The notes under the pieces: generated by a model
Seen by the model: the letters and a program-made list of their open reading frames with translations, nothing else
Database searches by the model: none
What the model was told of the DNA's origin: nothing
Part shown: piece after piece, positions 1-64,000 of the stretch
How positions within the stretch are numbered: the first letter of the stretch is position 1
Layout of the letters: each line of letters starts with the position of its first letter
NCBI RefSeq assembly: GCF_937951745.1
Contig: NZ_CALFBQ010000048.1
Location: forward strand, 1-64,000
Reading direction: 5' to 3'
Source: an uncultured Chloroflexus sp.
GTDB taxonomy: Bacteria > Chloroflexota > Chloroflexia > Chloroflexales > Chloroflexaceae
DNA length: 64,000 nucleotides
Program-made: the position numbers and the translations under genes

Positions 1-141
1 GCGGCTTCGGGCTGCTGCCGCGCCGCCGAGATGTCGCGCGATGATGAGCGGTGGCCGGAGATCGTAGCGGGAGGGCTGGTGCTGGCCGTCGCGATGCGCA
101 TGCGGAAGCGGTTCATGACCGTGATGCTCGAACGTACATAA
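1..141 (+). CDS. possible C-terminal fragment of a CDS cut by the window edge
   Basis: Frame 1 is open from the first base to a TAA at 139-141 and has the high third-position GC typical of genes here. The 46 visible residues end in a hydrophobic stretch followed by basic residues (GGLVLAVAMRMRKR), which could be a terminal membrane segment. The family is not recognisable from so little sequence. The opposite strand also has a histidine-rich open frame without a clear start, so coding strand is uncertain. Its stop lies 5 bases from the stop of the convergent MBL gene. Confidence 0.35.
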   Translation, partial: AASGCCRAAEMSRDDERWPEIVAGGLVLAVAMRMRKRFMTVMLERT

Positions 142-145
142 CAGG

Positions 146-1114
146 TTAAGCCGTATACCGCACCAACTCATCGTCTTCGTGGCGTGCGATCATACCGTCA
201 GTCACCAGCCATTCGAGGTGGGCAATCGTTTCGGCAACTGCAAAACGCGCCTCGTGGGGAGTGAAGCGTTCGACGGCAAAGACTTGCTGTGCGACGGCAA
301 AGGCCGTTTCTGCTCCATTGCGCACCGCTTCCAGCATCGCGGCCAGCCGCTCGTGGTGATGCGCTTGCAATTCGGCTACCCGCTCGGCCCACCCTGTGAT
401 CGTCTTGCCATGGCCGGGCAGGGCCAGCTCAACCTCAAGCGTCGCCAATTCGTTCAGCGAGGCCAAATATTTGCGCAACGGATCAGGCTCGCTTTCCGGC
501 CAGACGCCGATGTGCGGCGTGATCTTGAGCAACACTTGATCGCCGACCAGCGCTAGCCGGTCATCGGGGGCGTAAAATACTAACTGGCCATCGCTGTGGC
601 CGGGGGCGTGGATCGCTAGAAAGCGCCGCTCTCCCATTGTGAGCCATGTACCCGCCGGCAGCGGCGTGAGTGGCGGATAAGGCCGGGTGGCAGCGCGCAA
701 GGCTGCGATTGCACCGACTACCTGTTGCACGAGATCGGCGGGCATGCCGTGACGGAGAAAATGGCGTAAACTAGGATCATCATGGTCGGCGCGGTGCATC
801 CACACCTCTTCGGCCAATTCGATCTCGCGCGGCGCGAGCAGCACTCGTGCCCCCGAACGCTCATGCAGCCAACCGGCCATGCCGAAATGGTCGGGGTGAA
901 AATGGGTGAGCACGATGGTGTGAATCTGGCGCGGTTCGAGGTCAAGCTCGGCGAAGGCTGCTTGCCAACCGGCTTCGCCGGCAGGGGTGTGCAAACCGGT
1001 ATCGATCACTGTCCAGCCCTGCGCATCGCGCAGCAAATAGACGTTAACATGGTTGAGGGCGAAGGGGAGCGGCAAGCGTAACTGGTACAGATTAGCGAGC
1101 AGTGTGGTGATCAT
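146..1114 (-). CDS. MBL-fold metallo-hydrolase
   Basis: A 322-residue metallo-beta-lactamase-fold hydrolase. The HxHxDH metal motif is seen at residues 71-76 (THFHPDHFG), followed by later metal-binding histidines in APGHSDG and PGHGK. This is the glyoxalase-II-like arrangement with a C-terminal helical extension. The ORF track starts at 1396, but the family N-terminus (a strand ending in the NVYLL/VIDTG pattern) begins at the ATG at 1114, which has AGGGA about 7 bases upstream; the longer form would overlap the divergent rhodanese gene. The substrate cannot be read from the sequence; family members hydrolyse thioesters, lactones or phosphodiesters. It is a stand-alone gene in a head-to-head pair with the rhodanese gene. 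Confidence 0.85.
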   Translation of the reverse strand: MITTLLANLYQLRLPLPFALNHVNVYLLRDAQGWTVIDTGLHTPAGEAGWQAAFAELDLEPRQIHTIVLTHFHPDHFGMAGWLHERSGARVLLAPREIELAEEVWMHRADHDDPSLRHFLRHGMPADLVQQVVGAIAALRAATRPYPPLTPLPAGTWLTMGERRFLAIHAPGHSDGQLVFYAPDDRLALVGDQVLLKITPHIGVWPESEPDPLRKYLASLNELATLEVELALPGHGKTITGWAERVAELQAHHHERLAAMLEAVRNGAETAFAVAQQVFAVERFTPHEARFAVAETIAHLEWLVTDGMIARHEDDELVRYTA

Positions 1115-1205
1115 ACAGCAGTCCCTGTGTAATGGCGCGACGCGCTGGCGAACAGCTATCTGCATTATAATACCGCGAGGATGTAGACAATACCACATTT
1201 GATGT

Positions 1206-1724
1206 ATGGAACATTTTGAGCCAACGTACACCAACCAACCGCCGGCATGGCGCTTGCCGGCAATCATCGGCGGCATTGTGCTACTGGCCGGCGTGCTCGC
1301 TTTCGTCATCACCGGAACCGGTGCGCCGGCACCGGCTGCCACTCCGACGGTTGCGCCAACCGTTGAGGCGGCGGCTGGCCACGGCGATTTCAGCAACAGC
1401 CTGCCTGCGCCGGTAATTTCGGTAGCTGATGCGCAACGGCGCTGGCAAGCCGGTCAGGTAATTTTTGTTGATATGCGGTCAGGCGACGCCTACAAAGCCG
1501 CGCATTTGCCCGGCGCACTCAGTTTGGCCTCGCCCGATCTCAACCAGCGGCTGGCGGCCTTGCCTTCCGGCTGGGTCATCATCACCTACAGCGATGCCAG
1601 CCGGCCAGAGGCGGGCCAACGTGGCGCGCAGATCTTCCGTGATCTTGGCTACGGGCCGGTCGCTGCGCTTGAAGGCGGGATTGAAGCGTGGCAGGCGGCG
1701 AACCTGCCAGTGGAGCGACCATGA
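1206..1724 (+). CDS. membrane-anchored rhodanese-like domain protein lacking the catalytic Cys
   Basis: 172 residues: a short cytoplasmic N-terminus, one membrane segment at about 18-38, an Ala/Pro/Thr-rich linker to about 65, then a single rhodanese domain (66-170) with the VDMR, AHLPGA and LEGGIEAW signatures. The active-site loop, normally starting with Cys, reads TYSDASRPEAGQR, so Ser129 sits where the persulfide-forming Cys is expected. The protein probably binds or scaffolds rather than transferring sulfur, as known for other inactive rhodanese modules. The domain most likely faces outside. Its stop overlaps the ATG of the downstream PHP gene (ATGA), which suggests translational coupling. 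Confidence 0.85.
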   Translation: MEHFEPTYTNQPPAWRLPAIIGGIVLLAGVLAFVITGTGAPAPAATPTVAPTVEAAAGHGDFSNSLPAPVISVADAQRRWQAGQVIFVDMRSGDAYKAAHLPGALSLASPDLNQRLAALPSGWVIITYSDASRPEAGQRGAQIFRDLGYGPVAALEGGIEAWQAANLPVERP

Positions 1725-2542
1725 TTGATTTGCACATTCATACCAACGCTACCCCCCACCATGCGACGTGGACACCGGTGGCATTGGCGGTGGCGGCGGC
1801 GGCCCGCGGTCTGACGATGATTGCAGTGACCGACCACAATACGACGGCGAATGTGATTACCACCGCGATGGCCGGGATGCACTACGGGGTGCAGGTGGTA
1901 AGCGGGGTTGAGATTGATAGCGCGTTTAATGGCAAGCTCTGGCATACGCTGGTGTATGGGGTTGATCCTGAGGCGCCGGCCCTGCTCGATCTGTGCGCTG
2001 AGGTCGTGAATCGCAATGCGTCCGATGCGGCGCAATTGCTGCGTGATCTGGCGGCAGCCGGCTTTCGACTGCCCAATCTCGGCGATCGTGACCGCCCGCC
2101 CACGGTGGCCGATGTCGCACTGACGTTGGCACGCCACAATGACTTGCCCGGACGGGTGGCCGGTGAGGGTGATGAAGAGGCTGGGATGCGCTTCATCCTG
2201 ACCCATTTTGCTGCGGCGTACCGTCCGTTGAGTGTTGACGAGATCATCAGCGTTGCGCACGATCTCGGCGGGTTGGCCGTGTTGGCGCATCCGGGTCGTG
2301 ATAAAGGTATCTATGCAATTCCCGCTACCGAGGACGACATTGCGGCCTTGGCCGCAGCAGGTCTCGATGGCATCGAGGTTTACTACCCAACCCACGATGC
2401 TGCCACGCGCGAATGGTTGTTGGCTGTCGCAGCTCGCTATAGTCTGCTTGTGTCGGGTGGGAGCGACTCGCACCATCCTCATCAAGCCTTGGCAACGTGG
2501 CCGGCCAAGGATTTGACGATGGTGAGCCGGCTGCGACGGTAA
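1721..2542 (+). CDS. PHP-domain metal-dependent phosphoesterase
   Basis: 273 residues of the PHP superfamily (YciV/TrpH-like). Metal ligands are seen in order: HIH at residues 5-7, TDHN, an acidic SGVEID motif, AHPGR, and a C-terminal GGSDSHHP. The family hydrolyses phosphoesters such as nucleoside 3',5'-bisphosphates or short oligonucleotides; the exact substrate here is unknown. The ORF track begins at 1688, inside the rhodanese gene, but the ATG at 1721 gives the canonical MIDLHIHT start and overlaps the upstream stop by 3 bases. The two genes are probably co-transcribed. Confidence 0.85.
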   Translation: MIDLHIHTNATPHHATWTPVALAVAAAARGLTMIAVTDHNTTANVITTAMAGMHYGVQVVSGVEIDSAFNGKLWHTLVYGVDPEAPALLDLCAEVVNRNASDAAQLLRDLAAAGFRLPNLGDRDRPPTVADVALTLARHNDLPGRVAGEGDEEAGMRFILTHFAAAYRPLSVDEIISVAHDLGGLAVLAHPGRDKGIYAIPATEDDIAALAAAGLDGIEVYYPTHDAATREWLLAVAARYSLLVSGGSDSHHPHQALATWPAKDLTMVSRLRR

Positions 2543-2958
2543 TTCTATCGCCAAGAGTGCGACAGCATTTAGATCAGGCGTGTTGTAGGGGGAGGTTGCG
2601 GTGGGTTAGTAGGAAGCAGTAGCCCCGTATCCCTCTGCTGCGTGTCTTCGCGATAACAAGAATCCATGTCCCTAGCGAACGACGAAGCCTACAGAGATAT
2701 ACGTTCCGCCAAAGCAGAAGATTGCTTCGGGCGTGTTGCTCCCTCGCCATAACAACAGGACGCGCCGCTTTCGTGTCCTTATGGTCTTTGCGCTAGACTG
2801 GAGCGACGCGGGCATCGTTGCCTGACAACAGAAGACTGTTGCGGGCGGGTGCTCCCTCTGCTCGAACCGTGTGCATCCGTCTCATCTAGGTGTATTTGTG
2901 CCCCATATTCCCTTGCCGTAGCGCCGAGCATGCGCTCAGAATGGTTGAGGTTGCAGTC
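2543..2958. repeat. gene-free stretch with a degenerate copy of the GATTGCTTC dispersed repeat
   Basis: No convincing gene is seen between the PHP and Nudix genes. The centre (about 2700-2760) reads CGTTCCGCCAAAGCAGAAG then ATTGCTTCGGGCGTG and CTCCCTCGCCATAACA. This matches the intergenic sequences at 37795-38035 and, more loosely, 54737-54905. A second weaker unit with GCGGGCGGGTGCTCCCTC follows at about 2825-2860. Short ORFs across it are by-products of the repeat. Confidence 0.6.
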
Positions 2959-3576
2959 ATGATAAATATTCAGTCGTTCGTTGATCGACTTCCAGCTCAC
3001 CACCAAGCTGAAGTGGCTGAACTTGCCGCCCAGTATGGCGTGCCGCGCTATCGCCACGTCGTGCTCGCCGATGGCACATTCGATCCGCTAATCAAAACCG
3101 ATCGGGTCGGTGAAGTTGGGATGGTCGTGCGCCGGCGCAATGGTGGCATCTTGGTCGCGCGCAAAACCTATTATCCGCCAGCAATTTTCCGGCTATTGAC
3201 CGGTGGCGTTGGGCCGGCTGAATCTATTGCGACGGCACTCGCGCGCGAAGTCGCCGAAGAGACGAGCCTTACCGTGCAGATCAGCCGGTTTTTGAGCGTT
3301 ATCACCTACGAAGTGCCGCATCCAACGTCGCACCGGTTTGTCAGTTACGTGTTTCTGCTCGATGAAGTAGGCGGCACGTTGCAGGTTGCCGACCCGGACG
3401 AGCAAGTTGCTGAGATGCGAACCGTATTGCCGGGCGAATTGCCGGGATTGGCTGTGCGGTTGCGCCAACTGCCTGATTGTAGTGATCTGGCGATTAGGGG
3501 TAATTGGGCCCGTTGGGGCCAATTTCGCGCCGTGATGCACGAAGAAGTGGGTGTGTTGTTGGCCTCTGGCACTTGA
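2959..3576 (+). CDS. Nudix hydrolase
   Basis: 205 residues with a complete Nudix box at about residues 82-104, where the Gx5Ex7REUxEE pattern is met by GGVGPAES and REVAEET. These hydrolases cleave nucleoside diphosphates linked to another moiety, using the box glutamates to bind Mg. The N-terminal 40 residues precede the Nudix strand set. The ATG at 2959 is preferred over the 2890 ORF start because GAGG lies 8 bases upstream and the upstream residues look non-coding. Substrate is unknown. It is transcribed alone. Confidence 0.85.
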   Translation: MINIQSFVDRLPAHHQAEVAELAAQYGVPRYRHVVLADGTFDPLIKTDRVGEVGMVVRRRNGGILVARKTYYPPAIFRLLTGGVGPAESIATALAREVAEETSLTVQISRFLSVITYEVPHPTSHRFVSYVFLLDEVGGTLQVADPDEQVAEMRTVLPGELPGLAVRLRQLPDCSDLAIRGNWARWGQFRAVMHEEVGVLLASGT

Positions 3577-3644
3577 CAGGCCGGCCCTTCCATGTAATAC
3601 TGCACACAATTGTTAAGATTTGTGTAGATTTGTGAGGGAATGGC

Positions 3645-4055
3645 ATGCTGCAAACAAGTGGTCTCTGGTTGGCTCTCGCCACCTTTCTTAGCATCTGGTG
3701 GGGGCACGTTGGCGTGCGTTGGCTTGAAGCGAAGAGCGTCGATATTCGGCCACCAATGGTTGCGTTGATCATCGCCGGTCTCATCCTCAACGTTGCTGCT
3801 CTCTTCGCGCCGAATGTCACCATCGGTGGCGTGTGCAGCGTGGTTGGGATTGCGCTATGGTGGGATGCGTTTGAGCTAGTGCGGCAAGATCGGCGGGTGC
3901 GCCACGGTCATGCGCCGGCTAACCCCAGCAATCCGCGTCATGCCCGTTATCTGGCCGAAGGGAAAGCAACGCTCCACGATCCACTCGATCGTGAACCATC
4001 TGATCCGATGGTAGATACGCAACCATCGGCACACCGTGAACCAGAAGTAGCCTAG
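3645..4055 (+). CDS. DUF4491-like small membrane protein (copy 1)
   Basis: 136 residues with three hydrophobic segments (about 5-22, 35-55, 60-75), followed by a conserved charged motif ELVRQDRRVRHGH...NPRH and a hydrophilic Pro/Ser-rich tail. The motif resembles the C-terminal E(L)xxQxxRVxxGW(x)PxNP signature I associate with DUF4491. The role of the family is unknown. The next gene encodes a second, divergent protein of the same type after about 40 bases, so the pair looks like a tandem duplication in one operon. Confidence 0.7.
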   Translation: MLQTSGLWLALATFLSIWWGHVGVRWLEAKSVDIRPPMVALIIAGLILNVAALFAPNVTIGGVCSVVGIALWWDAFELVRQDRRVRHGHAPANPSNPRHARYLAEGKATLHDPLDREPSDPMVDTQPSAHREPEVA

Positions 4056-4095
4056 TGTGCAAGTAGATGAATCGACCATACCATCGAGGTGTATC

Positions 4096-4431
4096 ATGAT
4101 GTGGGAAGGCTTAGCAATCGGCTTGTTCAGCCTTGGTATTATTGGTTTCGGTTTCTTCTGGGTTATCCGCATGGAATATTATCTCGGCTACTTATGGTGG
4201 CCGTACCCTATGCTGTTTGGCATTGGCATTGTTGTTCTGTCGCTGTTCGTCATGGATTCCGGCTGGTCAGCACTGCTCGGTGTAACCGGCGCTTCCTTCA
4301 TCTGGGGTGCGACCGAACTGAAGGAGCAAGCGGTCCGTGCCGAATTGGGTTGGTTCCGGCGTAACCCGCATCCGAAGCCGTTGCCACCGTTTGCTGCTCT
4401 TATTCGCAAAATCAAAGCTCCACATTTGTGA
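4096..4431 (+). CDS. DUF4491-like small membrane protein (copy 2)
   Basis: 111 residues from the ATG at 4096 (a second ATG follows at 4099); GAGGTG 5 to 8 bases upstream favours this over the longer ORF. It has three hydrophobic segments, a MEYYLG motif after the first, and ELKEQAVRAELGWFRRNPHPKP, which matches the DUF4491 C-terminal signature more closely than copy 1. Function is unknown. It ends just before a block of intergenic repeat. Confidence 0.7.
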   Translation: MMWEGLAIGLFSLGIIGFGFFWVIRMEYYLGYLWWPYPMLFGIGIVVLSLFVMDSGWSALLGVTGASFIWGATELKEQAVRAELGWFRRNPHPKPLPPFAALIRKIKAPHL

Positions 4432-4435
4432 TTGT

Positions 4436-4592
4436 AAAGACGCAGAGGGGTAAAGGGGCAAAGATTCTTAACGCAAGGAGGCAGAGAACGCGAAGGGCGC
4501 GGAGAATCTTAACGTAAAGGCGCAGAGGACGCAACGGATTTGGGATGGTTGTTATCCCACTGCGTCCTCTGCGTTCTTTGCAGTAAGATAGC
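4436..4592. repeat. GCAGAGGACGCA-type intergenic repeat block with inverted copy
   Basis: Several imperfect copies of an (A)CGCAGAGGACGCAA unit lie in direct orientation (4440, 4475, 4515), followed by an inverted copy TGCGTCCTCTGCGTTC. The last direct copy and the inverted copy can form a long hairpin. No ORF is credible here. It sits between the DUF4491 pair and the 5-formyl-THF cyclo-ligase gene and may act on transcript ends. Confidence 0.65.
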
Positions 4593-4665
4593 TGGCAGCC
4601 TCCTCTACGACGGTAGGCTTATAGTGCCTTTGCATTTGTTCAATGGAGCAGGTATCATCGACAAC

Positions 4666-5232
4666 ATGACCGAGCTTGCCGCCCAGAAAGCTGCTTTGCG
4701 CGCCGAAATGATTGCACGCCGCGATGCGCTGCCCGATCGTGATCGGCGCAGTGCGCAGATTTGCGCCTTGGTGCAGCAACTACCGGCATTTCTGGCAGCG
4801 ACAGCCATTCATTGCTATGTGCCGATGCGATCTGAGGTTGATACGAGATCGCTGATCGCGGCGGCGCTGGCTGCCGGCAAAGCGGTGGCCGTGCCGATCG
4901 TGGCCGGTCAGCACCGGCTGGAGCATAGCTGGATCGATAGCCTTACCGAAACCGAATGGGTGCGTGGCCGGTTTGGCACGCTCCAGCCGCGCCAAATCCG
5001 CCCGGCTCAACCCGGCGCGTGGTCGTTGACCATCGTGCCCCTGCTGGCGTTCGATCGCGAGCTGTACCGGCTTGGGTATGGCGGTGGGTTTTACGATGCG
5101 TTGCTGGCCTCTGCACCTGCTATCGCGGTCGGCGTCGCTTTTGCCGTACAAGAAGTGGCGCACGTGCCCCGCGAGCCGCATGATATTCGGCTTGATATGG
5201 TTGTCTGCGAGGATGGGGTCAGAAGAGTATAG
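4666..5232 (+). CDS. 5-formyltetrahydrofolate cyclo-ligase
   Basis: 188 residues. The family converts 5-formyl-THF to 5,10-methenyl-THF using ATP, which recycles folate. Visible signatures are an N-terminal R/K-rich helix with the RDALPD motif, and the hallmark substrate and nucleotide loop RLGYGGGFYD near residue 137. It ends with HDIRLDMVV, typical of the family. The ATG at 4666 gives the usual length of about 190; the ORF-track start at 4540 would extend into the upstream repeat. Confidence 0.9.
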   Translation: MTELAAQKAALRAEMIARRDALPDRDRRSAQICALVQQLPAFLAATAIHCYVPMRSEVDTRSLIAAALAAGKAVAVPIVAGQHRLEHSWIDSLTETEWVRGRFGTLQPRQIRPAQPGAWSLTIVPLLAFDRELYRLGYGGGFYDALLASAPAIAVGVAFAVQEVAHVPREPHDIRLDMVVCEDGVRRV

Positions 5233-5453
5233 CAGGGTCAGCGCAGCGCTCTGCCCTGCTGGCCGGTAGCGGATTCTTATCTGGCGCTGGTTCCTACTCT
5301 GCGGTATGATAAGAAGGAGAGGATTCAGTTTCCGTTTGCGTCGCTTGTTGATTAACCCCGATGGCATTCCACGGAAATAGATGCCTTGCCTCGCCTGTCT
5401 TTGGCAGCGATCGTAATCGGCTGCTGTTTGTAATGTCTAAGGAGTCTTGAATC

Positions 5454-6920
5454 ATGCGCGCCACCGATTTGCCGATGATTATTCAGGGTGGTATGGGCGC
5501 CGCCGTTTCTGATTGGCGGTTGGCGCGGGCCGTTGCCGCTTGCGGTCAGCTCGGTGTTGTTTCCGGCACCGGCATTGATACCATTCTCATCCGGCGCTTG
5601 CAAGATGGCGACCCTGATGGCGTAATGCGGCGGGCTATGGCGCATTTTCCCATCCCCGGCGTAGCCGAGCGGGTGCTTGAAGCCTATTTCCGGCCTGAAG
5701 GTCGGGCGCCTGATGAGCCGTATACGTTGCTGCCGATGTACAACCTGAAGGTGAGTAAAGAGCGGCAACAAGTGGCGATGTTAGCAGCGTTTGTCGAGGT
5801 TTGGCTGGCCAAAGAGGGGCATGATCGCCCAATTGGGATGAATTTGCTAACTAAAATTCAGTTGCCCAATTTGGCCTTGCTCTATGGAGCGTTGTTGGCC
5901 GGGGTTGACGTGATTATCATGGGCGCCGGTATTCCACGCGAAATCCCAGCGGCGCTCGATGCGTTGGCGGCTAACCAGCCGGCGCGCCTGACGGCAGAGA
6001 TTGAGGGTGACGATGGCGCACCGCCAACGTACATTACCTTCGAGCCGGCGGAGCATTGGCCGGGTGAGCCGCCGGCGTTGCGCCGGCCACTGTTTTTGCC
6101 GATTGTAGCCAGTGTGACGTTGGCGACGATGTTTGCGCGCAAGATTGCCGGCGTCGATGGTTTGGTGATCGAGGGCCCAACTGCCGGCGGGCACAATGCG
6201 CCGCCACGGGGCGAGTTGCAACTGAACGAACGTGGCGAGCCGATCTATGGGCCGCGCGATCTGGTTGACCCAGCCAAGATTGCTGCACTTGGCCTACCGT
6301 TTTGGCTGGCCGGCGGCACGGCTTCGCCGGAAGGGTTGGCGGCGGCACGGGCCGCCGGCGCAATGGGTATTCAGGTGGGCACGCTCTTTGCCTTCTGCAC
6401 CGATTCGGGCTTGGCTGATCCGCTGCGCCGTTCAGTACTCGCAGCGGCTGCCCGTAATGCAGTTGATGTCTTCACCGATCCGCGCGCTTCGCCGACCGGC
6501 TATCCGTTCAAGGTGGTGCGTTGGGAGGCCGACCCGGCGCAAGGCGTGCCGCGCCAGCGGATCTGTGATCTTGGCTATTTGCGCACGATGTATCGCACAC
6601 CGAAGGGAACCATCGGCTATCGTTGTGCCAGCGAACCAATTGCGACCTTCGTCAAGAAGGGCGGTGATCTGGCCGAGACCGAAGGCCGACGCTGTTTGTG
6701 CAATGCGCTGATGTCCAATATTGGGGTGGGGCAGGCGCGCACCGATATTGGCGTTGAGCCACCGCTGTTGACGAGTGGCGATGATCTGGTGCGGCTGCGC
6801 ACGATCTTCGATTTGACGCAGGGCTATTCGGCGGCTGATGTGATCGCCTACTTGCTGGGCGAGCGTTCGGCAATGGTCGTGCTGCCGGAGGCGCAACCGG
6901 CAGAGACCGTGGCACAGTAG
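5454..6920 (+). CDS. nitronate monooxygenase / 2-nitropropane dioxygenase-like flavoprotein
   Basis: 488-residue TIM-barrel flavoprotein. It opens with the family pattern MIIQGGMGAAVS, has a central EGPTAGGHNAPP (the NPD-family motif with the catalytic-region His), then LAGGTASPEG and GIQVGTLFAF for FMN phosphate binding. It is longer than classical nitronate monooxygenases (about 330-360) because of a C-terminal Cys-containing extension (GYRCASEP, RRCLCNALMSN). It may therefore belong to the long NPD subgroup found with FabD/PKS-like enzymes. A strong AAGGAG lies 9 bases before the ATG. No operon partner is obvious; the next gene is convergent. Confidence 0.8.
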   Translation: MRATDLPMIIQGGMGAAVSDWRLARAVAACGQLGVVSGTGIDTILIRRLQDGDPDGVMRRAMAHFPIPGVAERVLEAYFRPEGRAPDEPYTLLPMYNLKVSKERQQVAMLAAFVEVWLAKEGHDRPIGMNLLTKIQLPNLALLYGALLAGVDVIIMGAGIPREIPAALDALAANQPARLTAEIEGDDGAPPTYITFEPAEHWPGEPPALRRPLFLPIVASVTLATMFARKIAGVDGLVIEGPTAGGHNAPPRGELQLNERGEPIYGPRDLVDPAKIAALGLPFWLAGGTASPEGLAAARAAGAMGIQVGTLFAFCTDSGLADPLRRSVLAAAARNAVDVFTDPRASPTGYPFKVVRWEADPAQGVPRQRICDLGYLRTMYRTPKGTIGYRCASEPIATFVKKGGDLAETEGRRCLCNALMSNIGVGQARTDIGVEPPLLTSGDDLVRLRTIFDLTQGYSAADVIAYLLGERSAMVVLPEAQPAETVAQ

Positions 6921-6947
6921 AGTGAACACGGCAACGCCGGATGTTTT

Positions 6948-7919
6948 CTACCGCGCCCACGACAAGCCCGCATCGGCGTTGATGGTGAAATTGGTTGAAA
7001 TGCGGCGTGGTGAGTCAATCTGCAATCCTTTATCAGTAATCGTCACGCCGGCCAGATAGAGGTCAAACCCGCGCCCCCCCGGTGGAATGGCGAGAAAGGC
7101 AAGCATCGCGCCGTCGGGCGAAAAGACCGGTGCGCGGGCAGTACCGAGGTCGGTCAAGCGCACCGCCGATCCACCAGTAACCGACATGGCGTAGAGATCA
7201 CTTCCCCCGTTAATGCCGACGGCGAACACCAGCCAGCGCCCGTCGGGGCTCAAGGCCGGATCGTATGCTGGAACCGGCGCTCCCGGTAAGGGGGCAGCTT
7301 GGCCGCCGGCAATCTGGTACAGTTGTTGTTGCCCGTCACTGCCTAGTGGGGTACGCACCGCGATCAGATCGCCCGATGGCAACACGGCAATGCGGCCCAG
7401 ATGGGCATTTGCGTCGGCGAAGATAGGTTGGCGCTGGCCGGTTAGGTCATAACGAAAGATAGCCAGCGGCGCATCGGCTGGCGGATCACCCACCGGCGGC
7501 GCGCCTTGGGCCGCGGCGAGCAACCCGCTGCCATCGGGCAACCACGTTGGGTATAGCGCCCACATCGCGGCGTAGACCCGCTCGAGGCTGCCGGGGGGCG
7601 CAGCCGGGTCGTTGCGGGTGAGTTGGGCAATGGGAACACCCGCACGATCAGCAACGAGCACATCACTGGCGCCGGCTCGCGGCACAACGTAGGCGATCCG
7701 TTCGCCAGCATGATCAAACACGGCGTGGGTTGCCGGCGGTGCAATGACTTGGCGGGCCGTGCGTCCTTCCCACAACCAGATACCGCCGCTGTGGCTAAAC
7801 AAGAGCCTTCCGGGCAGTTCGTCGCCGCGCAGGGTCGCCGGTGCGGTCGGCGATACTGGCGCGGCTGGTGTGGCGCAGGCGGTAACGAGGAGCAGAAGCA
7901 GGATCAGGAAGCGATTCAT
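6948..7919 (-). CDS. lipoprotein with TolB-like beta-propeller
   Basis: 323 residues. A lipoprotein signal peptide ends in LVTAC, so Cys15 is the likely lipidated residue and the protein sits on the outer face of the membrane. After a short linker, repeated strands with LSPDGRWLVF and FSPDGAMLAF mark PD40/WD40-like propeller blades. Specific function is unknown. The downstream end is convergent with the nitronate monooxygenase gene. It lies 21 bases after the lipid kinase gene and may share its transcript. Confidence 0.8.
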   Translation of the reverse strand: MNRFLILLLLLVTACATPAAPVSPTAPATLRGDELPGRLLFSHSGGIWLWEGRTARQVIAPPATHAVFDHAGERIAYVVPRAGASDVLVADRAGVPIAQLTRNDPAAPPGSLERVYAAMWALYPTWLPDGSGLLAAAQGAPPVGDPPADAPLAIFRYDLTGQRQPIFADANAHLGRIAVLPSGDLIAVRTPLGSDGQQQLYQIAGGQAAPLPGAPVPAYDPALSPDGRWLVFAVGINGGSDLYAMSVTGGSAVRLTDLGTARAPVFSPDGAMLAFLAIPPGGRGFDLYLAGVTITDKGLQIDSPRRISTNFTINADAGLSWAR

Positions 7920-7940
7920 AAATAGTCGACAAATAACCTT

Positions 7941-8915
7941 TTACTCTTCTACGCGGCGGCGGCGCAGCCACGCCAGCAGGCGTTGCGGCCACCGGCGCGC
8001 GCTTGGCGGCGGCTGCTGGATCAGGTCGTCGGGCAGATCGGGCGGTAAGAGCGCACGCAAGGCCGCTGGCGCCACTGAAAAGCGCATAGGTGTCGTCCCA
8101 ATGGGATCGCCGTCGACCTGTACCGGCAAGGGTGGGCGTGTGATGACCTCGATCGTATGCACGCGGTAGTAGGAAATGTCGGGATTGAGGCTGAAGCGAC
8201 GGCGTAAGATCGCGATCAGATGGCCGATCGCATTAATTCCGTTATCACCCTTAATCACGCACACATCGAGCAAGCCGTCATCAATGCTGGCGCGGTGGGT
8301 AATCTTGACCAAGCCGCCGTACAGTTGCGAATTACCGACCACAATCATCAACACCCGCGCCTTGATCGGGCGACCGTCAAGCAAGATGCGGGCGCGAGTG
8401 CCGCGAATCCGCATCACCTCTTTGATGCCGTGCACCACGTATGCCAAAGCGCCAAACCGACGCTTTTCGTCGGGGCGGACATTCGCCGTAATTGCGGCGT
8501 CAAACCCAATCCCGGCCATCAACAGAAAGTAGCGATCGCCGGCGCGGCCCAAATCAATCGTGCGCGGCGACCATGCCAGCATCGTTTGTGCAGCGGCGCG
8601 AGGTTGAAGGGGTAAACCCAATTCGCGCGCCCAAACATTCATGGTGCCCAGCGGCAACGTGGCTAACATCGTCTGGCTACCGACAAGGCCATTTACAACC
8701 TCATTGATTGTACCATCGCCGCCGGCGGCCACCACTAACTCGTAGCCATTGGCAGCGGCTTGCCGGGCAAGGCAGCGGCCATCACCGGGGCCATTGGTCG
8801 GCTGCAGATCAACCACCCATCCCTGTTCTCGCCAGACCTGAGCGGCCGCCTCAAGTTCGGCTTCTAACTGTCCGGCATGGCCAGCAGTTGGGTTAAAGAC
8901 AATCAATGTGCGCAT
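7941..8915 (-). CDS. diacylglycerol kinase family lipid kinase
   Basis: 324 residues of the DAGK catalytic family (DgkB/YegS type). The N-terminal FNPTAGH motif binds nucleotide; AAGGDGTINEVVNGL is the GGDGT catalytic motif; LPLGTMNVWARELGL is the substrate-proximal GTxND-like motif, here with N-V-W in place of ND. It phosphorylates diacylglycerol or a related lipid using ATP. The extreme C-terminus is Arg-rich (RRRRVEE). It is the first gene of a probable two-gene unit with the lipoprotein. Confidence 0.85.
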   Translation of the reverse strand: MRTLIVFNPTAGHAGQLEAELEAAAQVWREQGWVVDLQPTNGPGDGRCLARQAAANGYELVVAAGGDGTINEVVNGLVGSQTMLATLPLGTMNVWARELGLPLQPRAAAQTMLAWSPRTIDLGRAGDRYFLLMAGIGFDAAITANVRPDEKRRFGALAYVVHGIKEVMRIRGTRARILLDGRPIKARVLMIVVGNSQLYGGLVKITHRASIDDGLLDVCVIKGDNGINAIGHLIAILRRRFSLNPDISYYRVHTIEVITRPPLPVQVDGDPIGTTPMRFSVAPAALRALLPPDLPDDLIQQPPPSARRWPQRLLAWLRRRRVEE

Positions 8916-9027
8916 GCAAGTTGGCTCTCTGTATATCAGGCTATGGTCAGTATAGCAGAATCTATGCGCAGCGTATTGCCAGCCGGCAACGCATGGTACA
9001 ATAGGCGGGCGAAGGAGGAGGATGTCG

Positions 9028-9213
9028 ATGAGTCAGTTGCAGCTAGAACCAATCTCGCCAGCGCCTGAGGAACCGGCCCCGCTGATGATAGCCGGGCTGC
9101 GCAGCACCGATGATGATGAGCGTGAATGCCCAGTCTGTCAGGCGCAGATGCGCCTCTGGGCCGGATTTTATCGCTGCCAGCACTGTGGCTTTAAGGAGAG
9201 CTGCTGTTTCTGA
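9028..9213 (+). CDS. small zinc-ribbon protein
   Basis: 61 residues. An acidic, Pro-rich N-terminus is followed by a compact CPVC...CQHCGFKESCC zinc ribbon, with four main cysteines plus a C-terminal Cys pair. A strong AGGAGG at 9014-9019 decides the start: the ATG at 9028 is spaced 8 bases from it, whereas the ATG at 9022 is too close. Function is unknown. It lies 69 bases before the tyrosine recombinase gene and may be co-transcribed with it. Confidence 0.7.
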   Translation: MSQLQLEPISPAPEEPAPLMIAGLRSTDDDERECPVCQAQMRLWAGFYRCQHCGFKESCCF

Positions 9214-9282
9214 ATTGACACGCCGCCGTCTTTCCAGTACCATAACCGCTACGCAGGCGGCGATCAACGACCGGGCAGACGC

Positions 9283-10182
9283 ATGAACCAGTATGTAGCG
9301 CAATTTCTCGCTTATCTAGCCGATGAACGCAAAATGTCGGCCAATACAACCGCAGCGTATCGTACCGATCTCGATCAGTTGTGCAGCTTCTTGCAGGATC
9401 GCGGTATCGAACGCTGGGCCGATGTTGACGCCGAGGTGATGATGGCCTTTGTGCTCAACCTCAAAGAGAAAAAGTACGCCAACTCGACGGTTGCGCGCCG
9501 GCTGGCGGCAGTAAAGTCGTTTTTCGCCTTTTTGCGCGAACGAAACGTCATCAGCCACGATCCAGCCGAACAACTCGACGCGCCGCGCGTCGATCGCTTT
9601 CCGCCGCGGGCAATCTCCCAGCATCAGGTTGATGAACTGCTGGAGTTGCCGCTGCAAAATGGCACACCCGAAGGGTTGCGCGATAGAGCGATGCTTGAGG
9701 TGTTGTACGCAACGGGGATGCGGGTAAGTGAGTTGGTCGCGCTAAATGTAGATGATGTCGCCTTTGATGCTAAAACCGTGCGCTGCTTGGGCCGGCAAGG
9801 CCGCGAACGAACGGTTCCATTGAGCGATCCGGCAGTGACGGCGCTGGAAGAGTATCTCGATATCGCGCGTCCTCAGTTGGCCCGCCAGACGAGCGGTAAT
9901 GATGAAGCGCTCTTCCTCAATCATCGCGGTAAGCGGTTGACCCGTCAAGGCTTTTGGCTCATTCTCAAGAGTTATGCCGAACAGGTGGGCATGCATGATT
10001 TGACGCCGCATATGTTGCGCCATTCCTTTGCTGCCCACCAGTTGCGCAGCGGGGTTGATTTGCGTGAGTTGCAGGAACGGTTGGGCCATGCCTCGATTGC
10101 GACTACGCAGATTTATACCCATCTGGCCGAAGAGACGCCGCCGTCGAATGCGGCCAATAACGGCCATGCTCCTCATACGTAG
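9283..10182 (+). CDS. XerC/XerD-like tyrosine recombinase
   Basis: 299 residues, the usual Xer length. An N-terminal SAM-like core-binding domain (1-100) is followed by a catalytic domain. Catalytic residues seen are Arg147 (TGMRVSEL), His243 and Arg246 (HMLRHSFA), His269 (LGHAS) and Tyr278 (TQIYTH). The beta-hairpin lysine, normally in GKGxKER, is replaced by Arg171 (LGRQGRER). No integron, phage genes or att repeats lie nearby, so a chromosome-dimer-resolution Xer protein is more likely than a phage integrase. The next feature downstream is the stranded promoter of the glyS T-box. Confidence 0.88.
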   Translation: MNQYVAQFLAYLADERKMSANTTAAYRTDLDQLCSFLQDRGIERWADVDAEVMMAFVLNLKEKKYANSTVARRLAAVKSFFAFLRERNVISHDPAEQLDAPRVDRFPPRAISQHQVDELLELPLQNGTPEGLRDRAMLEVLYATGMRVSELVALNVDDVAFDAKTVRCLGRQGRERTVPLSDPAVTALEEYLDIARPQLARQTSGNDEALFLNHRGKRLTRQGFWLILKSYAEQVGMHDLTPHMLRHSFAAHQLRSGVDLRELQERLGHASIATTQIYTHLAEETPPSNAANNGHAPHT

Positions 10183-10239
10183 CGCCGCACGGCAGGGCAG
10201 TGTTCTTGCGGCTAGGCCGAGATGGCTCGCGTGAAGTGT

Positions 10240-10268
10240 TTGCGCGCCCTTCCGGCCTGTGCTATACT
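10240..10268 (+). promoter_or_regulatory. orphaned promoter of the glyS T-box leader
   Basis: TTGCGC at 10240-10245, a 17-base spacer and TATACT at 10263-10268 with an extended TG two bases upstream. Transcription would start near 10275, just before the 5' strand of T-box Stem I. The IS607 insertion now separates it from the rest of the leader. Confidence 0.6.
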
Positions 10269-10274
10269 CGTTTG

Positions 10275-10301
10275 GTGGTGGCGATGAACCGGAGGAGGAA
10301 G
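10275..10301 (+). promoter_or_regulatory. 5' fragment of glycine T-box Stem I (interrupted)
   Basis: GGCGATGAACCGG at 10280-10292 holds the GAUGA K-turn strand of a T-box Stem I base. GGC pairs with GCC at 13869-13871 and CCGG with CCGG at 13862-13865, leaving GAU as the bulge and GA opposite GGA. GGAGGAAG at 10294-10301 is the 5' strand of the specifier loop up to the insertion point. The pairing partners lie 3.5 kb away, beyond the IS607 element. Confidence 0.75.
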
Positions 10302-10310
10302 ACTCTAGTC

Positions 10311-10338
10311 TTGACAATTGTGTGCGATAGTGTATACC
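10311..10338 (+). promoter_or_regulatory. candidate promoter of IS607 tnpA
   Basis: TTGACA at 10311-10316, a 16-base spacer and TATACC at 10333-10338, inside the left end of the element. An inverted repeat AAGACT/AGTCTT spans 10299-10312 just upstream. It would drive tnpA and possibly the whole element. Confidence 0.55.
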
Positions 10339-10356
10339 AGTCTCATGGAAAGCACC

Positions 10357-11070
10357 ATGAGCACTGGTAAGGCGGCGAAGCTGCTCGGCGTGTCTGTCAA
10401 GACATTGCAGCGTTGGGAACGCGAAGGGCGCTTGATACCGGTGGCACAAACGGACCGCAATCGCCGTCTGTACACCGAAACACAGTTGCGTGAGTTCATT
10501 GGGTTGCGGCAGGCGGTAGCCGAGCCAACACGGATAGTAGCTTCCTGCCGTGTATCACGTGCGGCGCAGAAACCGGACTTGGCAAATCAGCGTAGGGTGC
10601 TGGAAGAGTTTGTGGTAGCGAAGGGGTTGGCGAACGTCGAGTTCGTCGAGGAAGAAGGCGGTGGGCTGAACTTCAAGCGCAAAAAGTTTTTGGCGCTGAT
10701 GGGCGAAATTGGTCGGCGGGAAATCAAGACCCTGATCCTTGCCCACCGTGACCGGCGTACTCGCTTCGGTTTCGAGTGGTTTGAGCACGACGCACCATCC
10801 CACGGATGCGAGGTGCTGGTGCTCAATCAAGAGCGTCTCTCGCCAGAACAGGAAGTGGTGCAAGACCTAATGACCATCGTGCATTGCTTTTCGTCCAAGC
10901 TTTACGGATTGCGGAACTACCGGAAAACCCTGAACGAAGCGCTGAAACAGGATACAGCTCATGACGTATCGAATCGAATCGGACTTCCCGCTGGAAAGCG
11001 ATTTGCTTCCCAAAGAGGCATTCACCCTACCTGCGCGAGAGGCCCCGGCGTTCAGGCCGGGGAGGGATAG
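10357..11070 (+). CDS. tnpA: IS607-family serine recombinase (TnpA)
   Basis: An N-terminal MerR-like helix-turn-helix (STGKAAKLLGVSVKTLQRW) is followed by a small serine-recombinase domain. The catalytic serine is Ser67 in SCRVS; conserved arginines are in AHRDRRTRFGF, and the C-terminal helix carries FSSKLYGLRNYRK. This enzyme catalyses excision and insertion at a 2-bp core. The start could also be the ATG at 10345. The last 15 codons (after 11025) and the stop come from the nested IS200/IS605 insertion; without it the frame would run to 12348. The catalytic part is complete, so activity may be retained. Confidence 0.88.
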   Translation: MSTGKAAKLLGVSVKTLQRWEREGRLIPVAQTDRNRRLYTETQLREFIGLRQAVAEPTRIVASCRVSRAAQKPDLANQRRVLEEFVVAKGLANVEFVEEEGGGLNFKRKKFLALMGEIGRREIKTLILAHRDRRTRFGFEWFEHDAPSHGCEVLVLNQERLSPEQEVVQDLMTIVHCFSSKLYGLRNYRKTLNEALKQDTAHDVSNRIGLPAGKRFASQRGIHPTCARGPGVQAGEG

Positions 11071-12303
11071 CGCAGACCGCATCACGGTTGGTTGCATCGT
11101 AATATAGAAGTTTTCGGTCTATAATACGAATCATGAAGCTTACGCTGCAAACGCAACTGCTGCACCCGCCTGATCAGGTTTGCGTACTTGAGGCGACCAC
11201 GCGCGCCTTCAACGCGGCGGCGGACTGGCTGGCAGGAGAAGCGTTTGCCCGAAAGACAGCCAACAAGATTGCGTTGCAAAAGCTGTTTTATCGAACCTTG
11301 CGCGCACGCTTCTCGCTCTCCGCACAGATGGCGGTGCGTTGCATTGCGCAGGTATGTGAGGCGTACAAGCGTGACAAGACCAAACGCCCCTGTTTCCGTC
11401 CGTTCGCGGCCATTCCCTACGACCAACGGCTGATGAGTTTCAAGGGGCTGGATCGTGTGTCGCTGCTGACGATTTCCGGCAGGATACTGGTGCCGTTCAT
11501 CATGGGCAGCTACCAGTCCGAGCGATTTACCGCCGCCAAGGGACAGTTTGATCTCGTTCGCCGTAAAGACGGCAAATGGTTCCTGCTCGTGACTGTCGAT
11601 TTGCCGGACGGCACCAAGATACCGGCAACCGACTTTATCGGCGTAGACTTGGGTGTAGCAAACATCGCCACGGACAGCGATGGAAGCCGATACTCCGGCG
11701 CCAGTGTCGAAGCCTGTCGCATTCGCAACCATGATCTGCGCCGCAGTCTCCAGAAGGCAGCAGTCGGACGAAAACGGCGTAGATTGCGTCCCAAGAATAT
11801 ACGCAGAAAGCTCAAATCCATTGCGGGACGCGAAGCGCGATTCCGCAAGGATATAAACCATGTGATTTCCAAATCGCTCGTTGCCAAGGCCAAAGGCACC
11901 GGACGTGGCATCGCTCTTGAAGACCTCAAGGGGATCCGCGACCGGACACGGTTTCGCAAGGCACAGCGGGCGAAGATGGGCGGTTGGGCCTTCCATCAGC
12001 TTCGCAGCTTCATTGAGTACAAGGCGAAGCGTGAAGGTGTCGAACTTGTTCTTGTCGATCCGAAAAACACCAGCCGGGAATGCCCGAGCTGCGGGCATAT
12101 CGACAAGGCCAACCGCCCATCGCAAGCAGAGTTCCGCTGCGTGGCTTGTGGACATACAGGCCACGCGGATGTGAACGCGGCCCGGAACATCCGTTCTAGG
12201 GCTAGGGCGCTCGTCAACGCGCCTAAAGTCTCGGAACGGCACTTTGGTCTCCAAGCTGCCTAGTGCAGGGACAAGCTCCGCCCTTCAGGGCGGGGTGGTT
12301 GAC
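11026..12303 (+). mobile_element. nested IS1341-type (IS200/IS605) element, tnpB only
   Basis: The left flank is TTCAC (11021-11025), the likely target and TAM site, and the element ends in TTGAC (12299-12303). Subterminal hairpins are present at both ends: CCCCGGC/GCCGGGG at 11043-11062 and CCGCCC/GGGCGG at 12278-12293, both with TTCA in the loop. Only a tnpB is present, no Y1 transposase, so it is non-autonomous for transposition. Removing exactly these 1278 bases restores an open reading frame across the junction, which supports both boundaries. There is no target duplication, as expected for the family. Confidence 0.85.
11133..12263 (+). CDS. tnpB: TnpB RNA-guided nuclease (IS200/IS605 type)
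   Basis: 376 residues. RuvC-like catalytic acids are present: Asp172 in GVDLGVAN, Glu263 in ALEDLKG and Asp346 in HADVNAA. The zinc ribbon has CPSC (317-320) and CVAC (336-339). All key residues are intact and there is no frameshift, so it is probably a functional omega-RNA-guided DNA nuclease. It lies within the nested element, and its omega-RNA would come from the 3' end of the gene plus the right end, with the guide read from flanking DNA at 12304 onward. Confidence 0.9.
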   Translation: MKLTLQTQLLHPPDQVCVLEATTRAFNAAADWLAGEAFARKTANKIALQKLFYRTLRARFSLSAQMAVRCIAQVCEAYKRDKTKRPCFRPFAAIPYDQRLMSFKGLDRVSLLTISGRILVPFIMGSYQSERFTAAKGQFDLVRRKDGKWFLLVTVDLPDGTKIPATDFIGVDLGVANIATDSDGSRYSGASVEACRIRNHDLRRSLQKAAVGRKRRRLRPKNIRRKLKSIAGREARFRKDINHVISKSLVAKAKGTGRGIALEDLKGIRDRTRFRKAQRAKMGGWAFHQLRSFIEYKAKREGVELVLVDPKNTSRECPSCGHIDKANRPSQAEFRCVACGHTGHADVNAARNIRSRARALVNAPKVSERHFGLQAA

Positions 12304-12445
12304 GCGACACTACGAGAGTATATCTTCTGCCGTGGCAGCAGCCATTGAGGGCGTCGAAGACCCAGAAGATGCAGAATTCAGGGTCGTATGTGTCGAGACT
12401 GGCGCGATAGTCTGGCGTTCCACTGTCGAGAAATACGAGTAAGCC

Positions 12446-13786
12446 ATGCACCTGACTCACAAGATCGCCCTTTGCCCAACACCAGAACAGGTGGACTACT
12501 TCAAGCGCGCCTGCGGTACGGCAAGGCGCGTCTGGAACTGGGCGCTGGATGAGTGGAACAAGCAATACGCGGCGGGCCGTAAGCCGAATGCGATGGCCCT
12601 GAAAGAGCAGTTCAACGCCATCAAATACAGCGATCCGCGGTGGCTCGATGAGAACGGTCGGCCTTGGCTGCGTGACATTCACCGGGATGCCCATGCGCAG
12701 CCATTGGCTAATCTGGCAAAAGCATGGGATCGGTTCTTCGCCGACATCAAGGCTGGAAAGCCGGCGCACGCCCCACAGTTCAAGAAGAAGGGTCGTTGCC
12801 GCGACAGTTTCTACGTGGCGAACGACAAGTTCAAGCTCGATGGCAAGACCATCCGCCTGCCCAAGATCGGCGACGTATTGATGACCGAAACGTTGCGCTT
12901 TTCGGGAAGAATCATGGGTGCGACGGTGTCGCGCACGGCAGAGCGTTGGTATGTCGCAATCCATGTCGGTGTGCCTGATGCGCAGTTTTACCGTAAAAGG
13001 ACGGCGCATGGCACCGTCGGCGTTGATCTGGGCATCAAGTCGGCAGCTACGCTCTCCAGCGGTGAGGCTATCCCAGCTCCGAAGCCTCTCACATCAGCCT
13101 TGCGCAGGTTACGTATTCGCAGCAGGCGTTTGAGCCGTAAGGTCGAAGCGGCGAAGATAAATGCTGGTTTTGTGCCTGGGCAGCGACTGCCAAAAGGCAC
13201 GCGGCTAGCGCTTTCGAACCATGGCAGGAAGTCCTCTGCGACATTGGCAAGACTACATGCTCGTATTGCCAATATCCGAGCGGACTTTGTCCACAAGCTC
13301 ACGACTCGACTTTGCCGCGAAAACCAAGCGGTGGGGATCGAGGATTTGCACGTGAAGGGGATGCTGGCGAACGACAAACTCGCCCGCGCCATCAGTGATG
13401 TGGGCTTTGGCCTGTTCCGCTCGCAGATCGAATACAAGGCCAAACGCTACGGAACCCGGTTGATCGTCGCCGATCGCTGGTGTCCGAGCAGCCGCCTGTG
13501 CTCGGTCTGCGGTTATAAAATTGATGCGCTGGCCTTGAGCAACCGTGATTGGGACTGCCCGCAATGCGGTGCCCACCATGATCGCGACCTCAATGCCGCG
13601 CTGAATCTTCAACGGCTGGCAACCGCAACTGCCCTACCCGTGGCGAGTCCGTCCGGCAACGGCGGCACTGTGGGAGAGGGGGTCTCTCCGACAGTCGGGA
13701 AAGTAACGCCTGCCAGATACGAATGCGGTCTGCAAGACGCTTCGGGGCAGGAAAAGAATCGTGCGCAGGTTTGCGCACTTTTTTGA
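12446..13786 (+). CDS. tnpB: TnpB RNA-guided nuclease (IS607 type)
   Basis: 446 residues, clearly different from the other TnpB. RuvC acids are Asp194 (GVDLGIKSA), Glu299 (GIEDLHVKG) and Asp381 (DRDLNAAL). The zinc ribbon is CSVC (352-355) and CPQC (371-374). It has an N-terminal OrfB helix-turn-helix-like region and a Gly/Ser-rich C-terminal tail that runs into the right-end hairpin, where the coding sequence and the omega-RNA probably overlap. It starts 3 bases after the stop of the broken small ORF. No inactivating changes are seen. Confidence 0.9.
   Translation: MHLTHKIALCPTPEQVDYFKRACGTARRVWNWALDEWNKQYAAGRKPNAMALKEQFNAIKYSDPRWLDENGRPWLRDIHRDAHAQPLANLAKAWDRFFADIKAGKPAHAPQFKKKGRCRDSFYVANDKFKLDGKTIRLPKIGDVLMTETLRFSGRIMGATVSRTAERWYVAIHVGVPDAQFYRKRTAHGTVGVDLGIKSAATLSSGEAIPAPKPLTSALRRLRIRSRRLSRKVEAAKINAGFVPGQRLPKGTRLALSNHGRKSSATLARLHARIANIRADFVHKLTTRLCRENQAVGIEDLHVKGMLANDKLARAISDVGFGLFRSQIEYKAKRYGTRLIVADRWCPSSRLCSVCGYKIDALALSNRDWDCPQCGAHHDRDLNAALNLQRLATATALPVASPSGNGGTVGEGVSPTVGKVTPARYECGLQDASGQEKNRAQVCALF
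13761..13785 (+). terminator. right-end hairpin of the IS607 element with T-run
   Basis: GTGCGCA (13761-13767), loop GGTT, TGCGCAC (13772-13778), followed by TTTTTT. It overlaps the last codons of tnpB. It resembles a Rho-independent terminator and also the right-end hairpin of TnpB elements. If it stops transcription, read-through from the element into glyS would be reduced. Confidence 0.55.
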
Positions 13787-13792
13787 TAGCAG

Positions 13793-13972
13793 TACGTCGC
13801 GATGAGCGTCCAGCGAGCCGGGGACGGTGCGAGCCCGGCGGCTCAGAATGGCGGAACGGCGCCGGGGAGCCGTAATTGGCGTTGAGGTGAGCGGCAAGCG
13901 CCGCTAACCGGGGTGGAACCGCGCGTCAGGTGTGATGCGTCCCCGAGCGACATGTTCGCCCGGTTTTTTTTA
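13793..13972 (+). promoter_or_regulatory. 3' part of glycine T-box riboswitch upstream of glyS
   Basis: Begins TACGTCG, the strand that pairs with TGGCG (13849-13853) above the specifier loop. The upper stem GAGCCGGGGACGGTGCGAG-CCCGGC-GGCTC carries the T-loop-type distal motifs (AGCGA and GGTGCGAG) that dock on the tRNA elbow. The specifier is GGC at 13858-13860. T-box GGGGTGGAACCGCG lies at 13910-13923; its TGGA can pair with tRNA-Gly UCCA. A terminator CCGaGCGA/TCGCcCGG followed by T8 ends at about 13972. The 5' strand of Stem I is missing, displaced to 10280-10301 by the IS607 element. Confidence 0.85.
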
Positions 13973-13995
13973 TTGTGTGCGAAGGAGGAATCGCT

Positions 13996-15615
13996 GTGCC
14001 GGCTACATCACTCGATCAGATTGTGGCGCTGGCCAAGCGTCGCGGCTTTATCTTCCCCAGCAGCGAGATTTATGGCGGGTTGCAGGGGGTGTATGATTAC
14101 GGCCCGCTCGGGGTTGAATTGAAAAATAATATCATCGCCGATTGGTGGCGCACCAACGTCTATGAGCGCGATGATATGGAGGGTCTGGATGCCGCGATCT
14201 TGATGAACCGGTTGGTCTGGAAGTATTCTGGTCACGAAGAGACCTTCAACGATCCGCTAGTTGATTGCCGTGTGTGTAAGATGCGCTGGCGCGCCGACCA
14301 TATCGACGGCGTTTGTCCCAATTGCGGTTCGCGTGATCTCACCGAGCCGCGCCCGTTCAACATGATGTTCCGCACCCAGATCGGGCCGGTGGCCGATAGC
14401 GGCTCGTTCGCGTATCTGCGCCCGGAAACCGCGCAGGGCATTTTTGTGAATTTTGCTAACGTGCTCACCACCACAGCCCGCAAACTGCCGTTTGGGATTG
14501 CTCAAGTTGGCAAGGCGTTTCGCAATGAGATCAACCCGCGCAACTTCCTCTTCCGCGTGCGCGAGTTCGAGCAGATGGAGATTGAGTATTTCGTGATGCC
14601 CGGCACCGACGAAGCTTGGCATCAGCGTTGGCTCGAAGCGCGGTTGGCGTGGTGGGAGCAGATCGGCATTCCGCGCCGTCGGATCACGATCTACGATGTG
14701 CCCGCCGATGAGCTGGCTCACTACTCGAAACGCACCTTCGACCTGATGTACGACTATCCCAATATCGGTGTGCAAGAGATTGAGGGGATTGCCAATCGCA
14801 CCGATTACGATCTCGGCTCGCACAGCAAGGATCAAGATCAGCTTAACCTGACCGCGCGCGTCAATCGCAACGAGGATAGCATTGCCCGCCTGACCTACTT
14901 CGATCAGGCTAGTGGCCGGCACGTGGTGCCGTATGTGATCGAGCCGTCGGCAGGGGTGGGGCGTGCTATGCTGGCGGTGTTGTGTGAAGGGTATGCCGAA
15001 GAGTTGACCAAAGCCTTGCCGGATGACAAGCTAGTGATGGTTGGCGAGGCGCTGCAATCGTTCCTCAAGTCGGTTGGTCGCAACGAGAAGATTAGCGCCG
15101 AGTCACGTGATGCAATTCTGGCCCGTGGCGAAGAACTCAGCCAAGCGTTGGCCGAGCGGTTGCCCGAAGTCGAGCAGTTGCTGGCGATGCCGGGAGCGGA
15201 TCAGATTGAGGTGGGCAAGAAACTGCGCGGGCAAGCCCAACCGCTGATCGACGAGCATTACCGCACTGTCTTGCGGCTCAAGCCGCGGCTGGCGCCAATC
15301 AAAGCGGCAGTCTTCCCGCTCAAGCGCAACCACGACCAACTGGTCGCCACCGCCAAAGAGGTGCGCCGCCGGTTGCAGCTTGGCGGCGAGATGCGCACCG
15401 TCTACGACGACACCGGCGCGATTGGCAAACTCTACCGCCGGCAAGACGAGATTGGCACGCCTTTCTGCATCACAGTCGATTTCGACACCATCGGGCAGGG
15501 CAAAGACCCGGCCTTGGCCGACACAGTCACGGTGCGCGATCGCGATACCATGACTCAAGAGCGGGTGCCGATCGCCGAACTCGAGGCATATCTCCGCGAC
15601 AAGCTTCGCGTATAG
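13996..15615 (+). CDS. glyS: glycyl-tRNA synthetase, single-chain (alpha2) type
   Basis: 539 residues, class II. It charges tRNA-Gly with glycine. The N-terminus [25 protein letters not shown] is the eukaryote/archaea/Thermus-like GlyRS signature, distinct from the alpha2beta2 bacterial form. Later motifs are [19 protein letters not shown] (motif 2) and [14 protein letters not shown] (motif 3), then an anticodon-binding C-terminus. The start is the GTG at 13996 with GGAGGAA about 6 bases upstream; the ORF-track start at 13975 precedes the ribosome site. It is an essential gene here, yet its T-box leader is split, so its expression must be altered. Confidence 0.93.
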
Positions 15616-15662
15616 CTCCCGGTAGCACCGCGTGGCGGTACAGTTTGTATGACCGTGCGGCG

Positions 15663-16586
15663 CTACAGAAGCCAATGGTACACTACGGTCTGGCCGGCCC
15701 CATCGGTGATCTGTACCGCTATCTGGCGGCTCAGGCTGATGGCCGCCGGATCGTGATAACTAAACTGTCGCCATGCGCGCGGGCCAAGATCGCTAGCGAG
15801 GGTGGCTGGATGCCACGGCCCATCGTCAACCGCCAATGCCACGCGGGCAATGCCCTGCCCCGCCGACCATGCCACCCCGCGTAGCGGTTGGCGATTGTTT
15901 CCTTGGATGACCTCACCGAGATTGAACAGCCGGCAGTCAATGGCTAACGAACCATCGCGGTGCGCGGCAGGCGGCGCTGCTTCGGTTGAGATCAGTGTGA
16001 TTCGCTCGATCCATTTCATCCAATACGCGCCAGCCCAGCCGGGCACAACCAGCCGTACCGGCCCGCCGTGCAGTGCCGGCAGCGGTTGGCCATTGACCGC
16101 ATACGCCAGCATCGCATCTTGCCAGAGTTTAGCAAGCGGGACATAACATACCTGCGGCTGCGTACCATAGCTCGAACAGGCGGCAAAAGCCGCCTGCGGC
16201 TTGACGCCGGCAGCTTCCAGCAAGAGCGCAACTGGCACGCCGATCCACTCGGCGTTGGCAATCGCGGCGTAACTATCGTCGCTGCCATCATCGCGCCCAA
16301 TGAGTACTGCAAAGAAGCTGCTGACCGGTTTGTGGAGCAGGTCGTGGTAATCAATTACCAGTGGATGCCGGACGAGCCCATCAATCGTTAATTCCCAAGT
16401 GGCTGCGCTAAGATCTGGTATCGGTTGCTGGTTGCGCGCAAAGAAGTGCTCAATGCTCGTCACTGTTGCATCGAGGATCGCAAGTGGTGGGTCAAGGATC
16501 AGCGGGTGGTCGGAGCGCTGGCGGAGCCGGTTGTCTTTGACCAGCGATTGGATTGGCGAGGTGAACGGGAACGTCTCAAGTGACAT
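15663..16586 (-). CDS. sulfite-oxidase-like molybdopterin protein without the usual Mo-binding Cys
   Basis: 307 residues of the oxidoreductase molybdopterin-binding family. Recognisable are NAEWIGVPVALLLEAAGV, LAYAVNGQPLPALHGGPVRLVVPG and WMKWIERI, then a C-terminal dimerisation (Mo-co) domain. In sulfite oxidases a Cys in an L-C-A/G-G-N motif ligates Mo. Here the equivalent stretch near residues 91-98 reads FFAVLIGRDDG and has no Cys. It may have lost redox activity or use another ligand. No Tat signal is seen, so it is probably cytoplasmic. The ATG at 16586 is preferred to an upstream TTG. It lies next to the mod operon. Confidence 0.8.
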   Translation of the reverse strand: MSLETFPFTSPIQSLVKDNRLRQRSDHPLILDPPLAILDATVTSIEHFFARNQQPIPDLSAATWELTIDGLVRHPLVIDYHDLLHKPVSSFFAVLIGRDDGSDDSYAAIANAEWIGVPVALLLEAAGVKPQAAFAACSSYGTQPQVCYVPLAKLWQDAMLAYAVNGQPLPALHGGPVRLVVPGWAGAYWMKWIERITLISTEAAPPAAHRDGSLAIDCRLFNLGEVIQGNNRQPLRGVAWSAGQGIARVALAVDDGPWHPATLASDLGPRAWRQFSYHDPAAISLSRQIAVQITDGAGQTVVYHWLL

Positions 16587-16619
16587 ACGAGCATCCGTTA
16601 GGTTAGAGTGCTTGGTCAA

Positions 16620-16891
16620 CTACCGGCAGTATAGTGGCGCCGGCTGCAAAAATGATGACAATTACCGGTGTCGAGACTACAAAACGTTTAGCCGTGCTGG
16701 TCAATTTGACGAGGGATGAAAGGTTACGGTATAGTGTTCATACTGTGAGTATTCAAAATACAAAATCACAACACGTTGCGTGACGCTAGCTTCACAGCTC
16801 ATGGTCGGGCCTGATTTCAGCAGCGTTCTAAGGTAACGTTGCTGCGATGAGTATCTGCGCAACGGTAGTCAGCGGCGGCAAGGGGTAAGCG
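16620..16891. other. intergenic region between molybdoprotein and padR/mod operon
   Basis: 272 bases between divergent genes. No gene is credible. AT-rich segments (GTGTTCATACTGTGAGTATTC near 16735-16755) could hold promoter or operator elements; the sequence GAATACTCACAGTATGAACAC region has only weak dyad symmetry. Nothing here can be assigned firmly. Confidence 0.3.
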
Positions 16892-17440
16892 ATGCCTTCA
16901 CAGAAACAGCCCCTCACCATTGAGCTAGCTCTGCTGGGGTTCGTGCGACAGCGCCCCATGCATCCGTATGAATTATTTCAGCAAGTTCAAGCGTGTGATG
17001 GGTTAGGCTGTATCTGGCGAATTAAGCAAAGCCATCTCTACGCCGTGCTTGATCGGCTTGAAGCGGAAGGATATCTCAGTTGCCATCTCGAAGGACAGGG
17101 CAGCCGGCCACCGCGCAAAATCCTCTCGTTGACCGAGCAGGGTGAAGCCACCTTTACCGAATGGTTAAGCACGCCGGTGCCGCGTGGCCGTGACATCCGG
17201 TTGGAATTTTTGGCCAAATACTACTTTGCCCGGCGTGAAGGGCCAGTCGTAGCGACGCAGTTACTGACGCGGCAGATTGTTTGTTGCCGGGATTGGCTGG
17301 CTGAGTACGAGGCTAAAAGCAAGGGATTGCCAGCCGATTCGTTTGAACGGGTGGTATTACAGTACCGCATGGGCCAGTTGCAGGCTGTGTTGGTATGGTT
17401 GGAAAAATGCCAACAGTCGGTAGAGGTGATTGAAAGCTAA
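16892..17440 (+). CDS. PadR-family transcriptional regulator
   Basis: 182 residues. It has an N-terminal winged helix with the PadR pattern ELALLGFVRQRPMHPYELF and HLYAVLDRLEAEGYL, a beta wing (RPPRKILSLTEQGEATF), and a C-terminal helical dimerisation domain of the PadR-s2 type. It is the first gene ahead of modA, whose ATG lies 13 bases after its stop. It therefore probably controls molybdate uptake in place of a ModE regulator; this is inference from position. Confidence 0.85.
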   Translation: MPSQKQPLTIELALLGFVRQRPMHPYELFQQVQACDGLGCIWRIKQSHLYAVLDRLEAEGYLSCHLEGQGSRPPRKILSLTEQGEATFTEWLSTPVPRGRDIRLEFLAKYYFARREGPVVATQLLTRQIVCCRDWLAEYEAKSKGLPADSFERVVLQYRMGQLQAVLVWLEKCQQSVEVIES

Positions 17441-17453
17441 GAGGAACGGTGGT

Positions 17454-18242
17454 ATGACGCAATCATTGAGCATATTGTTGCTCGCACTTTGGATGTTAAC
17501 CGCCTGTGGTGCATCCCAAGCGACTGCAGCTACCGAGATTACGGTTGCGGCTGCCGCTGATCTTACTCCAGCGTTTCAGGAGATTGGGCCGCTGTTTACC
17601 GAACGCACCGGTATTCAGGTGGTATTCAATATCGGCTCAACCGGCCAGCTCGCCCAACAGATCGAGCGTGGCGCGCCGTTTGATGTGTTCTATGCGGCGA
17701 ATAAGAGCTTTGTCGAAGATTTGGCGGCTAAGGGGGCAGTCGATGAGTCGTCAATGACCATCTATGCCCAAGGCCGGATTACGGTCTGGACGCGGGCTGA
17801 TCAGGCGTTGCAACTGCAGCAGCTTACCGATCTACTCGATCCGGCCTACCGGCGGATTGCGATTGCTAATCCAGAGCACGCGCCGTATGGTCAAGCGGCG
17901 CGTGAAGCGTTGGAACGGGCTGGGATATGGGAGCAGATCAAAGACCGGCTGGTGTTTGGCGAGAATGTGGCCCAAACTTTGACGCTAGCTGATACCGGCA
18001 ACGTCGAAGCGGCGATCGTCGCTCTCTCGCTGAGTGTGCAGAGCAATGGCCATTGGGTGCTGATCCCGGCTGAGTTGCATCCTGATCATCCGCTGATTCA
18101 GATGGCGGCAGTTGTGACTAGCTCGAAGCAGTATGAAGCTGCTCGCCGGTTTATGGAGTTTGTCAATAGCCCGGAAGGGCACAAGATTATGAAGAAGTAC
18201 GGCTTCATCTTGCCCGGCGAGATTATTGAGCCAGCGAGGTAG
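17454..18242 (+). CDS. modA: molybdate ABC transporter substrate-binding lipoprotein
   Basis: 262 residues. A lipoprotein signal ends in LTACG. The mature protein has the ModA pattern: ITVAAAADLTPAF, FNIGSTGQLAQQI and GAPFDVFYAA, then ANPEHAPYGQAA. It captures molybdate or tungstate outside the membrane and hands it to ModB. The ATG at 17454 gives a proper signal peptide and has GAGGAA upstream; the ORF-track start at 17430 adds a charged leader. It is followed 5 bases later by modB. Confidence 0.92.
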   Translation: MTQSLSILLLALWMLTACGASQATAATEITVAAAADLTPAFQEIGPLFTERTGIQVVFNIGSTGQLAQQIERGAPFDVFYAANKSFVEDLAAKGAVDESSMTIYAQGRITVWTRADQALQLQQLTDLLDPAYRRIAIANPEHAPYGQAAREALERAGIWEQIKDRLVFGENVAQTLTLADTGNVEAAIVALSLSVQSNGHWVLIPAELHPDHPLIQMAAVVTSSKQYEAARRFMEFVNSPEGHKIMKKYGFILPGEIIEPAR

Positions 18243-18247
18243 CGAGT

Positions 18248-18919
18248 ATGAATTGGCCGGCGTTTTGGTTGTCATTGCAAGTAACCGCCTTTGCGACTTT
18301 TTTTATCTTTGTGATTGGGTTACCAATCGCTTTGTTGCTTACGCGCACCGCGTTCCCCGGCCAGATTGTGGTTGAGACGTTGTTAATGCTGCCGCTCATT
18401 TTGCCGCCGAGCGTGATTGGCTACTATCTCTTATTGGCGCTGGGTCGGGGCAGCCCGATTGTGGAATGGTTTCAGATCCGCATCTTGTTTTCGTGGCCGG
18501 CAGCAGTAGTGGCGTCGGTGGTAGTAGGGTTGCCGCTGATGATCCAGAGCAGCAAAGCTGCACTGGCGAACGTTGATCCGCGGCTCGAACAAGCGGCGCG
18601 CACGTTGGGGGCCGGCGAACTACGGATCATTACCCAGATCACCTTACCGCTGGCGCGGCGCGGGATTGTGGCCGGCATCGTGTTGGGAGGCGCGCGGGCG
18701 CTGGGCGAATTTGGCGCTACCTTGATGGTGACGGGTAATATTCCCGGCCGCACACAAACCTTGCCGGTCGCGATTTATGATGCAGTGCAAGCGCAACGGT
18801 ACGCTGACGCCAACTTGATGGTATTGGTCATGACAGCCGTAGCCTTTGTGGGCTTATGGTGGGTGCGTCAACTGGAACGCCCGCGCCAAGCGCCATCCGC
18901 GACGCAGATCACGACGTAG
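18248..18919 (+). CDS. modB: molybdate ABC transporter permease
   Basis: 223 residues with five or six membrane segments and the permease EAA motif (EQAARTLGAGELRIITQITLP). LGEFGATLMVTGNIPGRTQTLP near the C-terminus is typical of ModB. It forms the channel of the ModABC transporter. It begins 5 bases after modA and ends 10 bases before the ATG of modC, so the three are one operon. Confidence 0.92.
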   Translation: MNWPAFWLSLQVTAFATFFIFVIGLPIALLLTRTAFPGQIVVETLLMLPLILPPSVIGYYLLLALGRGSPIVEWFQIRILFSWPAAVVASVVVGLPLMIQSSKAALANVDPRLEQAARTLGAGELRIITQITLPLARRGIVAGIVLGGARALGEFGATLMVTGNIPGRTQTLPVAIYDAVQAQRYADANLMVLVMTAVAFVGLWWVRQLERPRQAPSATQITT

Positions 18920-18929
18920 GAGGAGACAG

Positions 18930-20093
18930 ATGCAACCGCGCTTGTCCGTTGATATCCGGCGCCGGCTCGATCATCTGACGCTACGCATGCAATTTCAGGT
19001 TGAGGCCGAAATCCTCGTGTTATTCGGGCCGTCAGGCGCGGGCAAGACGCAAACGTTGCAGGCGATTGCCGGTTTGATGACGCCGGATGCGGGTGTGATC
19101 AGCCTCGGCGATACAATGTTGTTCCGCCAGCGTCAAGGCGAACCGCCGATCAACCTCCCGCCGCGCCGGCGCCGGATTGGCTACGTCTTCCAGCATTACG
19201 CTCTCTTCCCGCACATGACGGCGTTAGAGAATGTTGCGTTTCCGTTAGGCAATAGCACGCAGGCCCGCCGCCGCGCTTACGAGCTGCTCGATCGCATGCA
19301 TCTGGCCCATCTGGCCCAGCGCAGACCCCATGAGTTGTCAGGCGGGCAACAGCAACGGGTGGCGATTGCGCGCGCTTTGGCGACCGACTCGCCCGTGATT
19401 TTGTTCGACGAGTCATTTTCAGCGCTTGACCAGCCGGTGCGCGACCAGCTCCACGCCGATCTGCGCGCGTTGCAAGCCGAACGCGGTCTGATTGTGATCT
19501 ACGTCACCCATAATCTCGATGACGCCTTTGCGGTTGGAAGCCGGATCGCGATTGTACGCGAGGGCCAGATCGAGCAGATCGGGCCGTTAGCCGAGGTCTG
19601 CCGGTATCCGGCCAATGTGCGGGTGGCGCAGATTCTGGGCATAGCCAATGTAATTACAGCGCAAGTGATTGGCATTGAGCTTGAGCGAGTCTGGCTTGAT
19701 TGGCAGGGATGGCGGATCGCCGCCGCGTTGCCGGCGCAACCGCCGGCGCTAGGTGAGATGGTCACGGCCTTCATCCGGCCCGAAGAAATTTGGTTGGTCT
19801 ACCCCGATCGTCCGCTGTCCCGGTTTGCCAATCACAATCTCTTGCCGGGCCGGATTGTCGAGCAGTGGCCGGGCCGGCGGTTATTTCAGGTGCGGATTGC
19901 GGTTGGTGGGGCGATGCTAGAGATTGCCCACCCCTACACCGCGTATGCTGATCTCGGTATCGCGGCAGGGAGCGAGGTCCAGATCAGCTTCCAGCCGGAG
20001 AGTGTTGTCATTGTGCCAGCAGTAAGCCACGCCACGCATGATTTACGATCTCACCCGCCCGATCACATCCGGCATGCCGGTATATCCGGGTGA
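18930..20093 (+). CDS. modC: molybdate ABC transporter ATP-binding protein
   Basis: 387 residues. ABC motifs in order are Walker A GPSGAGKT, Q-loop FQHYALFP, signature LSGGQQQR, Walker B VILFDES (Ser in place of the usual Pro after DE) and switch VTHN. A C-terminal TOBE domain (residues about 230-370) binds oxyanion. The ATG at 18930 has AGGAGG upstream and replaces the ORF-track start at 18846. The end overlaps the next gene by 56 bases, so the C-terminal 18 residues may be an extension beyond the family consensus. Confidence 0.9.
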   Translation: MQPRLSVDIRRRLDHLTLRMQFQVEAEILVLFGPSGAGKTQTLQAIAGLMTPDAGVISLGDTMLFRQRQGEPPINLPPRRRRIGYVFQHYALFPHMTALENVAFPLGNSTQARRRAYELLDRMHLAHLAQRRPHELSGGQQQRVAIARALATDSPVILFDESFSALDQPVRDQLHADLRALQAERGLIVIYVTHNLDDAFAVGSRIAIVREGQIEQIGPLAEVCRYPANVRVAQILGIANVITAQVIGIELERVWLDWQGWRIAAALPAQPPALGEMVTAFIRPEEIWLVYPDRPLSRFANHNLLPGRIVEQWPGRRLFQVRIAVGGAMLEIAHPYTAYADLGIAAGSEVQISFQPESVVIVPAVSHATHDLRSHPPDHIRHAGISG

Positions 20094-20664
20094 TCCGCCG
20101 GTACAAATCACACCGTTGCCTAACCCGCCGTGGCAGATCAGCGCGCTGCAACTCGGCAGTCACAGCGGCACCCATCTTGATGCGCCGCGCCATCGCTTTG
20201 CCGGCGGAGTCGGAATTGATGCGATTCCACCTGCGCGGCTGGTTGGTCCGGGAATCGTGATCGATGCCGGCGGGTATGAGGCCAATGCACCGATCGGGCC
20301 AGAGGTGTTGGCTGGCGTGGCGTTGCCGGCAGGCCTGATGGTTCTTATCCGCACTGGCTGGGAAGCGTATTGGGGCACTGATGTGTATGCTCGTCATCCG
20401 TATCTGAGCGCTGGATTGGCGCAGGCGCTGGTTGATGTTGGCGTGACGTTGGTGGGGATCGATGCCTTCAGCGTCGACTCAACCGTTGATGGCAACGATG
20501 CCGCGCACCTGACTCTCTTAGGGAACAACATCCTCATTGCCGAAAATCTCTGTAATCTGGCTGCATTGGAGTGTGGTACACGCTATACCTTTGCGTTCCT
20601 CCCCCTTCCCCTCGTGCAGGCTGACGGCGCACCGGCGCGAGTGCTGGCTTGGCGCGAAAAGTAA
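20038..20664 (+). CDS. cyclase family protein (kynurenine formamidase-like)
   Basis: 208 residues of the metal-dependent cyclase/formamidase family. It starts IYDLTRPITSGMPVYPGDP and has the metal motif HSGTHLDAPRH near residues 41-51, followed by DAFSVD. Family members hydrolyse N-formylkynurenine or related amides; no other tryptophan-degradation gene is near, so the substrate is uncertain. The start overlaps the end of modC by 56 bases, which implies co-transcription with the mod operon. Confidence 0.8.
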   Translation: MIYDLTRPITSGMPVYPGDPPVQITPLPNPPWQISALQLGSHSGTHLDAPRHRFAGGVGIDAIPPARLVGPGIVIDAGGYEANAPIGPEVLAGVALPAGLMVLIRTGWEAYWGTDVYARHPYLSAGLAQALVDVGVTLVGIDAFSVDSTVDGNDAAHLTLLGNNILIAENLCNLAALECGTRYTFAFLPLPLVQADGAPARVLAWREK

Positions 20665-20889
20665 ACTATTTTTTAACTGCAAACACTCTTCAAATTCGAT
20701 TTAGTTCATGTTATGCTAATTGAGCGTAATCTGTTTTCTGTGTTAGAATATAATTTACGCTACAAGATAACACGGTTAATAGATTTTTTTGTAATAGTGC
20801 TGGTTGTTCTTCGATGATAGTTTGATTATTAAGAGTGTAACATGTGAATGGGATAATTGTATTGCAACGTCTCTTTAACATTTTTTATC
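20665..20889. other. AT-rich intergenic region before the decayed diguanylate cyclase
   Basis: 225 bases that are much richer in A and T than neighbouring DNA, with many T-runs. A good -10 hexamer TATAAT at 20749-20754 is seen without a well-spaced -35. The composition contrasts with the rest of the window and may mark the edge of a transferred or slowly decaying segment. No gene is credible. Confidence 0.4.
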
Positions 20890-22022
20890 ATGCAGGATAC
20901 ACCCGAACAGAAGTTTCAGCGCTTTGAACACCAACGCCGCCGAATTTACCAAATCGCCGGTCTGTTCAGTATCGCTTTCATGTCAATTGATGTGTTTGCT
21001 ATTAGTTCTTCCGAGTTGTACCAATCGTGGGCAGAACGTTGGGTGCATTTGACCAACAACCTGTTTATGGCTGTCTGCGCGCTGTTGCTCATCTGGATGT
21101 TATCTCAGCGCCGCTATCATCTGGCGTTTATCGAACGACTCGCCTTCTTCTTGTTCACCTTCGATTCGCTGTGTTAAATAGTTTGGTACCGTTACTATTT
21201 GGCCAAACGCTAGCGCAACGTTGGCATGAGACGAGATGATGTATGGTTGATCATGGTGGTATGCGCGCTCGCGTTTCACCTATTTCGCTATCAAATCGCG
21301 ATGGCGTTTACGATCGGTTTTTACGGTCTTTCGACAGCAATGGTGGCCGGTCAGATGTGGTTCGCGAGTATGCAAGGCGCTGATCTTGCAGCGGGGTGGC
21401 AAGCGTTGCAAATCTTCGGTTCGGCAGCGGTATTGCTGGGGTTTATCGATGTGATGAGCCACTACCGGAATGCAGGCGCAACAATTGCAAACCGAATACG
21501 CATTGATGAAAGAGTGGGCGTTATTTGATGGCTTGACCGGGATTGCCAACCGGTGCCGCTGCGAACAGGCGTTGCGAGAGGCGATGGCGCGCGGCAAGCG
21601 TTACGGTGGCCGTTCACCATTTGCCTATGGCACATTGACTACTTTAAGCAGATCAATGATACCTACGGCCACGAAGCAGGTGATTACGTGTTGCGCCAGA
21701 TAGCCCAAGTAGCCCGCTCTCAAATCCGCGCGGCTGACACGGTTGGCCGGTGGGGTGGGGAAGAGTTTTTCTGACTGTTGCCACATACCCGGTTGCCTAA
21801 GGCGCAGCAGTTGGTTGAGCGGCTGAGGCATGAGATAATGTCAGTAATTGTAATTGGCGATCGTCCGGTCACTGCTAGTTTTGGTTAGCTGAGTATTGCA
21901 ATAATGATCTGGCCAGCTTGTTGGCGCGGGCTGACGAAGCCTTATACACGGCCAAATCCACCGGACGCAATCGAGTGTGTGTGAATGCTCCGTTGGCAAG
22001 CCTGCCTGTTGCGTTCCTGTAA
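20890..22022 (+). pseudogene. decayed membrane GGDEF diguanylate cyclase (paralog of the next gene)
   Basis: Fragments in different frames align in order with the intact protein downstream: MQDTPEQKFQRFEHQRRRIYQIAG; a membrane region broken by a stop at 21177; DVWLIMVVCALAFHLF; LQTEYALMKEWALFDGLTGIANR; FKQINDTYGHEAGDYVLRQ; VGRWGGEEFF. The GGEEF core is followed directly by an in-frame TGA (21772-21774) where the intact gene has Leu, and the remainder down to RNRV...stop at 22022 is again recognisable. There are at least two frameshifts and two stops. This is a tandem duplicate in decay. Confidence 0.85.
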
Positions 22023-22346
22023 TGCGTGACCTCTACCATTGTCTTGTTCCGTGTCTAATGTGTTGCGTTATGAGTCTGTAGGAGGCGGAGCATGCAGAGC
22101 GAATCGCTGCTGGTGGTACAAACTTGCTCTCATAGATAAAGATTTCGGTGTCATTTCTCCTCCCAACCCTATGCCAAATCAGGTATAACAAATGGGAATA
22201 GTTTCACAGGTTGCTCAAAACTCAACGTTAGTACATTAGTACATGGTAAGGTGAATTGTCCTCTAATCAGCATCACTTCGTTGGCGTAGCATTGGCTAAA
22301 GTTCCAATACCTCATCGTTGCTGCGGTGGCGAAGCCCCTTTCTGCT
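22023..22346. other. intergenic region between diguanylate cyclase copies
   Basis: 324 bases without a credible gene. A short direct repeat TTAGTACATTAGTACATG occurs near 22228-22245. A GGAGGCGGAGCATG at about 22081-22094 looks like a start site, but the frame from it is short. Confidence 0.3.
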
Positions 22347-23474
22347 ATGCAAACCGTCATCGAACAAGAACGCGGACGCTTCGACCAACAACGTCGCCGT
22401 ACCTACCAGATCGCCGGTTCGCTGGGTGTCTTGATGGTGGCGCTCGATGTTGTCAAGCAGAGTCTTGATCACATCCAACCATTGTCTGTGCGCCTCATTT
22501 ACATCGCCAACGATCTGTTTCTGATCGCGGTTTCCCTCCTCGTGATCTGGATGGTCACCACCCGGCGCGGTAGATTAACGACCGTTGAACGGCTAATGTT
22601 TATGGTGTTTGCTGCCGAGTCGTTGTTATTTAACGGGATCGTACCGCCGCTCCTGCTCGGCCAAACACTGGAATTGCGTTGGGAGCAGACCGTTAATGAC
22701 GATATCTGGTTCTTGCTCATGATCTGTACGCTCGGTTTTCATCTCTTCCACCATCGTACTAGCGTGATGATAGTCACCGGTTTGTACGGCCTCTCGGTGG
22801 TCATTCTTGGCGGTCAAATCCTGTTCAGTCTGCCACATGAACCGGTAGAACTGGGGTTGTACTCGTTACAAGTGTATGGTATGGGCGCGATCTTTCTGTG
22901 TTTTATCTATATTGTCAGCCGTTACCGGGCACAATCCCAGCAGTTGCAGATCGAGTATAAGCTGATGGAAGAGTGGGCATTTGTCGATATGCTTACCGGG
23001 TTGGCCAACCGCCGGCGTTGTGAGCAGGAGTTGCAAGAGGCGATTGCGCGCCATCAACGGTACGGCGAACCATTTACGATCTGTCTGTGGGATATTGATC
23101 ACTTTAAGCAGATCAACGACACCTATGGCCACGAAGGCGGCGATCAGGTCTTGCGCCAACTTGCTCGCTTGGCGCGCAACACGATTCGTTCGACCGATGT
23201 CGTTGGGCGGTGGGGCGGCGAAGAGTTTTTCCTGCTCCTGCCCTGCGTGCATCTCGCTGAAGCTGAGCAACTTGCTGATCGTTTGCGCCATCATATTATG
23301 GGGCAAACGGTGATCAGCGATCGCGTCGTCACAGCGAGTTTCGGTTTGGCCGAATATCACCCAAGCGACGATCAGGCCAGTATGCTGGCGCGAGCGGATG
23401 CTGCCCTGTACGAGGCTAAATCGGCCGGACGCAACCGGGTAGTCGGCGCAGGATTCGCTTCTGTGCTCGTATGA
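22347..23474 (+). CDS. membrane GGDEF diguanylate cyclase
   Basis: 375 residues. Six hydrophobic segments in the first 200 residues form a membrane sensor, followed by a helix and a C-terminal GGDEF domain (about 215-370). The active-site motif is GGEEF, the substrate region is WDIDHFKQINDTYGHEGGD, and no RxxD inhibitory site is evident 5 residues before GGEEF. It makes cyclic di-GMP from two GTP. The ATG at 22347 is chosen by alignment with the start of the decayed copy; the ORF track begins at an upstream GTG. The paralog immediately upstream is a pseudogene. Confidence 0.85.
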   Translation: MQTVIEQERGRFDQQRRRTYQIAGSLGVLMVALDVVKQSLDHIQPLSVRLIYIANDLFLIAVSLLVIWMVTTRRGRLTTVERLMFMVFAAESLLFNGIVPPLLLGQTLELRWEQTVNDDIWFLLMICTLGFHLFHHRTSVMIVTGLYGLSVVILGGQILFSLPHEPVELGLYSLQVYGMGAIFLCFIYIVSRYRAQSQQLQIEYKLMEEWAFVDMLTGLANRRRCEQELQEAIARHQRYGEPFTICLWDIDHFKQINDTYGHEGGDQVLRQLARLARNTIRSTDVVGRWGGEEFFLLLPCVHLAEAEQLADRLRHHIMGQTVISDRVVTASFGLAEYHPSDDQASMLARADAALYEAKSAGRNRVVGAGFASVLV

Positions 23475-23990
23475 AACAATCGCAATCTAGCCGCCCAAGC
23501 GTTTCAGGCATCCAGTTCGCTCAAGTGGCGTAGTGCTGTGGCCGGGTGGTGCCAGCTATGTCGGATGCCGCTCCTTACCTACACTGGCAACCGTTTTTCT
23601 CCCCACTTGTCTCTGGTGGTTGCGAACGCAGCACACATTACCCACGAGCGCGGGCCGATCGCTTCAGGGTTCGTTCCGCCATACACAGGAGCTTGCTGTG
23701 GAGGCAACGCCCTCTCGTACTGGTCAATGGGAGGGTTATAGCGAGTCGGGTGCAGTGCGGCGCGCATCACTGCCGATTAGGCTGGCAGCGCTATGGTGTC
23801 GGCCAACCTGCGACAGCAGATGAGGGTGATCTGGTGGGTGTGGGAGCACGCGAATTGATGAGTATCGCGGGCTAGTGAGTTGCTCGGCGTCATTACTGGT
23901 GTCAATCGACATAACCGCGTGTCGCGGAATCGGTTATATCTGCAATCGATGCTATAATAACTACTACGCTGAACAAGCAAGGGGTTGGGT
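23475..23990. other. gene-poor stretch with a promoter for the translin-family gene
   Basis: About 515 bases. Overlapping short ORFs on both strands show no family signature and none has a good ribosome site, so no gene is called. Near the right end, TGCTATAAT (23951-23958) is an extended -10 box about 35 bases before the ATG of the translin-family gene. Confidence 0.4.
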
Positions 23991-24617
23991 ATGAGCATCG
24001 AGCAGATTGTTGCCGGGTGCGTAGTGCAGCTTGAGAGTATCCACATCGCGCGCGAGCGCGCGATCGCAGCGACCCGCGTTTTAGTGCGGCAGAGCGCCAA
24101 CAGTATTCGCGCCGCCCATCGCGGCGATTATACGACGGCCCGCCATCTCTTAGCGGTTGCCGAGGGGGTAGTAGCCGAACTCAATGACGCTACCGCCGGC
24201 GCGCCCGAAGTGCGTTACGCCGGTTATACCCAAGATGCGCTCAAAGAGTATGCTGAGGCGCACTTAGTGCTGGCCTTTCTTGCCGGTGACGAGCCGCCAA
24301 CCGGTGAAATGATTGGCGTTGAGCCAGCGGCCTATCTCAATGGTCTAGCCGAGGCGGCAAGCGAGCTGCGCCGGGCGATTCTCGATGGCTTGCGTCGGGG
24401 CGAGGTAGCGCGTGGTGAACAATTGCTTGGCGTGATGGACGATATCTACAGCGCATTGATCACGGTCGATTTTCCCGAGGCGATTACCGGCGGTCTGCGG
24501 CGCACCACTGATGCGCTGCGAGCGGTGCTTGAGCGTACTCGTGGCGATGTGACGGCGGCGATCCGGCAGGAATATTTGGTGACGGCGATGCGAGCGTTGG
24601 AAGCACGGCTTGAGTAG
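23991..24617 (+). CDS. translin-family protein
   Basis: 208 residues, all helical. Translin-family features are [69 protein letters not shown] and [20 protein letters not shown]. Eukaryotic translin/TRAX bind RNA and form the C3PO nuclease; prokaryotic members are mostly uncharacterised single-stranded nucleic acid binding proteins. The EYxEA and E-LRR motifs that carry catalytic acids in TRAX are present as E residues here, but activity cannot be inferred. The start is the ATG at 23991. It lies 17 bases before the CoA-transferase gene. Confidence 0.75.
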
Positions 24618-24634
24618 CTGGCAATCGTGAGGGC

Positions 24635-26614
24635 ATGATGCAGGTTGATCAGGAAGCGCAGGGTCGCCGCAATAAAGTAGTGAGCGCTGCCGATGCTGTG
24701 CGCGTGATCTGCAGCGGTGATACGGTGGCGACGGGTGGGTTTGTCGGCACCGGCTTTGCCGAAGAGATCGCGATCGCCTTGGCGGAACGGTTTCGCGCCA
24801 CCGGTCAACCGCGTGATCTGACTCTCGTCTATGCGGCTGGGCAGGGCGATGGGAAAGCGAAAGGGTTAAACCATCTCGGCCTACCCGGTTTGGTGCGCCG
24901 GGTCATTGGCGGTCACTGGGGGTTAGTGCCGGCCTTGCAACGCCTTGCTGTCAGTGGGCAGATCGAAGCCTATAATTTGCCGCAGGGCGTGATTACCCAC
25001 CTCTACCGTGACATCGCCGCCGGCAAGCCGCGCACCATTACGCGCGTCGGCCTCGGCACATTTGTCGATCCACGCATTAGCGGCGGTAAACTCAACGAGC
25101 GCACCCAAACTGATCTGGTTGAGCTGATCACGTTTGATGGCGAAGAGTATCTAGCCTATAAGACCTTCCCGATCAATGTTGCCATCTTGCGCGGTACAAC
25201 CGCCGATATCGAAGGCAATATCACCATGGAGCGCGAGGCGCTGACGCTGGAAGCGCAGGCGTTGGCGATGGCCGCTCACAATTCCGGCGGGATCGTGATC
25301 GTGCAGGTCGAGCGGTTGGCCCAGCGTGGTACCCTTTCGCCCCGTCACGTCAAGATTCCCAGCATTCTGGTCGATTGTATCGTCGTTGCGAGCCCCGAAC
25401 ATCATTGGCAGACCTTTGCCGTGGCTTACGATCCAGCGCTGAGCGGTGAGATTCGGGTGCCTACCGAGCTGTTGTCGCCGATGCCACTCAACGAGCGTAA
25501 ACTGATCGCGCGCCGGGCGGCATTTGAACTACAGGCTAATGCGGTGGTAAACCTTGGCATTGGTATGCCGGAAGGGATTGCGGCGGTAGCCGCCGAAGAG
25601 GGCATCTCCGATCTGTTAACGCTCACGACCGAGCCGGGGGTGATCGGCGGCATTCCGAGCAGCGGGCTCAATTTCGGTACTGGTATCAATACCGATGCGA
25701 TTGTCGATCAACCGGCGCAGTTTGATCTGTATGACGGCGGCGGGTTGGATCTGGCCTTTCTCGGCTTGGCGCAGGCCGATGCGGCGGGCAACCTTAACGT
25801 CAGCAAATTTGGCCCGCGGCTGGCTGGGGCTGGCGGTTTTATCAACATCAGCCAAAATGCGCGCCGGGTGGTGTTCGTAGGCACCTTTACCGCCGGCGGC
25901 TTGCAGGTGGACGTCCACGATGGGAAGCTCCAGATCGTACAAGAGGGGCGTGAGCGCAAATTCGTCGAGCAGGTCGAGCACATTACCTTTAGCGGGCGCT
26001 ACGCGGCCAAGCGAGGGCAGTCGGTGCTCTATGTGACCGAGCGCGCCGTCTTCCGGCTCACTCCCGATGGCATTGCGTTGTGCGAGATTGCTCCCGGCAT
26101 TGACCTTGAACGCGATATTCTGGCCCAGATGGCGTTCCGCCCGGCGCTGGCCGCCGATGTGCGCTTGATGGATGCGCGCATATTTCGGGATGGGCCAATG
26201 GGGCTGCGGGCAGAACTAGTTGGGTTGCCGCTCGAACGGCGCTTTAGTTATGACCCGCACAGCGGCATTCTCTTTATCAACTTCGAAGGTCTGCGCATCA
26301 CCCGGCCTGAACAGATCACCGCGATTGCCGATCACGTTGACCAATTGGCGCGCCGGGCCGGCCAACGTATGGCGGCGGTGGTCAACTACGACAACTTCAG
26401 CATTACGCCTGAACTGTTGCTAGAATATAGCGCCATGGTCGCGCATTTGATGGAGCGGTATTACACCCACGTCACGCGCTATACGACGAGCGCCTTTTTG
26501 CGCATGAAGATCGGCGACGCCCTGACGGCGCGTGGGGTAGCGCCGCATCTATTCGAGCAGCAGGAAGAGGCGTTACGCGCGTTGCACGTGTTGCCAGCCA
26601 CGGATGCCGGTTAA
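24635..26614 (+). CDS. YdiF-type acyl-CoA:acetate/3-ketoacid CoA-transferase (fused subunits)
   Basis: 659 residues. The N-terminal half is a CoA-transferase alpha domain ([17 protein letters not shown]); the second half is a beta domain ([18 protein letters not shown]) with catalytic Glu333 in TTEPGVIGG, which forms the gamma-glutamyl-CoA intermediate. A C-terminal extension of about 120 residues follows ([15 protein letters not shown]), typical of the YdiF group. It moves CoA between short-chain acyl groups; the substrate is not deducible. It probably forms an operon with the translin-family gene. Confidence 0.9.
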
Positions 26615-26629
26615 GTGCAGGCTGTGCCT

Positions 26630-27781
26630 TCAACCGGCATCAACCTTCCCCATCGGTACCTGAATCGCCACCGTGGTACCCGGCCCAGCGCCAAATTGCA
26701 AGGTGGCCCCGATCTGGCGGCAGAGGCCCTGCACCAATTGCATACCAAGGCTGCCGCCGCCAGTGTTGACCGTGGATGGCATACCGATGCCGTTGTCGGC
26801 AACCTCAACGCGCAATGTATCACCGTCTTTGTGTAACCGTAGGCTGATCGTACCGTCTTTCGTGCCATGGGGAAAAGCGTGCTTGACGCTATTCGAGACC
26901 AACTCGGTGACAATCAAGCCCAACGCAATTGCCTGATCGATATTGATGCTAATGCCGTGGCTCACTTCGCTGACCAGCCGGATCGGGCTGCCCCGCATAC
27001 TGAGTGAACGCCAGACGCTGGTGGCGATATTTTGCAGATACTCGCCAATATCGATATGGGCCAGACTCTCTGAGCGGTACAGTTGCTCATGCACTATCGC
27101 CAAGGCACGAATGCGGTTTTGGCTATCTTGAACTGCGGCGCTGACCCGCTCATCGCTGATATTCTCGGCTTGCAAGCGCAAGAGACTCGACACGATCTGC
27201 AAATTATTTTTGACCCGATGATGCACCTCGCGCAGCAACAACTCTTTTTCTGCCAGTGCGGCGCGCAGTTGGGCGGCAACCGCTTGCGGCCCTGACAAAT
27301 CGGTCACTACAGCACACATATTGGCTTCGGTCTCGTCACGTAGGGCGCGCAACGAGATCTGCGCTGGTCGCTGCGAGCCATCAACCGCTTGCAGCGTGAT
27401 TGGGCCTTTGCTCGAACCGGCGGCGCCAGCGGAGAGCAATTCAGCGCAGAGGAGCCGGTCAGCCGGCGCGACCAGATCGAGTAACGAGCGGCCAGTCAAT
27501 TGGTCTTGGGGCAGACCGGCCATTTCAGCGAACTTGCTATTGCAATAGAGAATGGTGCCATCGGCCAGTAGGGTCAAGGCGCCTTCATTCATGGTTTCGA
27601 CCAACACCCGGTAGGGATGTTCGGCGCCGCGCAGGGTATAGATCAACGGGCCGCGCGGCCCATCAATCACCAGCGCATCAGCCTCACCCATCTGTAATGC
27701 CCGCACCAACTCTTCCAATTCAGTGAGGCGCGCTTGAAGGCGAGCAATCTCGGCTGGACTCATCTGTGGCTCATTTCCCAT
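26630..27781 (-). CDS. PAS-domain sensor histidine kinase (HisKA_2/HWE-like)
   Basis: 383 residues. A short coiled coil (residues 5-35) is followed by a PAS domain (about 55-170; LVETMNEGALTLLADGTILYCN) and a kinase core. The core has the phosphoacceptor LLREVHHRVKNNLQIVSSLLRLQ (the HRVKNNLQ signature), N box TELVSNSVKHAFP and G boxes DNGIGMP and GGGSLGM. No membrane segment, so it is cytoplasmic. The ATG at 27781 has AGGGAAG upstream; the 27862 start adds an unlikely leader. It lies 84 bases downstream of the kaiB genes on the same strand, which suggests an output or input kinase of the Kai module. Confidence 0.85.
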   Translation of the reverse strand: MGNEPQMSPAEIARLQARLTELEELVRALQMGEADALVIDGPRGPLIYTLRGAEHPYRVLVETMNEGALTLLADGTILYCNSKFAEMAGLPQDQLTGRSLLDLVAPADRLLCAELLSAGAAGSSKGPITLQAVDGSQRPAQISLRALRDETEANMCAVVTDLSGPQAVAAQLRAALAEKELLLREVHHRVKNNLQIVSSLLRLQAENISDERVSAAVQDSQNRIRALAIVHEQLYRSESLAHIDIGEYLQNIATSVWRSLSMRGSPIRLVSEVSHGISINIDQAIALGLIVTELVSNSVKHAFPHGTKDGTISLRLHKDGDTLRVEVADNGIGMPSTVNTGGGSLGMQLVQGLCRQIGATLQFGAGPGTTVAIQVPMGKVDAG

Positions 27782-27865
27782 ACGGCACTTCCCTATGTAT
27801 TCGCGCGAGGGTGTATGGGGGCAACCCCGTGTGTTGCCGGTACCACGCTCGTGAAGCGACACTCC

Positions 27866-28171
27866 TCAATCATCATCGGTCAGAATATTCAACGCAGCAG
27901 CCACTCGCGGCCAATCCGACGAACGCAATTCACCGATAAACGCCGTAGGCGGGCCGGGTTCGACAACCAGCAGTGTCGGTGTCGCGATAATGTGATCTTC
28001 GCGCGCCCGATCGGGCTGTTGGTAGACATCAATTACCTCAAGCCGGTAGCGACCGGGCATATACCGCTCGCACAACCGGCGCACCGTGGTAATTGCGCGG
28101 GTCGAGCGGCTGGTTGCGCCGGCGACGTACAACCGCAGCAATGGTACAACTGGCTGATTGGTGATATCCAT
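27866..28171 (-). CDS. kaiB: KaiB-domain protein (divergent copy)
   Basis: 101 residues covering a whole KaiB thioredoxin-like fold: LRLYVAGATSRSTRAITTVRRLCE, then YRLEVIDVYQQPDRAREDHIIATPTLLVVEPGPP. The KaiB cis-proline region ATPTL is kept, but the PPP-R-K-IGDLS tail of clock KaiB is changed to PGPPTAFIGELRSSDW. KaiB binds the ATPase ring of KaiC. It starts 4 bases after the stop of the second kaiB, so they are translationally linked. Divergence suggests a separate partner or regulatory role. Confidence 0.85.
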   Translation of the reverse strand: MDITNQPVVPLLRLYVAGATSRSTRAITTVRRLCERYMPGRYRLEVIDVYQQPDRAREDHIIATPTLLVVEPGPPTAFIGELRSSDWPRVAAALNILTDDD

Positions 28172-28175
28172 CGGC

Positions 28176-28484
28176 TCAGCTCCCTGTATGTCGCCGGGGT
28201 GTTAGATCCAGCCCAACCAGCACCCGTTCCGTATTCGAGAGATCGCCAACGATTTTGCGTATCGGCGGCGGCAACTTGCGCACCAAGGTTGGAATAGCCA
28301 GAATATTATCGCTAATCGCTCGTTCGGGTTCGTGATGCAAATCGATCACGTGAACCCGATAGCGATTATGCAGGTATTGGTCACAAATCCGGCGCAAATT
28401 AGCGACTGCGAGCAGACTTTTGGGAGTCTGTCCGGCAATGTAGAGCCACAGATCATATTCATACTCCGGCGCTTCATCTGCCAT
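28176..28484 (-). CDS. kaiB: KaiB-domain protein (closer to clock KaiB)
   Basis: 102 residues from the ATG at 28484. It matches cyanobacterial KaiB closely: [49 protein letters not shown], then [25 protein letters not shown]. Clock KaiB switches fold to bind phosphorylated KaiC. Its start overlaps the end of kaiC by 11 bases, which indicates translational coupling. The longer ORF starting at 28508 lies further into kaiC. Confidence 0.92.
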
Positions 28485-30189
28485 CGCTACCCTCTTGAGT
28501 AGAGTCACGGTACCGGCTGGTCGCGAGCCGGCTCTGGATCTGCGCGCGTGCGCGTGCTTCCGATAGGTCGGCTGCCGCGTTCATCTCGTCATCGAGCGCA
28601 GCCAACTCGGCTTGCAACGCCTCGATCTGTAATGCCAACAGGCGCTGTTGCAAGGCGTAACGACGCTGGCGCTGGATCGCTTCCCGCTCGTGCAGTTCCT
28701 GTTCGTGCCGGAGCCGCTCTTGTTCGGCGATGCGGGCAGCGCCAATCAACACCGTCTCACCGGCGGCGTAAATTTCCACCAATCGCAACCCGTGCGCATC
28801 CATCACCAGCTCGCGCACCTGATTGGAATGGCGCATGCCGCGGGATTTGAGCACCAGCAAGCTACGGTTGCGTTCGCCGTTGGTCTCGTGGTTGCGCAAG
28901 ACGATCCACGTATCGACCAGCGATGAAATATTGACCTCACTCTGGGCAGGATCGGCGCCGGCATTGGTTAAGCTGGTAGCGAGGGTGGTGACACCCAACG
29001 ACTTAAGGCCATCGAAGAGGCGGAACAGCATCGTCGTAATATCAACCGGACGGCTGATGGTATGAAAGCCGGTGATCGGGTCGATCACTACGGCGCGCGC
29101 GCCGCTCTGTTCCACCGCTTCGAGCAACGTGATCAAGTGGGTCTCTAAACCGGCCAACGAGGGCCGGCTACTGATGATCTGCAAGAGGCCGCGATCGCGC
29201 CATTGTTGCAAATCAATCCCGATCGAGCGCAGATTGCGCACGATTTGATCGGCTGATTCCTCGAACGCGAAGAAGATCGCCGGTTCGCCGCGGGCGCAGG
29301 CAGCGGCGACAAACGATGCGCCAAGGCTTGTTTTGCCCGAACCGGTCGGGCCGCTTACTAGAATGGTGGAGCCGCGGTAATAGCCGCCGCCATCGAGCAA
29401 GTGGTCGAGATCGGGAAAGCCGCTTGAGATGCGTTCAGCGGAAACCGGATACCTCAGCGTAAACGAGGTGATTGGCAGCATAGTGATGCCATGTGGCCCG
29501 ATCGTAAAGGGATACTCATTGACGCCGTGAGAAGAGCCGCGATATTTGACGATGCGGGCATAGCGGGTCAACACATGCTCGGTAATCCGGTAGTCGAGCA
29601 AAATGACGCAATCAGCCACAAACTCTTCGATCCCAAAGCGGCTCAGGCCTTGCCCGGAACGTTCGGCGGTAATTATGGCGGTCAGGCCGCGCTGGCGCAA
29701 CCAGCGGAAGAGACGTTGCAATTCGCCGCGCAGAATGGATTGATTGCCAAACGCGCTAAAGAGGGTTTCAATCGTATCGAGCACGATCCGTTGTGCCCCA
29801 ATGCGATCAATCAGCAGGCCAAGCCGAATGAAGAGGCCTTCGAGATCGTACTCGCCCACCTCTGCTATTTCACCCTGCTCAAGCGAAATCTGTTCGAGCA
29901 GCAACAACCCGCGCTGTTCCAAATTGGCGACATCAATAGCAAGGTTCGCCACATTCATACGCAAATCAGCCGGGCTCTCTTCAAACGAGACAAAGAGGCC
30001 GGGTTCGCCGTAGAGCGCCGCGCCGCGGACCAACGTTTCAAACGCGAGCAGGGTCTTGCCACAGCCAGCGCCGCCGCAGATCAAGGTCGTCCGGCCTCGC
30101 GGCAGACCGCCGCCGGTGATGTCATCGAGACCACGAATCCCAGTTGGCGCTTTAGGCAAGTTCGTGATGGCGGCAGGAAATTCCACCAA
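28474..30189 (-). CDS. kaiC: KaiC-type dual RecA-domain ATPase/autokinase
   Basis: 571 residues. Two RecA-like domains: Walker A GGAGCGKT (39-46) with FEES (69-72), and GPTGSGKT (280-287) with FEES (309-312). The residues matching Ser431/Thr432 of cyanobacterial KaiC are Ser422 and Ser423 in VNISSLVD, so autophosphorylation is possible. The last 85 residues are a long charged coiled coil ([18 protein letters not shown] and on), longer than the KaiC A-loop tail; no KaiA gene is in the window. It forms a block with two kaiB genes and a kinase on the minus strand. Confidence 0.92.
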
Positions 30190-30251
30190 CGCTCCTCTTC
30201 TCTACAACAATACCGGCTCCTCCCCGTCATGCGCGGCGGCGACGAGTGGCA

Positions 30252-31553
30252 TCATTCATCAGTCGGATCAGCGCGGTTCATCACCTTGGCCATATGCTTG
30301 CCAGCTAACGCGCCGAACCCCAGACTAGCCAATTCGGCAATCATTGCTGCCAACTGGTAGCCGCTGCCCTGTGCTGGATCGGGATGGTACAGGCTCAGTA
30401 CGCCAATCACCTCATCGTGTTGCCGGATGGGTAACGACATCCGCTCGCCGAGCAACCCGTTCGGGATAAAATTGCATACATGGCTATCGCCGGCCAGACT
30501 CAACGCCCAGCGCCGTTCTCCCCAACACGAGCAGCGCGGTACCGGCCGGTGAACGAGTGGTTCACCCCAGTGACCAACCGGATGGACAAGATCGGTGGCA
30601 GGGTTGTAGATCAACAAAGAACCACGATAGCCGTGTAACAAGTTCGCGCCAGCGGTAATGATGGCCGCATAGATCTCTTGGCGCGAGCGCGCTGCGTTAA
30701 GGGTATGCGCGAGCGTACCGAGAGCGGTGAGTGCCTGTTCACGCTGTTCTAGCAACGATTGATTAGTTTGTAATCGGCGTTTCGCTTCTTGCAACTGGTT
30801 GATTGCCCGTTGCCGTTCACTGACATCACGGAACACGATCACGACACCCTCATTTGCACCGTCAGCGCCGGTTATTTGGGCTACGGTATGCTCAACCAGC
30901 AAGCGATCGCCATTCCGGGTCAGGAGCGTGACCGGGGCTGGCAAGCCATTTACCGAATCGGGATGGGGCGGCGTGCTATCAGCCGGCAAGCCGGTATTGG
31001 TGGCAACCAAGGTATAAATGCGCGCCAAGGGCCAACCGATAGCCTCCTCGGGGGTAATGCCCAACAAGCGCGCAGCCACCGGATTGACAAAGGTGATCCG
31101 GCTTTGCGGATCGGTGACAATTACGCCATCGCCGATGCTGGTCAAGGTCGTGCGGAGATGGCGTTCGCTAGACTGCAGGCGCCGTTCAAGCCGGTACTTA
31201 TAAGCGGCGACGGCAATAGCGACCTCAAGCTCGCGTTCGTCAAACGGTTTAAGCAAGTAAGCCCATGGTTCAGCGAGGAGCGCCTCGCGCAAAGTCTGAT
31301 CGTCGGCGTGCGCAGTCAAAAAGACGACCGGCACCCCCCAACGGCTGTAAATCTGGCGTGCGGCTTCAATGCCGTCCATAGCCCCGCTGAGGCGAATATC
31401 CATCAAGACCAGATCAGGCGGTTGCCGCGCCACCGTAGCCAACGCCGCTTCACCACTTGTCACCACATCGGCGACCGAATGGCCGATGCGCCGCAAGGTC
31501 TGGCTTAGGTCTTGGGCAATGATTAATTCATCTTCGACGATCAACACCCGCAT
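30252..31553 (-). CDS. response regulator with receiver, PAS and GAF domains
   Basis: 433 residues: an N-terminal receiver domain with acidic pocket VEDE and phospho-Asp in LVLMDIRL (about residue 51) and Lys in LLKPFD; a PAS domain (about 128-255); a coiled coil; and a GAF domain (about 290-420) with several cysteines (RCSCW and SHVC). It has no kinase, HTH or GGDEF output, so it probably acts by protein contacts. It lies 62 bases upstream of kaiC on the same strand and is probably the first gene of the kai operon. Confidence 0.85.
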   Translation of the reverse strand: MRVLIVEDELIIAQDLSQTLRRIGHSVADVVTSGEAALATVARQPPDLVLMDIRLSGAMDGIEAARQIYSRWGVPVVFLTAHADDQTLREALLAEPWAYLLKPFDERELEVAIAVAAYKYRLERRLQSSERHLRTTLTSIGDGVIVTDPQSRITFVNPVAARLLGITPEEAIGWPLARIYTLVATNTGLPADSTPPHPDSVNGLPAPVTLLTRNGDRLLVEHTVAQITGADGANEGVVIVFRDVSERQRAINQLQEAKRRLQTNQSLLEQREQALTALGTLAHTLNAARSRQEIYAAIITAGANLLHGYRGSLLIYNPATDLVHPVGHWGEPLVHRPVPRCSCWGERRWALSLAGDSHVCNFIPNGLLGERMSLPIRQHDEVIGVLSLYHPDPAQGSGYQLAAMIAELASLGFGALAGKHMAKVMNRADPTDE

Positions 31554-31609
31554 GTGTTTTCTCGGAGCTTAGCAGCAAAAGTGGTTCGTTGTACTGCTAG
31601 TATACCGCG

Positions 31610-32344
31610 TTATCTGTAGTTGTGTTGCAGAAAGATCTCTGGCCAGATCCGTACAATGATGACAAGTATCGCTAACGCGACGACTTGCGACCCGCGCACC
31701 TGACCCGGCAAGAGCCAGCCGGTGGCGGCAAATCCTTCGCCGATCAACGTACCGGCGGCGAGCAAAGCGCTGACAGTGAGAAAGAGCATGCCGTGCGGTT
31801 GCGACTGGCGGTAACGCACCCGCCAGACAACTAAGGCGATTAGCGCCGTGAGCGCAGCGTAGAGTTGGGTAGGGTGGCGCAATTCACCCCACAGATTGAT
31901 CGCCCATGGCACTTCAGCCGGCAGACCGTAACCATCGCCGCTGGCCAATTGGGCGATAGCATGGGTGAGGACGGCGAGGGCGATTCCCGGCGTGAGCGCA
32001 TCGAAGGTGGGCCACAACGGCCAGCGTTGTCGCCAGAGCATCACACTGCCGATTATGATGGCCGTCGCCACGCCGGCTAGCGGAGAAAAGGCTTGCAAAT
32101 CACGCGAGAGCAAGGCCCACGGATCGGCTACATAGCTCGGCCATGCCATCAGCGCATAGCCGAGGCGCGCGCCGATGACACCGGCCAGCATAGTGATAAA
32201 GATGATCATCTCGAGCCGGTCGCCGTTAAGCTGCTTGAGGCGGGCAGCGCGTCCGCTGACTTGCAAGATGAGCCAGCCGCCTAGCAGCAGGATTAGGCCG
32301 GGTGTGTACAAGGCAAAGGGGCCAATGTTGAGCACTGGAAGCAT
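31610..32344 (-). CDS. lgt: prolipoprotein diacylglyceryl transferase family protein
   Basis: 244 residues with about seven membrane segments. Lgt features are GARLGYALM (the conserved R of the signature), GDGYGLPAEVPWAI and RHPTQLYAAL. Lgt attaches diacylglycerol to the lipobox Cys of prolipoproteins, of which at least two are encoded in this window. It is shorter than E. coli Lgt, and the HGGL motif region is changed to SPLAGV, so activity is likely but not certain. It may be co-transcribed with the thioredoxin-like gene 89 bases upstream. Confidence 0.75.
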   Translation of the reverse strand: MLPVLNIGPFALYTPGLILLLGGWLILQVSGRAARLKQLNGDRLEMIIFITMLAGVIGARLGYALMAWPSYVADPWALLSRDLQAFSPLAGVATAIIIGSVMLWRQRWPLWPTFDALTPGIALAVLTHAIAQLASGDGYGLPAEVPWAINLWGELRHPTQLYAALTALIALVVWRVRYRQSQPHGMLFLTVSALLAAGTLIGEGFAATGWLLPGQVRGSQVVALAILVIIVRIWPEIFLQHNYR

Positions 32345-32432
32345 AAGGTTTCGGTAGCGTATACGTTACACTGAGCGGCAACAAGGTCTGTTACGTTTGG
32401 CTGCTTGATGAAGCAGTCATGCGCAGCGCGGC

Positions 32433-32969
32433 CTATTCACCGAGCAACGGTTCGATCACGCTGCGCAGGCTAGCTTCGCTGAGCGGCCCGCCAAAGAAGA
32501 CCTCCCGGATGACACCGGTTCGATCAACAATGAACGTGGTCGGCAGCATCCGGATGCCATACCGCTGGCCGGTCTCGCCGTTACGGTCAAACACGATCGG
32601 AAAACTCAGTCCGAACTCGCGTTGCATGGCCGCTACTGCGCCTTCATCGTCTTGCACCGTGCTATTGACGGCCAGAATTGTCAAGCCACGCTCGCCTTCG
32701 GCTTGATAGATCTTTTCCAAGGTGGGCATTTCGGCCCGGCAAGGGCCGCACCAACTGGCCCAGAAATTAACGATCACCACCTGACCGCGCAACGCCGACA
32801 GCGCCAGCGTCTCGCCATTGGCCAGCGGCAAGGCAATGGCCGGTGCGATAAAGCCCGGTCGTGGGCTCACCGTTACCGACGGCAGATCCGGCGGCCGGCT
32901 GATGACAATCCAGCCTACGCCAGCGATCATGAGAATAAGCGTTAACCAATCACGCTGGGTCTTGTTCAT
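32433..32969 (-). CDS. TlpA/ResA-like membrane-anchored thiol-disulfide oxidoreductase
   Basis: 178 residues. One N-terminal membrane anchor (about 8-25) is followed by a redoxin domain outside the membrane. The active site is WASWCGPC, and the cis-Pro region is MLPTTFIVD. It reduces or oxidises thiols in exported proteins, for example in cytochrome c maturation. The start is the ATG at 32969 rather than 32978; either is possible. Confidence 0.88.
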   Translation of the reverse strand: MNKTQRDWLTLILMIAGVGWIVISRPPDLPSVTVSPRPGFIAPAIALPLANGETLALSALRGQVVIVNFWASWCGPCRAEMPTLEKIYQAEGERGLTILAVNSTVQDDEGAVAAMQREFGLSFPIVFDRNGETGQRYGIRMLPTTFIVDRTGVIREVFFGGPLSEASLRSVIEPLLGE

Positions 32970-33347
32970 AACGTACATCGCCTCAAGCGACGGCCCACCG
33001 GGGCGTCGCAGTAATCGGGTGACGATAACAGATCGTTGCGGCGGTACTGTCTGCGACAGATACGCTAATTTATGGTATCATATAACGAGTCTGTGACCAA
33101 CACAGCGTGTAACTCTCACCGATATGATAAAGTCACGCGCACATGTAGGCGCATTGCCGCCGCCAACTGCGCTACAGCGCCGCCAACAAAGCGCACTGTA
33201 AGCACAGCTTCCCGCTCTCGTTATTGTGGTTGAGTCTGCCAGTCCGACACGCCATTGCTCGGCAAGGCGCACTGTTCGTTGGGCGCGCCGGTGCGTCATG
33301 GCAGCAACGGGCGCCATTAGAGTCGCAGAGCCTTCTGGAACAGGAAT
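32970..33347. other. intergenic region upstream of rpoA
   Basis: About 380 bases between divergent genes. The minus-strand ORF at 33078-33449 overlaps rpoA and has no family signature, so it is dismissed. TTTATGGTATCATATAACG near 33069-33087 is a possible -10 region for the rpoA-rho transcript. The long untranslated leader (about 250 bases) could hold regulatory structure, but I see no known riboswitch in it. Confidence 0.35.
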
Positions 33348-34361
33348 ATGGAAACGCTTGAACTGTCGCTGATCACGCCACGGGTTACCCTCATTGCAGC
33401 GGCTGAAAATTATGGCCGCTTCGCCATCGCGCCGCTGCAACGCGGCCATGCCTCATCGCTCGGGAATGCGTTGCGCCGCGTGTTGATCTCGTCAATCCCC
33501 GGCGCCGCTATTACCCGGATTAAAGTGGCGGGTGTGATTCATGAATTTACTGCTATTCCCGGCGTCGTAGAAGACGGCACCCAGTTGGTGCTCAATGTGA
33601 AAGGTATTCGGCTGCGTTCGTATAGCGATCGGGCAGTGGCGTTGCAGTTGGTTAAGCATGGCCCCGGCCCCGTGTTTGCAGGTGATATTGATACTCCTAG
33701 CACCGTCGAGATCGTGAATCCGCAACACTACCTTTGCACGATTGACGATGAGAACACAACGCTCGAAATGCAGTTGACGGTTGAGCGTGGCCGGGGGGTG
33801 CAGTTAGCCGATACAGTGAGTGGCATGCCGATTGGCGAGATTGCAGTTGATGCTCTTTTTAGTCCGATTCCGCGGGTCAACTTTTTGGTGGAAGAGATGG
33901 GTGATGATCCACTCACCGGCTACGATCGGCTCATTCTTGAGATTTGGACTGATGGCACCATCAAGCCGGGTGATGCGTTGAGCCACGCTGCCCAAATCTT
34001 AACTCAGTATTTTGGCCGGATTGTGAGCTTGAACCAGCCGGAAGAGCCTGAACAGCAGCCCAACCTGCCGCCGCCGATCCCGGAAGAGATTGCCAATCGC
34101 ACGATTGATGAGCTTGGTTTAAGTACTCGAACCTACAACAGTTTGCGCCGTGCGGAGATCCACACCATCGGGCAGTTGTTGCGCCTTGATGATCGTGGCC
34201 TTATGGGGATTCGTAATTTGGGTGCGAAGGGGATTGAAGAGATCCACCATCGTCTTGAGGCGCTCGGCTATCGTTCGGGTGAAGCTGCATCCGGCCGATT
34301 GCCCGACTCATCCGCCGACCATACTACTCCGCCAACCGGTGCAATCCACGCAGAGGAGTGA
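33348..34361 (+). CDS. rpoA: RNA polymerase alpha subunit (RpoA)
   Basis: 337 residues. The N-terminal domain for dimerisation and beta/beta' binding has PLQRGHASSLGNALRRVLISSIPGAAIT. The C-terminal domain (about 245-310) has IDELGLSTRTYNSLRRAEIHTIGQL and the helix-hairpin-helix IRNLGAKGIEEI that contacts DNA and activators. The expected neighbours rpsD, rpsK and rplQ are absent, so this is either a relocated gene or a second alpha paralog. Its stop is 11 bases before the rho ATG. Confidence 0.9.
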   Translation: METLELSLITPRVTLIAAAENYGRFAIAPLQRGHASSLGNALRRVLISSIPGAAITRIKVAGVIHEFTAIPGVVEDGTQLVLNVKGIRLRSYSDRAVALQLVKHGPGPVFAGDIDTPSTVEIVNPQHYLCTIDDENTTLEMQLTVERGRGVQLADTVSGMPIGEIAVDALFSPIPRVNFLVEEMGDDPLTGYDRLILEIWTDGTIKPGDALSHAAQILTQYFGRIVSLNQPEEPEQQPNLPPPIPEEIANRTIDELGLSTRTYNSLRRAEIHTIGQLLRLDDRGLMGIRNLGAKGIEEIHHRLEALGYRSGEAASGRLPDSSADHTTPPTGAIHAEE

Positions 34362-34372
34362 TAAGACACGCA

Positions 34373-35635
34373 ATGGATGACAAGCGTATGACGACAGGTA
34401 CTCCCGAATCAGCCGATAAGACGCGCCGGCGCCGGCGCCGGGTGAATGGTGATGCGGGGTCATCAGCCGGGAGCGAAGGTGTGCTTGCTGCGCCGGCAAC
34501 AACTGCTGTGGTCGAAGAACCGGTGACAATGCAGGGTTCCGGCTTACTGGAAATCGTTCCCGAAGGCCACGGCTTCTTACGTAATCCGCGGCTGAGCCCC
34601 AGCAACGATGATGTGTACGTGGCGCAATCCCAGATCCGCCGCTTTAATCTGCGCACTGGCGATATGATCGAGGGTCGTGTGCGCCCGCCCAAAGAGGTTG
34701 AACGTTACCCCTCGTTGCTCTATGTCGAGCGGATCAATGGCCTGCCAGCCGAAATGGCCCAGAAGCGACCGTTATTCGAGCAGTTGACGCCGATCCATCC
34801 CAATGTGCAGATTGTGCTCTCGACTGAGCCGAATATTCTCCCGACGCGCATTGTTGATGTGATTGCGCCGATTGGTCGTGGCCAGCGCGGTTTGATCGTT
34901 GCTCCGCCCAAAGCTGGGAAAACGATGTTGCTCAAGGCGATCGCCAATGGTGTGACGACCAATGCGCCTGATATTCAGCTCATTGTGCTCTTAATCGGCG
35001 AACGGCCCGAAGAAGTAACCGATATGCGCCGTTCGGTGCAGGGTGAGGTGGTGGCCGCCACGTTCGATGAGCCGGTCGAGCAGCATATCAAGGTGGCCGA
35101 ATTGGTGCTCGAAAAGGCCAAGCGGCAGGTGGAGCACGGGCGCCACGTGGTGATTTTGATGGATTCGCTCACCCGTCTGACCCGCGCCTATAACATTGCG
35201 ATGCCGCCAAGCGGGCGCACGCTCTCCGGCGGTGTTGATCCGGCGGCGCTCTACCCGCCCAAGCGGTTTTTCGGTTCAGCGCGTAATATCGAAGATGGCG
35301 GCTCGCTCACCATTATCGCTACCTGCCTCGTTGATACTGGTTCGCGTATGGACGATGTGATCTACGAGGAGTTCAAGGGTACCGGTAACATGGAGCTGCA
35401 TCTCGATCGTAAGCTGGCTGAGAAGCGCATCTTCCCCGCAGTTGATATCCAGCGTTCGGGCACCCGCCGCGAGGATCTGTTGCTCGATCCGGTGACGCTG
35501 CGTCAGAGCTGGATGCTGCGGCGAATGGTCAGCATGGTTGGCGAGAATGAAGGCGCTGAGTTGATGCTGACCCGAATGGCCAAGACGAAGAATAATGCTG
35601 AGTTCCTTGCGTCGCTGGGCAAAGTTGGCTCATAA
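34373..35635 (+). CDS. rho: transcription termination factor Rho
   Basis: 420 residues. The N-terminal tail (1-55) is Arg/Ala/Ser-rich and replaces the usual Rho-N helical domain. It is followed by the cold-shock-like RNA-binding domain ([27 protein letters not shown]) and the RecA-like ATPase with Walker A APPKAGKT, Walker [13 protein letters not shown]-loop and R-loop ([28 protein letters not shown]). It is a hexameric RNA helicase that ends transcription. The ATG at 34373 is chosen; a GTG at 34358 overlaps rpoA. It is co-transcribed with rpoA. Confidence 0.93.
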
Positions 35636-35655
35636 TCACCTCGCTGTAGGTGCGC

Positions 35656-36279
35656 ATGTCTAGTGATATCGAGCTGAGTGGGATAGTGATCGCCGGCGGG
35701 CGTAGTCGCCGCTTTGGCGTTGATAAGCGGCGGTTGCGGCTGTGGGGCGAAGGCGGCCCGCATCTGCTTGGCCACGCCGTTGCGCTGTTGCAGCCTCTGT
35801 GCGTTGAGACCATCGTCGTACTCAATGATGCTGAAGCGTGGTCTGACTTGCCAGCGCGGATTGTGCCCGATGAGCAGCCGGGCAGCGGCGCGCTTGGCGG
35901 TCTGATCAGCGGTTTGCAAGCTATGCGCGCACCGGCGGCCTTGGTGATTGCCGCCGATATGCCGCTGATTGTTCCAGAAGTGCTAGCGGCGCTAGCGCAG
36001 TGGCCGTTTACCGGCGATGCGCTGGCGCCTACTCCCCCCGGCCAGCCTGATCACCCACAGCCACTGTTCGCTGTCTACCGGCAAAGCGCGCTCCCGCAGT
36101 TGCGCCGGGCCTTTGCTGCTGGCGAACGCCGCTTGCAAGCTGCATTGATGGCGTTGCGTTGGGTTGATCCCGGCCCTGCCCTCTGGCGTCGTTATGATCC
36201 TGCTGCGCGCTCGTTGCTTAATCTAAACACGCCGGACGATTTGGTTGCCGTGCAAGGGTGGTTGCGCCAAGTTGAATAA
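35656..36279 (+). CDS. mobA: molybdenum cofactor guanylyltransferase (MobA)
   Basis: 207 residues with a nucleotidyltransferase fold: SGIVIAGGRSRRFGVDKRRL (GTP-binding loop with the GGxSxRxGxDK pattern) and IAADMPLI (metal site). It attaches GMP to molybdopterin. It lies 20 bases after rho and may be on the same transcript. It fits the modABC and molybdopterin-family genes elsewhere in the window. Confidence 0.85.
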   Translation: MSSDIELSGIVIAGGRSRRFGVDKRRLRLWGEGGPHLLGHAVALLQPLCVETIVVLNDAEAWSDLPARIVPDEQPGSGALGGLISGLQAMRAPAALVIAADMPLIVPEVLAALAQWPFTGDALAPTPPGQPDHPQPLFAVYRQSALPQLRRAFAAGERRLQAALMALRWVDPGPALWRRYDPAARSLLNLNTPDDLVAVQGWLRQVE

Positions 36280-36441
36280 TGGTCGGTCGTCGAGCGGTAG
36301 TGCTTGGCGTTGTTCTGTTTGCTAACAATTTGACAGAAATGTTATCTTACAACGTGGTGACTCACAGGTATCGTTTATATAGTTGATCTATGATTGTTGG
36401 CACCACGTGGATACTAGCGCATTCGACGACCGAGTTTGACA

Positions 36442-37758
36442 ATGCAGCAGCCTTCTTCTCCCAATGGTGTGGTTGGGTCGTCCGCCGACCAAGTTTCGTC
36501 GGCGTTAGAGGTGTTGTGGCAAAAATTGCTGGTAGCCTATGACGGGGCCTGCGCTATCAGTGGTTGCCAAGTAGCCGATGTGTTGCGCCCGGTCTTGATC
36601 GATCCGCAAGGGCCAGCGGAGCCACATAATGCACTGTTACTGCGCGCTGATTTGCAAATCCTCTTTCATTCTGGCTTATTAACTATTGATGCGATGACGC
36701 TGGAGGTGCTGGTAGCGCCGGAGTTGCGGGATAGCGAGTACGGCGCGCTGGCCGGCAGGCGGCTGCGCCAGCCTAACCGGTTGGCGTTGCGGCCTAACCG
36801 GCGCTTGTTAGCGACGCATCACCGCTTGTTCCAGCTCGAACAGCCAGCGACTGATGCGCTGGCCGTCCAGCGACCGTTGCTGCGCCAATTGTTAGCTGTG
36901 CAGAGCTGGGTGAACAGTCTGACATTTAGTCCTGATCAGGACATACTCGCGACAGGGTCATGGGATGGCATGCTCCGGCTCTGGCGGTTGCCTGATGGCC
37001 AATTGCAGCGCGTCATTAGCGGGAATATTGGCGAAGTCAATGCCGTCGTGTTTAGTCCTGACGGTCAGCGGATTGCGGCGGCGGGTCGCCAGCACGGCGC
37101 GCGGATCTGGCGCGTTACTGATGGCGAACTTCTCATGCATTTGGGTGATGGCCAGCGTCACGGTGCGGTTTTTAGCATTGCGTTCCAACCGCACGGTGAT
37201 TTGATCGTGACCGGCGGCTGGGATCCGGTGGTCTATTTGTGGCACGCGACTGATGGTACCTTGAGCGGTATATTGCCCGGTCATGAGGGGGTGATCAATA
37301 GCGTGGCCTTTAGCCCTGATGGCAATCTGCTGCTATCCGCCGGCCATGATCGGGTCTTACGACTTTGGCAGATGCATGATCGTTCATTGGTGCGGGTGAT
37401 GCACGGGCATAGCGATGCGATCTTTAGTGTCACCTTCAGCCCGAATGGACAATTGGCGGCGAGTGCCGGCGGCGATGGCCTGATCTTTATTTGGCGGGTC
37501 GATGATGGCCAGCCGTTGCAAATGTTGGCAACCCCTTCCGGCGCATGCTTCAGCTTAGCGTTTAGCCCCGATAATCAGTATCTCGCGAGCGCGCATTATG
37601 GCCGGACCGTGCGCATCTGGCGGGTGCGCGATGGCGCGTTGCGCTGGGAGTTGAGCGGGCATAACGAAAGTGTCACCTCGGTGGCGTTTGCGCCGGGTGG
37701 TGATTTGTTGGCCAGCGGCAGTTTCGATTCGACAGTGCGAGTCTGGTCGTATCAATAG
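36442..37758 (+). CDS. HNH_2-like domain fused to a seven-bladed WD40 propeller
   Basis: 438 residues. Residues about 28-85 (AYDGACAISGCQVADVLRPVLID then NALLLRADLQILFHSGLLTID) follow the HNH_2 nuclease pattern, but the metal-binding His of the AAHI motif is lost (RPVLI), as is the His of the LRADLH motif (now LQ), so it should be inactive. Seven WD40 repeats follow from about 150 to the end, each with an (A/V)FSPDG and (L/I)W core, enough for one closed propeller. Role is unknown; probably a binding scaffold. The start is the ATG at 36442. Confidence 0.8.
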   Translation: MQQPSSPNGVVGSSADQVSSALEVLWQKLLVAYDGACAISGCQVADVLRPVLIDPQGPAEPHNALLLRADLQILFHSGLLTIDAMTLEVLVAPELRDSEYGALAGRRLRQPNRLALRPNRRLLATHHRLFQLEQPATDALAVQRPLLRQLLAVQSWVNSLTFSPDQDILATGSWDGMLRLWRLPDGQLQRVISGNIGEVNAVVFSPDGQRIAAAGRQHGARIWRVTDGELLMHLGDGQRHGAVFSIAFQPHGDLIVTGGWDPVVYLWHATDGTLSGILPGHEGVINSVAFSPDGNLLLSAGHDRVLRLWQMHDRSLVRVMHGHSDAIFSVTFSPNGQLAASAGGDGLIFIWRVDDGQPLQMLATPSGACFSLAFSPDNQYLASAHYGRTVRIWRVRDGALRWELSGHNESVTSVAFAPGGDLLASGSFDSTVRVWSYQ

Positions 37759-37789
37759 CTTGTTCGAGCAGCAGATGGCGGCGCACAGG

Positions 37790-38035
37790 CATCTCTTCCG
37801 CCAAAGGGGAGATTGCTTCCGCTGCGCGCCTTCGCAATGACACGTGGTTTGCGTATGTCGTTGCGTGCCGAGCGGAGCGCGGCAGAGCAATCTCCTCCGG
37901 ACTGCATCTGCTCGGGTATGCGTTCCGCCAAAGGGGGAGATTGCTGCGGTCGGGTGGCGCTAGCTACGCTGGTAGCCGCCACTCCCTCGCCATGACACGC
38001 GGGGTGGGGCGCGCCTTCGCAATGACACGAGGGTA
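37790..38035. repeat. GATTGCTTC-type dispersed repeat, two units plus an inverted arm
   Basis: Units CTTCCGCCAAAGGGGAG-ATTGCTTC (37795) and GCGTTCCGCCAAAGGGGGAGATTGC (37921), interspersed with CTTCGCAATGACACG and an inverted GCAATCTCCTCCGG. The block carries sequences that also occur near 2700 and 54760. It fills the gap before the methyltransferase gene and has no gene. Confidence 0.7.
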
Positions 38036-38046
38036 AGGTGTTGACC

Positions 38047-38871
38047 ATGGTTCACCCTCACAACGCCGTGCGCGCGTTTTATCGCCAGACCGACTGGATG
38101 TTCCGCGTGCTCGGCATCATCCGCGGTTCGCAGGCGATGCATGCCGGTTTGTGGCAGCAGGTTCGGAGCCATCGCGCTGCCCTGCGTTCAATTGACGAAA
38201 CGTTATTAGCAGCGGCCCAGCTTGCTCCCGGTGAATGTTTGCTGGATGCTGGTTGCGGCGCCGGCGCGAGCGCCAATGCGATTGCCGCTCGTCATGATGG
38301 GCTGGTGATCGGCCTCACGATTGTACCCGAACAGGCCAAGCGGGCGCGGCGCGACGGGACGGCCACGTTTGTGTGCGCCGATTACGCCGCAGCGCCGTTG
38401 CGCAACGCAAGCTGTGATGTGGTCTGGATGCTGGAAAGTATCTGCCATGCACCGGATAAGCCGGCGTTGCTGGCTGAAATCACGCGAGTGTTGCGTCCGG
38501 GAGGCAGGGTTGTCATCGCCGATCGTTTCGCAGCGCGATCCGATCTCTCCCCGGCTGAGCGCAATCAATTGCGGGCATGGCTGCGCCCGTGGGCAATGCC
38601 CGATTTGGTAACCGCTGACGAGTTGATCAAGCTTGCCGAAGTAGTCGGTTTGCGCTTGCTCCGGCGCGATGACCTTACCCTCAGCGCCGGGCCGTCGCTG
38701 CGCTTCCTCGGCCATTTCGCCCAACTGACCCTGCCGGCGGCACTGGTGTTACGCGCGCTGCATTTGCAATCCGAGATCCAGATTGACGCAATGCGTGGCT
38801 GTATTGCTCAAACCCGCACCCTCAACGCCGGTCTCTGGCGCTATTATCTGTTAGTGTTTCGTTACCAGTAA
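38047..38871 (+). CDS. class I SAM-dependent methyltransferase
   Basis: 274 residues. The SAM-binding motif is LLDAGCGAGASANAIA, followed by CADYAAAPL and the LRPGGRVVIADRF strand, in the order of UbiE/sterol-type small-molecule methyltransferases. The C-terminal helices (about 170-270) probably shape the substrate pocket. The substrate is unknown. The ATG at 38047 with AAGGTG upstream is preferred to the GTG at 38038. It is transcribed alone and ends at a hairpin. Confidence 0.85.
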   Translation: MVHPHNAVRAFYRQTDWMFRVLGIIRGSQAMHAGLWQQVRSHRAALRSIDETLLAAAQLAPGECLLDAGCGAGASANAIAARHDGLVIGLTIVPEQAKRARRDGTATFVCADYAAAPLRNASCDVVWMLESICHAPDKPALLAEITRVLRPGGRVVIADRFAARSDLSPAERNQLRAWLRPWAMPDLVTADELIKLAEVVGLRLLRRDDLTLSAGPSLRFLGHFAQLTLPAALVLRALHLQSEIQIDAMRGCIAQTRTLNAGLWRYYLLVFRYQ

Positions 38872-38897
38872 CGATGCGTTGGCGGCAACAATATGGC

Positions 38898-38920
38898 GTG
38901 CGGCAGTCACCCTGCCGCAC
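38898..38920. terminator. GTGCGGCAG hairpin after the methyltransferase gene
   Basis: GTGCGGCAG, loop TCACC, CTGCCGCAC: a perfect 9-bp stem. There is no T-run. The same stem occurs after topA (48590-48616), so it belongs to a repeat family used at gene ends. Confidence 0.55.
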
Positions 38921-39043
38921 CCTATGTTAGCACGCTGTGCTGGTTGCATACGCTTGCGACCGGCAATATGCGGCTGTGCGTATCTCTCGCGAGTATACTT
39001 GACGAAGCAGCATCTCATCATTCCCATCTGGTGGAGTTGAGCT

Positions 39044-39586
39044 ATGGAAACCAATGGAGGGACGCAACAGTCTGAGCAGTTCCGCACTCTGCAAATGACC
39101 GTGTTGATGACGCCTGATATGGCTAATTTTGCCGGCAATGTTCACGGCGGTCATATTTTGAAACTGCTCGATCAAGTCGCTTTCGCGTGCGCGTCACGCT
39201 ACTCTGGACGCTACGTGGTGACGGTGTCGGTCGATCAGGTTATTTTTCGCGCTCGTATCCATGTTGGTGAATTAGTGACCTTCTTGGCATCGATTAACTA
39301 CACTGGTAATACGTCAATGGAGGTGGGCATTCGGGTGGTGGCCGAGAATATTACTGCGCGCACCCAGCGCCATGTGATGACCTGCTACTTTACGATGGTG
39401 GCGGTTGACGAAAATTTTCGCCCGTGCCCGGTGCCGCCAGTGCGGATCGAGACGGCAGAGCAGCGCCGGCGTTGGATGGCGGCCCGTTTGCGCCGTGAGT
39501 TGCGCCGCGAGATTGAGCAACGCAGCCTTGAAATTCGCCAACACCCTGAAGACTTTCTCAACGAACTCGATAGCGAGCCGCATTAA
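39044..39586 (+). CDS. acyl-CoA thioesterase, hotdog fold (YciA/BACH-like)
   Basis: 180 residues. The hotdog core has MTPDMANFAGNVHGGHILKLLDQVAFACASR, where the N-x-x-G-x-x-H/G and D residues of the active-site helix are kept. It hydrolyses acyl-CoA to free acid and CoA. A charged helical tail (about 140-180) follows the core. It lies 44 bases upstream of the response-regulator gene. Confidence 0.85.
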   Translation: METNGGTQQSEQFRTLQMTVLMTPDMANFAGNVHGGHILKLLDQVAFACASRYSGRYVVTVSVDQVIFRARIHVGELVTFLASINYTGNTSMEVGIRVVAENITARTQRHVMTCYFTMVAVDENFRPCPVPPVRIETAEQRRRWMAARLRRELRREIEQRSLEIRQHPEDFLNELDSEPH

Positions 39587-39630
39587 GGTAATGCATTGAC
39601 GAGCGCGCTACCTCTTCGTATACTACAGGT

Positions 39631-40308
39631 ATGGCGCGAATTTTGATTGTTGAAGATGAAACTGAAATTGCTTCGTACTTACGGCGCGGCCTCAGCTTGG
39701 AAGGCTATCAGGTTGATGTTGCCTACGACGGCATCCGCGGTTTAGAGATGGCTGTCACTGGCAATTACGATCTGGTGGTGCTCGATCTGATGTTGCCGGG
39801 GGTTGATGGCTTTGAAGTTGCCCGCCGGCTGCGCGCCGAGTCGAGTATTCCAATCATTATGTTGACAGCGCGCGATGCGGTGCGTGATCGAGTGGCTGGG
39901 TTGGAGGCCGGCGCTGACGATTATTTGGTCAAGCCGTTTGCCTTTGAAGAGTTACTGGCCCGTGTTCGCGCCCAGTTGCGTCGCCAACAAGCGAGTCTAC
40001 AGCAGGAAGTACTGCGTTTCGCTAATTTGACTCTTGATACCCGATCACGTGAATTGCGCGTGGGTGATCGTCGCGTTGAGTTGACGGCGAAAGAGTACGA
40101 TCTGCTAGAACTCTTTATGCGCCATCCCAATCAGGTGTTAACCCGCGACATTATCTATGATCGGGTGTGGAATTACGACTTCGGCGGCGAAAGCAATATT
40201 ATCGAGGTCTATGTGCGCTACTTACGTCAGAAGCTTGAGGCCAACGGTGAGCCACGCTTGATCCATACCGTGCGTAGTGTGGGGTATATCCTGCGCGAAG
40301 ATGGGTGA
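39631..40308 (+). CDS. OmpR/PhoB-family response regulator
   Basis: 225 residues. The receiver domain has VEDE, phospho-Asp in VVLDLMLPG (Asp51 region) and Lys in [20 protein letters not shown]. The winged-helix DNA-binding domain ends in [36 protein letters not shown]. No cognate kinase gene is adjacent, so it is an orphan here. It is followed by a hairpin. Confidence 0.92.
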
Positions 40309-40315
40309 CCAGTAA

Positions 40316-40336
40316 GGGCACAGCACTGCTGTGCCC
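40316..40336. terminator. GGGCACAGCA hairpin after the response regulator
   Basis: GGGCACAGCA, C, TGCTGTGCCC: a perfect 10-bp stem between convergent genes. It lacks a T-run. It is similar to the stronger AAAGGGACACAGC hairpin after the initiator tRNA (60933-60961). Confidence 0.55.
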
Positions 40337-40380
40337 CATTGCGCAGGCACAGCAGCGCCGTGGCTCGACGGGTTACGGGT

Positions 40381-41493
40381 TTATGTGCTGCCCAAGGCTG
40401 CGATAAGCTGTTGCACCGCACTGACCACCGGCAAATCTCCTTCTACCACCGCCTGTTCGATCACAGGTAAGCGCTCACGCACAGCCGGATGGGCAAAGAA
40501 GAGCGTGCGTAATTGTTCATCGATCAGCGTGTAAAGCCAATCACGCGCCTGTTCACGGCGACGAGTCGACCAAACACCGCTGGCCATCATCTCGGTGCGG
40601 AAGTGTTCGATCTCGTGCCAAACGGCAGTGATGCCGTCGCCGGTCAGCGCCGAACAGGTACGCACCGGCGGTTTCCAACCCGGTGTTGCTGGGGTGAGGT
40701 AGCGTAGAGCATGACGATATTCGGCTTGCGCTGCCAACGCGCGCGCTTTGTTATCGCCGTCGGCTTTGGTGATGACCAGCGCATCGGCCAGCTCAATGAC
40801 GCCCTTCTTAATCCCTTGTAGCTCATCACCGGCGCCGGCCAGCATCAACAGCAAGAAAAAGTCCACCATCCCGCGCACGGCGGTCTCGCTCTGGCCGACG
40901 CCGACCGTCTCTACTAACACCACGTCAAAACCGGCTGCCTCGCAAATCAAAAGAGTCTCGCGAGTCTTACGGGCTACACCGCCCAAACTACCGCCCGACG
41001 GTGAGGGTCGAATATAAGCGTTGGGATGGCGGGCAAGTCGTTCCATGCGGGTTTTGTCGCCCAAGATGCTGCCGCGCGAGATACTGCTAGATGGATCGAT
41101 TGCCAACACCGCCACCCGATGCCCCTGTTCACAGAGCATTGTGCCAAGTGCTTCGATGAAGGTGCTTTTACCGACGCCGGGCACGCCGGTGATGCCGACC
41201 CGGAGCGCCCCGCCGGTGTAAGGCAGCAGTTGGCGTAGAACCTCTTGGGCTTGAGCGATATGAGCTGGTGCGTTGCTCTCAATCAGCGTAATGGCGCGGG
41301 CCAGAATAGCGCGGTCACCGTTGCGCACCCCTTCGACATACTCCTCTGTTGTGAGGGTGCGGCGACGTGACCCACTCGGTGCAGGAGCTGACGTGAGAGG
41401 ATTGCCGGGCAAGCCGTCGTGACGACTGGCGATCCCAGCCAGCACCGATAACGCGAATGGCATCTCTTCGGTTGGTGATTGGTCGTTGGTCAT
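40381..41493 (-). CDS. meaB: MeaB/ArgK-family GTPase, methylmalonyl-CoA mutase chaperone
   Basis: 370 residues. The G domain has Walker A GVPGVGKS (103-110), then [33 protein letters not shown] and [10 protein letters not shown] for guanine recognition. MeaB gates cobalamin loading and protects the mutase. Its gene follows mutB on the same strand, 71 bases after the mutB stop, with a palindromic repeat between them. The first 45 residues are a less conserved extension. Confidence 0.92.
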
Positions 41494-41518
41494 AACGGTC
41501 TCAATATTCTAACATAAT

Positions 41519-41547
41519 GGAGAGACGTTGCAAGGCAACGTCTCTCC
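41519..41547. repeat. GAGACGTTGC palindrome between mutB and meaB
   Basis: GGAGAGACGTTGC, AAG, GCAACGTCTCTCC: a perfect 13-bp stem. Related palindromes lie at 52828-52856 and 60305-60333. No T-run, so attenuation or mRNA processing between mutB and meaB is as likely as full termination. Confidence 0.65.
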
Positions 41548-41564
41548 AACGGTCGTATTCCTTT

Positions 41565-43766
41565 CTACGGCGCCGGTGTTGCGACGCTATCACCGTGCAA
41601 CCGTCGTTGCAGCTCACGGAGCAGTTTCTCGGCGGCAACGGGAATGATTGTACCGGGGCCGAAGATCAGCGCCGCGCCGTGTGCGCGCAGGAATTCGTAA
41701 TCTTGGGGCGGAATAACGCCGCCAATCACGATCATAATGTCTTCGCGACCCAATTTGCGCAACTCTTCGACCAGTTGCGGCAAGAGGGTTTTGTGGCCGC
41801 CGGCCAGCGAGCTGATCCCAACCACGTGTACGTCATTTTCAACTGCTTGCCGTGCAACCTCTTCAGGTGTCTGGAAGAGCGAACCAATATCGACATCAAA
41901 GCCGAGGTCGGCAAAGGCCGTCGCCACCACCTTGGCGCCGCGGTCGTGGCCATCTTGCCCGATCTTTGCCACCAATATGCGGGGGCGGCGACCTTCAAGT
42001 GCAGCGAAGGCATCAGCCATAGCGCGCACGTGCTGTATCTGCTCGGCGTCGCTATACTCGCTGCCGTAAACGCCGGCTACCGAGCGAATTTCGGCTTTGA
42101 AGCGGCCAAAGACCTTTTCCATCGCCATCGAAATCTCGCCGAGGGTAGCCCGCGCGCGCGCAGCTTCAATCGCTGCCGCCAGCAGGTTGCCTTCCCCGGT
42201 GGCCGCCACGCGCGTCAGCTCATTGAGAGCTGCCTGCGTTTTGGCCTCGTCGCGTTCAGCGCGCAGCTTTTGCAGCCGTTCGATCTGCTTCTGGCGCACA
42301 GCAGTGTTGTCAACTTCCAGAATCTCGATCGGTGCTTCGTATTCGAGCCGGTACTTGTTGACACCGACAATCGTCTCGCGGCCTGAATCGATATGGGCTT
42401 GCCGGCGCGCCGCCGCCTCTTCGATCCGCAGTTTGGGCAAACCGGCCTCAATCGCTTTGGCCATACCACCCAGCTCTTCGACCTCTTGGATATGTGCCCA
42501 TGCGCGGCGGGCCAGCGCATCGGTCAGCCATTCGAGATAGTACGACCCGCCCCACGGATCGACGATCTTGCAGATGCCGGTCTCTTCTTGCAGGTACAAC
42601 TGGGTGTTGCGGGCAATGCGAGCCGAGAAGTCGGTCGGTAACGCGATCGCCTCGTCGAGCGAATTGGTATGCAATGACTGCGTGTGGCCGAGGGCAGCGG
42701 CCATTGCCTCGATGCAGGTGCGGGCTACATTGTTGAACGGGTCTTGTTCGGTGAGGCTCCAGCCCGATGTCTGGCAGTGGGTGCGCAGCGCCAGCGAGCG
42801 GGGGTCTTGTGGGTTAAACTGCTTGATAATCTTGGCCCAGAGCAGACGGGCAGCGCGCATCTTGGCGATCTCCATGAAGTAGTTCATCCCGATCGCCCAG
42901 AAGAACGAGAGCCGCGGCGCGAAGGCGTCAATCGCCAGCCCGGCCTTCAACCCAGCGCGCACATACTCCAGCCCGTCAGCCAGCGTGTAGGCTAGCTCAA
43001 GGTCGGCGGTGGCGCCGGCCTCTTGCATGTGGTAGCCCGAAATACTGATGCTGTTGAACTTGGGCATGTGCTTGGCCGTGTACGCAAAAATATCGGCAAT
43101 GATGCGCATTGACGGCTCAGGCGGGTAGATGTAGGTGTTGCGCACCATGTACTCTTTCAAGATGTCGTTTTGGATGGTGCCGGTGAGTTGTTCTTGCCGT
43201 ACACCTTGCTCTTCGGCGGCGACGATGTAGAAGGCCATGATCGGAATCACCGCGCCGTTCATCGTCATCGAGACCGACATCTGATCGAGCGGGATACCAT
43301 CGAACAGTATCTTCATGTCGAGGATCGAGTCGATGGCCACACCCGCTTTACCAACATCACCGACGACACGTGGGTGGTCAGAGTCGTAACCACGATGGGT
43401 AGCAAGATCAAAAGCTACCGACAACCCCTTTTGGCCAGCAGCAAGGTTGCGTCGATAGAAAGCGTTACTCGCCTCGGCAGTAGAAAAGCCCGCATACTGG
43501 CGGATCGTCCACGGTTGGGTAACGTACATGGTCGGGTACGGGCCACGTAAGTATGGTGGAATGCCGGCGGTAAAGCCAAGGTGCTCAAGGCCGACCAAAT
43601 CGGCAGCCGTATAGAGTGGCCGCACCTCGATCTGTTCCATCGTGCGCCAAGTCAGCTCGCGCAACGGCTTGCCGGCTACTTGTTCAGCTTTTGCCTGCCA
43701 CTCAGTCAGATCAGGGACAGGTCGCTCATCGCGGTATGACAGCGTCGTGAAATCGGGGTTCTTCAC
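41565..43766 (-). CDS. mutB: methylmalonyl-CoA mutase large (catalytic) subunit
   Basis: 733 residues. An N-terminal TIM barrel ([22 protein letters not shown], with Tyr of the catalytic YxGFST region) is followed by a C-terminal B12 domain with the DxHxxG motif (GQDGHDRG), SSLAGGH and GGVIPP. It interconverts succinyl-CoA and (R)-methylmalonyl-CoA using adenosylcobalamin. In Chloroflexus this step belongs to the 3-hydroxypropionate bi-cycle. The start is a GTG at 43766 that overlaps the mutA stop by 4 bases. meaB follows. Confidence 0.95.
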
Positions 43767-45904
43767 TCAGCCACTCCTTTCAGACGTTGCAGCCGGGCCA
43801 GCGTTTCATAACAATTGGCGCGCAGGTGGATGAACTCATCGATCCCGGCGGCGCGATACGTGTCAATAAGATCGGTCGGATAGCCGGCCAGCACGACCGT
43901 GACATCAGGTCGTTGCGACTTGATCGCGTGGGTCAAGGCCGGCACAATATCTGGATACGTTTCGTCAGTTGAGCAGATCGTAACAATCTCAGCGTCGGAA
44001 GCGAGCGCTGCAGCGGCGGCTTCTTCAACAGTAGTGAAGCCATCGTTGCCGATGACAGCAAAACCTCCAGCGGCGAAAAAGCCGGTCGAAAAGTCTGCCC
44101 GAGCCTTGTGCTGACTAATTGGTCCCATATTAGCGAGGAACACAGCCGGGCGGCGCCCGGTGCGGGCAGCATAGGCATCGGCAGCGGTGCGTAGAGCTTC
44201 GAACTGCTCGGCGGCACGGTGGGCCGGCAGCAACTCAATCTGCGGCGCGGCGCTATCGGCGGCAGCCAGCGCGCAGCTCAGTTCACCCATAGTCGCGCCG
44301 GCACGAACGGCGGCCAGTGTGGCTGCCATGGTGCGCCGGTGGGCCAGCTCAACTAGCGCAGCTTGGCATGCCTCTTCCGAGCGCATCTCACGGGCGTGGC
44401 GTAGATCAACCGCACGGGCAGCGTGCAACTGCACGTGGTCGATCTGGCGTACCTCCGGCAGCTTCTCGCTGAGATTGGGATACATATTGACGCCGACGAT
44501 CACCTCGCGGCGTTGAGCAATAGCGGCAAAGCGCTCGGCACGGGTGGCAGCGATAGCCGCTTGCGGCATTCCCGCGCGCAGAGCGGCTGCCATGCCACCC
44601 TGCCGTTCGATCTCTTGGAAGAACGCCCACGCCTTGGCCGCGATCTCATCAGTCAACTTCTCGACCGCCCACGACCCACCGGGTGGATCGATCAGGCGGA
44701 AGAAGTTGCACTCTTCTTGCAGGATCACGTGCAAATTACGGGCAATCCGGCGCGAGAACTCGTCGGGCAGGCCCCACGCTTCATCAAAATGACTGATATG
44801 GATGCTCTGCGCCCCGCCCATCACTGCTGCCATCGCCTCGCTGGTGGCACGCAGCATGTTGTTATAGACATCGTAGCGCGTCTTCGTCCACGCCGAAGTG
44901 CGGGCGTGTAGATGCATCTGCTGCGCAGTTTCATCACCGTCGAACGCGGTTACTACCCGCGCCCACAGCATACGAGCGGCGCGCAGACGGGCTACTTCGA
45001 TGAAGAACTGCGATCCCACCGAGCACGAAAATTGGATGCGTGGGGCCACGTCATTGACACTGAGGCCACGCTCTTGCAACGCGCGCAGATAGGCAACTCC
45101 GGTTGCTAATGCGCATCCTAGCTCTTGGGCGGCGTGGGCGCCACTGTTGTGGTACACGTGAGTACTAACAACTATGGTGCGTAGATTTGGGGCATGCGTT
45201 TGTGCCCATCGTGTCCACTCGGCCAACAGGTCGTAGCAACGGTCGAGCGACGCCGGTAACGTCCCATCGGCAGCTAACACTTCGAGCGGATCGGCGCCGA
45301 TACAACCGCGTAGCCGGTCGGACGGAAGGCCCTGCTCTTCGGCGGCGGTTACGAGCAGGGCCGCTACCGGCAGCGCCTGCGCGCCGGCATTCACCAACAG
45401 TGACAGCCGGTCAAGGTCGAGCTGGGCGAACAGGCGGCGGGCATCGGCTAGCGTTGCCAGTGAGAGACCGCCCGCACCTACCTGCGCCGGCGCGGCTACG
45501 TCGGGATCGAGACCAAAGCGGGTAGCCTGATCCAGCGGCAAGTTGAGTGTCGTCAAGCCGCGCGGTACATCGGCCTGTGCCGCCCGATTCGTTTCATCTG
45601 CGGTCGGATAAGGCAGCTCTTGCGCCACCTGCCAGCGTTCCAACACCGGCCCCAACACGCGCGTATCGCGCACAAACGGGGCAAAGCCGGGCAGCGAGCC
45701 AGTGTGCGGCAACTCGGCAATATCGGCAGCGTTATAGATCGGTTGCAGCAGAATTTGTTCGTAGGTCTTGGTAATTAGGCGCTTCTCAAACGGAACGCCC
45801 TTCAGCGTCTTCTCAGCCGCTGCCCGCCATTCCTCATACGTCGCAGGCGCGAACATATCGAACAACGGAGCGTGCTGGGCCGTCTCCTGCGTCTCTGAAG
45901 GCAT
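43763..45904 (-). CDS. mutA: methylmalonyl-CoA mutase small subunit
   Basis: 713 residues, homologous to the large subunit but with a degenerate B12 domain: the DxHxxG motif is replaced (PISQHKAR), as expected for the non-catalytic small subunit. The barrel part carries [20 protein letters not shown] and [17 protein letters not shown]. The start is the ATG at 45904 with AAGGAG 7 bases upstream; the longer ORF is not needed. It overlaps mutB by 4 bases, so the two are made in equal amounts. Confidence 0.93.
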
Positions 45905-46208
45905 GGCTATACTCCTTGCCGGCAGCCCATACCCAACCCTCGATACCGTTAGTATACCAGCAAATCGAGGGTAAAATGGGCACGATAAACCGGATCGTCC
46001 ATGAAGTAAAAGACTGGTTACCCTAACCACAGGTTATCTGATCGATGCTGCTTGTCAATAGCTCATCGTAGGGAAGCGAGTTACAGTTCAACAACCGGTC
46101 AAAATCGGGAAGGCTCGCCCTTGACAATCGCGCCAGCGCCGCGTATAGTGCGATGACGATAGCGAAAACCTGTTCAAGTAGACTTCTAGATTCATTGGGA
46201 ATTGCTTC

Positions 46209-48551
46209 ATGGGCGAAAAAGTAGTGATCGTTGAGTCGCCGGCCAAAGCGCGGACGATTCAGAAATATTTGGGCAAAGGCTATAAGGTTACCTCCAGCAT
46301 GGGCCATGTGCGCGATTTGCCTAAGAACGGGCTGGCGATTGATATCGAGCACGATTTTGCCCCTTCCTATGAAATCGTTAAGCCGAAGGTCGTTCAAGAG
46401 TTGAGCCAAGCAATCCGCAACGCTGACGCGATCTATCTGGCGACCGACCCCGATCGCGAGGGTGAAGCGATTGCGTGGCATATTACGCAGTCGGTCAAGA
46501 CGCCAAAAAAGACGCCGGTGTACCGGGTGGTCTTTCAAGAGATCACGCGCAATGCGGTGCAGCAGGCGTTACAACAGCCGCGCCAGATCGACCAAAATTT
46601 GGTTGACGCTCAACAGGCGCGGCGGGTGCTCGACCGGCTGGTTGGCTATCAGCTTAGCCCGCTGCTGTGGGATAAGGTCAAGCGTGGTCTAAGCGCCGGG
46701 CGGGTGCAGTCGGTGGCGGTGCGGCTGATCGTCGAGCGCGAGCGCGAGATCGAGCAGTTCCAGCCGCAGGAATATTGGACGATCGAGGCCGATCTGTTGA
46801 AAGAGGCTGGCATCGCGCCGCGTGATCTCTTCCGCGCGACCCTGATCGAGCGTGACGGTAAGAAGCTGGAGAAGTTTTCGATTGAGCGGCGTGAGCAGGC
46901 CGAGGCGATCGTGGCCGATCTGAAAGGCGCGACCTATACCGTTGCCAAAGTGACCCGGCGCGACAAGCGCCGCTCGCCGGCGCCGCCGTTTACCACCAGT
47001 ACCTTGCAGCAAGAGGCAGCCCGTAAGTTGGGGTTTAGCGCCAAGAAGACCATGATGCTGGCTCAGCGTTTATATGAAGGGGTCGATGTTGGTGGTGAAG
47101 AGGGCACGGTCGGTTTGATTACCTACATGCGTACCGATAGTGTGCAGGTGGCGGCGGAAGCGCAAGCTGAAGCCCGCGAGGTGATCGGTAAGCGGTTTGG
47201 GAGTGACTATCTCCCCGACCAGCCGCCGGTCTACAAAACCAAGGCGAAAGGTGCGCAGGAGGCGCATGAGGCGATTCGTCCAACCAGTAGCGCTCGCACG
47301 CCTGAGCAGTTGAGTGAGCGGCTTGATCGCGATCTGTGGCGGCTCTACGATCTGATCTGGAAGCGGTTTATCGCTTCGCAGATGGCCCCGGCTATCTTTG
47401 ACAGCACTACGGTTGACATTGCCGCCCAACCGAGCGTGGCCGGCGCGCCGCCCTACCTCTTCCGCGCCACCGGCTCGGTGCTTAAGTTCCCCGGCTTCCT
47501 CGCCGTCTATAACGTCAGTCTCGACGAAGGCGAAGAGGACGAAGACAGCGAACGTCGCTTGCCACCCTTGGCTGAAGGTGAGGGTTTGCAGTTGGTTGAG
47601 CTGCTATCGGTGCAACACTTCACCGAACCGCCGCCGCGCTATACCGAAGCCAGTCTGGTAAAAGAGCTGGAACGGCTCGGCATTGGTCGGCCTAGCACGT
47701 ACGCGACTATTCTCTCAACGATTCAAGAGCGTGAATACGTCGAGATGGTCGATAAGAAGCTGATTCCGACCACATTAGGGCGGGTGGTCACCGATTTGCT
47801 GGTTGAGCATTTCGGCAACATTGTCGATTACGATTTCACCTCGTCGCTCGAACAGCAGCTTGATGATATTGCCGAAGGTTCTAAACAGTGGGTGCCGGTA
47901 TTGCGTGAGTTCTACGGCCCTTTTCGTTCGACGCTTGAGACGGCGCAGCGCCAAATGCGCAATGTTAAGCGCGAAGAGATTACGACCGATATCGATTGCC
48001 CGAAGTGCGGTCAGGGAAAGCTGGTGATTAAGTTTGGCCGGAACGGTGAGTTTTTGGCCTGTTCGCGGTACAACCGTGAGGGTGAAGGCGATTCGTGCGA
48101 TTTCACCAGCGATTTTCACCGCGATGAGAATGGTCAGATCATTCTTGATAAGGCGAGCGCGCCAGAGACGAGTGATGTGCTGTGCAACGTCTGTGGCCGG
48201 CCTATGGTGATCAAGAAGAGCCGATTTGGCCCCTTCCTTGGTTGTTCGGGCTATCCAGAATGTACCAACACCCGCCGGATCGGTCGCGATGGCAAGCCGG
48301 CTCCGTTGCCAGAACCGACCGGTGTGACCTGCCCAAAGTGCGGCGAGGGCGAACTATTGCGACGCCGGGGCAAGTTTGGCCGCCCGTTCTACGGTTGCTC
48401 GCGCTATCCGAAGTGCGACTACATCGCTAACTCGCTCGATGAGGCGCAGGCCGGGGTGGCAGTCGAAGCTGCACCGGCGCCACAGCCCGCTCCTGAAAAG
48501 CCGGCGGTGTCAGCCCGCAAAGCGAGCAGTAAAACCCGTAAATCGGCGTAA
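46209..48551 (+). CDS. topA: DNA topoisomerase I
   Basis: 780 residues. A Toprim domain (VIVESPAKARTIQKYLG, DPDREGEAIAWHI) is followed by the type IA core with the active-site Tyr306 in GLITYMRTDSV. Three C-terminal zinc fingers begin CPKC, CNVC and CPKC and end CSRYPKC. It relaxes negative supercoils. A basic Ala/Lys-rich tail (about 755-780) ends the protein. It is transcribed alone and closes at a hairpin. Confidence 0.95.
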   Translation: MGEKVVIVESPAKARTIQKYLGKGYKVTSSMGHVRDLPKNGLAIDIEHDFAPSYEIVKPKVVQELSQAIRNADAIYLATDPDREGEAIAWHITQSVKTPKKTPVYRVVFQEITRNAVQQALQQPRQIDQNLVDAQQARRVLDRLVGYQLSPLLWDKVKRGLSAGRVQSVAVRLIVEREREIEQFQPQEYWTIEADLLKEAGIAPRDLFRATLIERDGKKLEKFSIERREQAEAIVADLKGATYTVAKVTRRDKRRSPAPPFTTSTLQQEAARKLGFSAKKTMMLAQRLYEGVDVGGEEGTVGLITYMRTDSVQVAAEAQAEAREVIGKRFGSDYLPDQPPVYKTKAKGAQEAHEAIRPTSSARTPEQLSERLDRDLWRLYDLIWKRFIASQMAPAIFDSTTVDIAAQPSVAGAPPYLFRATGSVLKFPGFLAVYNVSLDEGEEDEDSERRLPPLAEGEGLQLVELLSVQHFTEPPPRYTEASLVKELERLGIGRPSTYATILSTIQEREYVEMVDKKLIPTTLGRVVTDLLVEHFGNIVDYDFTSSLEQQLDDIAEGSKQWVPVLREFYGPFRSTLETAQRQMRNVKREEITTDIDCPKCGQGKLVIKFGRNGEFLACSRYNREGEGDSCDFTSDFHRDENGQIILDKASAPETSDVLCNVCGRPMVIKKSRFGPFLGCSGYPECTNTRRIGRDGKPAPLPEPTGVTCPKCGEGELLRRRGKFGRPFYGCSRYPKCDYIANSLDEAQAGVAVEAAPAPQPAPEKPAVSARKASSKTRKSA

Positions 48552-48589
48552 GGGTAGGTTTCAATCCTAACCGAGGAGTGCAGAATATG

Positions 48590-48616
48590 GAGTGCGGCAG
48601 TTTGACTGCCGCACTC
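48590..48616. terminator. hairpin between convergent topA and zinc-ribbon gene
   Basis: GAGTGCGGCAG, TTTGA, CTGCCGCACTC: a perfect 11-bp stem. Located between convergent stops, so it can serve both. It shares its core with the hairpin at 38898. Confidence 0.65.
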
Positions 48617-48623
48617 TCTGTTG

Positions 48624-49529
48624 TTAGGACGCCACCGTCTTCCCGTCCGGCATCGCCAACGACCCGGTCGCGCGGATCTTGCTTGTCGCCTGACCAGCCA
48701 CGATCTGGCGATGGACAGTGTAGTTGATCAGGCATAACGCCGGGATAGCGAATGCGCCGATGCCCGGGATTGATTGCATTCCGATGAGGAAGATCGCCAC
48801 GATTCGCAAGACCCAGTTGGTGAAGCAGCCGATGCCTACCGGCACGTAGCTCTGCAAGCTGGCGATTAAACTCAGCCGGTAGTAGATGATTGCCGGTACC
48901 ACCCCAATAATCGGCACTAACCCCAGCAAGCCGCTAACGAGCAGGGTGCGCGGCAGTTGCCGGTCTAGTACGCGCAGAAATGAATTGACCTGCGCCACAT
49001 CGGTGAAGGTGACAGTTTCGCATGCCGGGCAGGCTTGTTGCACCGCGCGCTTCTTGAGCCGGGTAGCGCAGCTTGGGCAACGGCGATGCTTGATCAGTGT
49101 AATCCGGTGCGCCGCCAGATCGGTGACCGGTTCTGGCCGTGGTTGGCCGATCCAACCAACCATGCGCGGTTGCTGGTTGGGCTGGCGGCAGGCCGGGCAT
49201 TCGAGCGCCGCGGGATGCATCTGGCCGCCGCAATGTTGGCAGGCGATCATCATCTTCCGCTCGCGCAGCTCGAAGTAGCGCCGGATGAACCAAAGGCCGA
49301 GCACGGTAAGACCGGCTAGCAACAAGGCCAGCAGCGGGAAGAAGATCAGCACAACGGTGGTCGTTATTGCCCATCCGCCGTCACCCCACGAAAACAGCTT
49401 GAGCAAACCAAGGTGGCCGCCGGGATCCATCAGGCAAATGAGGGTAATGATGGCGGCGCGGATGCCAGAGATGATCCAGATCGCGATGGTGACAATGCTT
49501 GACCAAACGACCGCAATCGGTTGGGCCAA
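48624..49529 (-). CDS. membrane protein with two zinc ribbons
   Basis: 301 residues. Membrane segments at about 8-30 and 55-85, then two zinc-ribbon motifs (CQHCGG...CPAC at about 95-115 and CPSC...CPAC at about 150-170), followed by two further hydrophobic regions (about 195-225 and 235-270) and a short tail. I do not recognise a named family. It starts 21 bases after the stop of the next upstream membrane protein on the same strand; the two are probably one operon. Confidence 0.7.
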   Translation of the reverse strand: MAQPIAVVWSSIVTIAIWIISGIRAAIITLICLMDPGGHLGLLKLFSWGDGGWAITTTVVLIFFPLLALLLAGLTVLGLWFIRRYFELRERKMMIACQHCGGQMHPAALECPACRQPNQQPRMVGWIGQPRPEPVTDLAAHRITLIKHRRCPSCATRLKKRAVQQACPACETVTFTDVAQVNSFLRVLDRQLPRTLLVSGLLGLVPIIGVVPAIIYYRLSLIASLQSYVPVGIGCFTNWVLRIVAIFLIGMQSIPGIGAFAIPALCLINYTVHRQIVAGQATSKIRATGSLAMPDGKTVAS

Positions 49530-49550
49530 CCATGCGAGGCTATCGGCTGG

Positions 49551-50018
49551 CTAGGGGGCCAGCGGCACGACAGTGGCAACTGCCACGCCGGTGCTGAGTG
49601 CGGCCACAATATCGGGCGGCAGTGTCTGTGTCAGTAGATCGAGGATCTGTTCCATCTGGCTATTCACCATCTGATATTGCACGCCAAAGCCGGCCCCAGT
49701 CTTCACAAGGCGATTCACAAACCCCATCATCTCTTGTGCCGTGGCGCTGCGTTCGCTCGACCACTCGTAGATCACGCCCAGCAAAATCAAGAATAAAAAT
49801 GGCCCTTCAAACGCCCACGTTGGTAGATCAACGCCGCCAATTTGGTTGGCAAGAATGGTAGAGAACCCCATCGAATCGCGTGCGATTTGCTCAGGATTGA
49901 GCAGATGTTGTTGTACAAGACCGCCGATCAGCACTAGCATCAACACACTGGTGAACGGGTAAGCCGACAAGGCTGGCGTGAGGCCGACCGCTTGGATGAG
50001 CGAGGTAAAGTGGATCAT
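49551..50018 (-). CDS. small membrane protein of unknown function
   Basis: 155 residues with hydrophobic segments at about 22-38, 70-85 and 135-153. No domain is recognised. The middle (YEWSSERSATAQEMMGFVNRL) is amphipathic. An ATG at 50018 lies behind AGGAG on the minus strand. It probably forms an operon with the zinc-ribbon membrane protein downstream. Confidence 0.65.
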   Translation of the reverse strand: MIHFTSLIQAVGLTPALSAYPFTSVLMLVLIGGLVQQHLLNPEQIARDSMGFSTILANQIGGVDLPTWAFEGPFLFLILLGVIYEWSSERSATAQEMMGFVNRLVKTGAGFGVQYQMVNSQMEQILDLLTQTLPPDIVAALSTGVAVATVVPLAP

Positions 50019-50260
50019 ACATGCTCCTGTGTTAGAGGTTGATATCGAGAGGTGTCTGCCGATCGCAATCGCTTACCCTTTCCACTAACGAAAGATTTAA
50101 CGGATGTGTTCTGGTTGTAACAAAACGTTCAATCTGTTTCAAGAATGCGATGGTATAATGCAGTAACACAAGAGTGACACAAGCCGGCAGTACCATTGCG
50201 GCCCGCTGAAGCACACTTCCGGCTAAGTAGGCCAAATGTTTTGCAAAGGATGACAAGCGC

Positions 50261-52831
50261 TTGCCGGCTGCCATCACCTTTCCCGTTTTGCTCAAGCAAT
50301 GCCGTCTTGAGCTGGGGCTGACGCAAACCCAATTAGCGGTGCGCGCCGGGATCTCGGTGTCGCTGGTGCGAAAGTACGAAACCGGCGCGCGGATGCCGCC
50401 TCGTGCCACGGCGGTGCAACTGGCGAACGCTTTGGGGTTGGCCGGTGAGGAGCGCACCGCCTTTCTTGCTGCTGCCGGTTCGCGCACGTTACCCAATGCC
50501 ACCATCCAGCCCATCCCGGCGACGGCGCGTCCTCTAGCGCATCGCTTGCCAGTTGCGCCGACTCCATTACTTGGACGCGACGCCGAGATCGCTGAACTTA
50601 TCCAGTTGATCGGTGCGCATACGGCCCGTTGTGTCACGTTGATCGGCCCGCCGGGAGTGGGAAAGTCGCGCTTGGCGCTGGCTGTGGCTACCGCGTTGCA
50701 GCCATCGTTTGCTGATGGCGCAGCGGTGATCGAGTTGGCGGCGCTTGATGATCCGGCAGCGGTTGCGCCATTCATCGCCGCGCGCCTTGGCGCGCAGGGT
50801 GATGAAGCTGAAGCGGCGCTGATCGCCTTGCTTGCTCAGCGTTCATTCCTGCTCGTGCTCGATAACTTCGAGCAGCTCTTGCCGGCGGCGCCGTTGATCG
50901 CGCGCTTATTGGCGGCGGCGCCGCAGTTGTCCGTTCTCATCACGAGCCGTGTGCCGCTATGTCTGCGTGCCGAAACCCGCTTTTTGGTCAAGCCGCTGAT
51001 CGTACCGGCCAACCGGCGCGTGAGCGCGGTGGCGGCAGCGCCGGCTACCCGGCTGTTTTGCGAACGCGCGGCGGCAGTGAACCCGGCGTTTGCCCTTAGC
51101 GTGGCTAATGCAGCAACGGTTGCCGCGCTTTGCCAGCGGCTCGACGGTCTGCCGTTGGCGATTGAGTTGGCTGCGGCTCACGCCGATGTGCTCGAACCGG
51201 CGGCGTTGTTGGCGAGCCTTGAGGCGGGGGTGACGGCGTTTGATAGCAGTTTTGCCGATCTGCCGGCGCACCAGCGCTCGTTGCAGGCCACGATTGCGTG
51301 GAGTGAACGTTTGCTGGCGCCGGCAGCACGCGACAGCTTTGCTCGCTTGGGTGTGTTTCCGAGTACGTTTGACGCACCGGCAGCGGTAGCGTTGGGTGTA
51401 GACAGTCTTGACCCGCTGGTTGAGGCAGGGCTGGTGCAGGTTGAAGCAAGCGGACGGTTTCGTTTGCTCGAAACGATCCGGGTTTTCGCTGCCGAACGGT
51501 TGCAATCGCATCCTGAAGCTGCCAGTGTCTATACGTGCCACGCCGCCTATTTTGCCAACCTTGCCGAAACGGCCGGCCTGCTGCTCGAAAGCGCAGCAGC
51601 CGCAACGACGCTGAATCAACTCGATGCTGAGCTACCGAATTTACGTGCAGCGATTCGCTGGTCGTTGACCGCCGACAACGGGATGGTGGCAGCGCGAATC
51701 ACCGCGGCGCTGCGCGTTTACTGGCTGAGCCGGCGCGCAGTCTACGCGGGGCGTTTGGTCGAACCACTGTTGATGTCTGGGTCAGCGCAAGCCATCCCGC
51801 CTGCATTGCGCGGACGTGCACTGATTACGGTTGGCTATCTTGCCTCGCAGCAGGGTGCGTTACATGCCGGTGATCTGCTTGCCCAAGGGATTGCGCTGGC
51901 ACGCCAAGCAGGGCAAGAGGCCGATGTGGCGCAGGGCTTAGCCTACCAAGGCATGCTCAACCGCTTCCCCGGCAATCTGGAGCGCTATGCAACCATCCTC
52001 AACGAAGCGATTATGATTGCCCGGCGCAGCAATGCGCCGGCTCCTTTAGCGTATGCGCTTAATCAGCTCGGCGTCGGGTATTGCACCCATGGCCATTACC
52101 ACAAAGCATTGCCTATGCTGCGCGAAGCGGTTGATCTGGTGACGCACAATGGCGATCAGATCATGGTGTGGCGCTACCGGTGCGATGTGGCCGAAGCGTT
52201 GCGTTCATACGGCGACCTATCGCCGGCGCGCCGGATGTTTGCCGGCCTGATTGCACAATTAACTGCTGGTGGTGACGCGATGGCGTTGTGGGAAGCGCAT
52301 CTGCGCCTCGCCAGCATCGATCTGGAAGAGGGAGCGATCACAGCGGCGGAACGCAACCTTGCCGCCGCCAGTGCGATCATCACCGAGATGAGCATTTCCT
52401 ATGGTCGGGTCAGCCTGTTGCGACACAGTGGCTATCTCGCGATCGCCGCCGGGAGGCATGAAGCTGCATTAATCAATCTCAGCTCCGCGCAACGGGAAGC
52501 CTGCAAAGTATACCTGCCAGAAGAGTTGTCTGCTGCGCTGATCGGGCTTGCCTATCTGCACCGCAACGCAGATCGCCGGCGCGCCGCTCGACAGTGTGGT
52601 GCGGGTGAAGGTATCCTTACCCGCTACCAGCTCCGCCGTGATCGGCAGGCCGAATGGTTGCGGCAAGCGGTACGGGAAACGTTCACTCCATCTGAACACG
52701 AGCTAGCAAACGAAGCGGCGCAAACGGTAATCAATAGCTTGCCCCAGCTTGCGTTTATCAGTGTGGTAGAGGCTCGTGACATGGTGCGGTTAGATCGCGT
52801 CATCGCCGCTGCGTTACGAGGAGCGCCGTAG
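50261..52831 (+). CDS. XRE-family STAND NTPase regulator with TPR-like repeats
   Basis: 856 residues. An N-terminal XRE helix-turn-helix (LTQTQLAVRAGISVSLVRKYETGARMP) is followed by an NB-ARC/AAA-like NTPase with Walker A GPPGVGKS (129-136), LLVLDNFEQLL (Walker B) and a sensor ITSR. LDGLPLAIELAA follows, and then a long helical TPR-like region (about 480-780). It resembles SARP/MalT-like signal-transduction ATPases that switch on ligand binding. The start is TTG; no better start is seen. Its stop lies inside a palindromic repeat. Confidence 0.85.
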   Translation: MPAAITFPVLLKQCRLELGLTQTQLAVRAGISVSLVRKYETGARMPPRATAVQLANALGLAGEERTAFLAAAGSRTLPNATIQPIPATARPLAHRLPVAPTPLLGRDAEIAELIQLIGAHTARCVTLIGPPGVGKSRLALAVATALQPSFADGAAVIELAALDDPAAVAPFIAARLGAQGDEAEAALIALLAQRSFLLVLDNFEQLLPAAPLIARLLAAAPQLSVLITSRVPLCLRAETRFLVKPLIVPANRRVSAVAAAPATRLFCERAAAVNPAFALSVANAATVAALCQRLDGLPLAIELAAAHADVLEPAALLASLEAGVTAFDSSFADLPAHQRSLQATIAWSERLLAPAARDSFARLGVFPSTFDAPAAVALGVDSLDPLVEAGLVQVEASGRFRLLETIRVFAAERLQSHPEAASVYTCHAAYFANLAETAGLLLESAAAATTLNQLDAELPNLRAAIRWSLTADNGMVAARITAALRVYWLSRRAVYAGRLVEPLLMSGSAQAIPPALRGRALITVGYLASQQGALHAGDLLAQGIALARQAGQEADVAQGLAYQGMLNRFPGNLERYATILNEAIMIARRSNAPAPLAYALNQLGVGYCTHGHYHKALPMLREAVDLVTHNGDQIMVWRYRCDVAEALRSYGDLSPARRMFAGLIAQLTAGGDAMALWEAHLRLASIDLEEGAITAAERNLAAASAIITEMSISYGRVSLLRHSGYLAIAAGRHEAALINLSSAQREACKVYLPEELSAALIGLAYLHRNADRRRAARQCGAGEGILTRYQLRRDRQAEWLRQAVRETFTPSEHELANEAAQTVINSLPQLAFISVVEARDMVRLDRVIAAALRGAP

Positions 52832-52856
52832 GTACATTGCACCGCAATGTCCCTAC
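52828..52856. repeat. GTAGG-ACATTGC palindrome between convergent genes
   Basis: GTAGGTACATTGC, ACC, GCAATGTCCCTAC: a 13-bp stem with one mismatch. It overlaps the stop codons of the STAND gene and the DegU-like gene. Related to the palindromes at 41519 and 60305. Confidence 0.6.
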
Positions 52857-53566
52857 TCAAGCGGTTGCGAATAACCCATCTTAATCCACCCCTTTTTAAT
52901 TGCCACAATTACCGCCATCGTGCGGTCATTGACCTGCAACTTAGAGAGGATGGAGGTGATATGATTTTTGACCGTCTGGCCGCTAATGCTCAGCTCGTTG
53001 GCAATCTCTTTGTTGGAAAGGCCGCGGGCAATGCAATCGAGAATCTCAATTTCGCGCGAGGTCAGCGGGGCAAACAAATTCGCGCTGTCCTCTTCGTCGG
53101 TGGCGGCCAGTTCGCGGAATTGGTGCAGCACCCGCGCCGCGACGTTGGGCCGGGCCAGCACTGCATCGTTGATCAGATAACGCCCGCGGGCGACCTCGCG
53201 GATCATTTGCACCAGCTCTTCCGGGCTAATATCTTTGGATGTAAAGGCAGCCGCACCGACCTTAATTGCCTGAAATAATTGATCATCGTCTTCATAAACA
53301 CTCAGCACGATGATGCCGGTGCGCGGCTCGCGGCGCTTAATCACCCGCGCCACCTCCAACCCGTTCAAGCCGGGTAGGTTAATATCGACCAGCACCACAT
53401 CGGGCATCAGGCGTTCGGTCAGCTTGATCGCCTCTTGGCCGTTCTCAGCCTCGCCGATCACCTCAATATCGGATGCACTCTCTAAACTCCAGCGGATCCC
53501 CTGCCGGAAGAGCGGGTGGTCATCAATCACTAATACTCTGACCTTTGATGATAATGGCGCTGTCAC
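52853..53566 (-). CDS. NarL/FixJ-family response regulator (DegU-like)
   Basis: 237 residues. The receiver domain has IDDHPLFRQGI, phospho-Asp in VVLVDINLPG and Lys in FTSKDIS. The LuxR-type HTH is LTSREIEILDCIARGLSNKEIANELSISGQTVKNHITSILSKL. Its gene lies 19 bases downstream of a DegS-like kinase gene on the same strand, so the two form a two-component pair. Confidence 0.92.
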   Translation of the reverse strand: MTAPLSSKVRVLVIDDHPLFRQGIRWSLESASDIEVIGEAENGQEAIKLTERLMPDVVLVDINLPGLNGLEVARVIKRREPRTGIIVLSVYEDDDQLFQAIKVGAAAFTSKDISPEELVQMIREVARGRYLINDAVLARPNVAARVLHQFRELAATDEEDSANLFAPLTSREIEILDCIARGLSNKEIANELSISGQTVKNHITSILSKLQVNDRTMAVIVAIKKGWIKMGYSQPLE

Positions 53567-53585
53567 GCATGACTCCTCGGATAAC

Positions 53586-54617
53586 TCAACCCGGTTGCGG
53601 CAATGACATCGTCACTTGCACTTCGGTGCCGGCGCCACGCCGGGTCGTGACGGTTAGTTGCGCGCCGATCAGCTCGGCCCGTTCGCGCATGCTTGTCAAC
53701 CCCCAGCTCTCGCGTCCGGCGCGCCGAACGACTTCACGCAGATCAAAGCCGGGTCCTTCATCACGGATCGACAGATGCAAGCGTCCGCCGCGAGCTAACA
53801 AGGTGACCCGAACTGGCGCGCCGCGGGCATGTTTGCGCGCATTCTGCAAGGCCTCTTGCACGATGCGGTAGAGCACGATCTCGGTTTCAGCCGGCAAGCG
53901 CGGCAACGGATCGGCTTCAAACACGACCGGATTGCTTACCGTGTCGCGGTAGCGACGGATGTATTCGTGCAGCGCCGGCACCAGACCTTGTTCTTCCAAC
54001 TTACCCGGACGGAGATCGGCGATAAAGCTGCGCACTTCACGCAAGCCCTCGCGCACGTTATCACCGAGCTGGCTAAGGATCGAGCCGAGCTGTTCCAGCT
54101 TCTGCTCTTGGAGCAGATTTTGGCAGACTTCGACCCCCATCAGTGCATTAGCCAGCACTTGCGCCGGCCCGTCATGCACTTCGCGCGCCAGTCGGATGCG
54201 CTCTTCCTCGCGACCCTTAATGACTTGCGCCCGCAACGCCTGCACCCACGGATCGGCAGCCACGCCTTCCACATTGCGGGTAAGGGTGGTGCTACTCATC
54301 TCGATTTGGCGGATAAGTTGGTCGAGTTGGCGGAGCGACCGGCGCAATTCGGCTTCAGCTTCAGCCGCGGTGGCGTGTTCGGCTCGCAATTGCTTGACCC
54401 GCGCCGCGATAGCAACGGTGGATAAGCCGTGTTCACGAGCAAACTGCTCTTGTACCACTGCTTCATCGAGTTGGCGCGAAAGTTGGCGCGCACGCTGAAC
54501 CACGCCTTCTTGCTGTTGCAAGGCGGCGTGGTAGAGTTCGCGCAATCCGGCAAGTTGGGCGGCAACAATGGCTGTAGCGCGCTCGAGAAGGGCGGCTGGC
54601 TCCGTACTCAAAGGCAT
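53586..54617 (-). CDS. DegS-like cytoplasmic sensor histidine kinase
   Basis: 343 residues, no membrane segment. A long coiled-coil sensor domain (about 5-125) is followed by HisKA_3 with the phospho-His in RIRLAREVHDGPAQVLANAL, then a HATPase domain (VQEALQNARKHA, DEGPGFD, SWGLTSMRERAELIGA). It would phosphorylate the adjacent NarL-type regulator. The start is the ATG at 54617. Confidence 0.9.
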   Translation of the reverse strand: MPLSTEPAALLERATAIVAAQLAGLRELYHAALQQQEGVVQRARQLSRQLDEAVVQEQFAREHGLSTVAIAARVKQLRAEHATAAEAEAELRRSLRQLDQLIRQIEMSSTTLTRNVEGVAADPWVQALRAQVIKGREEERIRLAREVHDGPAQVLANALMGVEVCQNLLQEQKLEQLGSILSQLGDNVREGLREVRSFIADLRPGKLEEQGLVPALHEYIRRYRDTVSNPVVFEADPLPRLPAETEIVLYRIVQEALQNARKHARGAPVRVTLLARGGRLHLSIRDEGPGFDLREVVRRAGRESWGLTSMRERAELIGAQLTVTTRRGAGTEVQVTMSLPQPG

Positions 54618-54939
54618 ACTCCCACAACCAATCGTTTTGATGGTGTAAGTATAGCACGCAACTGGCCGGCAATGAAGCAGGCAAGATGATCAAACATTCA
54701 TCTTACACCGCTTGTCCTTGCGCGCCGAGCGGTGCATGGCTGCCTTTCGTTCCTCGATGTTATTGCGAGCCGCCGCAGACGGCGAAGCGATCTCCCGCGC
54801 GGATGGGACGCCTGAGCGGGTTAGTTTCGCTGAAACGGGAGACTGCTTTGGTTGGGCGGCGCCAGCTCCGCTGGATGCCGTTGCTCCCTCGCAGACAAAG
54901 TAGCATGCGGTGACTTCTGCACGGCCTGTTGAGCCGTCG
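54618..54939. repeat. intergenic region with a copy of the dispersed GATT/GAGC-type repeat
   Basis: No gene. From about 54737 the sequence reads TTGCGAGCCGCCGCAGACGG-CGAAGCGATCTCCCGC, then GGGAGACTGCTTTGG, GGCGCCAGCTCCGCTGG and TTGCTCCCTCGCAGAC. It resembles the repeats at about 2700 and 37795. Short ORFs across it are not credible. Confidence 0.6.
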
Positions 54940-56829
54940 TCACACTACCGGCGTAAAGCCAAGCACCTCACCATAAAACGCCAGTTCGCGTTCGATGGCG
55001 GTGATAATATTTTCGGCCTTGCGGAAGCCGTGCTGTTCGCCGGGGAAGGGCACGTACTCGGTGCGGATGCCGCGCGCACGGAGCGCCTCGTACATCGCTT
55101 CTGATTGGGCCGGCGGCACTACTTTGTCTTCTAGCCCTTGAAAGAAGATGACCGGTGACCTGATCTGATGGGCATGGTAAAGTGGTGAACGAGCATGATA
55201 GAGGTCGGCTCGCTCTGGGTAGGGGCCGATCAGACGGTCAAGGTAGCGCGACTCGAACTTGTGCGTGTCGCGAGCTAGTGCCGCTAGGTCGGCGACACCG
55301 AAGTGGCTCGCCCCGGCCCGGAAGGTGTGGTGGAAGGCAAGCGCCGCCAAGACGGTGAACCCGCCAGCGCTACCGCCGGTGATCAGTAATCGTTCGGGAT
55401 CAGCTTTGCCGCTGGCCGCGAGAAACTGTGCGCCGGCGACGCAGTCTTCGACATCGACAATTCCCCATCGACCGTCGAGCAGTTCACGGTAGGCGCGGCC
55501 AAAACCGGTGCTGCCGCCATAATTCACATCGAGCACCCCAATCCCTCGGCTCGTCCAGTATTGAATCGAGAGACGCAAGGTGGGGTAGGCGGCGGCAGTC
55601 GGCCCGCCGTGGATCATTACCAGTAGTGGTGGCCGTTCCCCTTCTGGGGCGATGAAGTCAGGGTTGTGTGGCGGGTAAAAGATGCCGTAGGCGGTGCGGC
55701 CGTTGGCGCTTGGAAAGCTGATCACTTCGGGCAGTGAGAGGTACGCCGGATCAACCGGCAGCTCGCCGCTGCTCCGGATTGGTGTGAGCGCGCGGTTATT
55801 TACATCGAGCAGGAAGAGCGTTGCCGGTAGTGTTGGTGAACTGCCAATGAAGACTACACGATCACCAGCGCCATTGACAATATTGATCACCGAGACCGGC
55901 ACTTCGATTGGCTCGGCACTGCCGTCTCGCCCTATCACCACCATTTGCCAACGGCTCTGCTGGCAGAACGATGCTAGGATACGTCCGTCAGGCAACGGTA
56001 GATAGGTACGCATGCCCAACTGCCAAAGCGGCTGGCCGAACTCGGCTTCTCGCGGGTAAAGCGGGATGGCGTTGCCGTCGAGATCGAGCCGGTACAGGTT
56101 CCACCAGCCGCTGCGTTCAGCCACCACCAACAAGCTGCCATCAGCAGCCCATTCCGGCTGAAAGCACGTATCGCCGGCGCCGCCGGCTAATCGGCGCGCC
56201 GTTCCCAGACTGCCATCGGCCAAGATCGGCGCCACCCACAACTCAGCGGCGTCCCACGGCATATTGGGATGATCCCACGCCAGCCATGCCAGCCATGCCC
56301 CATCGGGACTCAGGCGCGGCGCGGCCACGAAGTCGCGTCCGGTGAGTAATGGTGTCGTCGCGCCGTTGGCTAGATCCACCGCCACCAGATAGTTCTGGGC
56401 TTCACCATCACCGCGGTGATCTTCCCCAATTGCAATCAACCGGTTATGCGCCCGATCCACAACCATTTCGGCGAAGCGTAAGCCTGCCGGTGTGCCGAGC
56501 GGTACCGGCGCCGCGCCGGGAAGCTGGCGGTAGAGGGTCTGATCACTAAACTCAACAAAGAAAACTTCACCCTGATCGACCACATAGCTGAGACCGCCGT
56601 ACTCATGAACAAGAGTACGCACGTTCATACCGGTTGGGGTCACATCGCTGATCGTGCCGTCAGCGGCACGGCGCACGAGCACATTCCGCCCACCCTCTTG
56701 CGGACGTCCTTCGATCCAGTAGATATCAGTGCCATCAATCTGCGGCCAACTGAGGCTTACCTGCTTGGCGACGAGCAGAGCGGCGGTAATCGGCGAACGC
56801 CAACTGCCGTAGGGTGCGATCTGGGCCAT
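54940..56829 (-). CDS. S9-family prolyl oligopeptidase / acylaminoacyl peptidase
   Basis: 629 residues. An N-terminal beta-propeller (about 1-360) is followed by an alpha/beta hydrolase domain with the nucleophile in TGGSAGGF (Ser near residue 486), Asp in QGLEDKVVP and His in GEQHGFRK. It cleaves short peptides or N-terminal acyl-amino acids. No signal peptide, so it is cytoplasmic. It is a single-gene unit. Confidence 0.9.
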
Positions 56830-56901
56830 ACGTATTCCTTGCCAATATCAGAATGTTTCTCCTTGCATCATAACACAAAGCGCTAGATTTGGTGAATTGC
56901 A

Positions 56902-58395
56902 TTAACTTGCTCGTATGTCTGCCCGATCTGGCCGCCGCCATAGCCAATAGCCGCCAATCAGGGCATAACCTGCCAGCAACAGCCAGAGTGGGAAGGACGG
57001 CACAGCAAGCGCCGCCCATGCCGGTTGGGCCAGCACCAGCGCCGTATTGCTGATCCAGCTCAGCGGCAGCCATGCGATGATCGCTAGCCACTTGCCAAGC
57101 GGCAACCAGATCAACCCGCCGATCAATGCCGCCATTCCCAACAGCATCGCCACCGGCACTACCGGCACAATCAGGATATTGGCCAACGGTGCAACCAGCG
57201 AGAGATTACCGAAGTGGTAGAGCATCAGCGGCATTGTCAGCACTTGCGCCGCCAAGGTTGCGGTGAGCGCCTCGCGTACTGCTGCCAACGCGGGGTGTGC
57301 CAGCCAGCGCACCCCATCAAGCCAGTGTTCCACCGGTTTACCAAATGCAAACAGGCTCGCCGTAGCCAACACCGAGAGTTGAAAGCCGAGATCCCAGAGG
57401 GTATGCGGGTTGATCAACGTCAACAGCCAGCAAGTGGTCAACAACAACCGCCACGGCTCGCTCTGCCGCTCGGCGGTGCGGGCCAAGAGAGCGAGACTAG
57501 CCATCATCGCTGCCCGCACGACTGCCGCCGAAGCGCCGGTGAAACCGGCATAGATCCACATCACGGCTAGACTAAGCCAAAAGGCTGACCATGGTCGCAG
57601 GCGAGTGAGTTTGGCCAGTGCTGCCAGTGCCGCCGCGACGATGGTAAAGTTCCAGCCCGACACAACTAAGATGTGCGAGGTGCCGGTAGTAGCGAAAGCT
57701 GTGCGGGCCGCTTCCGGCAGACCGGCCTGAATACCGAGCAGAATCCCGATTGCCAGCGCCGCTTGTGGTTCGGGCAAGAGGCGCAGCACGGTACGCCGGC
57801 ACTGCTCGCGAAACTGGCTGATCTGGGCCAACCCCCACGCCGGTTCACGCGCAGCCAATGTCTTGATAGTGGTAGGCTGGTTAAGGAGCACAAAGATGTT
57901 CCGGCGCGCAAGGTAGGCGCGGTAATCAAACTCTCCCGGACGTTGGGCAGGGCGGGGCAAGGTCAGCCTACCGCTGATCTGCAAGCGATCCCCCGGATAG
58001 TACGGGGGGTAGGGTGGGGCGCGCACCAGCACACGGCCCTCTGCCGGGGCCAACTGTCCGTCAGGGCCGGCGTGAGAAACGCTGATGACCACTTGCTGGC
58101 CGGTATCATCGCGGCGTGGCTCTTCCGCAACGCCGCCGACCAGCATCACCTCATCAGCGCTAGCCCAGCGCTCGATATGGTGCGGGCCGAGCAAGGGTTG
58201 GGCAACGTGGTAGCGCATGCCACCCAGCGCCAAACACATCGCCGCCAGCGCTACCCAGCGCCAGCGGCGATGAACAACAACGACACCTACCCCCGCCGCA
58301 CCGGCTGCTAGTGCAAACCAGTGTAGCGGCAAGGCAACAACTCCAGCTAACGTGATCCCGATCAACCAACCCAGCGCCAGTCGAATCAGATTCAT
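56902..58395 (-). CDS. comEC: ComEC/Rec2 channel domain protein
   Basis: 497 residues. Membrane segments at the N-terminus, a DUF4131-type OB region (about 40-190), then the competence channel domain with ILLGIQAGLP, GTSHILVVSGWNFTIVAAAL and FQLSVLATASLFAFGKPV. The C-terminal metallo-beta-lactamase domain found in long ComEC proteins is absent; the protein ends in a membrane segment and RRPDR. It probably forms the inner-membrane DNA uptake pore. It lies upstream of the peptidase gene on the same strand with a 72-base gap. Confidence 0.85.
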   Translation of the reverse strand: MNLIRLALGWLIGITLAGVVALPLHWFALAAGAAGVGVVVVHRRWRWVALAAMCLALGGMRYHVAQPLLGPHHIERWASADEVMLVGGVAEEPRRDDTGQQVVISVSHAGPDGQLAPAEGRVLVRAPPYPPYYPGDRLQISGRLTLPRPAQRPGEFDYRAYLARRNIFVLLNQPTTIKTLAAREPAWGLAQISQFREQCRRTVLRLLPEPQAALAIGILLGIQAGLPEAARTAFATTGTSHILVVSGWNFTIVAAALAALAKLTRLRPWSAFWLSLAVMWIYAGFTGASAAVVRAAMMASLALLARTAERQSEPWRLLLTTCWLLTLINPHTLWDLGFQLSVLATASLFAFGKPVEHWLDGVRWLAHPALAAVREALTATLAAQVLTMPLMLYHFGNLSLVAPLANILIVPVVPVAMLLGMAALIGGLIWLPLGKWLAIIAWLPLSWISNTALVLAQPAWAALAVPSFPLWLLLAGYALIGGYWLWRRPDRADIRAS

Positions 58396-58481
58396 GCCAT
58401 CTTGCCTGTTGTCAAAGCAGCGGTATCATGAAGAATACTGTTTGAAAACAGGCAAAGGATTCGCAGACTAGGAGGAAACAG

Positions 58482-58952
58482 CTATGTTTCGGCTTCGACG
58501 GCTTGCTGGGCCGCTAAATCGGCGGCCAACCCATCCCGTAGTTTTAACAGCAGGCGGGTGAGCTGCTCTTGCTCTTCCGGGTCAAGCAGATTCATTCGGC
58601 GCTCGACCGCTGCGTTGTGCATTGCCAGCGCCTCGGCGCGCACCGCCGCGCCGCGCGGCGTGAGGATCAGTCGCTGCGCCCGCCGATCATCAGGATCGGG
58701 ATTGCGCCGCACTAATCCGTCGCGCTCGAGCCGATCGACGAGCCGGGTGATCGTGCTTTTGACACAGAGCAGTTTCGCACCCACATCGGTCAGTCGCTGA
58801 CCCTGCTCGAGATCAAGCTGCAACAGCAAATTGAACTCGAGCGGCGTCAGGTTGGTATGCGCTAACGCGCGTCGGTCGCCGTCATCCAGCAGGACGTAGA
58901 CATCATGGATAAGCTGGTGCGGCAAATGGGAGCGAACGTCGTGTTGTTTCAT
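58482..58952 (-). CDS. MarR-family transcriptional regulator
   Basis: 156 residues. It has a winged helix with LTPLEFNLLLQLDLEQGQRLTDVGAKL, CVKSTITRLVDRLERDGLVRR and DPDDRRAQRLILTPRG, flanked by helices for dimerisation. The start is the ATG at 58952; a longer ORF starts inside the palindrome. A perfect 12-bp palindrome TGCACATGTGCA lies 11 bases upstream of this start and is a likely binding site. The divergent neighbour is the cyclopropane synthase gene. Confidence 0.88.
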   Translation of the reverse strand: MKQHDVRSHLPHQLIHDVYVLLDDGDRRALAHTNLTPLEFNLLLQLDLEQGQRLTDVGAKLLCVKSTITRLVDRLERDGLVRRNPDPDDRRAQRLILTPRGAAVRAEALAMHNAAVERRMNLLDPEEQEQLTRLLLKLRDGLAADLAAQQAVEAET

Positions 58953-58963
58953 AATAGTAAACC

Positions 58964-58975
58964 TGCACATGTGCA
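58964..58975. promoter_or_regulatory. candidate MarR operator palindrome
   Basis: TGCACATGTGCA, a perfect 12-base dyad just upstream of the marR start in the marR-cfa intergenic region. Position and symmetry fit autoregulation. It is 138 bases from the cfa start. Confidence 0.55.
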
Positions 58976-59112
58976 ATCATTTTCTTTGCAAGCAGTATAC
59001 CGCTCTTGTAAGGGGGTGACAAGTAGTGAACTGATACCATAGGTGAATATGCGGCAAGCGACAGTTGCGAAGCACGTTCAATCGTTTGGCCTGCATCTAG
59101 AAGGAGGGTGCT

Positions 59113-60297
59113 ATGACTGAACGCGAACTGGCTTCTCTGCCAACGACAACGAATGTCGCTCGATCTAAACGGCATCGTCTTCACCGGTGGGCACGCAATT
59201 ATGCAGGAAAACTGCTCGATGCCGCCGGCATTACGGTCAATGGCTCACAACCATGGGACATTCAGGTATACGATGAGCGTCTCTACCTTCGCTGCTTGCT
59301 TAACGGCTCGCTTGGTCTTGGCGAAGCCTACATGGATGGTTGGTGGGACTGTGCGGCAATTGATGAGTTCATTTGCCGGCTCCTGCAAGTACAGGCACCG
59401 GTACAGGTAGGTTGGCTGGTGAATCTCCCACTATGGTTTGATAGCCGGTTTATCAATCGCCAGCGCGGCAAGGGTGCGTTCGTGATCGGTCAGCGCCACT
59501 ACGATATCGGGAATGATCTCTATGCCGCGATGCTCGACCGTCGCATGATCTACAGTTGTGCTTACTGGGATAGCGGTGCCCGCACGCTGGATGAAGCGCA
59601 AGAGGCGAAGCTCGATCTGATTGCGCGCAAGCTCGATCTGCAACCGGGCATGCGTGTGCTTGATATTGGGTGTGGATGGGGCGGCACGGCCCAATATCTG
59701 GCTGAACGCTACGGCGCGCATGTAGTCGGGATTACCGTCTCGCGGGAACAAGCCGCGCTGGCTCAAGAGCGTTGTCGTGGCTTGCCGGTGGAGATCCGGC
59801 TGGAAGATTACCGGCAAACACAGGGCACGTTTGACCGGATCATCTCGGTAGGGATGTTCGAGCACGTTGGTTATCGCAATTATCGTACCTTTATGCAAAC
59901 GGCGCGCCGCTTGTTGGCCGATGATGGTCTCTTGCTGTTGCACACGATCGGCACGAATGTCGCCTATCAAGGGCGCGATGCGTGGATCGAACGCTACATC
60001 TTCCCCAACTCGATGTTGCCTTCGCCGCGCTTGTTGACGGCGGCGTTCGAGGGGTTGTTTGTGCTTGAAGACTGGCACAATTTCGGTGTCAATTACGTGG
60101 CGACGCTCAAGGCATGGCATGCCAATTTCGAGCAAGCATGGCCGCAGTTGGCACACCGGTACGATGAACGTTTCTACCGCATGTGGCGCTTCTACCTGCT
60201 CACGAGCGCCGGCAGCTTTATGGCGCGGGCCAGCCAGCTTTGGCAGTTGGTGTTGTCGCCGCGTGGGGTGAAAGGTGGCTACCGGTCGATACGGTAA
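59113..60297 (+). CDS. cfa: cyclopropane-fatty-acyl-phospholipid synthase
   Basis: 394 residues. An N-terminal lipid-binding region (SLGLGEAYMDGWWDC) is followed by the HYDIGNDLYAAMLD signature, YSCAYW, the SAM motif VLDIGCGWGGTAQYLA and ISVGMFEHVGYRNY. It methylenates unsaturated acyl chains of membrane phospholipids, a stress response. A strong AAGGAGG precedes the ATG. Divergent from marR, with a palindromic repeat after the stop. Confidence 0.93.
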   Translation: MTERELASLPTTTNVARSKRHRLHRWARNYAGKLLDAAGITVNGSQPWDIQVYDERLYLRCLLNGSLGLGEAYMDGWWDCAAIDEFICRLLQVQAPVQVGWLVNLPLWFDSRFINRQRGKGAFVIGQRHYDIGNDLYAAMLDRRMIYSCAYWDSGARTLDEAQEAKLDLIARKLDLQPGMRVLDIGCGWGGTAQYLAERYGAHVVGITVSREQAALAQERCRGLPVEIRLEDYRQTQGTFDRIISVGMFEHVGYRNYRTFMQTARRLLADDGLLLLHTIGTNVAYQGRDAWIERYIFPNSMLPSPRLLTAAFEGLFVLEDWHNFGVNYVATLKAWHANFEQAWPQLAHRYDERFYRMWRFYLLTSAGSFMARASQLWQLVLSPRGVKGGYRSIR

Positions 60298-60304
60298 GGG
60301 TGTC

Positions 60305-60333
60305 GTAGAGACGTTAGATTGCAACGTCTCTAC
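60305..60333. repeat. GTAGAGACGTT palindrome between convergent cfa and GNAT genes
   Basis: GTAGAGACGTT, loop of 7, AACGTCTCTAC: a perfect 11-bp stem that overlaps the GNAT stop. It belongs with the palindromes at 41519 and 52828 and probably terminates both genes. Confidence 0.65.
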
Positions 60334-60785
60334 AACAGCCGCCGTTCCATGAACACCGTCTCGGTGATCGGGGTGGGGTAGTACGGCGCGCAGCGGGTAA
60401 AGCCGAGCGATTCGTACAGCCGGATCGCGCTGCGCATCGTGGGCAGGGTATCGAGCCGCATTAGCTCATAGCCGATTGCAGTCGCTTCTGCCACGATCTG
60501 GCTGGCGAGCCGCTGCCCTAACCCCTCGCGGCGAAACGATGGCCGCACGTACAACCGCTTCATCTCGCAGATCGTCTCGCTTAGCGGGCGCAACGCCACG
60601 CAACCTGCCGCTTCACCGGCGACGAGCGCCAGCAACAACCTGCCCTGCGGTGGCGCGTATGCACCGGGAAGCGCAGCCAGTTCTGCTTCAAACCCTTGAT
60701 AACCGAGATCAATGGGCAGGCTGGCGGCGTATTCGCGAAAGAGCGCGCGGATCGCGGCGAGTTGCTCTGGCTGTTCAGCCTGCAT
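60330..60785 (-). CDS. GNAT-family N-acetyltransferase
   Basis: 151 residues. The acetyl-CoA-binding core is ICEMKRLYVRPSFRREGLGQRLASQIVAEA (R/QxxGxG/A pattern as RREGLGQR), followed by ELMRLDTLPTMRSAIRLYESLGF, typical of small-substrate acetyltransferases. Substrate is unknown. The ATG at 60785 is preferred to 60818, because the longer form would overlap the -35 box of the tRNA promoter; neither has a strong ribosome site. Confidence 0.8.
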   Translation of the reverse strand: MQAEQPEQLAAIRALFREYAASLPIDLGYQGFEAELAALPGAYAPPQGRLLLALVAGEAAGCVALRPLSETICEMKRLYVRPSFRREGLGQRLASQIVAEATAIGYELMRLDTLPTMRSAIRLYESLGFTRCAPYYPTPITETVFMERRLL

Positions 60786-60811
60786 CACAACACCATGTAG
60801 TGAAAAACCTC

Positions 60812-60840
60812 TTGACATAGTGATTTTGATGTGCTATAGT
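60812..60840 (+). promoter_or_regulatory. promoter of the initiator tRNA gene
   Basis: TTGACA at 60812-60817, a 17-base spacer and TATAGT at 60835-60840 with an extended TG: near consensus. The tRNA begins 12 bases later. Confidence 0.85.
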
Positions 60841-60852
60841 AACAGATGGCGA

Positions 60853-60927
60853 CGCGGCGTGGAGCAGTGGCAGCTCGTCGGGCTCATAACCCGAAGGTCG
60901 CAGGTTCGAATCCTGCCGCCGCTACCA
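60853..60927 (+). tRNA. initiator tRNA-fMet (CAT anticodon)
   Basis: A 75-base cloverleaf with encoded CCA. Acceptor CGCGGCG pairs with CGCCGC, leaving C1 opposite T72 unpaired, an initiator hallmark. The D stem is GAGC/GCTC with a short loop. The anticodon arm TCGGG-CTCATAA-CCCGA has CAT and the three G:C pairs typical of initiators. The T arm is GCAGG-TTCGAAT-CCTGC. It has its own promoter and terminator. Confidence 0.92.
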
Positions 60928-60932
60928 GCTCG

Positions 60933-60967
60933 AAAGGGACACAGCAATGCTGTGTCCCTTTTATTTT
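60933..60967 (+). terminator. Rho-independent terminator of the initiator tRNA
   Basis: AAAGGGACACAGC, AAT, GCTGTGTCCCTTT, followed by TATTTTA: a perfect 13-bp stem. The core resembles the hairpin at 40316. Confidence 0.8.
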
Positions 60968-61131
60968 ACCCGAAATGTTCATGAGACACGGATTTCCACC
61001 GACGAGGACAAATGCGCACGGGTCGGGCCACCGTGCGCATCCGTAGCACCCATGCTCTCTTTCTTGACAAAACAGACTATCTTATTTAAGATTAACGCAA
61101 GAACTTGAAAACTTACGTAAGGTAGTTATCT

Positions 61132-61578
61132 ATGGCTGCTCAATCAATTTCTTCCCCACCCGCGCTCGTTGATCGCACGGCGTTGCGCGTCAATCAGGCC
61201 ACGATCATTCTGTTGCTCCTGCTCGCCTTTGCTGCCGACTATCTCTGGCTGCTCGCCTTTGTCGCTGCGGTGATGGCGCTTGGCACTATCTCGCCGGCGC
61301 TAGCGCTCTTTCAGCGCCTCTATCGCGATGTGTTGCGCCCGCTTGGTCTCCTGCGCCCCGATTTCCACCAAGAAGACCCGGCCCCTCACCGATTCGCCCA
61401 AGGGATGGGCGCAGCAGTGTTAATCGCGGCCACGCTTGCATTGTGGTTCGGCGCGCATCTGCTCGGTTGGGCGCTGGCATTGCTCGTCGTTGCGCTGGCG
61501 GCTGTGAACCTGCTCTTTGGTTTCTGCGCCGGGTGCTTTATCTTCTTTCAATTGCAACGTTTGGGGCGGTGGAAATGA
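61132..61578 (+). CDS. DUF4395-like membrane protein
   Basis: 148 residues. VDRTALRVNQATIILLLLLAF opens the protein, then APHRFAQGMGAAVL and a third hydrophobic block ending in LFGFCAGCFIFFQL. This order, and the CxGC motif near the C-terminus, match DUF4395. Family function is unknown; the Cys pair suggests redox. Its stop overlaps the ATG of a thioredoxin-like gene (ATGA), so the two likely work together. Confidence 0.75.
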   Translation: MAAQSISSPPALVDRTALRVNQATIILLLLLAFAADYLWLLAFVAAVMALGTISPALALFQRLYRDVLRPLGLLRPDFHQEDPAPHRFAQGMGAAVLIAATLALWFGAHLLGWALALLVVALAAVNLLFGFCAGCFIFFQLQRLGRWK

Positions 61579-62036
61579 TCGAGCGTCTCTTCATTATCGG
61601 CGCGCTCGCAGCCGGGCTTGGCTTGTTGTGGGTAGGGGTACGGTCTTGGCAGGCGTACCGGTTACGCATACTCGGCCAAATCCCCATCTTCGCCGGCATT
61701 GTCCCACTTGGCCGGCCAGCCGTGATCGCGTTTTCAACTCCCGGTTGCCGTGAATGCTACGCTCGCCAAGCGCCAGCGTTAGCCCAGTTGGCAGCGATGA
61801 CGGGTGAAGAGGTTGTAGTGACCACGGTATCAGCGCTTGAACATCCGCAGCTTGTCGGGCAATTGGGTATTCTCACTGCACCCGCAACCGTTGTGCTCGA
61901 TGGCAATGGCGTGGTGCGGTACGTGAATCAAGGTTTTGCCGATACTGCAACCTTGGCGCGGCAGGTGCGAGTGTTGCTGCCTCAGGCTGCGGTGCTCTCA
62001 TCTGATGCTACCTGCGCTACTTCACCAAACACCTGA
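61575..62036 (+). CDS. membrane-anchored thioredoxin-like protein
   Basis: 153 residues. One N-terminal membrane segment (about 5-22), then a thioredoxin fold with VIAFSTPGCRECYARQAP (CREC active site) and the cis-Pro region LTAPATVVLDGNGVV. It probably reduces or oxidises extracytoplasmic thiols. It overlaps the upstream DUF4395 gene by 4 bases and its 3' end overlaps the convergent MutS-like gene by 55 bases. Confidence 0.82.
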   Translation: MIERLFIIGALAAGLGLLWVGVRSWQAYRLRILGQIPIFAGIVPLGRPAVIAFSTPGCRECYARQAPALAQLAAMTGEEVVVTTVSALEHPQLVGQLGILTAPATVVLDGNGVVRYVNQGFADTATLARQVRVLLPQAAVLSSDATCATSPNT

Positions 62037-63511
62037 TAATAAAGATCGGCACCGTAGCTCGTCGCTTGCGGTTCGGCCACTCGCAATTTGAAGGTACGCG
62101 AGCCATCGGATTGCCGTTCGGCGCGTAAGAAGATCGTATCTGTTCGCTGCATGCGCCACCACCGACGGGCAAAATCGTAGAGGTGGGTCACGAACAGTAA
62201 TTTCATCTGGCTGTCGAGCAGCGCACTGATGATTTGGTGCGCAATCTCGCTCCCTTCCTGTTCGTTAGTGGCGGCAAATGACTCGTTGAGTAAGATCAGA
62301 GCGTGCGGCCGGAGCTGATCGATAATCTCGCTCATCCGGGCAAGCTCTTCATCGAGTTTGCCGCTGTTCATCGTTGCATCCTCTTCACGTTTGGAGTGAG
62401 TGAAGATACCACTGCAGACGTTAGCCGAGAAGGATATAGCCGGTACAAACATGCCGCATTGCATCAGCAATTGCGCAATACCTACGCTGCGCAAAAAGGT
62501 TGATTTGCCGCCCTGATTGGCGCCGGTGATAACGAATAGCTTGGCATCAGTAGCTTCGATATCGTTGTCGATCACCGGTTGTTGGCTGACTAATGCCAGC
62601 GAGACATCGTATAACCCTTTGGCAGCGAAATAAGGCTGCGTAAGTGGTAACGGTTGGGGAAACGAGATAGGCATTTGCAGCGCATACAGCCGTTTCGCCA
62701 GATGAAGACAGCCGACGTAGAACGCTAATTCACGTTGCAATATCTTGAAAAAGCCTTCCACGTGGGTAGCGGCCTGCGCGACTGCATCCGCCACCACGTT
62801 GAGACTGCGATCGCGCAGATCACCTAGCATACGACTGCCGGCTTCGTCTTTGGGGGGCAGGGTGTAAGCGTAGCTCGGTGTCGGGTCGATGAGCCGCTGT
62901 AACCAATTTTTTTGTGGTTGGTTAGGTTTACACAGTACATAATCACCCGGTTCGTTGCCTCGCCCTAGGCCGGCACTGACTAGGATACCGTCACGAAAGC
63001 TGAGCTGGCGCAGATGCTGCTCTATCTCAACAAGGTAGTCATCGCTCAGTTCTTGCTGAATCATGGCAAAAAAGCGGCTGAAGGCCGGTGATTGAAATGC
63101 CGCTCGGTGCTGATCGGCAAGCTGGCGCAGCTCCTTGAGCAGATCAAGGTAGGCAATGAGCATCGCGCGTGCTTCACTGAGAATACTGCTCGGATAATGC
63201 ATGCCAAACAGGCCAAGCCAACGTTTGCGTTTGAGTTCAAATGCTTTGATCGGAATTTGGTAGAGTGCATGAATGACGTTTGGGTGGTTCAGGCAATCTT
63301 GGAGTGCTGCTTGCCGATATGTGATCTGGGTTAGATCGGTGAGACTGTTCAGCAGTACCTGTTGGACAGTCGCTGCAATAAATTGATCGCCGTTGGCCAT
63401 TGCGGCAATGATTGGGGCGAGGGCGAGATCGCGCAACAGATGATCGGCGTGTGCTGGGAGGGGTTTGTTCGGATCGTCGTTCCGATCAGGGTAAAGGAAA
63501 TAGACCCGCAT
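61982..63511 (-). CDS. MutS-family ATPase without the mismatch-recognition domain
   Basis: 509 residues. The lever/clamp-like helical region (about 1-320) is followed by the MutS ABC ATPase: Walker A GANQGGKSTFLRS, signature region with SGKLDEELARMSEI, Walker B LILLNES and FVTHLYDFARRW. The N-terminal mismatch-binding domain of MutS1 and the Smr domain of MutS2 are both absent, so it belongs to a less defined group of MutS-like proteins. It lies 49 bases after another MutS-like gene on the same strand. Confidence 0.85.
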   Translation of the reverse strand: MRVYFLYPDRNDDPNKPLPAHADHLLRDLALAPIIAAMANGDQFIAATVQQVLLNSLTDLTQITYRQAALQDCLNHPNVIHALYQIPIKAFELKRKRWLGLFGMHYPSSILSEARAMLIAYLDLLKELRQLADQHRAAFQSPAFSRFFAMIQQELSDDYLVEIEQHLRQLSFRDGILVSAGLGRGNEPGDYVLCKPNQPQKNWLQRLIDPTPSYAYTLPPKDEAGSRMLGDLRDRSLNVVADAVAQAATHVEGFFKILQRELAFYVGCLHLAKRLYALQMPISFPQPLPLTQPYFAAKGLYDVSLALVSQQPVIDNDIEATDAKLFVITGANQGGKSTFLRSVGIAQLLMQCGMFVPAISFSANVCSGIFTHSKREEDATMNSGKLDEELARMSEIIDQLRPHALILLNESFAATNEQEGSEIAHQIISALLDSQMKLLFVTHLYDFARRWWRMQRTDTIFLRAERQSDGSRTFKLRVAEPQATSYGADLYYQVFGEVAQVASDESTAA

Positions 63512-63560
63512 AGCTTTTTACCTATCCTATCTGGGATTATTCCGCACTGAAAAAGATACC

Positions 63561-64000
63561 TCAATTCTTTTCCATTCGTTCTCTAATCTGTTCATACGTC
63601 AGCCGATGTTTGCGAGCTATTGCTAGCGCATAGACGCGACCATCGGCCGGTTGGCGCACCACTTTAAACGGGCGTTGGCTTGGGTTGGCCGGATCGACGA
63701 GGCTGACCATACTGACCGTATGCTCATTCAGCCGTGAGAGTTCGTCGATGAACGTCACCCATACGCCAAACGCTTGTTGGCGCAATATGCGAGCCATAAG
63801 TTCTTTGCTCAAGAAGGTGGCGTCCTCAACGGTTGTGGAGTGAAAGATTTCGTTGAGGATTAGCAGCGTGTTGCTCGTCGTCTTGACCATCAGCTCGTGC
63901 ATTCGCACCAACTCGTCTTGGAGTTTCCCGCGCAGGTTGGTGATGACTTCGCTCCGTTCAAAGTGAGTGAAGATGTGATCGGGAATGAAGAGGCGAGCTT
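63561..64000 (-). CDS. second MutS-family ATPase, truncated by the window edge
   Basis: Only the C-terminal ~146 residues are in the window. They carry FTHFERSEVITNLRGKLQDELVRMHELM, LLILNEIFHSTTVEDATFL (Walker B and following region), WVTFIDELSRL and a short tail ending RMEKN. These match the ATPase part of the neighbouring protein. The ORF track begins at an internal Met (63911); the frame runs open to 64000. The two genes look like a tandem pair acting as a heterodimer, by inference. Confidence 0.8.
   Translation of the reverse strand, partial: ARLFIPDHIFTHFERSEVITNLRGKLQDELVRMHELMVKTTSNTLLILNEIFHSTTVEDATFLSKELMARILRQQAFGVWVTFIDELSRLNEHTVSMVSLVDPANPSQRPFKVVRQPADGRVYALAIARKHRLTYEQIRERMEKN

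Follow-up and report, generated by a model that had tools for sequence, protein, structure and literature searches.

The window analysed here, a 64,000-nucleotide stretch of DNA from an uncultured Chloroflexus sp., is part of an 85-kb contig in a draft genome of 4.25 Mb (94 contigs, 99% complete), and was compared with seven further genomes of the genus (G001-G007). It contains glyS, encoding the only glycyl-tRNA synthetase (GlyRS) found in the genome. The enzyme is of the dimeric type, glyQ is absent, and no second GlyRS was found in the 99%-complete genome, which speaks against a spare GlyRS elsewhere. A GlyRS with 94% identity to it comes from an uncultured Chloroflexus, which very probably places the genome in or near that genus. 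The nearest relatives share the gene order xerD-like gene, glyS leader, glyS. The leader itself is a glycine T-box that lies in two parts on either side of an IS607-family element (Table 1). Its promoter is conserved in all eight genus members (TTGC and TGCTATACTCG), with the -10 element (TGCTATACT) upstream of the 5' strand of Stem I likewise conserved in the relatives; it is still in place, now 3.5 kb away from the remainder of the leader. Across the window, just one Rfam match exceeds the gathering score, a tRNA gene with a CAU anticodon (60853-60924).

Table 1. Features of the glyS locus, in order of position within the window.
Feature	Position	Strand	Basis or remark
Native glyS promoter (TTGCGC, 17 nt, TATACT, TG in front)	10240..10268	+	Sequence
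T-box Stem I, 5' strand (GGC-GATGA-ACCGG-AGGAG; K-turn GATGA, CCGG, specifier-loop start GGAG)	10280..10297	+	Alignment with 12 relatives, covariation
IS607-family element, 3,495 bp	10298..13792	+	AG at both junctions, no target duplication; empty sites in relatives; second copy and its empty site
Promoter-like TTGACA-N16-TATACC, left end	10311..10338	+	Sequence only; not among the consensus-scan hits
tnpA, IS607 serine transposase	10345..11070	+	NF033518, 179 bits (cut-off 110); PF00239, PF00376
Nested IS200/IS605-type element without tnpA	11026..12303	+	Absent from the C9 copy; sole copy in genome
tnpB of nested element	11133..12263	+	Domain matches
tnpB of IS607 element	12446..13786	+	RuvC and zinc-finger motifs recognized by eye
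Probable omegaRNA scaffold and right end	13600..13792	+	Conserved even in miniature copy
Right-end hairpin, then TTTTTT	13761..13784	+	Possible terminator or omegaRNA hairpin
Predicted TnpB guide TACGTCGCGATGAGCGTCCA, copied from T-box Stem I	13793..13812	+	Adjoins right end; follows the published TnpB guide rule (PMC11870625)
Glycine T-box, 3' portion	13793..13972	+	Rfam T-box, 48.5 bits, E 9.4e-9 for 13769-13947
Specifier codon GGC (glycine)	13858..13860	+	Position in alignment with relatives
T-box sequence GGGGTGGAACCGCG	13910..13923	+	Invariant in relatives
Terminator hairpin and T run	13943..13971	+	G13946A gives an A.C mismatch within the stem
glyS, glycine--tRNA ligase	13996..15615	+	NF011484, 1183 bits; sole GlyRS gene found in genome

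Comparison with the relatives shows that the glycine T-box predicted to control glyS was cut by an IS607-family insertion in the specifier loop. All seven genus relatives have a contiguous glyS T-box leader without the insertion, and G005 and G007, which are 95-96% identical to the window over the leader and the start of glyS, preserve the exact empty site. The continuous leader of G005 reads GGCGATGAACCGGAGGAG-TACGTCGCGATGAGCG, and the window matches it letter for letter except for 3,495 interposed bases: GGAGGAG ends at 10297, TACGTCG starts at 13793, and joining the two positions gives GGAGGAGTACGTCG. The insertion separates GGAG from UA in the specifier loop, within a conserved GGAGUA strand, and has produced no target duplication; GAGUA is invariant across the 13 aligned leaders. 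An earlier sequence-only reading of the locus had proposed this split of the glyS T-box within Stem I by an IS607 element, which the empty site and the transposase match (NF033518) confirm. It had also correctly recognized the 5' strand with its K-turn behind its own promoter and the 3' part from 13793 with the pairing strand, GGC specifier, T-box and terminator. The end of the 5' strand, set at 10301, proved to be 10297. Positions 10298-10301 (GAAG) belong to the element, the proposed join GGAGGAAGTACGTCG is four bases too long, and the strand given as AAGUA is actually AGUA, as in the relatives.

The two halves were scored jointly and separately against a profile built from 12 relatives, with the window left out. 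The 3' half alone scored 153.7 bits and the correct join 178.7 bits, an excess of 25 bits, while the join of the sequence-only reading scored 171.7 bits and none of 20 controls in which the 5' piece was shuffled exceeded 159.6 bits. Both checks that had been set beforehand thus favor the split, the joined sequence being clearly better than the 3' half and the locus of the relatives holding the same leader uninterrupted. In the alignment of 13 leaders, 97.7% of the cells were paired over all tested T-box helices, with 13 doubly covarying pairs, versus 36-46% for control helices that had been slid along the alignment. Both Stem I helices interrupted by the insertion are paired in 100% of the sequences and contain two doubly covarying pairs, both in the CCGG/CCGG helix. 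Because these spanning helices pair and covary in the relatives, the split Stem I is real; the complementarity proposed earlier between the two halves stands, and the overall interpretation of that reading is supported.

The direct Rfam match is less informative. It covers the 3' part alone, the missing 5' part being filled with element sequence, and does not reach the gathering score of 93 bits; since the intact T-box leaders of the genus relatives also fall below that score (57-81 bits), it is a weak discriminator. What the window retains of a T-box is the T-box sequence and an antiterminator/terminator pair 5' of an aminoacyl-tRNA synthetase gene, with the terminator weakened. What it lacks is an uninterrupted Stem I carrying K-turn and specifier loop; the relatives have one, whereas in the window it is split at 10297/13793.

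Assignment of the insert to the IS607 family, also proposed earlier, is borne out by a transposase that combines a MerR-like HTH with a serine resolvase domain and scores well above the NF033518 cut-off, by the lack of a target duplication and by a two-base core. The core is AG rather than the GG of the Helicobacter pylori element, which transposes without target duplication; GG is stated for IS607 itself (PMC6188088) and was not taken as a requirement for all members. The tnpA stop codon has been lost by a TGA to CGA change relative to the second copy described below (window 10961-11070), and the frame reads on into the nested element. The latter sits directly behind TTCAC within a small gene located between the IS607 tnpA and tnpB; this gene (MTYRIES..., window 10961-12443) is found in the second copy as well, apparently frameshifted there. 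The TnpB domains OrfB_IS605, TNB and HTH are present (PF07282, PF01385, PF12323).

A second IS607 copy in the genome (L100, 534-2757; G000:C9, here called the C9 copy) is 86-91% identical to the window copy and interrupts an apparent CHAT-type gene (PWE..LHDG motif, by inspection). The intact gene in G004 (L187) provides the empty site, CCGTGGGAG followed directly by TACCTCCAC. Four copies were readable at both ends, namely those in the window, C9 and G003 and a miniature in G004. Each of the four has AG at either junction and a left flank rich in G and A (GGAGGAG, GTGGGAG, GGAGAG and AAGGAG, respectively); the right ends of two additional copies likewise end in AG. The AG junctions and empty sites therefore indicate precise insertion at an AG core. 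In the miniature derivative (L102, G004:C1 about 3073928-3074500) the left end is fused directly to the omegaRNA and right end; tnpA and tnpB are mostly gone, and the omegaRNA region is well conserved. A search of 400 phylum genomes with the right-end pattern found six copies in four genomes, with no other T-box insertion among them as far as the flanks could be read, two copies in G171 lying near contig ends. The right ends of these two copies (L200, L201), from another family of the phylum, are nearly identical, which suggests horizontal spread of this IS607 group.

Stem I of a T-box captures tRNA, and a transcript that reaches glyS without a complete Stem I should not capture tRNA-Gly. Binding of tRNA to an isolated antiterminator was not detected (PMC5951919). 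In the Paenibacillus polymyxa serA T-box, removal of the specifier region left nearly no expression, while the same deletion together with a destroyed terminator signal gave constitutive expression (PMC8002221). Because serA lesions of the same kinds have these effects, we infer that an otherwise intact T-box without Stem I would terminate constitutively, leaving glyS locked off, and that loss of the terminator would relieve this.

The terminator of the window leader carries a candidate for such a lesion, which the earlier reading did not report. Compared with those of G005, G007 and G001, the leader differs by four derived substitutions and an added T. Each of the 12 other aligned leaders has G at position 13946, and G13946A converts a G-C pair to A.C within the 8-bp terminator stem; it also abolishes the outermost antiterminator pair. 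The predicted energy of the terminator is -8.1 kcal/mol versus -15.0 kcal/mol in the two nearest relatives (-4.75 versus -11.1 at 55 C). No other extracted glyS leader has so weak a predicted stem: the remaining 21 range from -11.7 to -23.8 kcal/mol, with some distant stems imperfectly delimited. In forced folds of the nearest relatives the terminator and antiterminator are equal (ensemble energy -29.9 each), and in the window the antiterminator is favored by 1.0 kcal/mol. Two details count against the rescue proposed next: the T run has one base more than that of the nearest relatives, and an antiterminator pair is lost along with the G-C pair of the stem. A stem broken by G13946A is predicted to allow enough read-through for tRNA-blind, constitutive expression of glyS, and the gene now probably runs without its sensor. 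The likeliest reading is a two-step change in which loss of Stem I would have been offset by weakening of the terminator, the insertion probably having occurred together with, or before, selection of the terminator-weakening change.

Transcription of glyS could possibly start from the native promoter or the promoter-like site at the left end of the element, or arise by read-through past the right-end hairpin. That hairpin, with its six T residues, may terminate upstream transcription, and no promoter was found by consensus scan between the right end and glyS.

The insertion could also be real and G13946A a neutral passenger in a dead riboswitch, with glyS expressed by leak or from an unrecognized promoter. 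We regard this as unlikely, though far from negligible. With about four derived substitutions in the leader a single stem hit is not statistically striking by itself: the chance that at least one of four random substitutions falls within the 16 stem bases of a leader of ~210 bases is ~27% without selection, so that selection for G13946A is not proven by the mutation alone, and leak through T-box terminators is plausible. Against this, no change breaks the body of the terminator stem in any of the 12 relatives, and a dead yet terminating leader 5' of the only GlyRS gene should be costly.

A second feature absent from the earlier reading is the predicted TnpB guide. About 190 bases are conserved up to the right end of the element, the miniature copy included, and together with the tnpB ORF they suggest an omegaRNA whose guide starts at 13793, inside the T-box. 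The GGAG motif and the first 16 guide bases match exactly in G005, G007 and G001. In the TnpB scheme the guide is taken from the flank and matches the empty site, leading to IS retention or gene drive (PMC11870625). By this mechanism the T-box-derived guide would direct TnpB to cut the intact, empty allele and thereby hold the element in place.

If instead the element comes and goes, TnpA would excise it precisely and restore the riboswitch in part of the population, the assembly showing one state of a mixed locus. Transposition of IS607 without target duplication (PMC6188088) and the open tnpA frame are compatible with such behavior; it is nonetheless improbable, as no empty GGAG-plus-guide target, that is, no empty glyS site, is found elsewhere in this genome assembly, TnpB would cut such a site, and the terminator change would persist after excision. 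Sensing might also survive if the RNA were rejoined, either by splicing out of the element, as happens in IStrons, which are IS elements containing a group I intron (PMC4227781), or by pairing of the two still complementary Stem I strands across 3.5 kb. We give this very little weight: no group I intron match was found in the region with Rfam even at E values up to 10, which sets the element apart from IStrons, the strands are separated by translated genes and a possible terminator, and pairing over 3.5 kb is unlikely as a working structure. An assembly artefact joining two places, conceivable in a draft of many contigs, has the slightest of chances, since the sole other IS607 tnpB-part copy found is only 91% identical, the nested element occurs once in the genome, and the two parts of the leader sit on either side of the insertion on a single contig, arranged as in relatives.

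The explanation that best fits the locus as a whole, and which we consider likely, is a transposon-split T-box with a terminator-weakening rescue, constitutive glyS expression and TnpB-mediated retention. The stricter proposal of a natural two-hit conversion to constitutive glyS, in which a transposon destroys the sensor, selection favors a terminator mutation that restores expression, and a T-box-guided TnpB blocks return, is put forward tentatively, as somewhat less probable than its alternatives taken together. If true, it would illustrate a way for a lineage to survive the loss of an aminoacyl-tRNA synthetase riboswitch. No IS insertion in a T-box was found described in the open-access literature searched. 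The parts are of known kinds; their combination, with a genome-specific terminator lesion and a riboswitch-derived TnpB guide in a transposon-split T-box, is unusual.

The window leader shares with known glycine T-boxes (RF00230; glyQS/glyS type) the K-turn, the GGC specifier loop, Stem III, the UGGA T-box bulge, the antiterminator and terminator, and its site 5' of a glycyl-tRNA synthetase gene; it differs in a Stem I split by 3.5 kb of DNA and in a terminator mismatch unseen in relatives. The element resembles other IS607-family members in its tnpA, tnpB, two-base core and lack of target duplication, and differs from H. pylori IS607 in having an AG instead of a GG core (PMC6188088) and an IS200/IS605-type element nested inside. 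As in TnpB-mediated IS retention (PMC11870625), a flank-derived guide matches the empty site, whereas in this case the flanking sequence is the leader of the sole GlyRS gene found, placing a predicted guide inside conserved riboswitch sequence, and TnpB activity is predicted. The P. polymyxa serA mutants (PMC8002221) likewise lost the specifier region and the terminator. Those lesions were made by design in one leader, whereas both lesions in the window are natural and one was made by a transposon, so that the locus offers a natural counterpart to laboratory dissection of a T-box: a mobile element breaks the sensor domain and a point mutation alters the expression platform, at the only GlyRS gene found.

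Follow-up and report, generated by a model that had tools for sequence, protein, structure and literature searches.

In the genome of an uncultured Chloroflexus sp., a second gene for the RNA polymerase alpha subunit (rpoA2) is linked to a second gene for the transcription termination factor Rho (rho2). Two alphas and two Rhos are encoded beside one beta and one beta-prime subunit, the linkage is conserved among relatives, the genes are under purifying selection, and the two alphas have opposite site-rate profiles. The RNA polymerase of nearly all bacteria contains an alpha homodimer, and that of archaea and eukaryotes a heterodimer. Reading these patterns of sequence evolution, we lean, a little beyond an even balance, towards a duplication of rpoA in which the jobs of the alpha dimer were divided between the copies. 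The main polymerase would join one beta and one beta-prime to an oriented heterodimer, the rho-linked alpha (alpha-rho) taking the beta side and the alpha of the ribosomal protein operon (alpha-rib) the beta-prime side, and it would carry one canonical and one altered C-terminal domain (CTD) at fixed places, while Rho2, a second Rho without the Rho_N domain, would have a separable job. The heterodimer, its orientation, the CTD roles, the co-transcription of rpoA2 and rho2 and the role of Rho2 are all drawn from how the sequences have evolved.

In the window, the whole stretch of 64,000 nucleotides that was analysed, the open reading frame at 33348-34361 (plus strand) encodes a complete alpha of 337 amino acids. 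Its product scores above the Pfam cut-off for each of the three alpha domains, RNA_pol_A_bac (PF01000), RNA_pol_L (PF01193) and RNA_pol_A_CTD (PF03118), and passes the NCBIfam rpoA model TIGR02027 (296 bits, cut-off 227.8). The first-pass annotation had placed this rpoA outside the ribosomal protein operon, directly upstream of rho with an 11-base gap, which is correct, and had left the choice between a second alpha subunit and a relocated single gene. The genome search that it proposed, for an rpoA near rpsD/rplQ, decides for the former: a match lies between rpsD and rplQ at C14:14386-15327 (E 1.5e-87), 45% identical to the rho-linked alpha, so that rpoA2 is neither a relocated single gene nor the sole rpoA. 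Its arrangement is found in some relatives only. Beside the two rpoA genes the source genome has one rpoB and one rpoC.

The adjoining rho2 (34373-35635, plus strand) encodes a protein of 420 amino acids; its ATG at 34373 lies 11 bases past the alpha stop, and an alternative GTG start at 34358 overlaps that stop by 4 bases. A ribosome-binding-like motif for rho2, GAGGAG (34353-34358, plus strand), is located inside the 3' end of rpoA2 and is kept between Chloroflexus species, which is consistent with one transcript, and the two genes are probably co-transcribed in Chloroflexus. Rho2 passes TIGR00767 (586.5 bits, cut-off 509.45) and has complete RNA-binding (PF07497, amino acids 56-126, 34538-34750) and ATPase (PF00006, amino acids 159-362, 34847-35458) domains, both on the plus strand. 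The genome's other rho (Rho1) is encoded at C30:11263-12378 and is 77% identical to Rho2. The Rho_N domain (PF07498) is present in Rho1 and gave no Pfam match in the Rho2 of three genera; Rho1 and the single Rhos of relatives have an N-terminal segment beginning like NVAELESKTLxDLREMARKLDISG, which is absent from Rho2, including the copies of other genera, and an N-terminal tail with an arginine run (34373-34525, plus strand) stands in the place of Rho_N in the Rho2 of the window. In being a second, N-terminally short Rho paralog, Rho2 resembles the NCBIfam paralog_Rho2 short form (NF041509), but its score of 473 bits falls short of the cut-off of 628 and excludes it from that family.

Both alphas have dN/dS values of mostly 0.04-0.09, which indicates purifying selection, except that the operon alpha of one very close pair has a higher value, which is poorly determined; Rho2 has values of about 0.02-0.05. 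The low dN/dS rejects a pseudogene or decaying rpoA2, and an assembly artefact is unlikely, as the rpoA2-rho2 pair is also present in the single-contig relatives G002, G004 and G006.

Regarding distribution, 61 genomes, the window's own and those of 60 relatives, were surveyed. The genus itself has two alphas in 8/8 genomes, and six other genera of the family have them too, giving seven Chloroflexales genera, which include Chloroflexus, Ca. Chloroploca, Oscillochloris and Ca. Viridilinea (names per public records). A single alpha was found in ten other genera of the family and in almost every genome from three further families of the order; one fragmented genome had none, and some extra matches are fragments. 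Among 301 Chloroflexota genomes only three others had two alpha matches (G260, G070 and G304), the second match in G304 being a contig-end fragment. The remaining two genomes have separate full-length second alphas away from the ribosomal operon and with no adjacent rho (L237, G260:C1:2392342-2393253; L238, G070:C20:8310-9233), that of G070 being possibly a contamination. A link to chlorosomes was considered and rejected, as CsmA (PF02043) was found in many single-alpha genera too (relatives g2, g3, g6, g8, g9 and g16), so that the distribution of the second alpha does not follow that of chlorosomes.

The genera with two alphas also have two rhos, with the exception of Viridilinea, which has one, and a few incomplete genomes with fragments or one rho only. 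The pairing of an initiation and a termination factor in one unit, which the first-pass annotation had singled out as unusual, is real, and the adjacency of rpoA2 and rho2 is conserved in six genera, the rho concerned being itself the second, N-terminally shortened copy. The neighbours otherwise differ between Chloroflexus and the other genera, and duplication of a larger block was rejected, the flanking genes not being common to both. The tight arrangement is peculiar to Chloroflexus, the gap between rpoA2 and rho2 being about 90-600 bases in the other genera. At the locus of a further genus (genus 5, L080) rpoA2 and rho2 are followed by a minus-strand gene of about 490 amino acids, and in Viridilinea (L081) a homologue of this gene directly follows rpoA2; rho2 has therefore probably been deleted in Viridilinea while rpoA2 was kept. 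Because one genus has lost rho2, the job of Rho2 would be separable from that of rpoA2.

In phylogenetic trees the rho-linked alphas form one clade (100/100) with a stem of 1.32, and the operon alphas of the two-alpha genera form another (100/100) with a stem of 0.11, inside the family. The best tree places the rho-linked alphas beside a long-branched single alpha of another family and apart from the operon alphas, as might be expected if rpoA2 and rho2 had arrived together by transfer from another lineage. However, a joint clade of rho-linked and operon alphas is not rejected (AU p 0.26) and long-branch attraction is likely; moreover, Rho2, likewise one clade (100/100) with a long stem of 0.82, falls inside the family, and a scan of the genome collection found only lower-identity relatives outside the clade and no donor. 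Transfer is on these grounds distinctly unlikely, and the most probable origin of rpoA2 is a duplication of rpoA in the ancestor of a subclade of the Chloroflexales.

The division of constraint between the two alphas was examined in E. coli residue numbering, checked against MG1655, with site rates for both alphas obtained from the same 21 genomes on one tree. Previously the strongest protection by beta was located at alpha residues 30-55 and 65-75 and that by beta-prime at 175-185 and 195-210; dimer contacts join residues 35, 38 and 39 with 46, 50 and 227, and in E. coli F35A abolishes and T38A weakens alpha dimers (PMC3294249). Across the 21 genomes, rates in the rho-linked alpha are about three times those of the operon alpha at 30-52 and 175-210; over 53-174 it is the slower of the two, by a factor of 2-4. 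The insert domain (PF01000, amino acids 58-172, 33519-33863 on the plus strand) evolves unusually slowly in the rho-linked alphas. The contrast between dimerisation and insert domains gave p 5e-5 in a 10-block permutation, for a partition chosen after seeing the profile, and was reached by 14/219 circular shifts; that between the literature-defined beta and beta-prime regions, 30-75 versus 175-210, gave p 0.076. Because of these values, subfunctionalisation of the two alphas is called likely, and the orientation is offered as reasoned from the pattern of sites.

At the level of residues, each paralog has dropped sites that are kept by every single-alpha relative. In the rho-linked alpha the dimer-helix positions 35, 37 and 38 are changed, position 35 being H throughout the genera and position 38 P or S; the single alphas have Y and T at positions 35 and 38. 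In the window the corresponding codons, H34-A35-S36-S37 (E. coli 35-38), lie at 33447-33458 on the plus strand, where the single alphas of relatives have Y35 and H37-T38. The loop at about E. coli 186-199 (33885-33926, plus strand), which adjoins and overlaps the beta-prime footprint, is eroded in the rho-linked alpha, with indels in several genera; the stretch 186-198, typically ENTRIGQATDFDRL in relatives, is kept by the operon alpha. The operon alpha in turn has lost Y93, R96 and S119 and has H66 weakened, all four of which are kept by the rho-linked alpha, and in Chloroflexus it has A50 at a dimer-contact position. R45, V46 and K86 are kept in both alphas, R45 in both copies across all genera. 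With the beta footprint taken whole, the rho-linked alpha has lost more than the operon alpha (0.20 vs 0.07); this greater loss and the retention of R45 and K86 by both copies count against the proposed division. Compensating changes in the polymerase partners were sought in columns invariant in single-alpha relatives; one such column in beta-prime and none in beta carries a fixed difference in the duplicated clade. The absence of visible compensation in beta-prime for the eroded loop, together with the Rpb3/Rpb11-like pattern in the insert domain, suggests that the rho-linked alpha would sit on beta and the operon alpha on beta-prime.

The first-pass annotation had proposed that a second alpha would allow alternative RNA polymerase assemblies; of this the two alphas stand, while the sites retained and lost by each copy speak rather for a single asymmetric polymerase using both. 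Two polymerases sharing beta and beta-prime, each with a homodimer of one alpha and with the rho-linked form serving certain conditions or promoters, would fit the presence of two intact alphas under selection beside a single beta and a single beta-prime, their distinct CTDs and their separate gene locations, which permit separate control. A homodimer of the rho-linked alpha would, however, bring altered positions 35, 37 and 38 to each side and would need to meet beta-prime, which shows hardly any compensation, through the eroded loop, and the loss from each paralog of universally kept sites is unexpected for an all-purpose homodimer; such a pair of polymerases appears unlikely. That the two alphas are interchangeable, as dosage or backup, was suggested for Chloroflexus (PMC3294249) and accords with the retention of R45, V46, K86 and all three domains in both, but 45% identity, the clade-wide replacement of conserved residues and the opposite rate profiles are not expected of equivalent copies, making this the least probable of the readings and a very unlikely one. 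Only marginally more credible is a rho-linked alpha outside the core enzyme, acting as a regulator together with Rho2 or as a competitor for beta: the conserved adjacency to rho2 and the long stem of the clade agree with it, and against it are the retention of the rho-linked alpha in Viridilinea after the deletion of rho2, the strong constraint on the beta-side determinant R45 and the insert domain, and the full set of alpha domains.

An oriented heterodimer would also place two different CTDs on the polymerase. At conserved sites the CTD of the operon alpha hardly departs from the single-alpha consensus. That of the rho-linked alpha (PF03118, amino acids 247-304, 34086-34259 on the plus strand in the window) keeps R265, N268, G296 and K298; position 269 is S, position 299 is mostly G, and in place of the acid of E. 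coli at 261 there is G or S. The rho-linked CTD has probably kept DNA binding and its sigma contact is perhaps altered, given the roles that we take these residues to have in E. coli.

The closest known system is that of Francisella, the RNA polymerase of which contains an alpha-1/alpha-2 heterodimer (PMC3294249; PDB 6wmp lists alpha 1 and alpha 2). Both lineages have a divergent pair of rpoA genes, of which only one lies in the ribosomal operon; selection acts on the two genes, which here stand beside one rpoB and one rpoC, and substitutions occur at the dimer and beta/beta-prime contact regions. The Chloroflexales case differs in its independent origin, in the linkage of the extra alpha to a second rho and in that its heterodimer is proposed from sequence; furthermore, Francisella loses the beta contact Arg45 in one copy whereas the Chloroflexales keep R45 in both, and the beta-facing copy is alpha-1 in Francisella but would here be the relocated, rho-linked one. 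The rpoA duplication itself was reported in 2011 for three Chloroflexus genomes, with the copies judged possibly equivalent (PMC3294249); its occurrence in further genera, the linked second rho and the opposite constraint were not described there, and the view that drastic substitutions are lacking at the dimer and contact regions is not supported by the present site comparison. Among open-licence papers, which give weak evidence of absence, none was found that describes the linkage to rho2, the occurrence beyond Chloroflexus or the opposite constraint, nor was any found there on a rho duplication in Chloroflexus.

The suggested division, with one partner constrained in the insert domain and the other not, resembles that between Rpb3 and Rpb11 (archaeal Rpo3 and Rpo11). 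Rpb3 has the insert domain and Rpb11 is without it, in line with the Pfam family names. In contrast to this pair, neither Chloroflexales subunit has lost an alpha domain, and both still have the bacterial CTD; the likeness is an analogy with no shared origin. The most far-reaching form of the proposal, that independently of Francisella an obligate oriented heterodimer arose with such a division, the beta-side alpha keeping the insert domain and the beta-prime-side alpha the contact loop, and was coupled to a dedicated second Rho without its N-terminal domain, is doubtful and is put forward tentatively. If true, it would represent a second independent origin of a bacterial alpha heterodimer and open the step from homodimer to heterodimer to comparison in a culturable and harmless phototroph, and with fixed unequal CTDs promoters would meet a handed polymerase. 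A Rho without Rho_N inherited beside a second alpha also raises the question of divided termination work.

Regarding other polymerase genes, the omega subunit (PF01192) had no match over the cut-off in the 61 Chloroflexales genomes, compared with 14/14 controls, and is either too divergent for the model or missing, and a relative from another family of the order (G039) has two nearly full-length rpoC genes about 7 kb apart (C10:39018-43445 and 50173-54600). Elsewhere in the window, at 27866-31553 on the minus strand, translations reveal a cluster resembling two KaiB-type proteins, a double KaiC-type ATPase and a response regulator with PAS and GAF-like parts.
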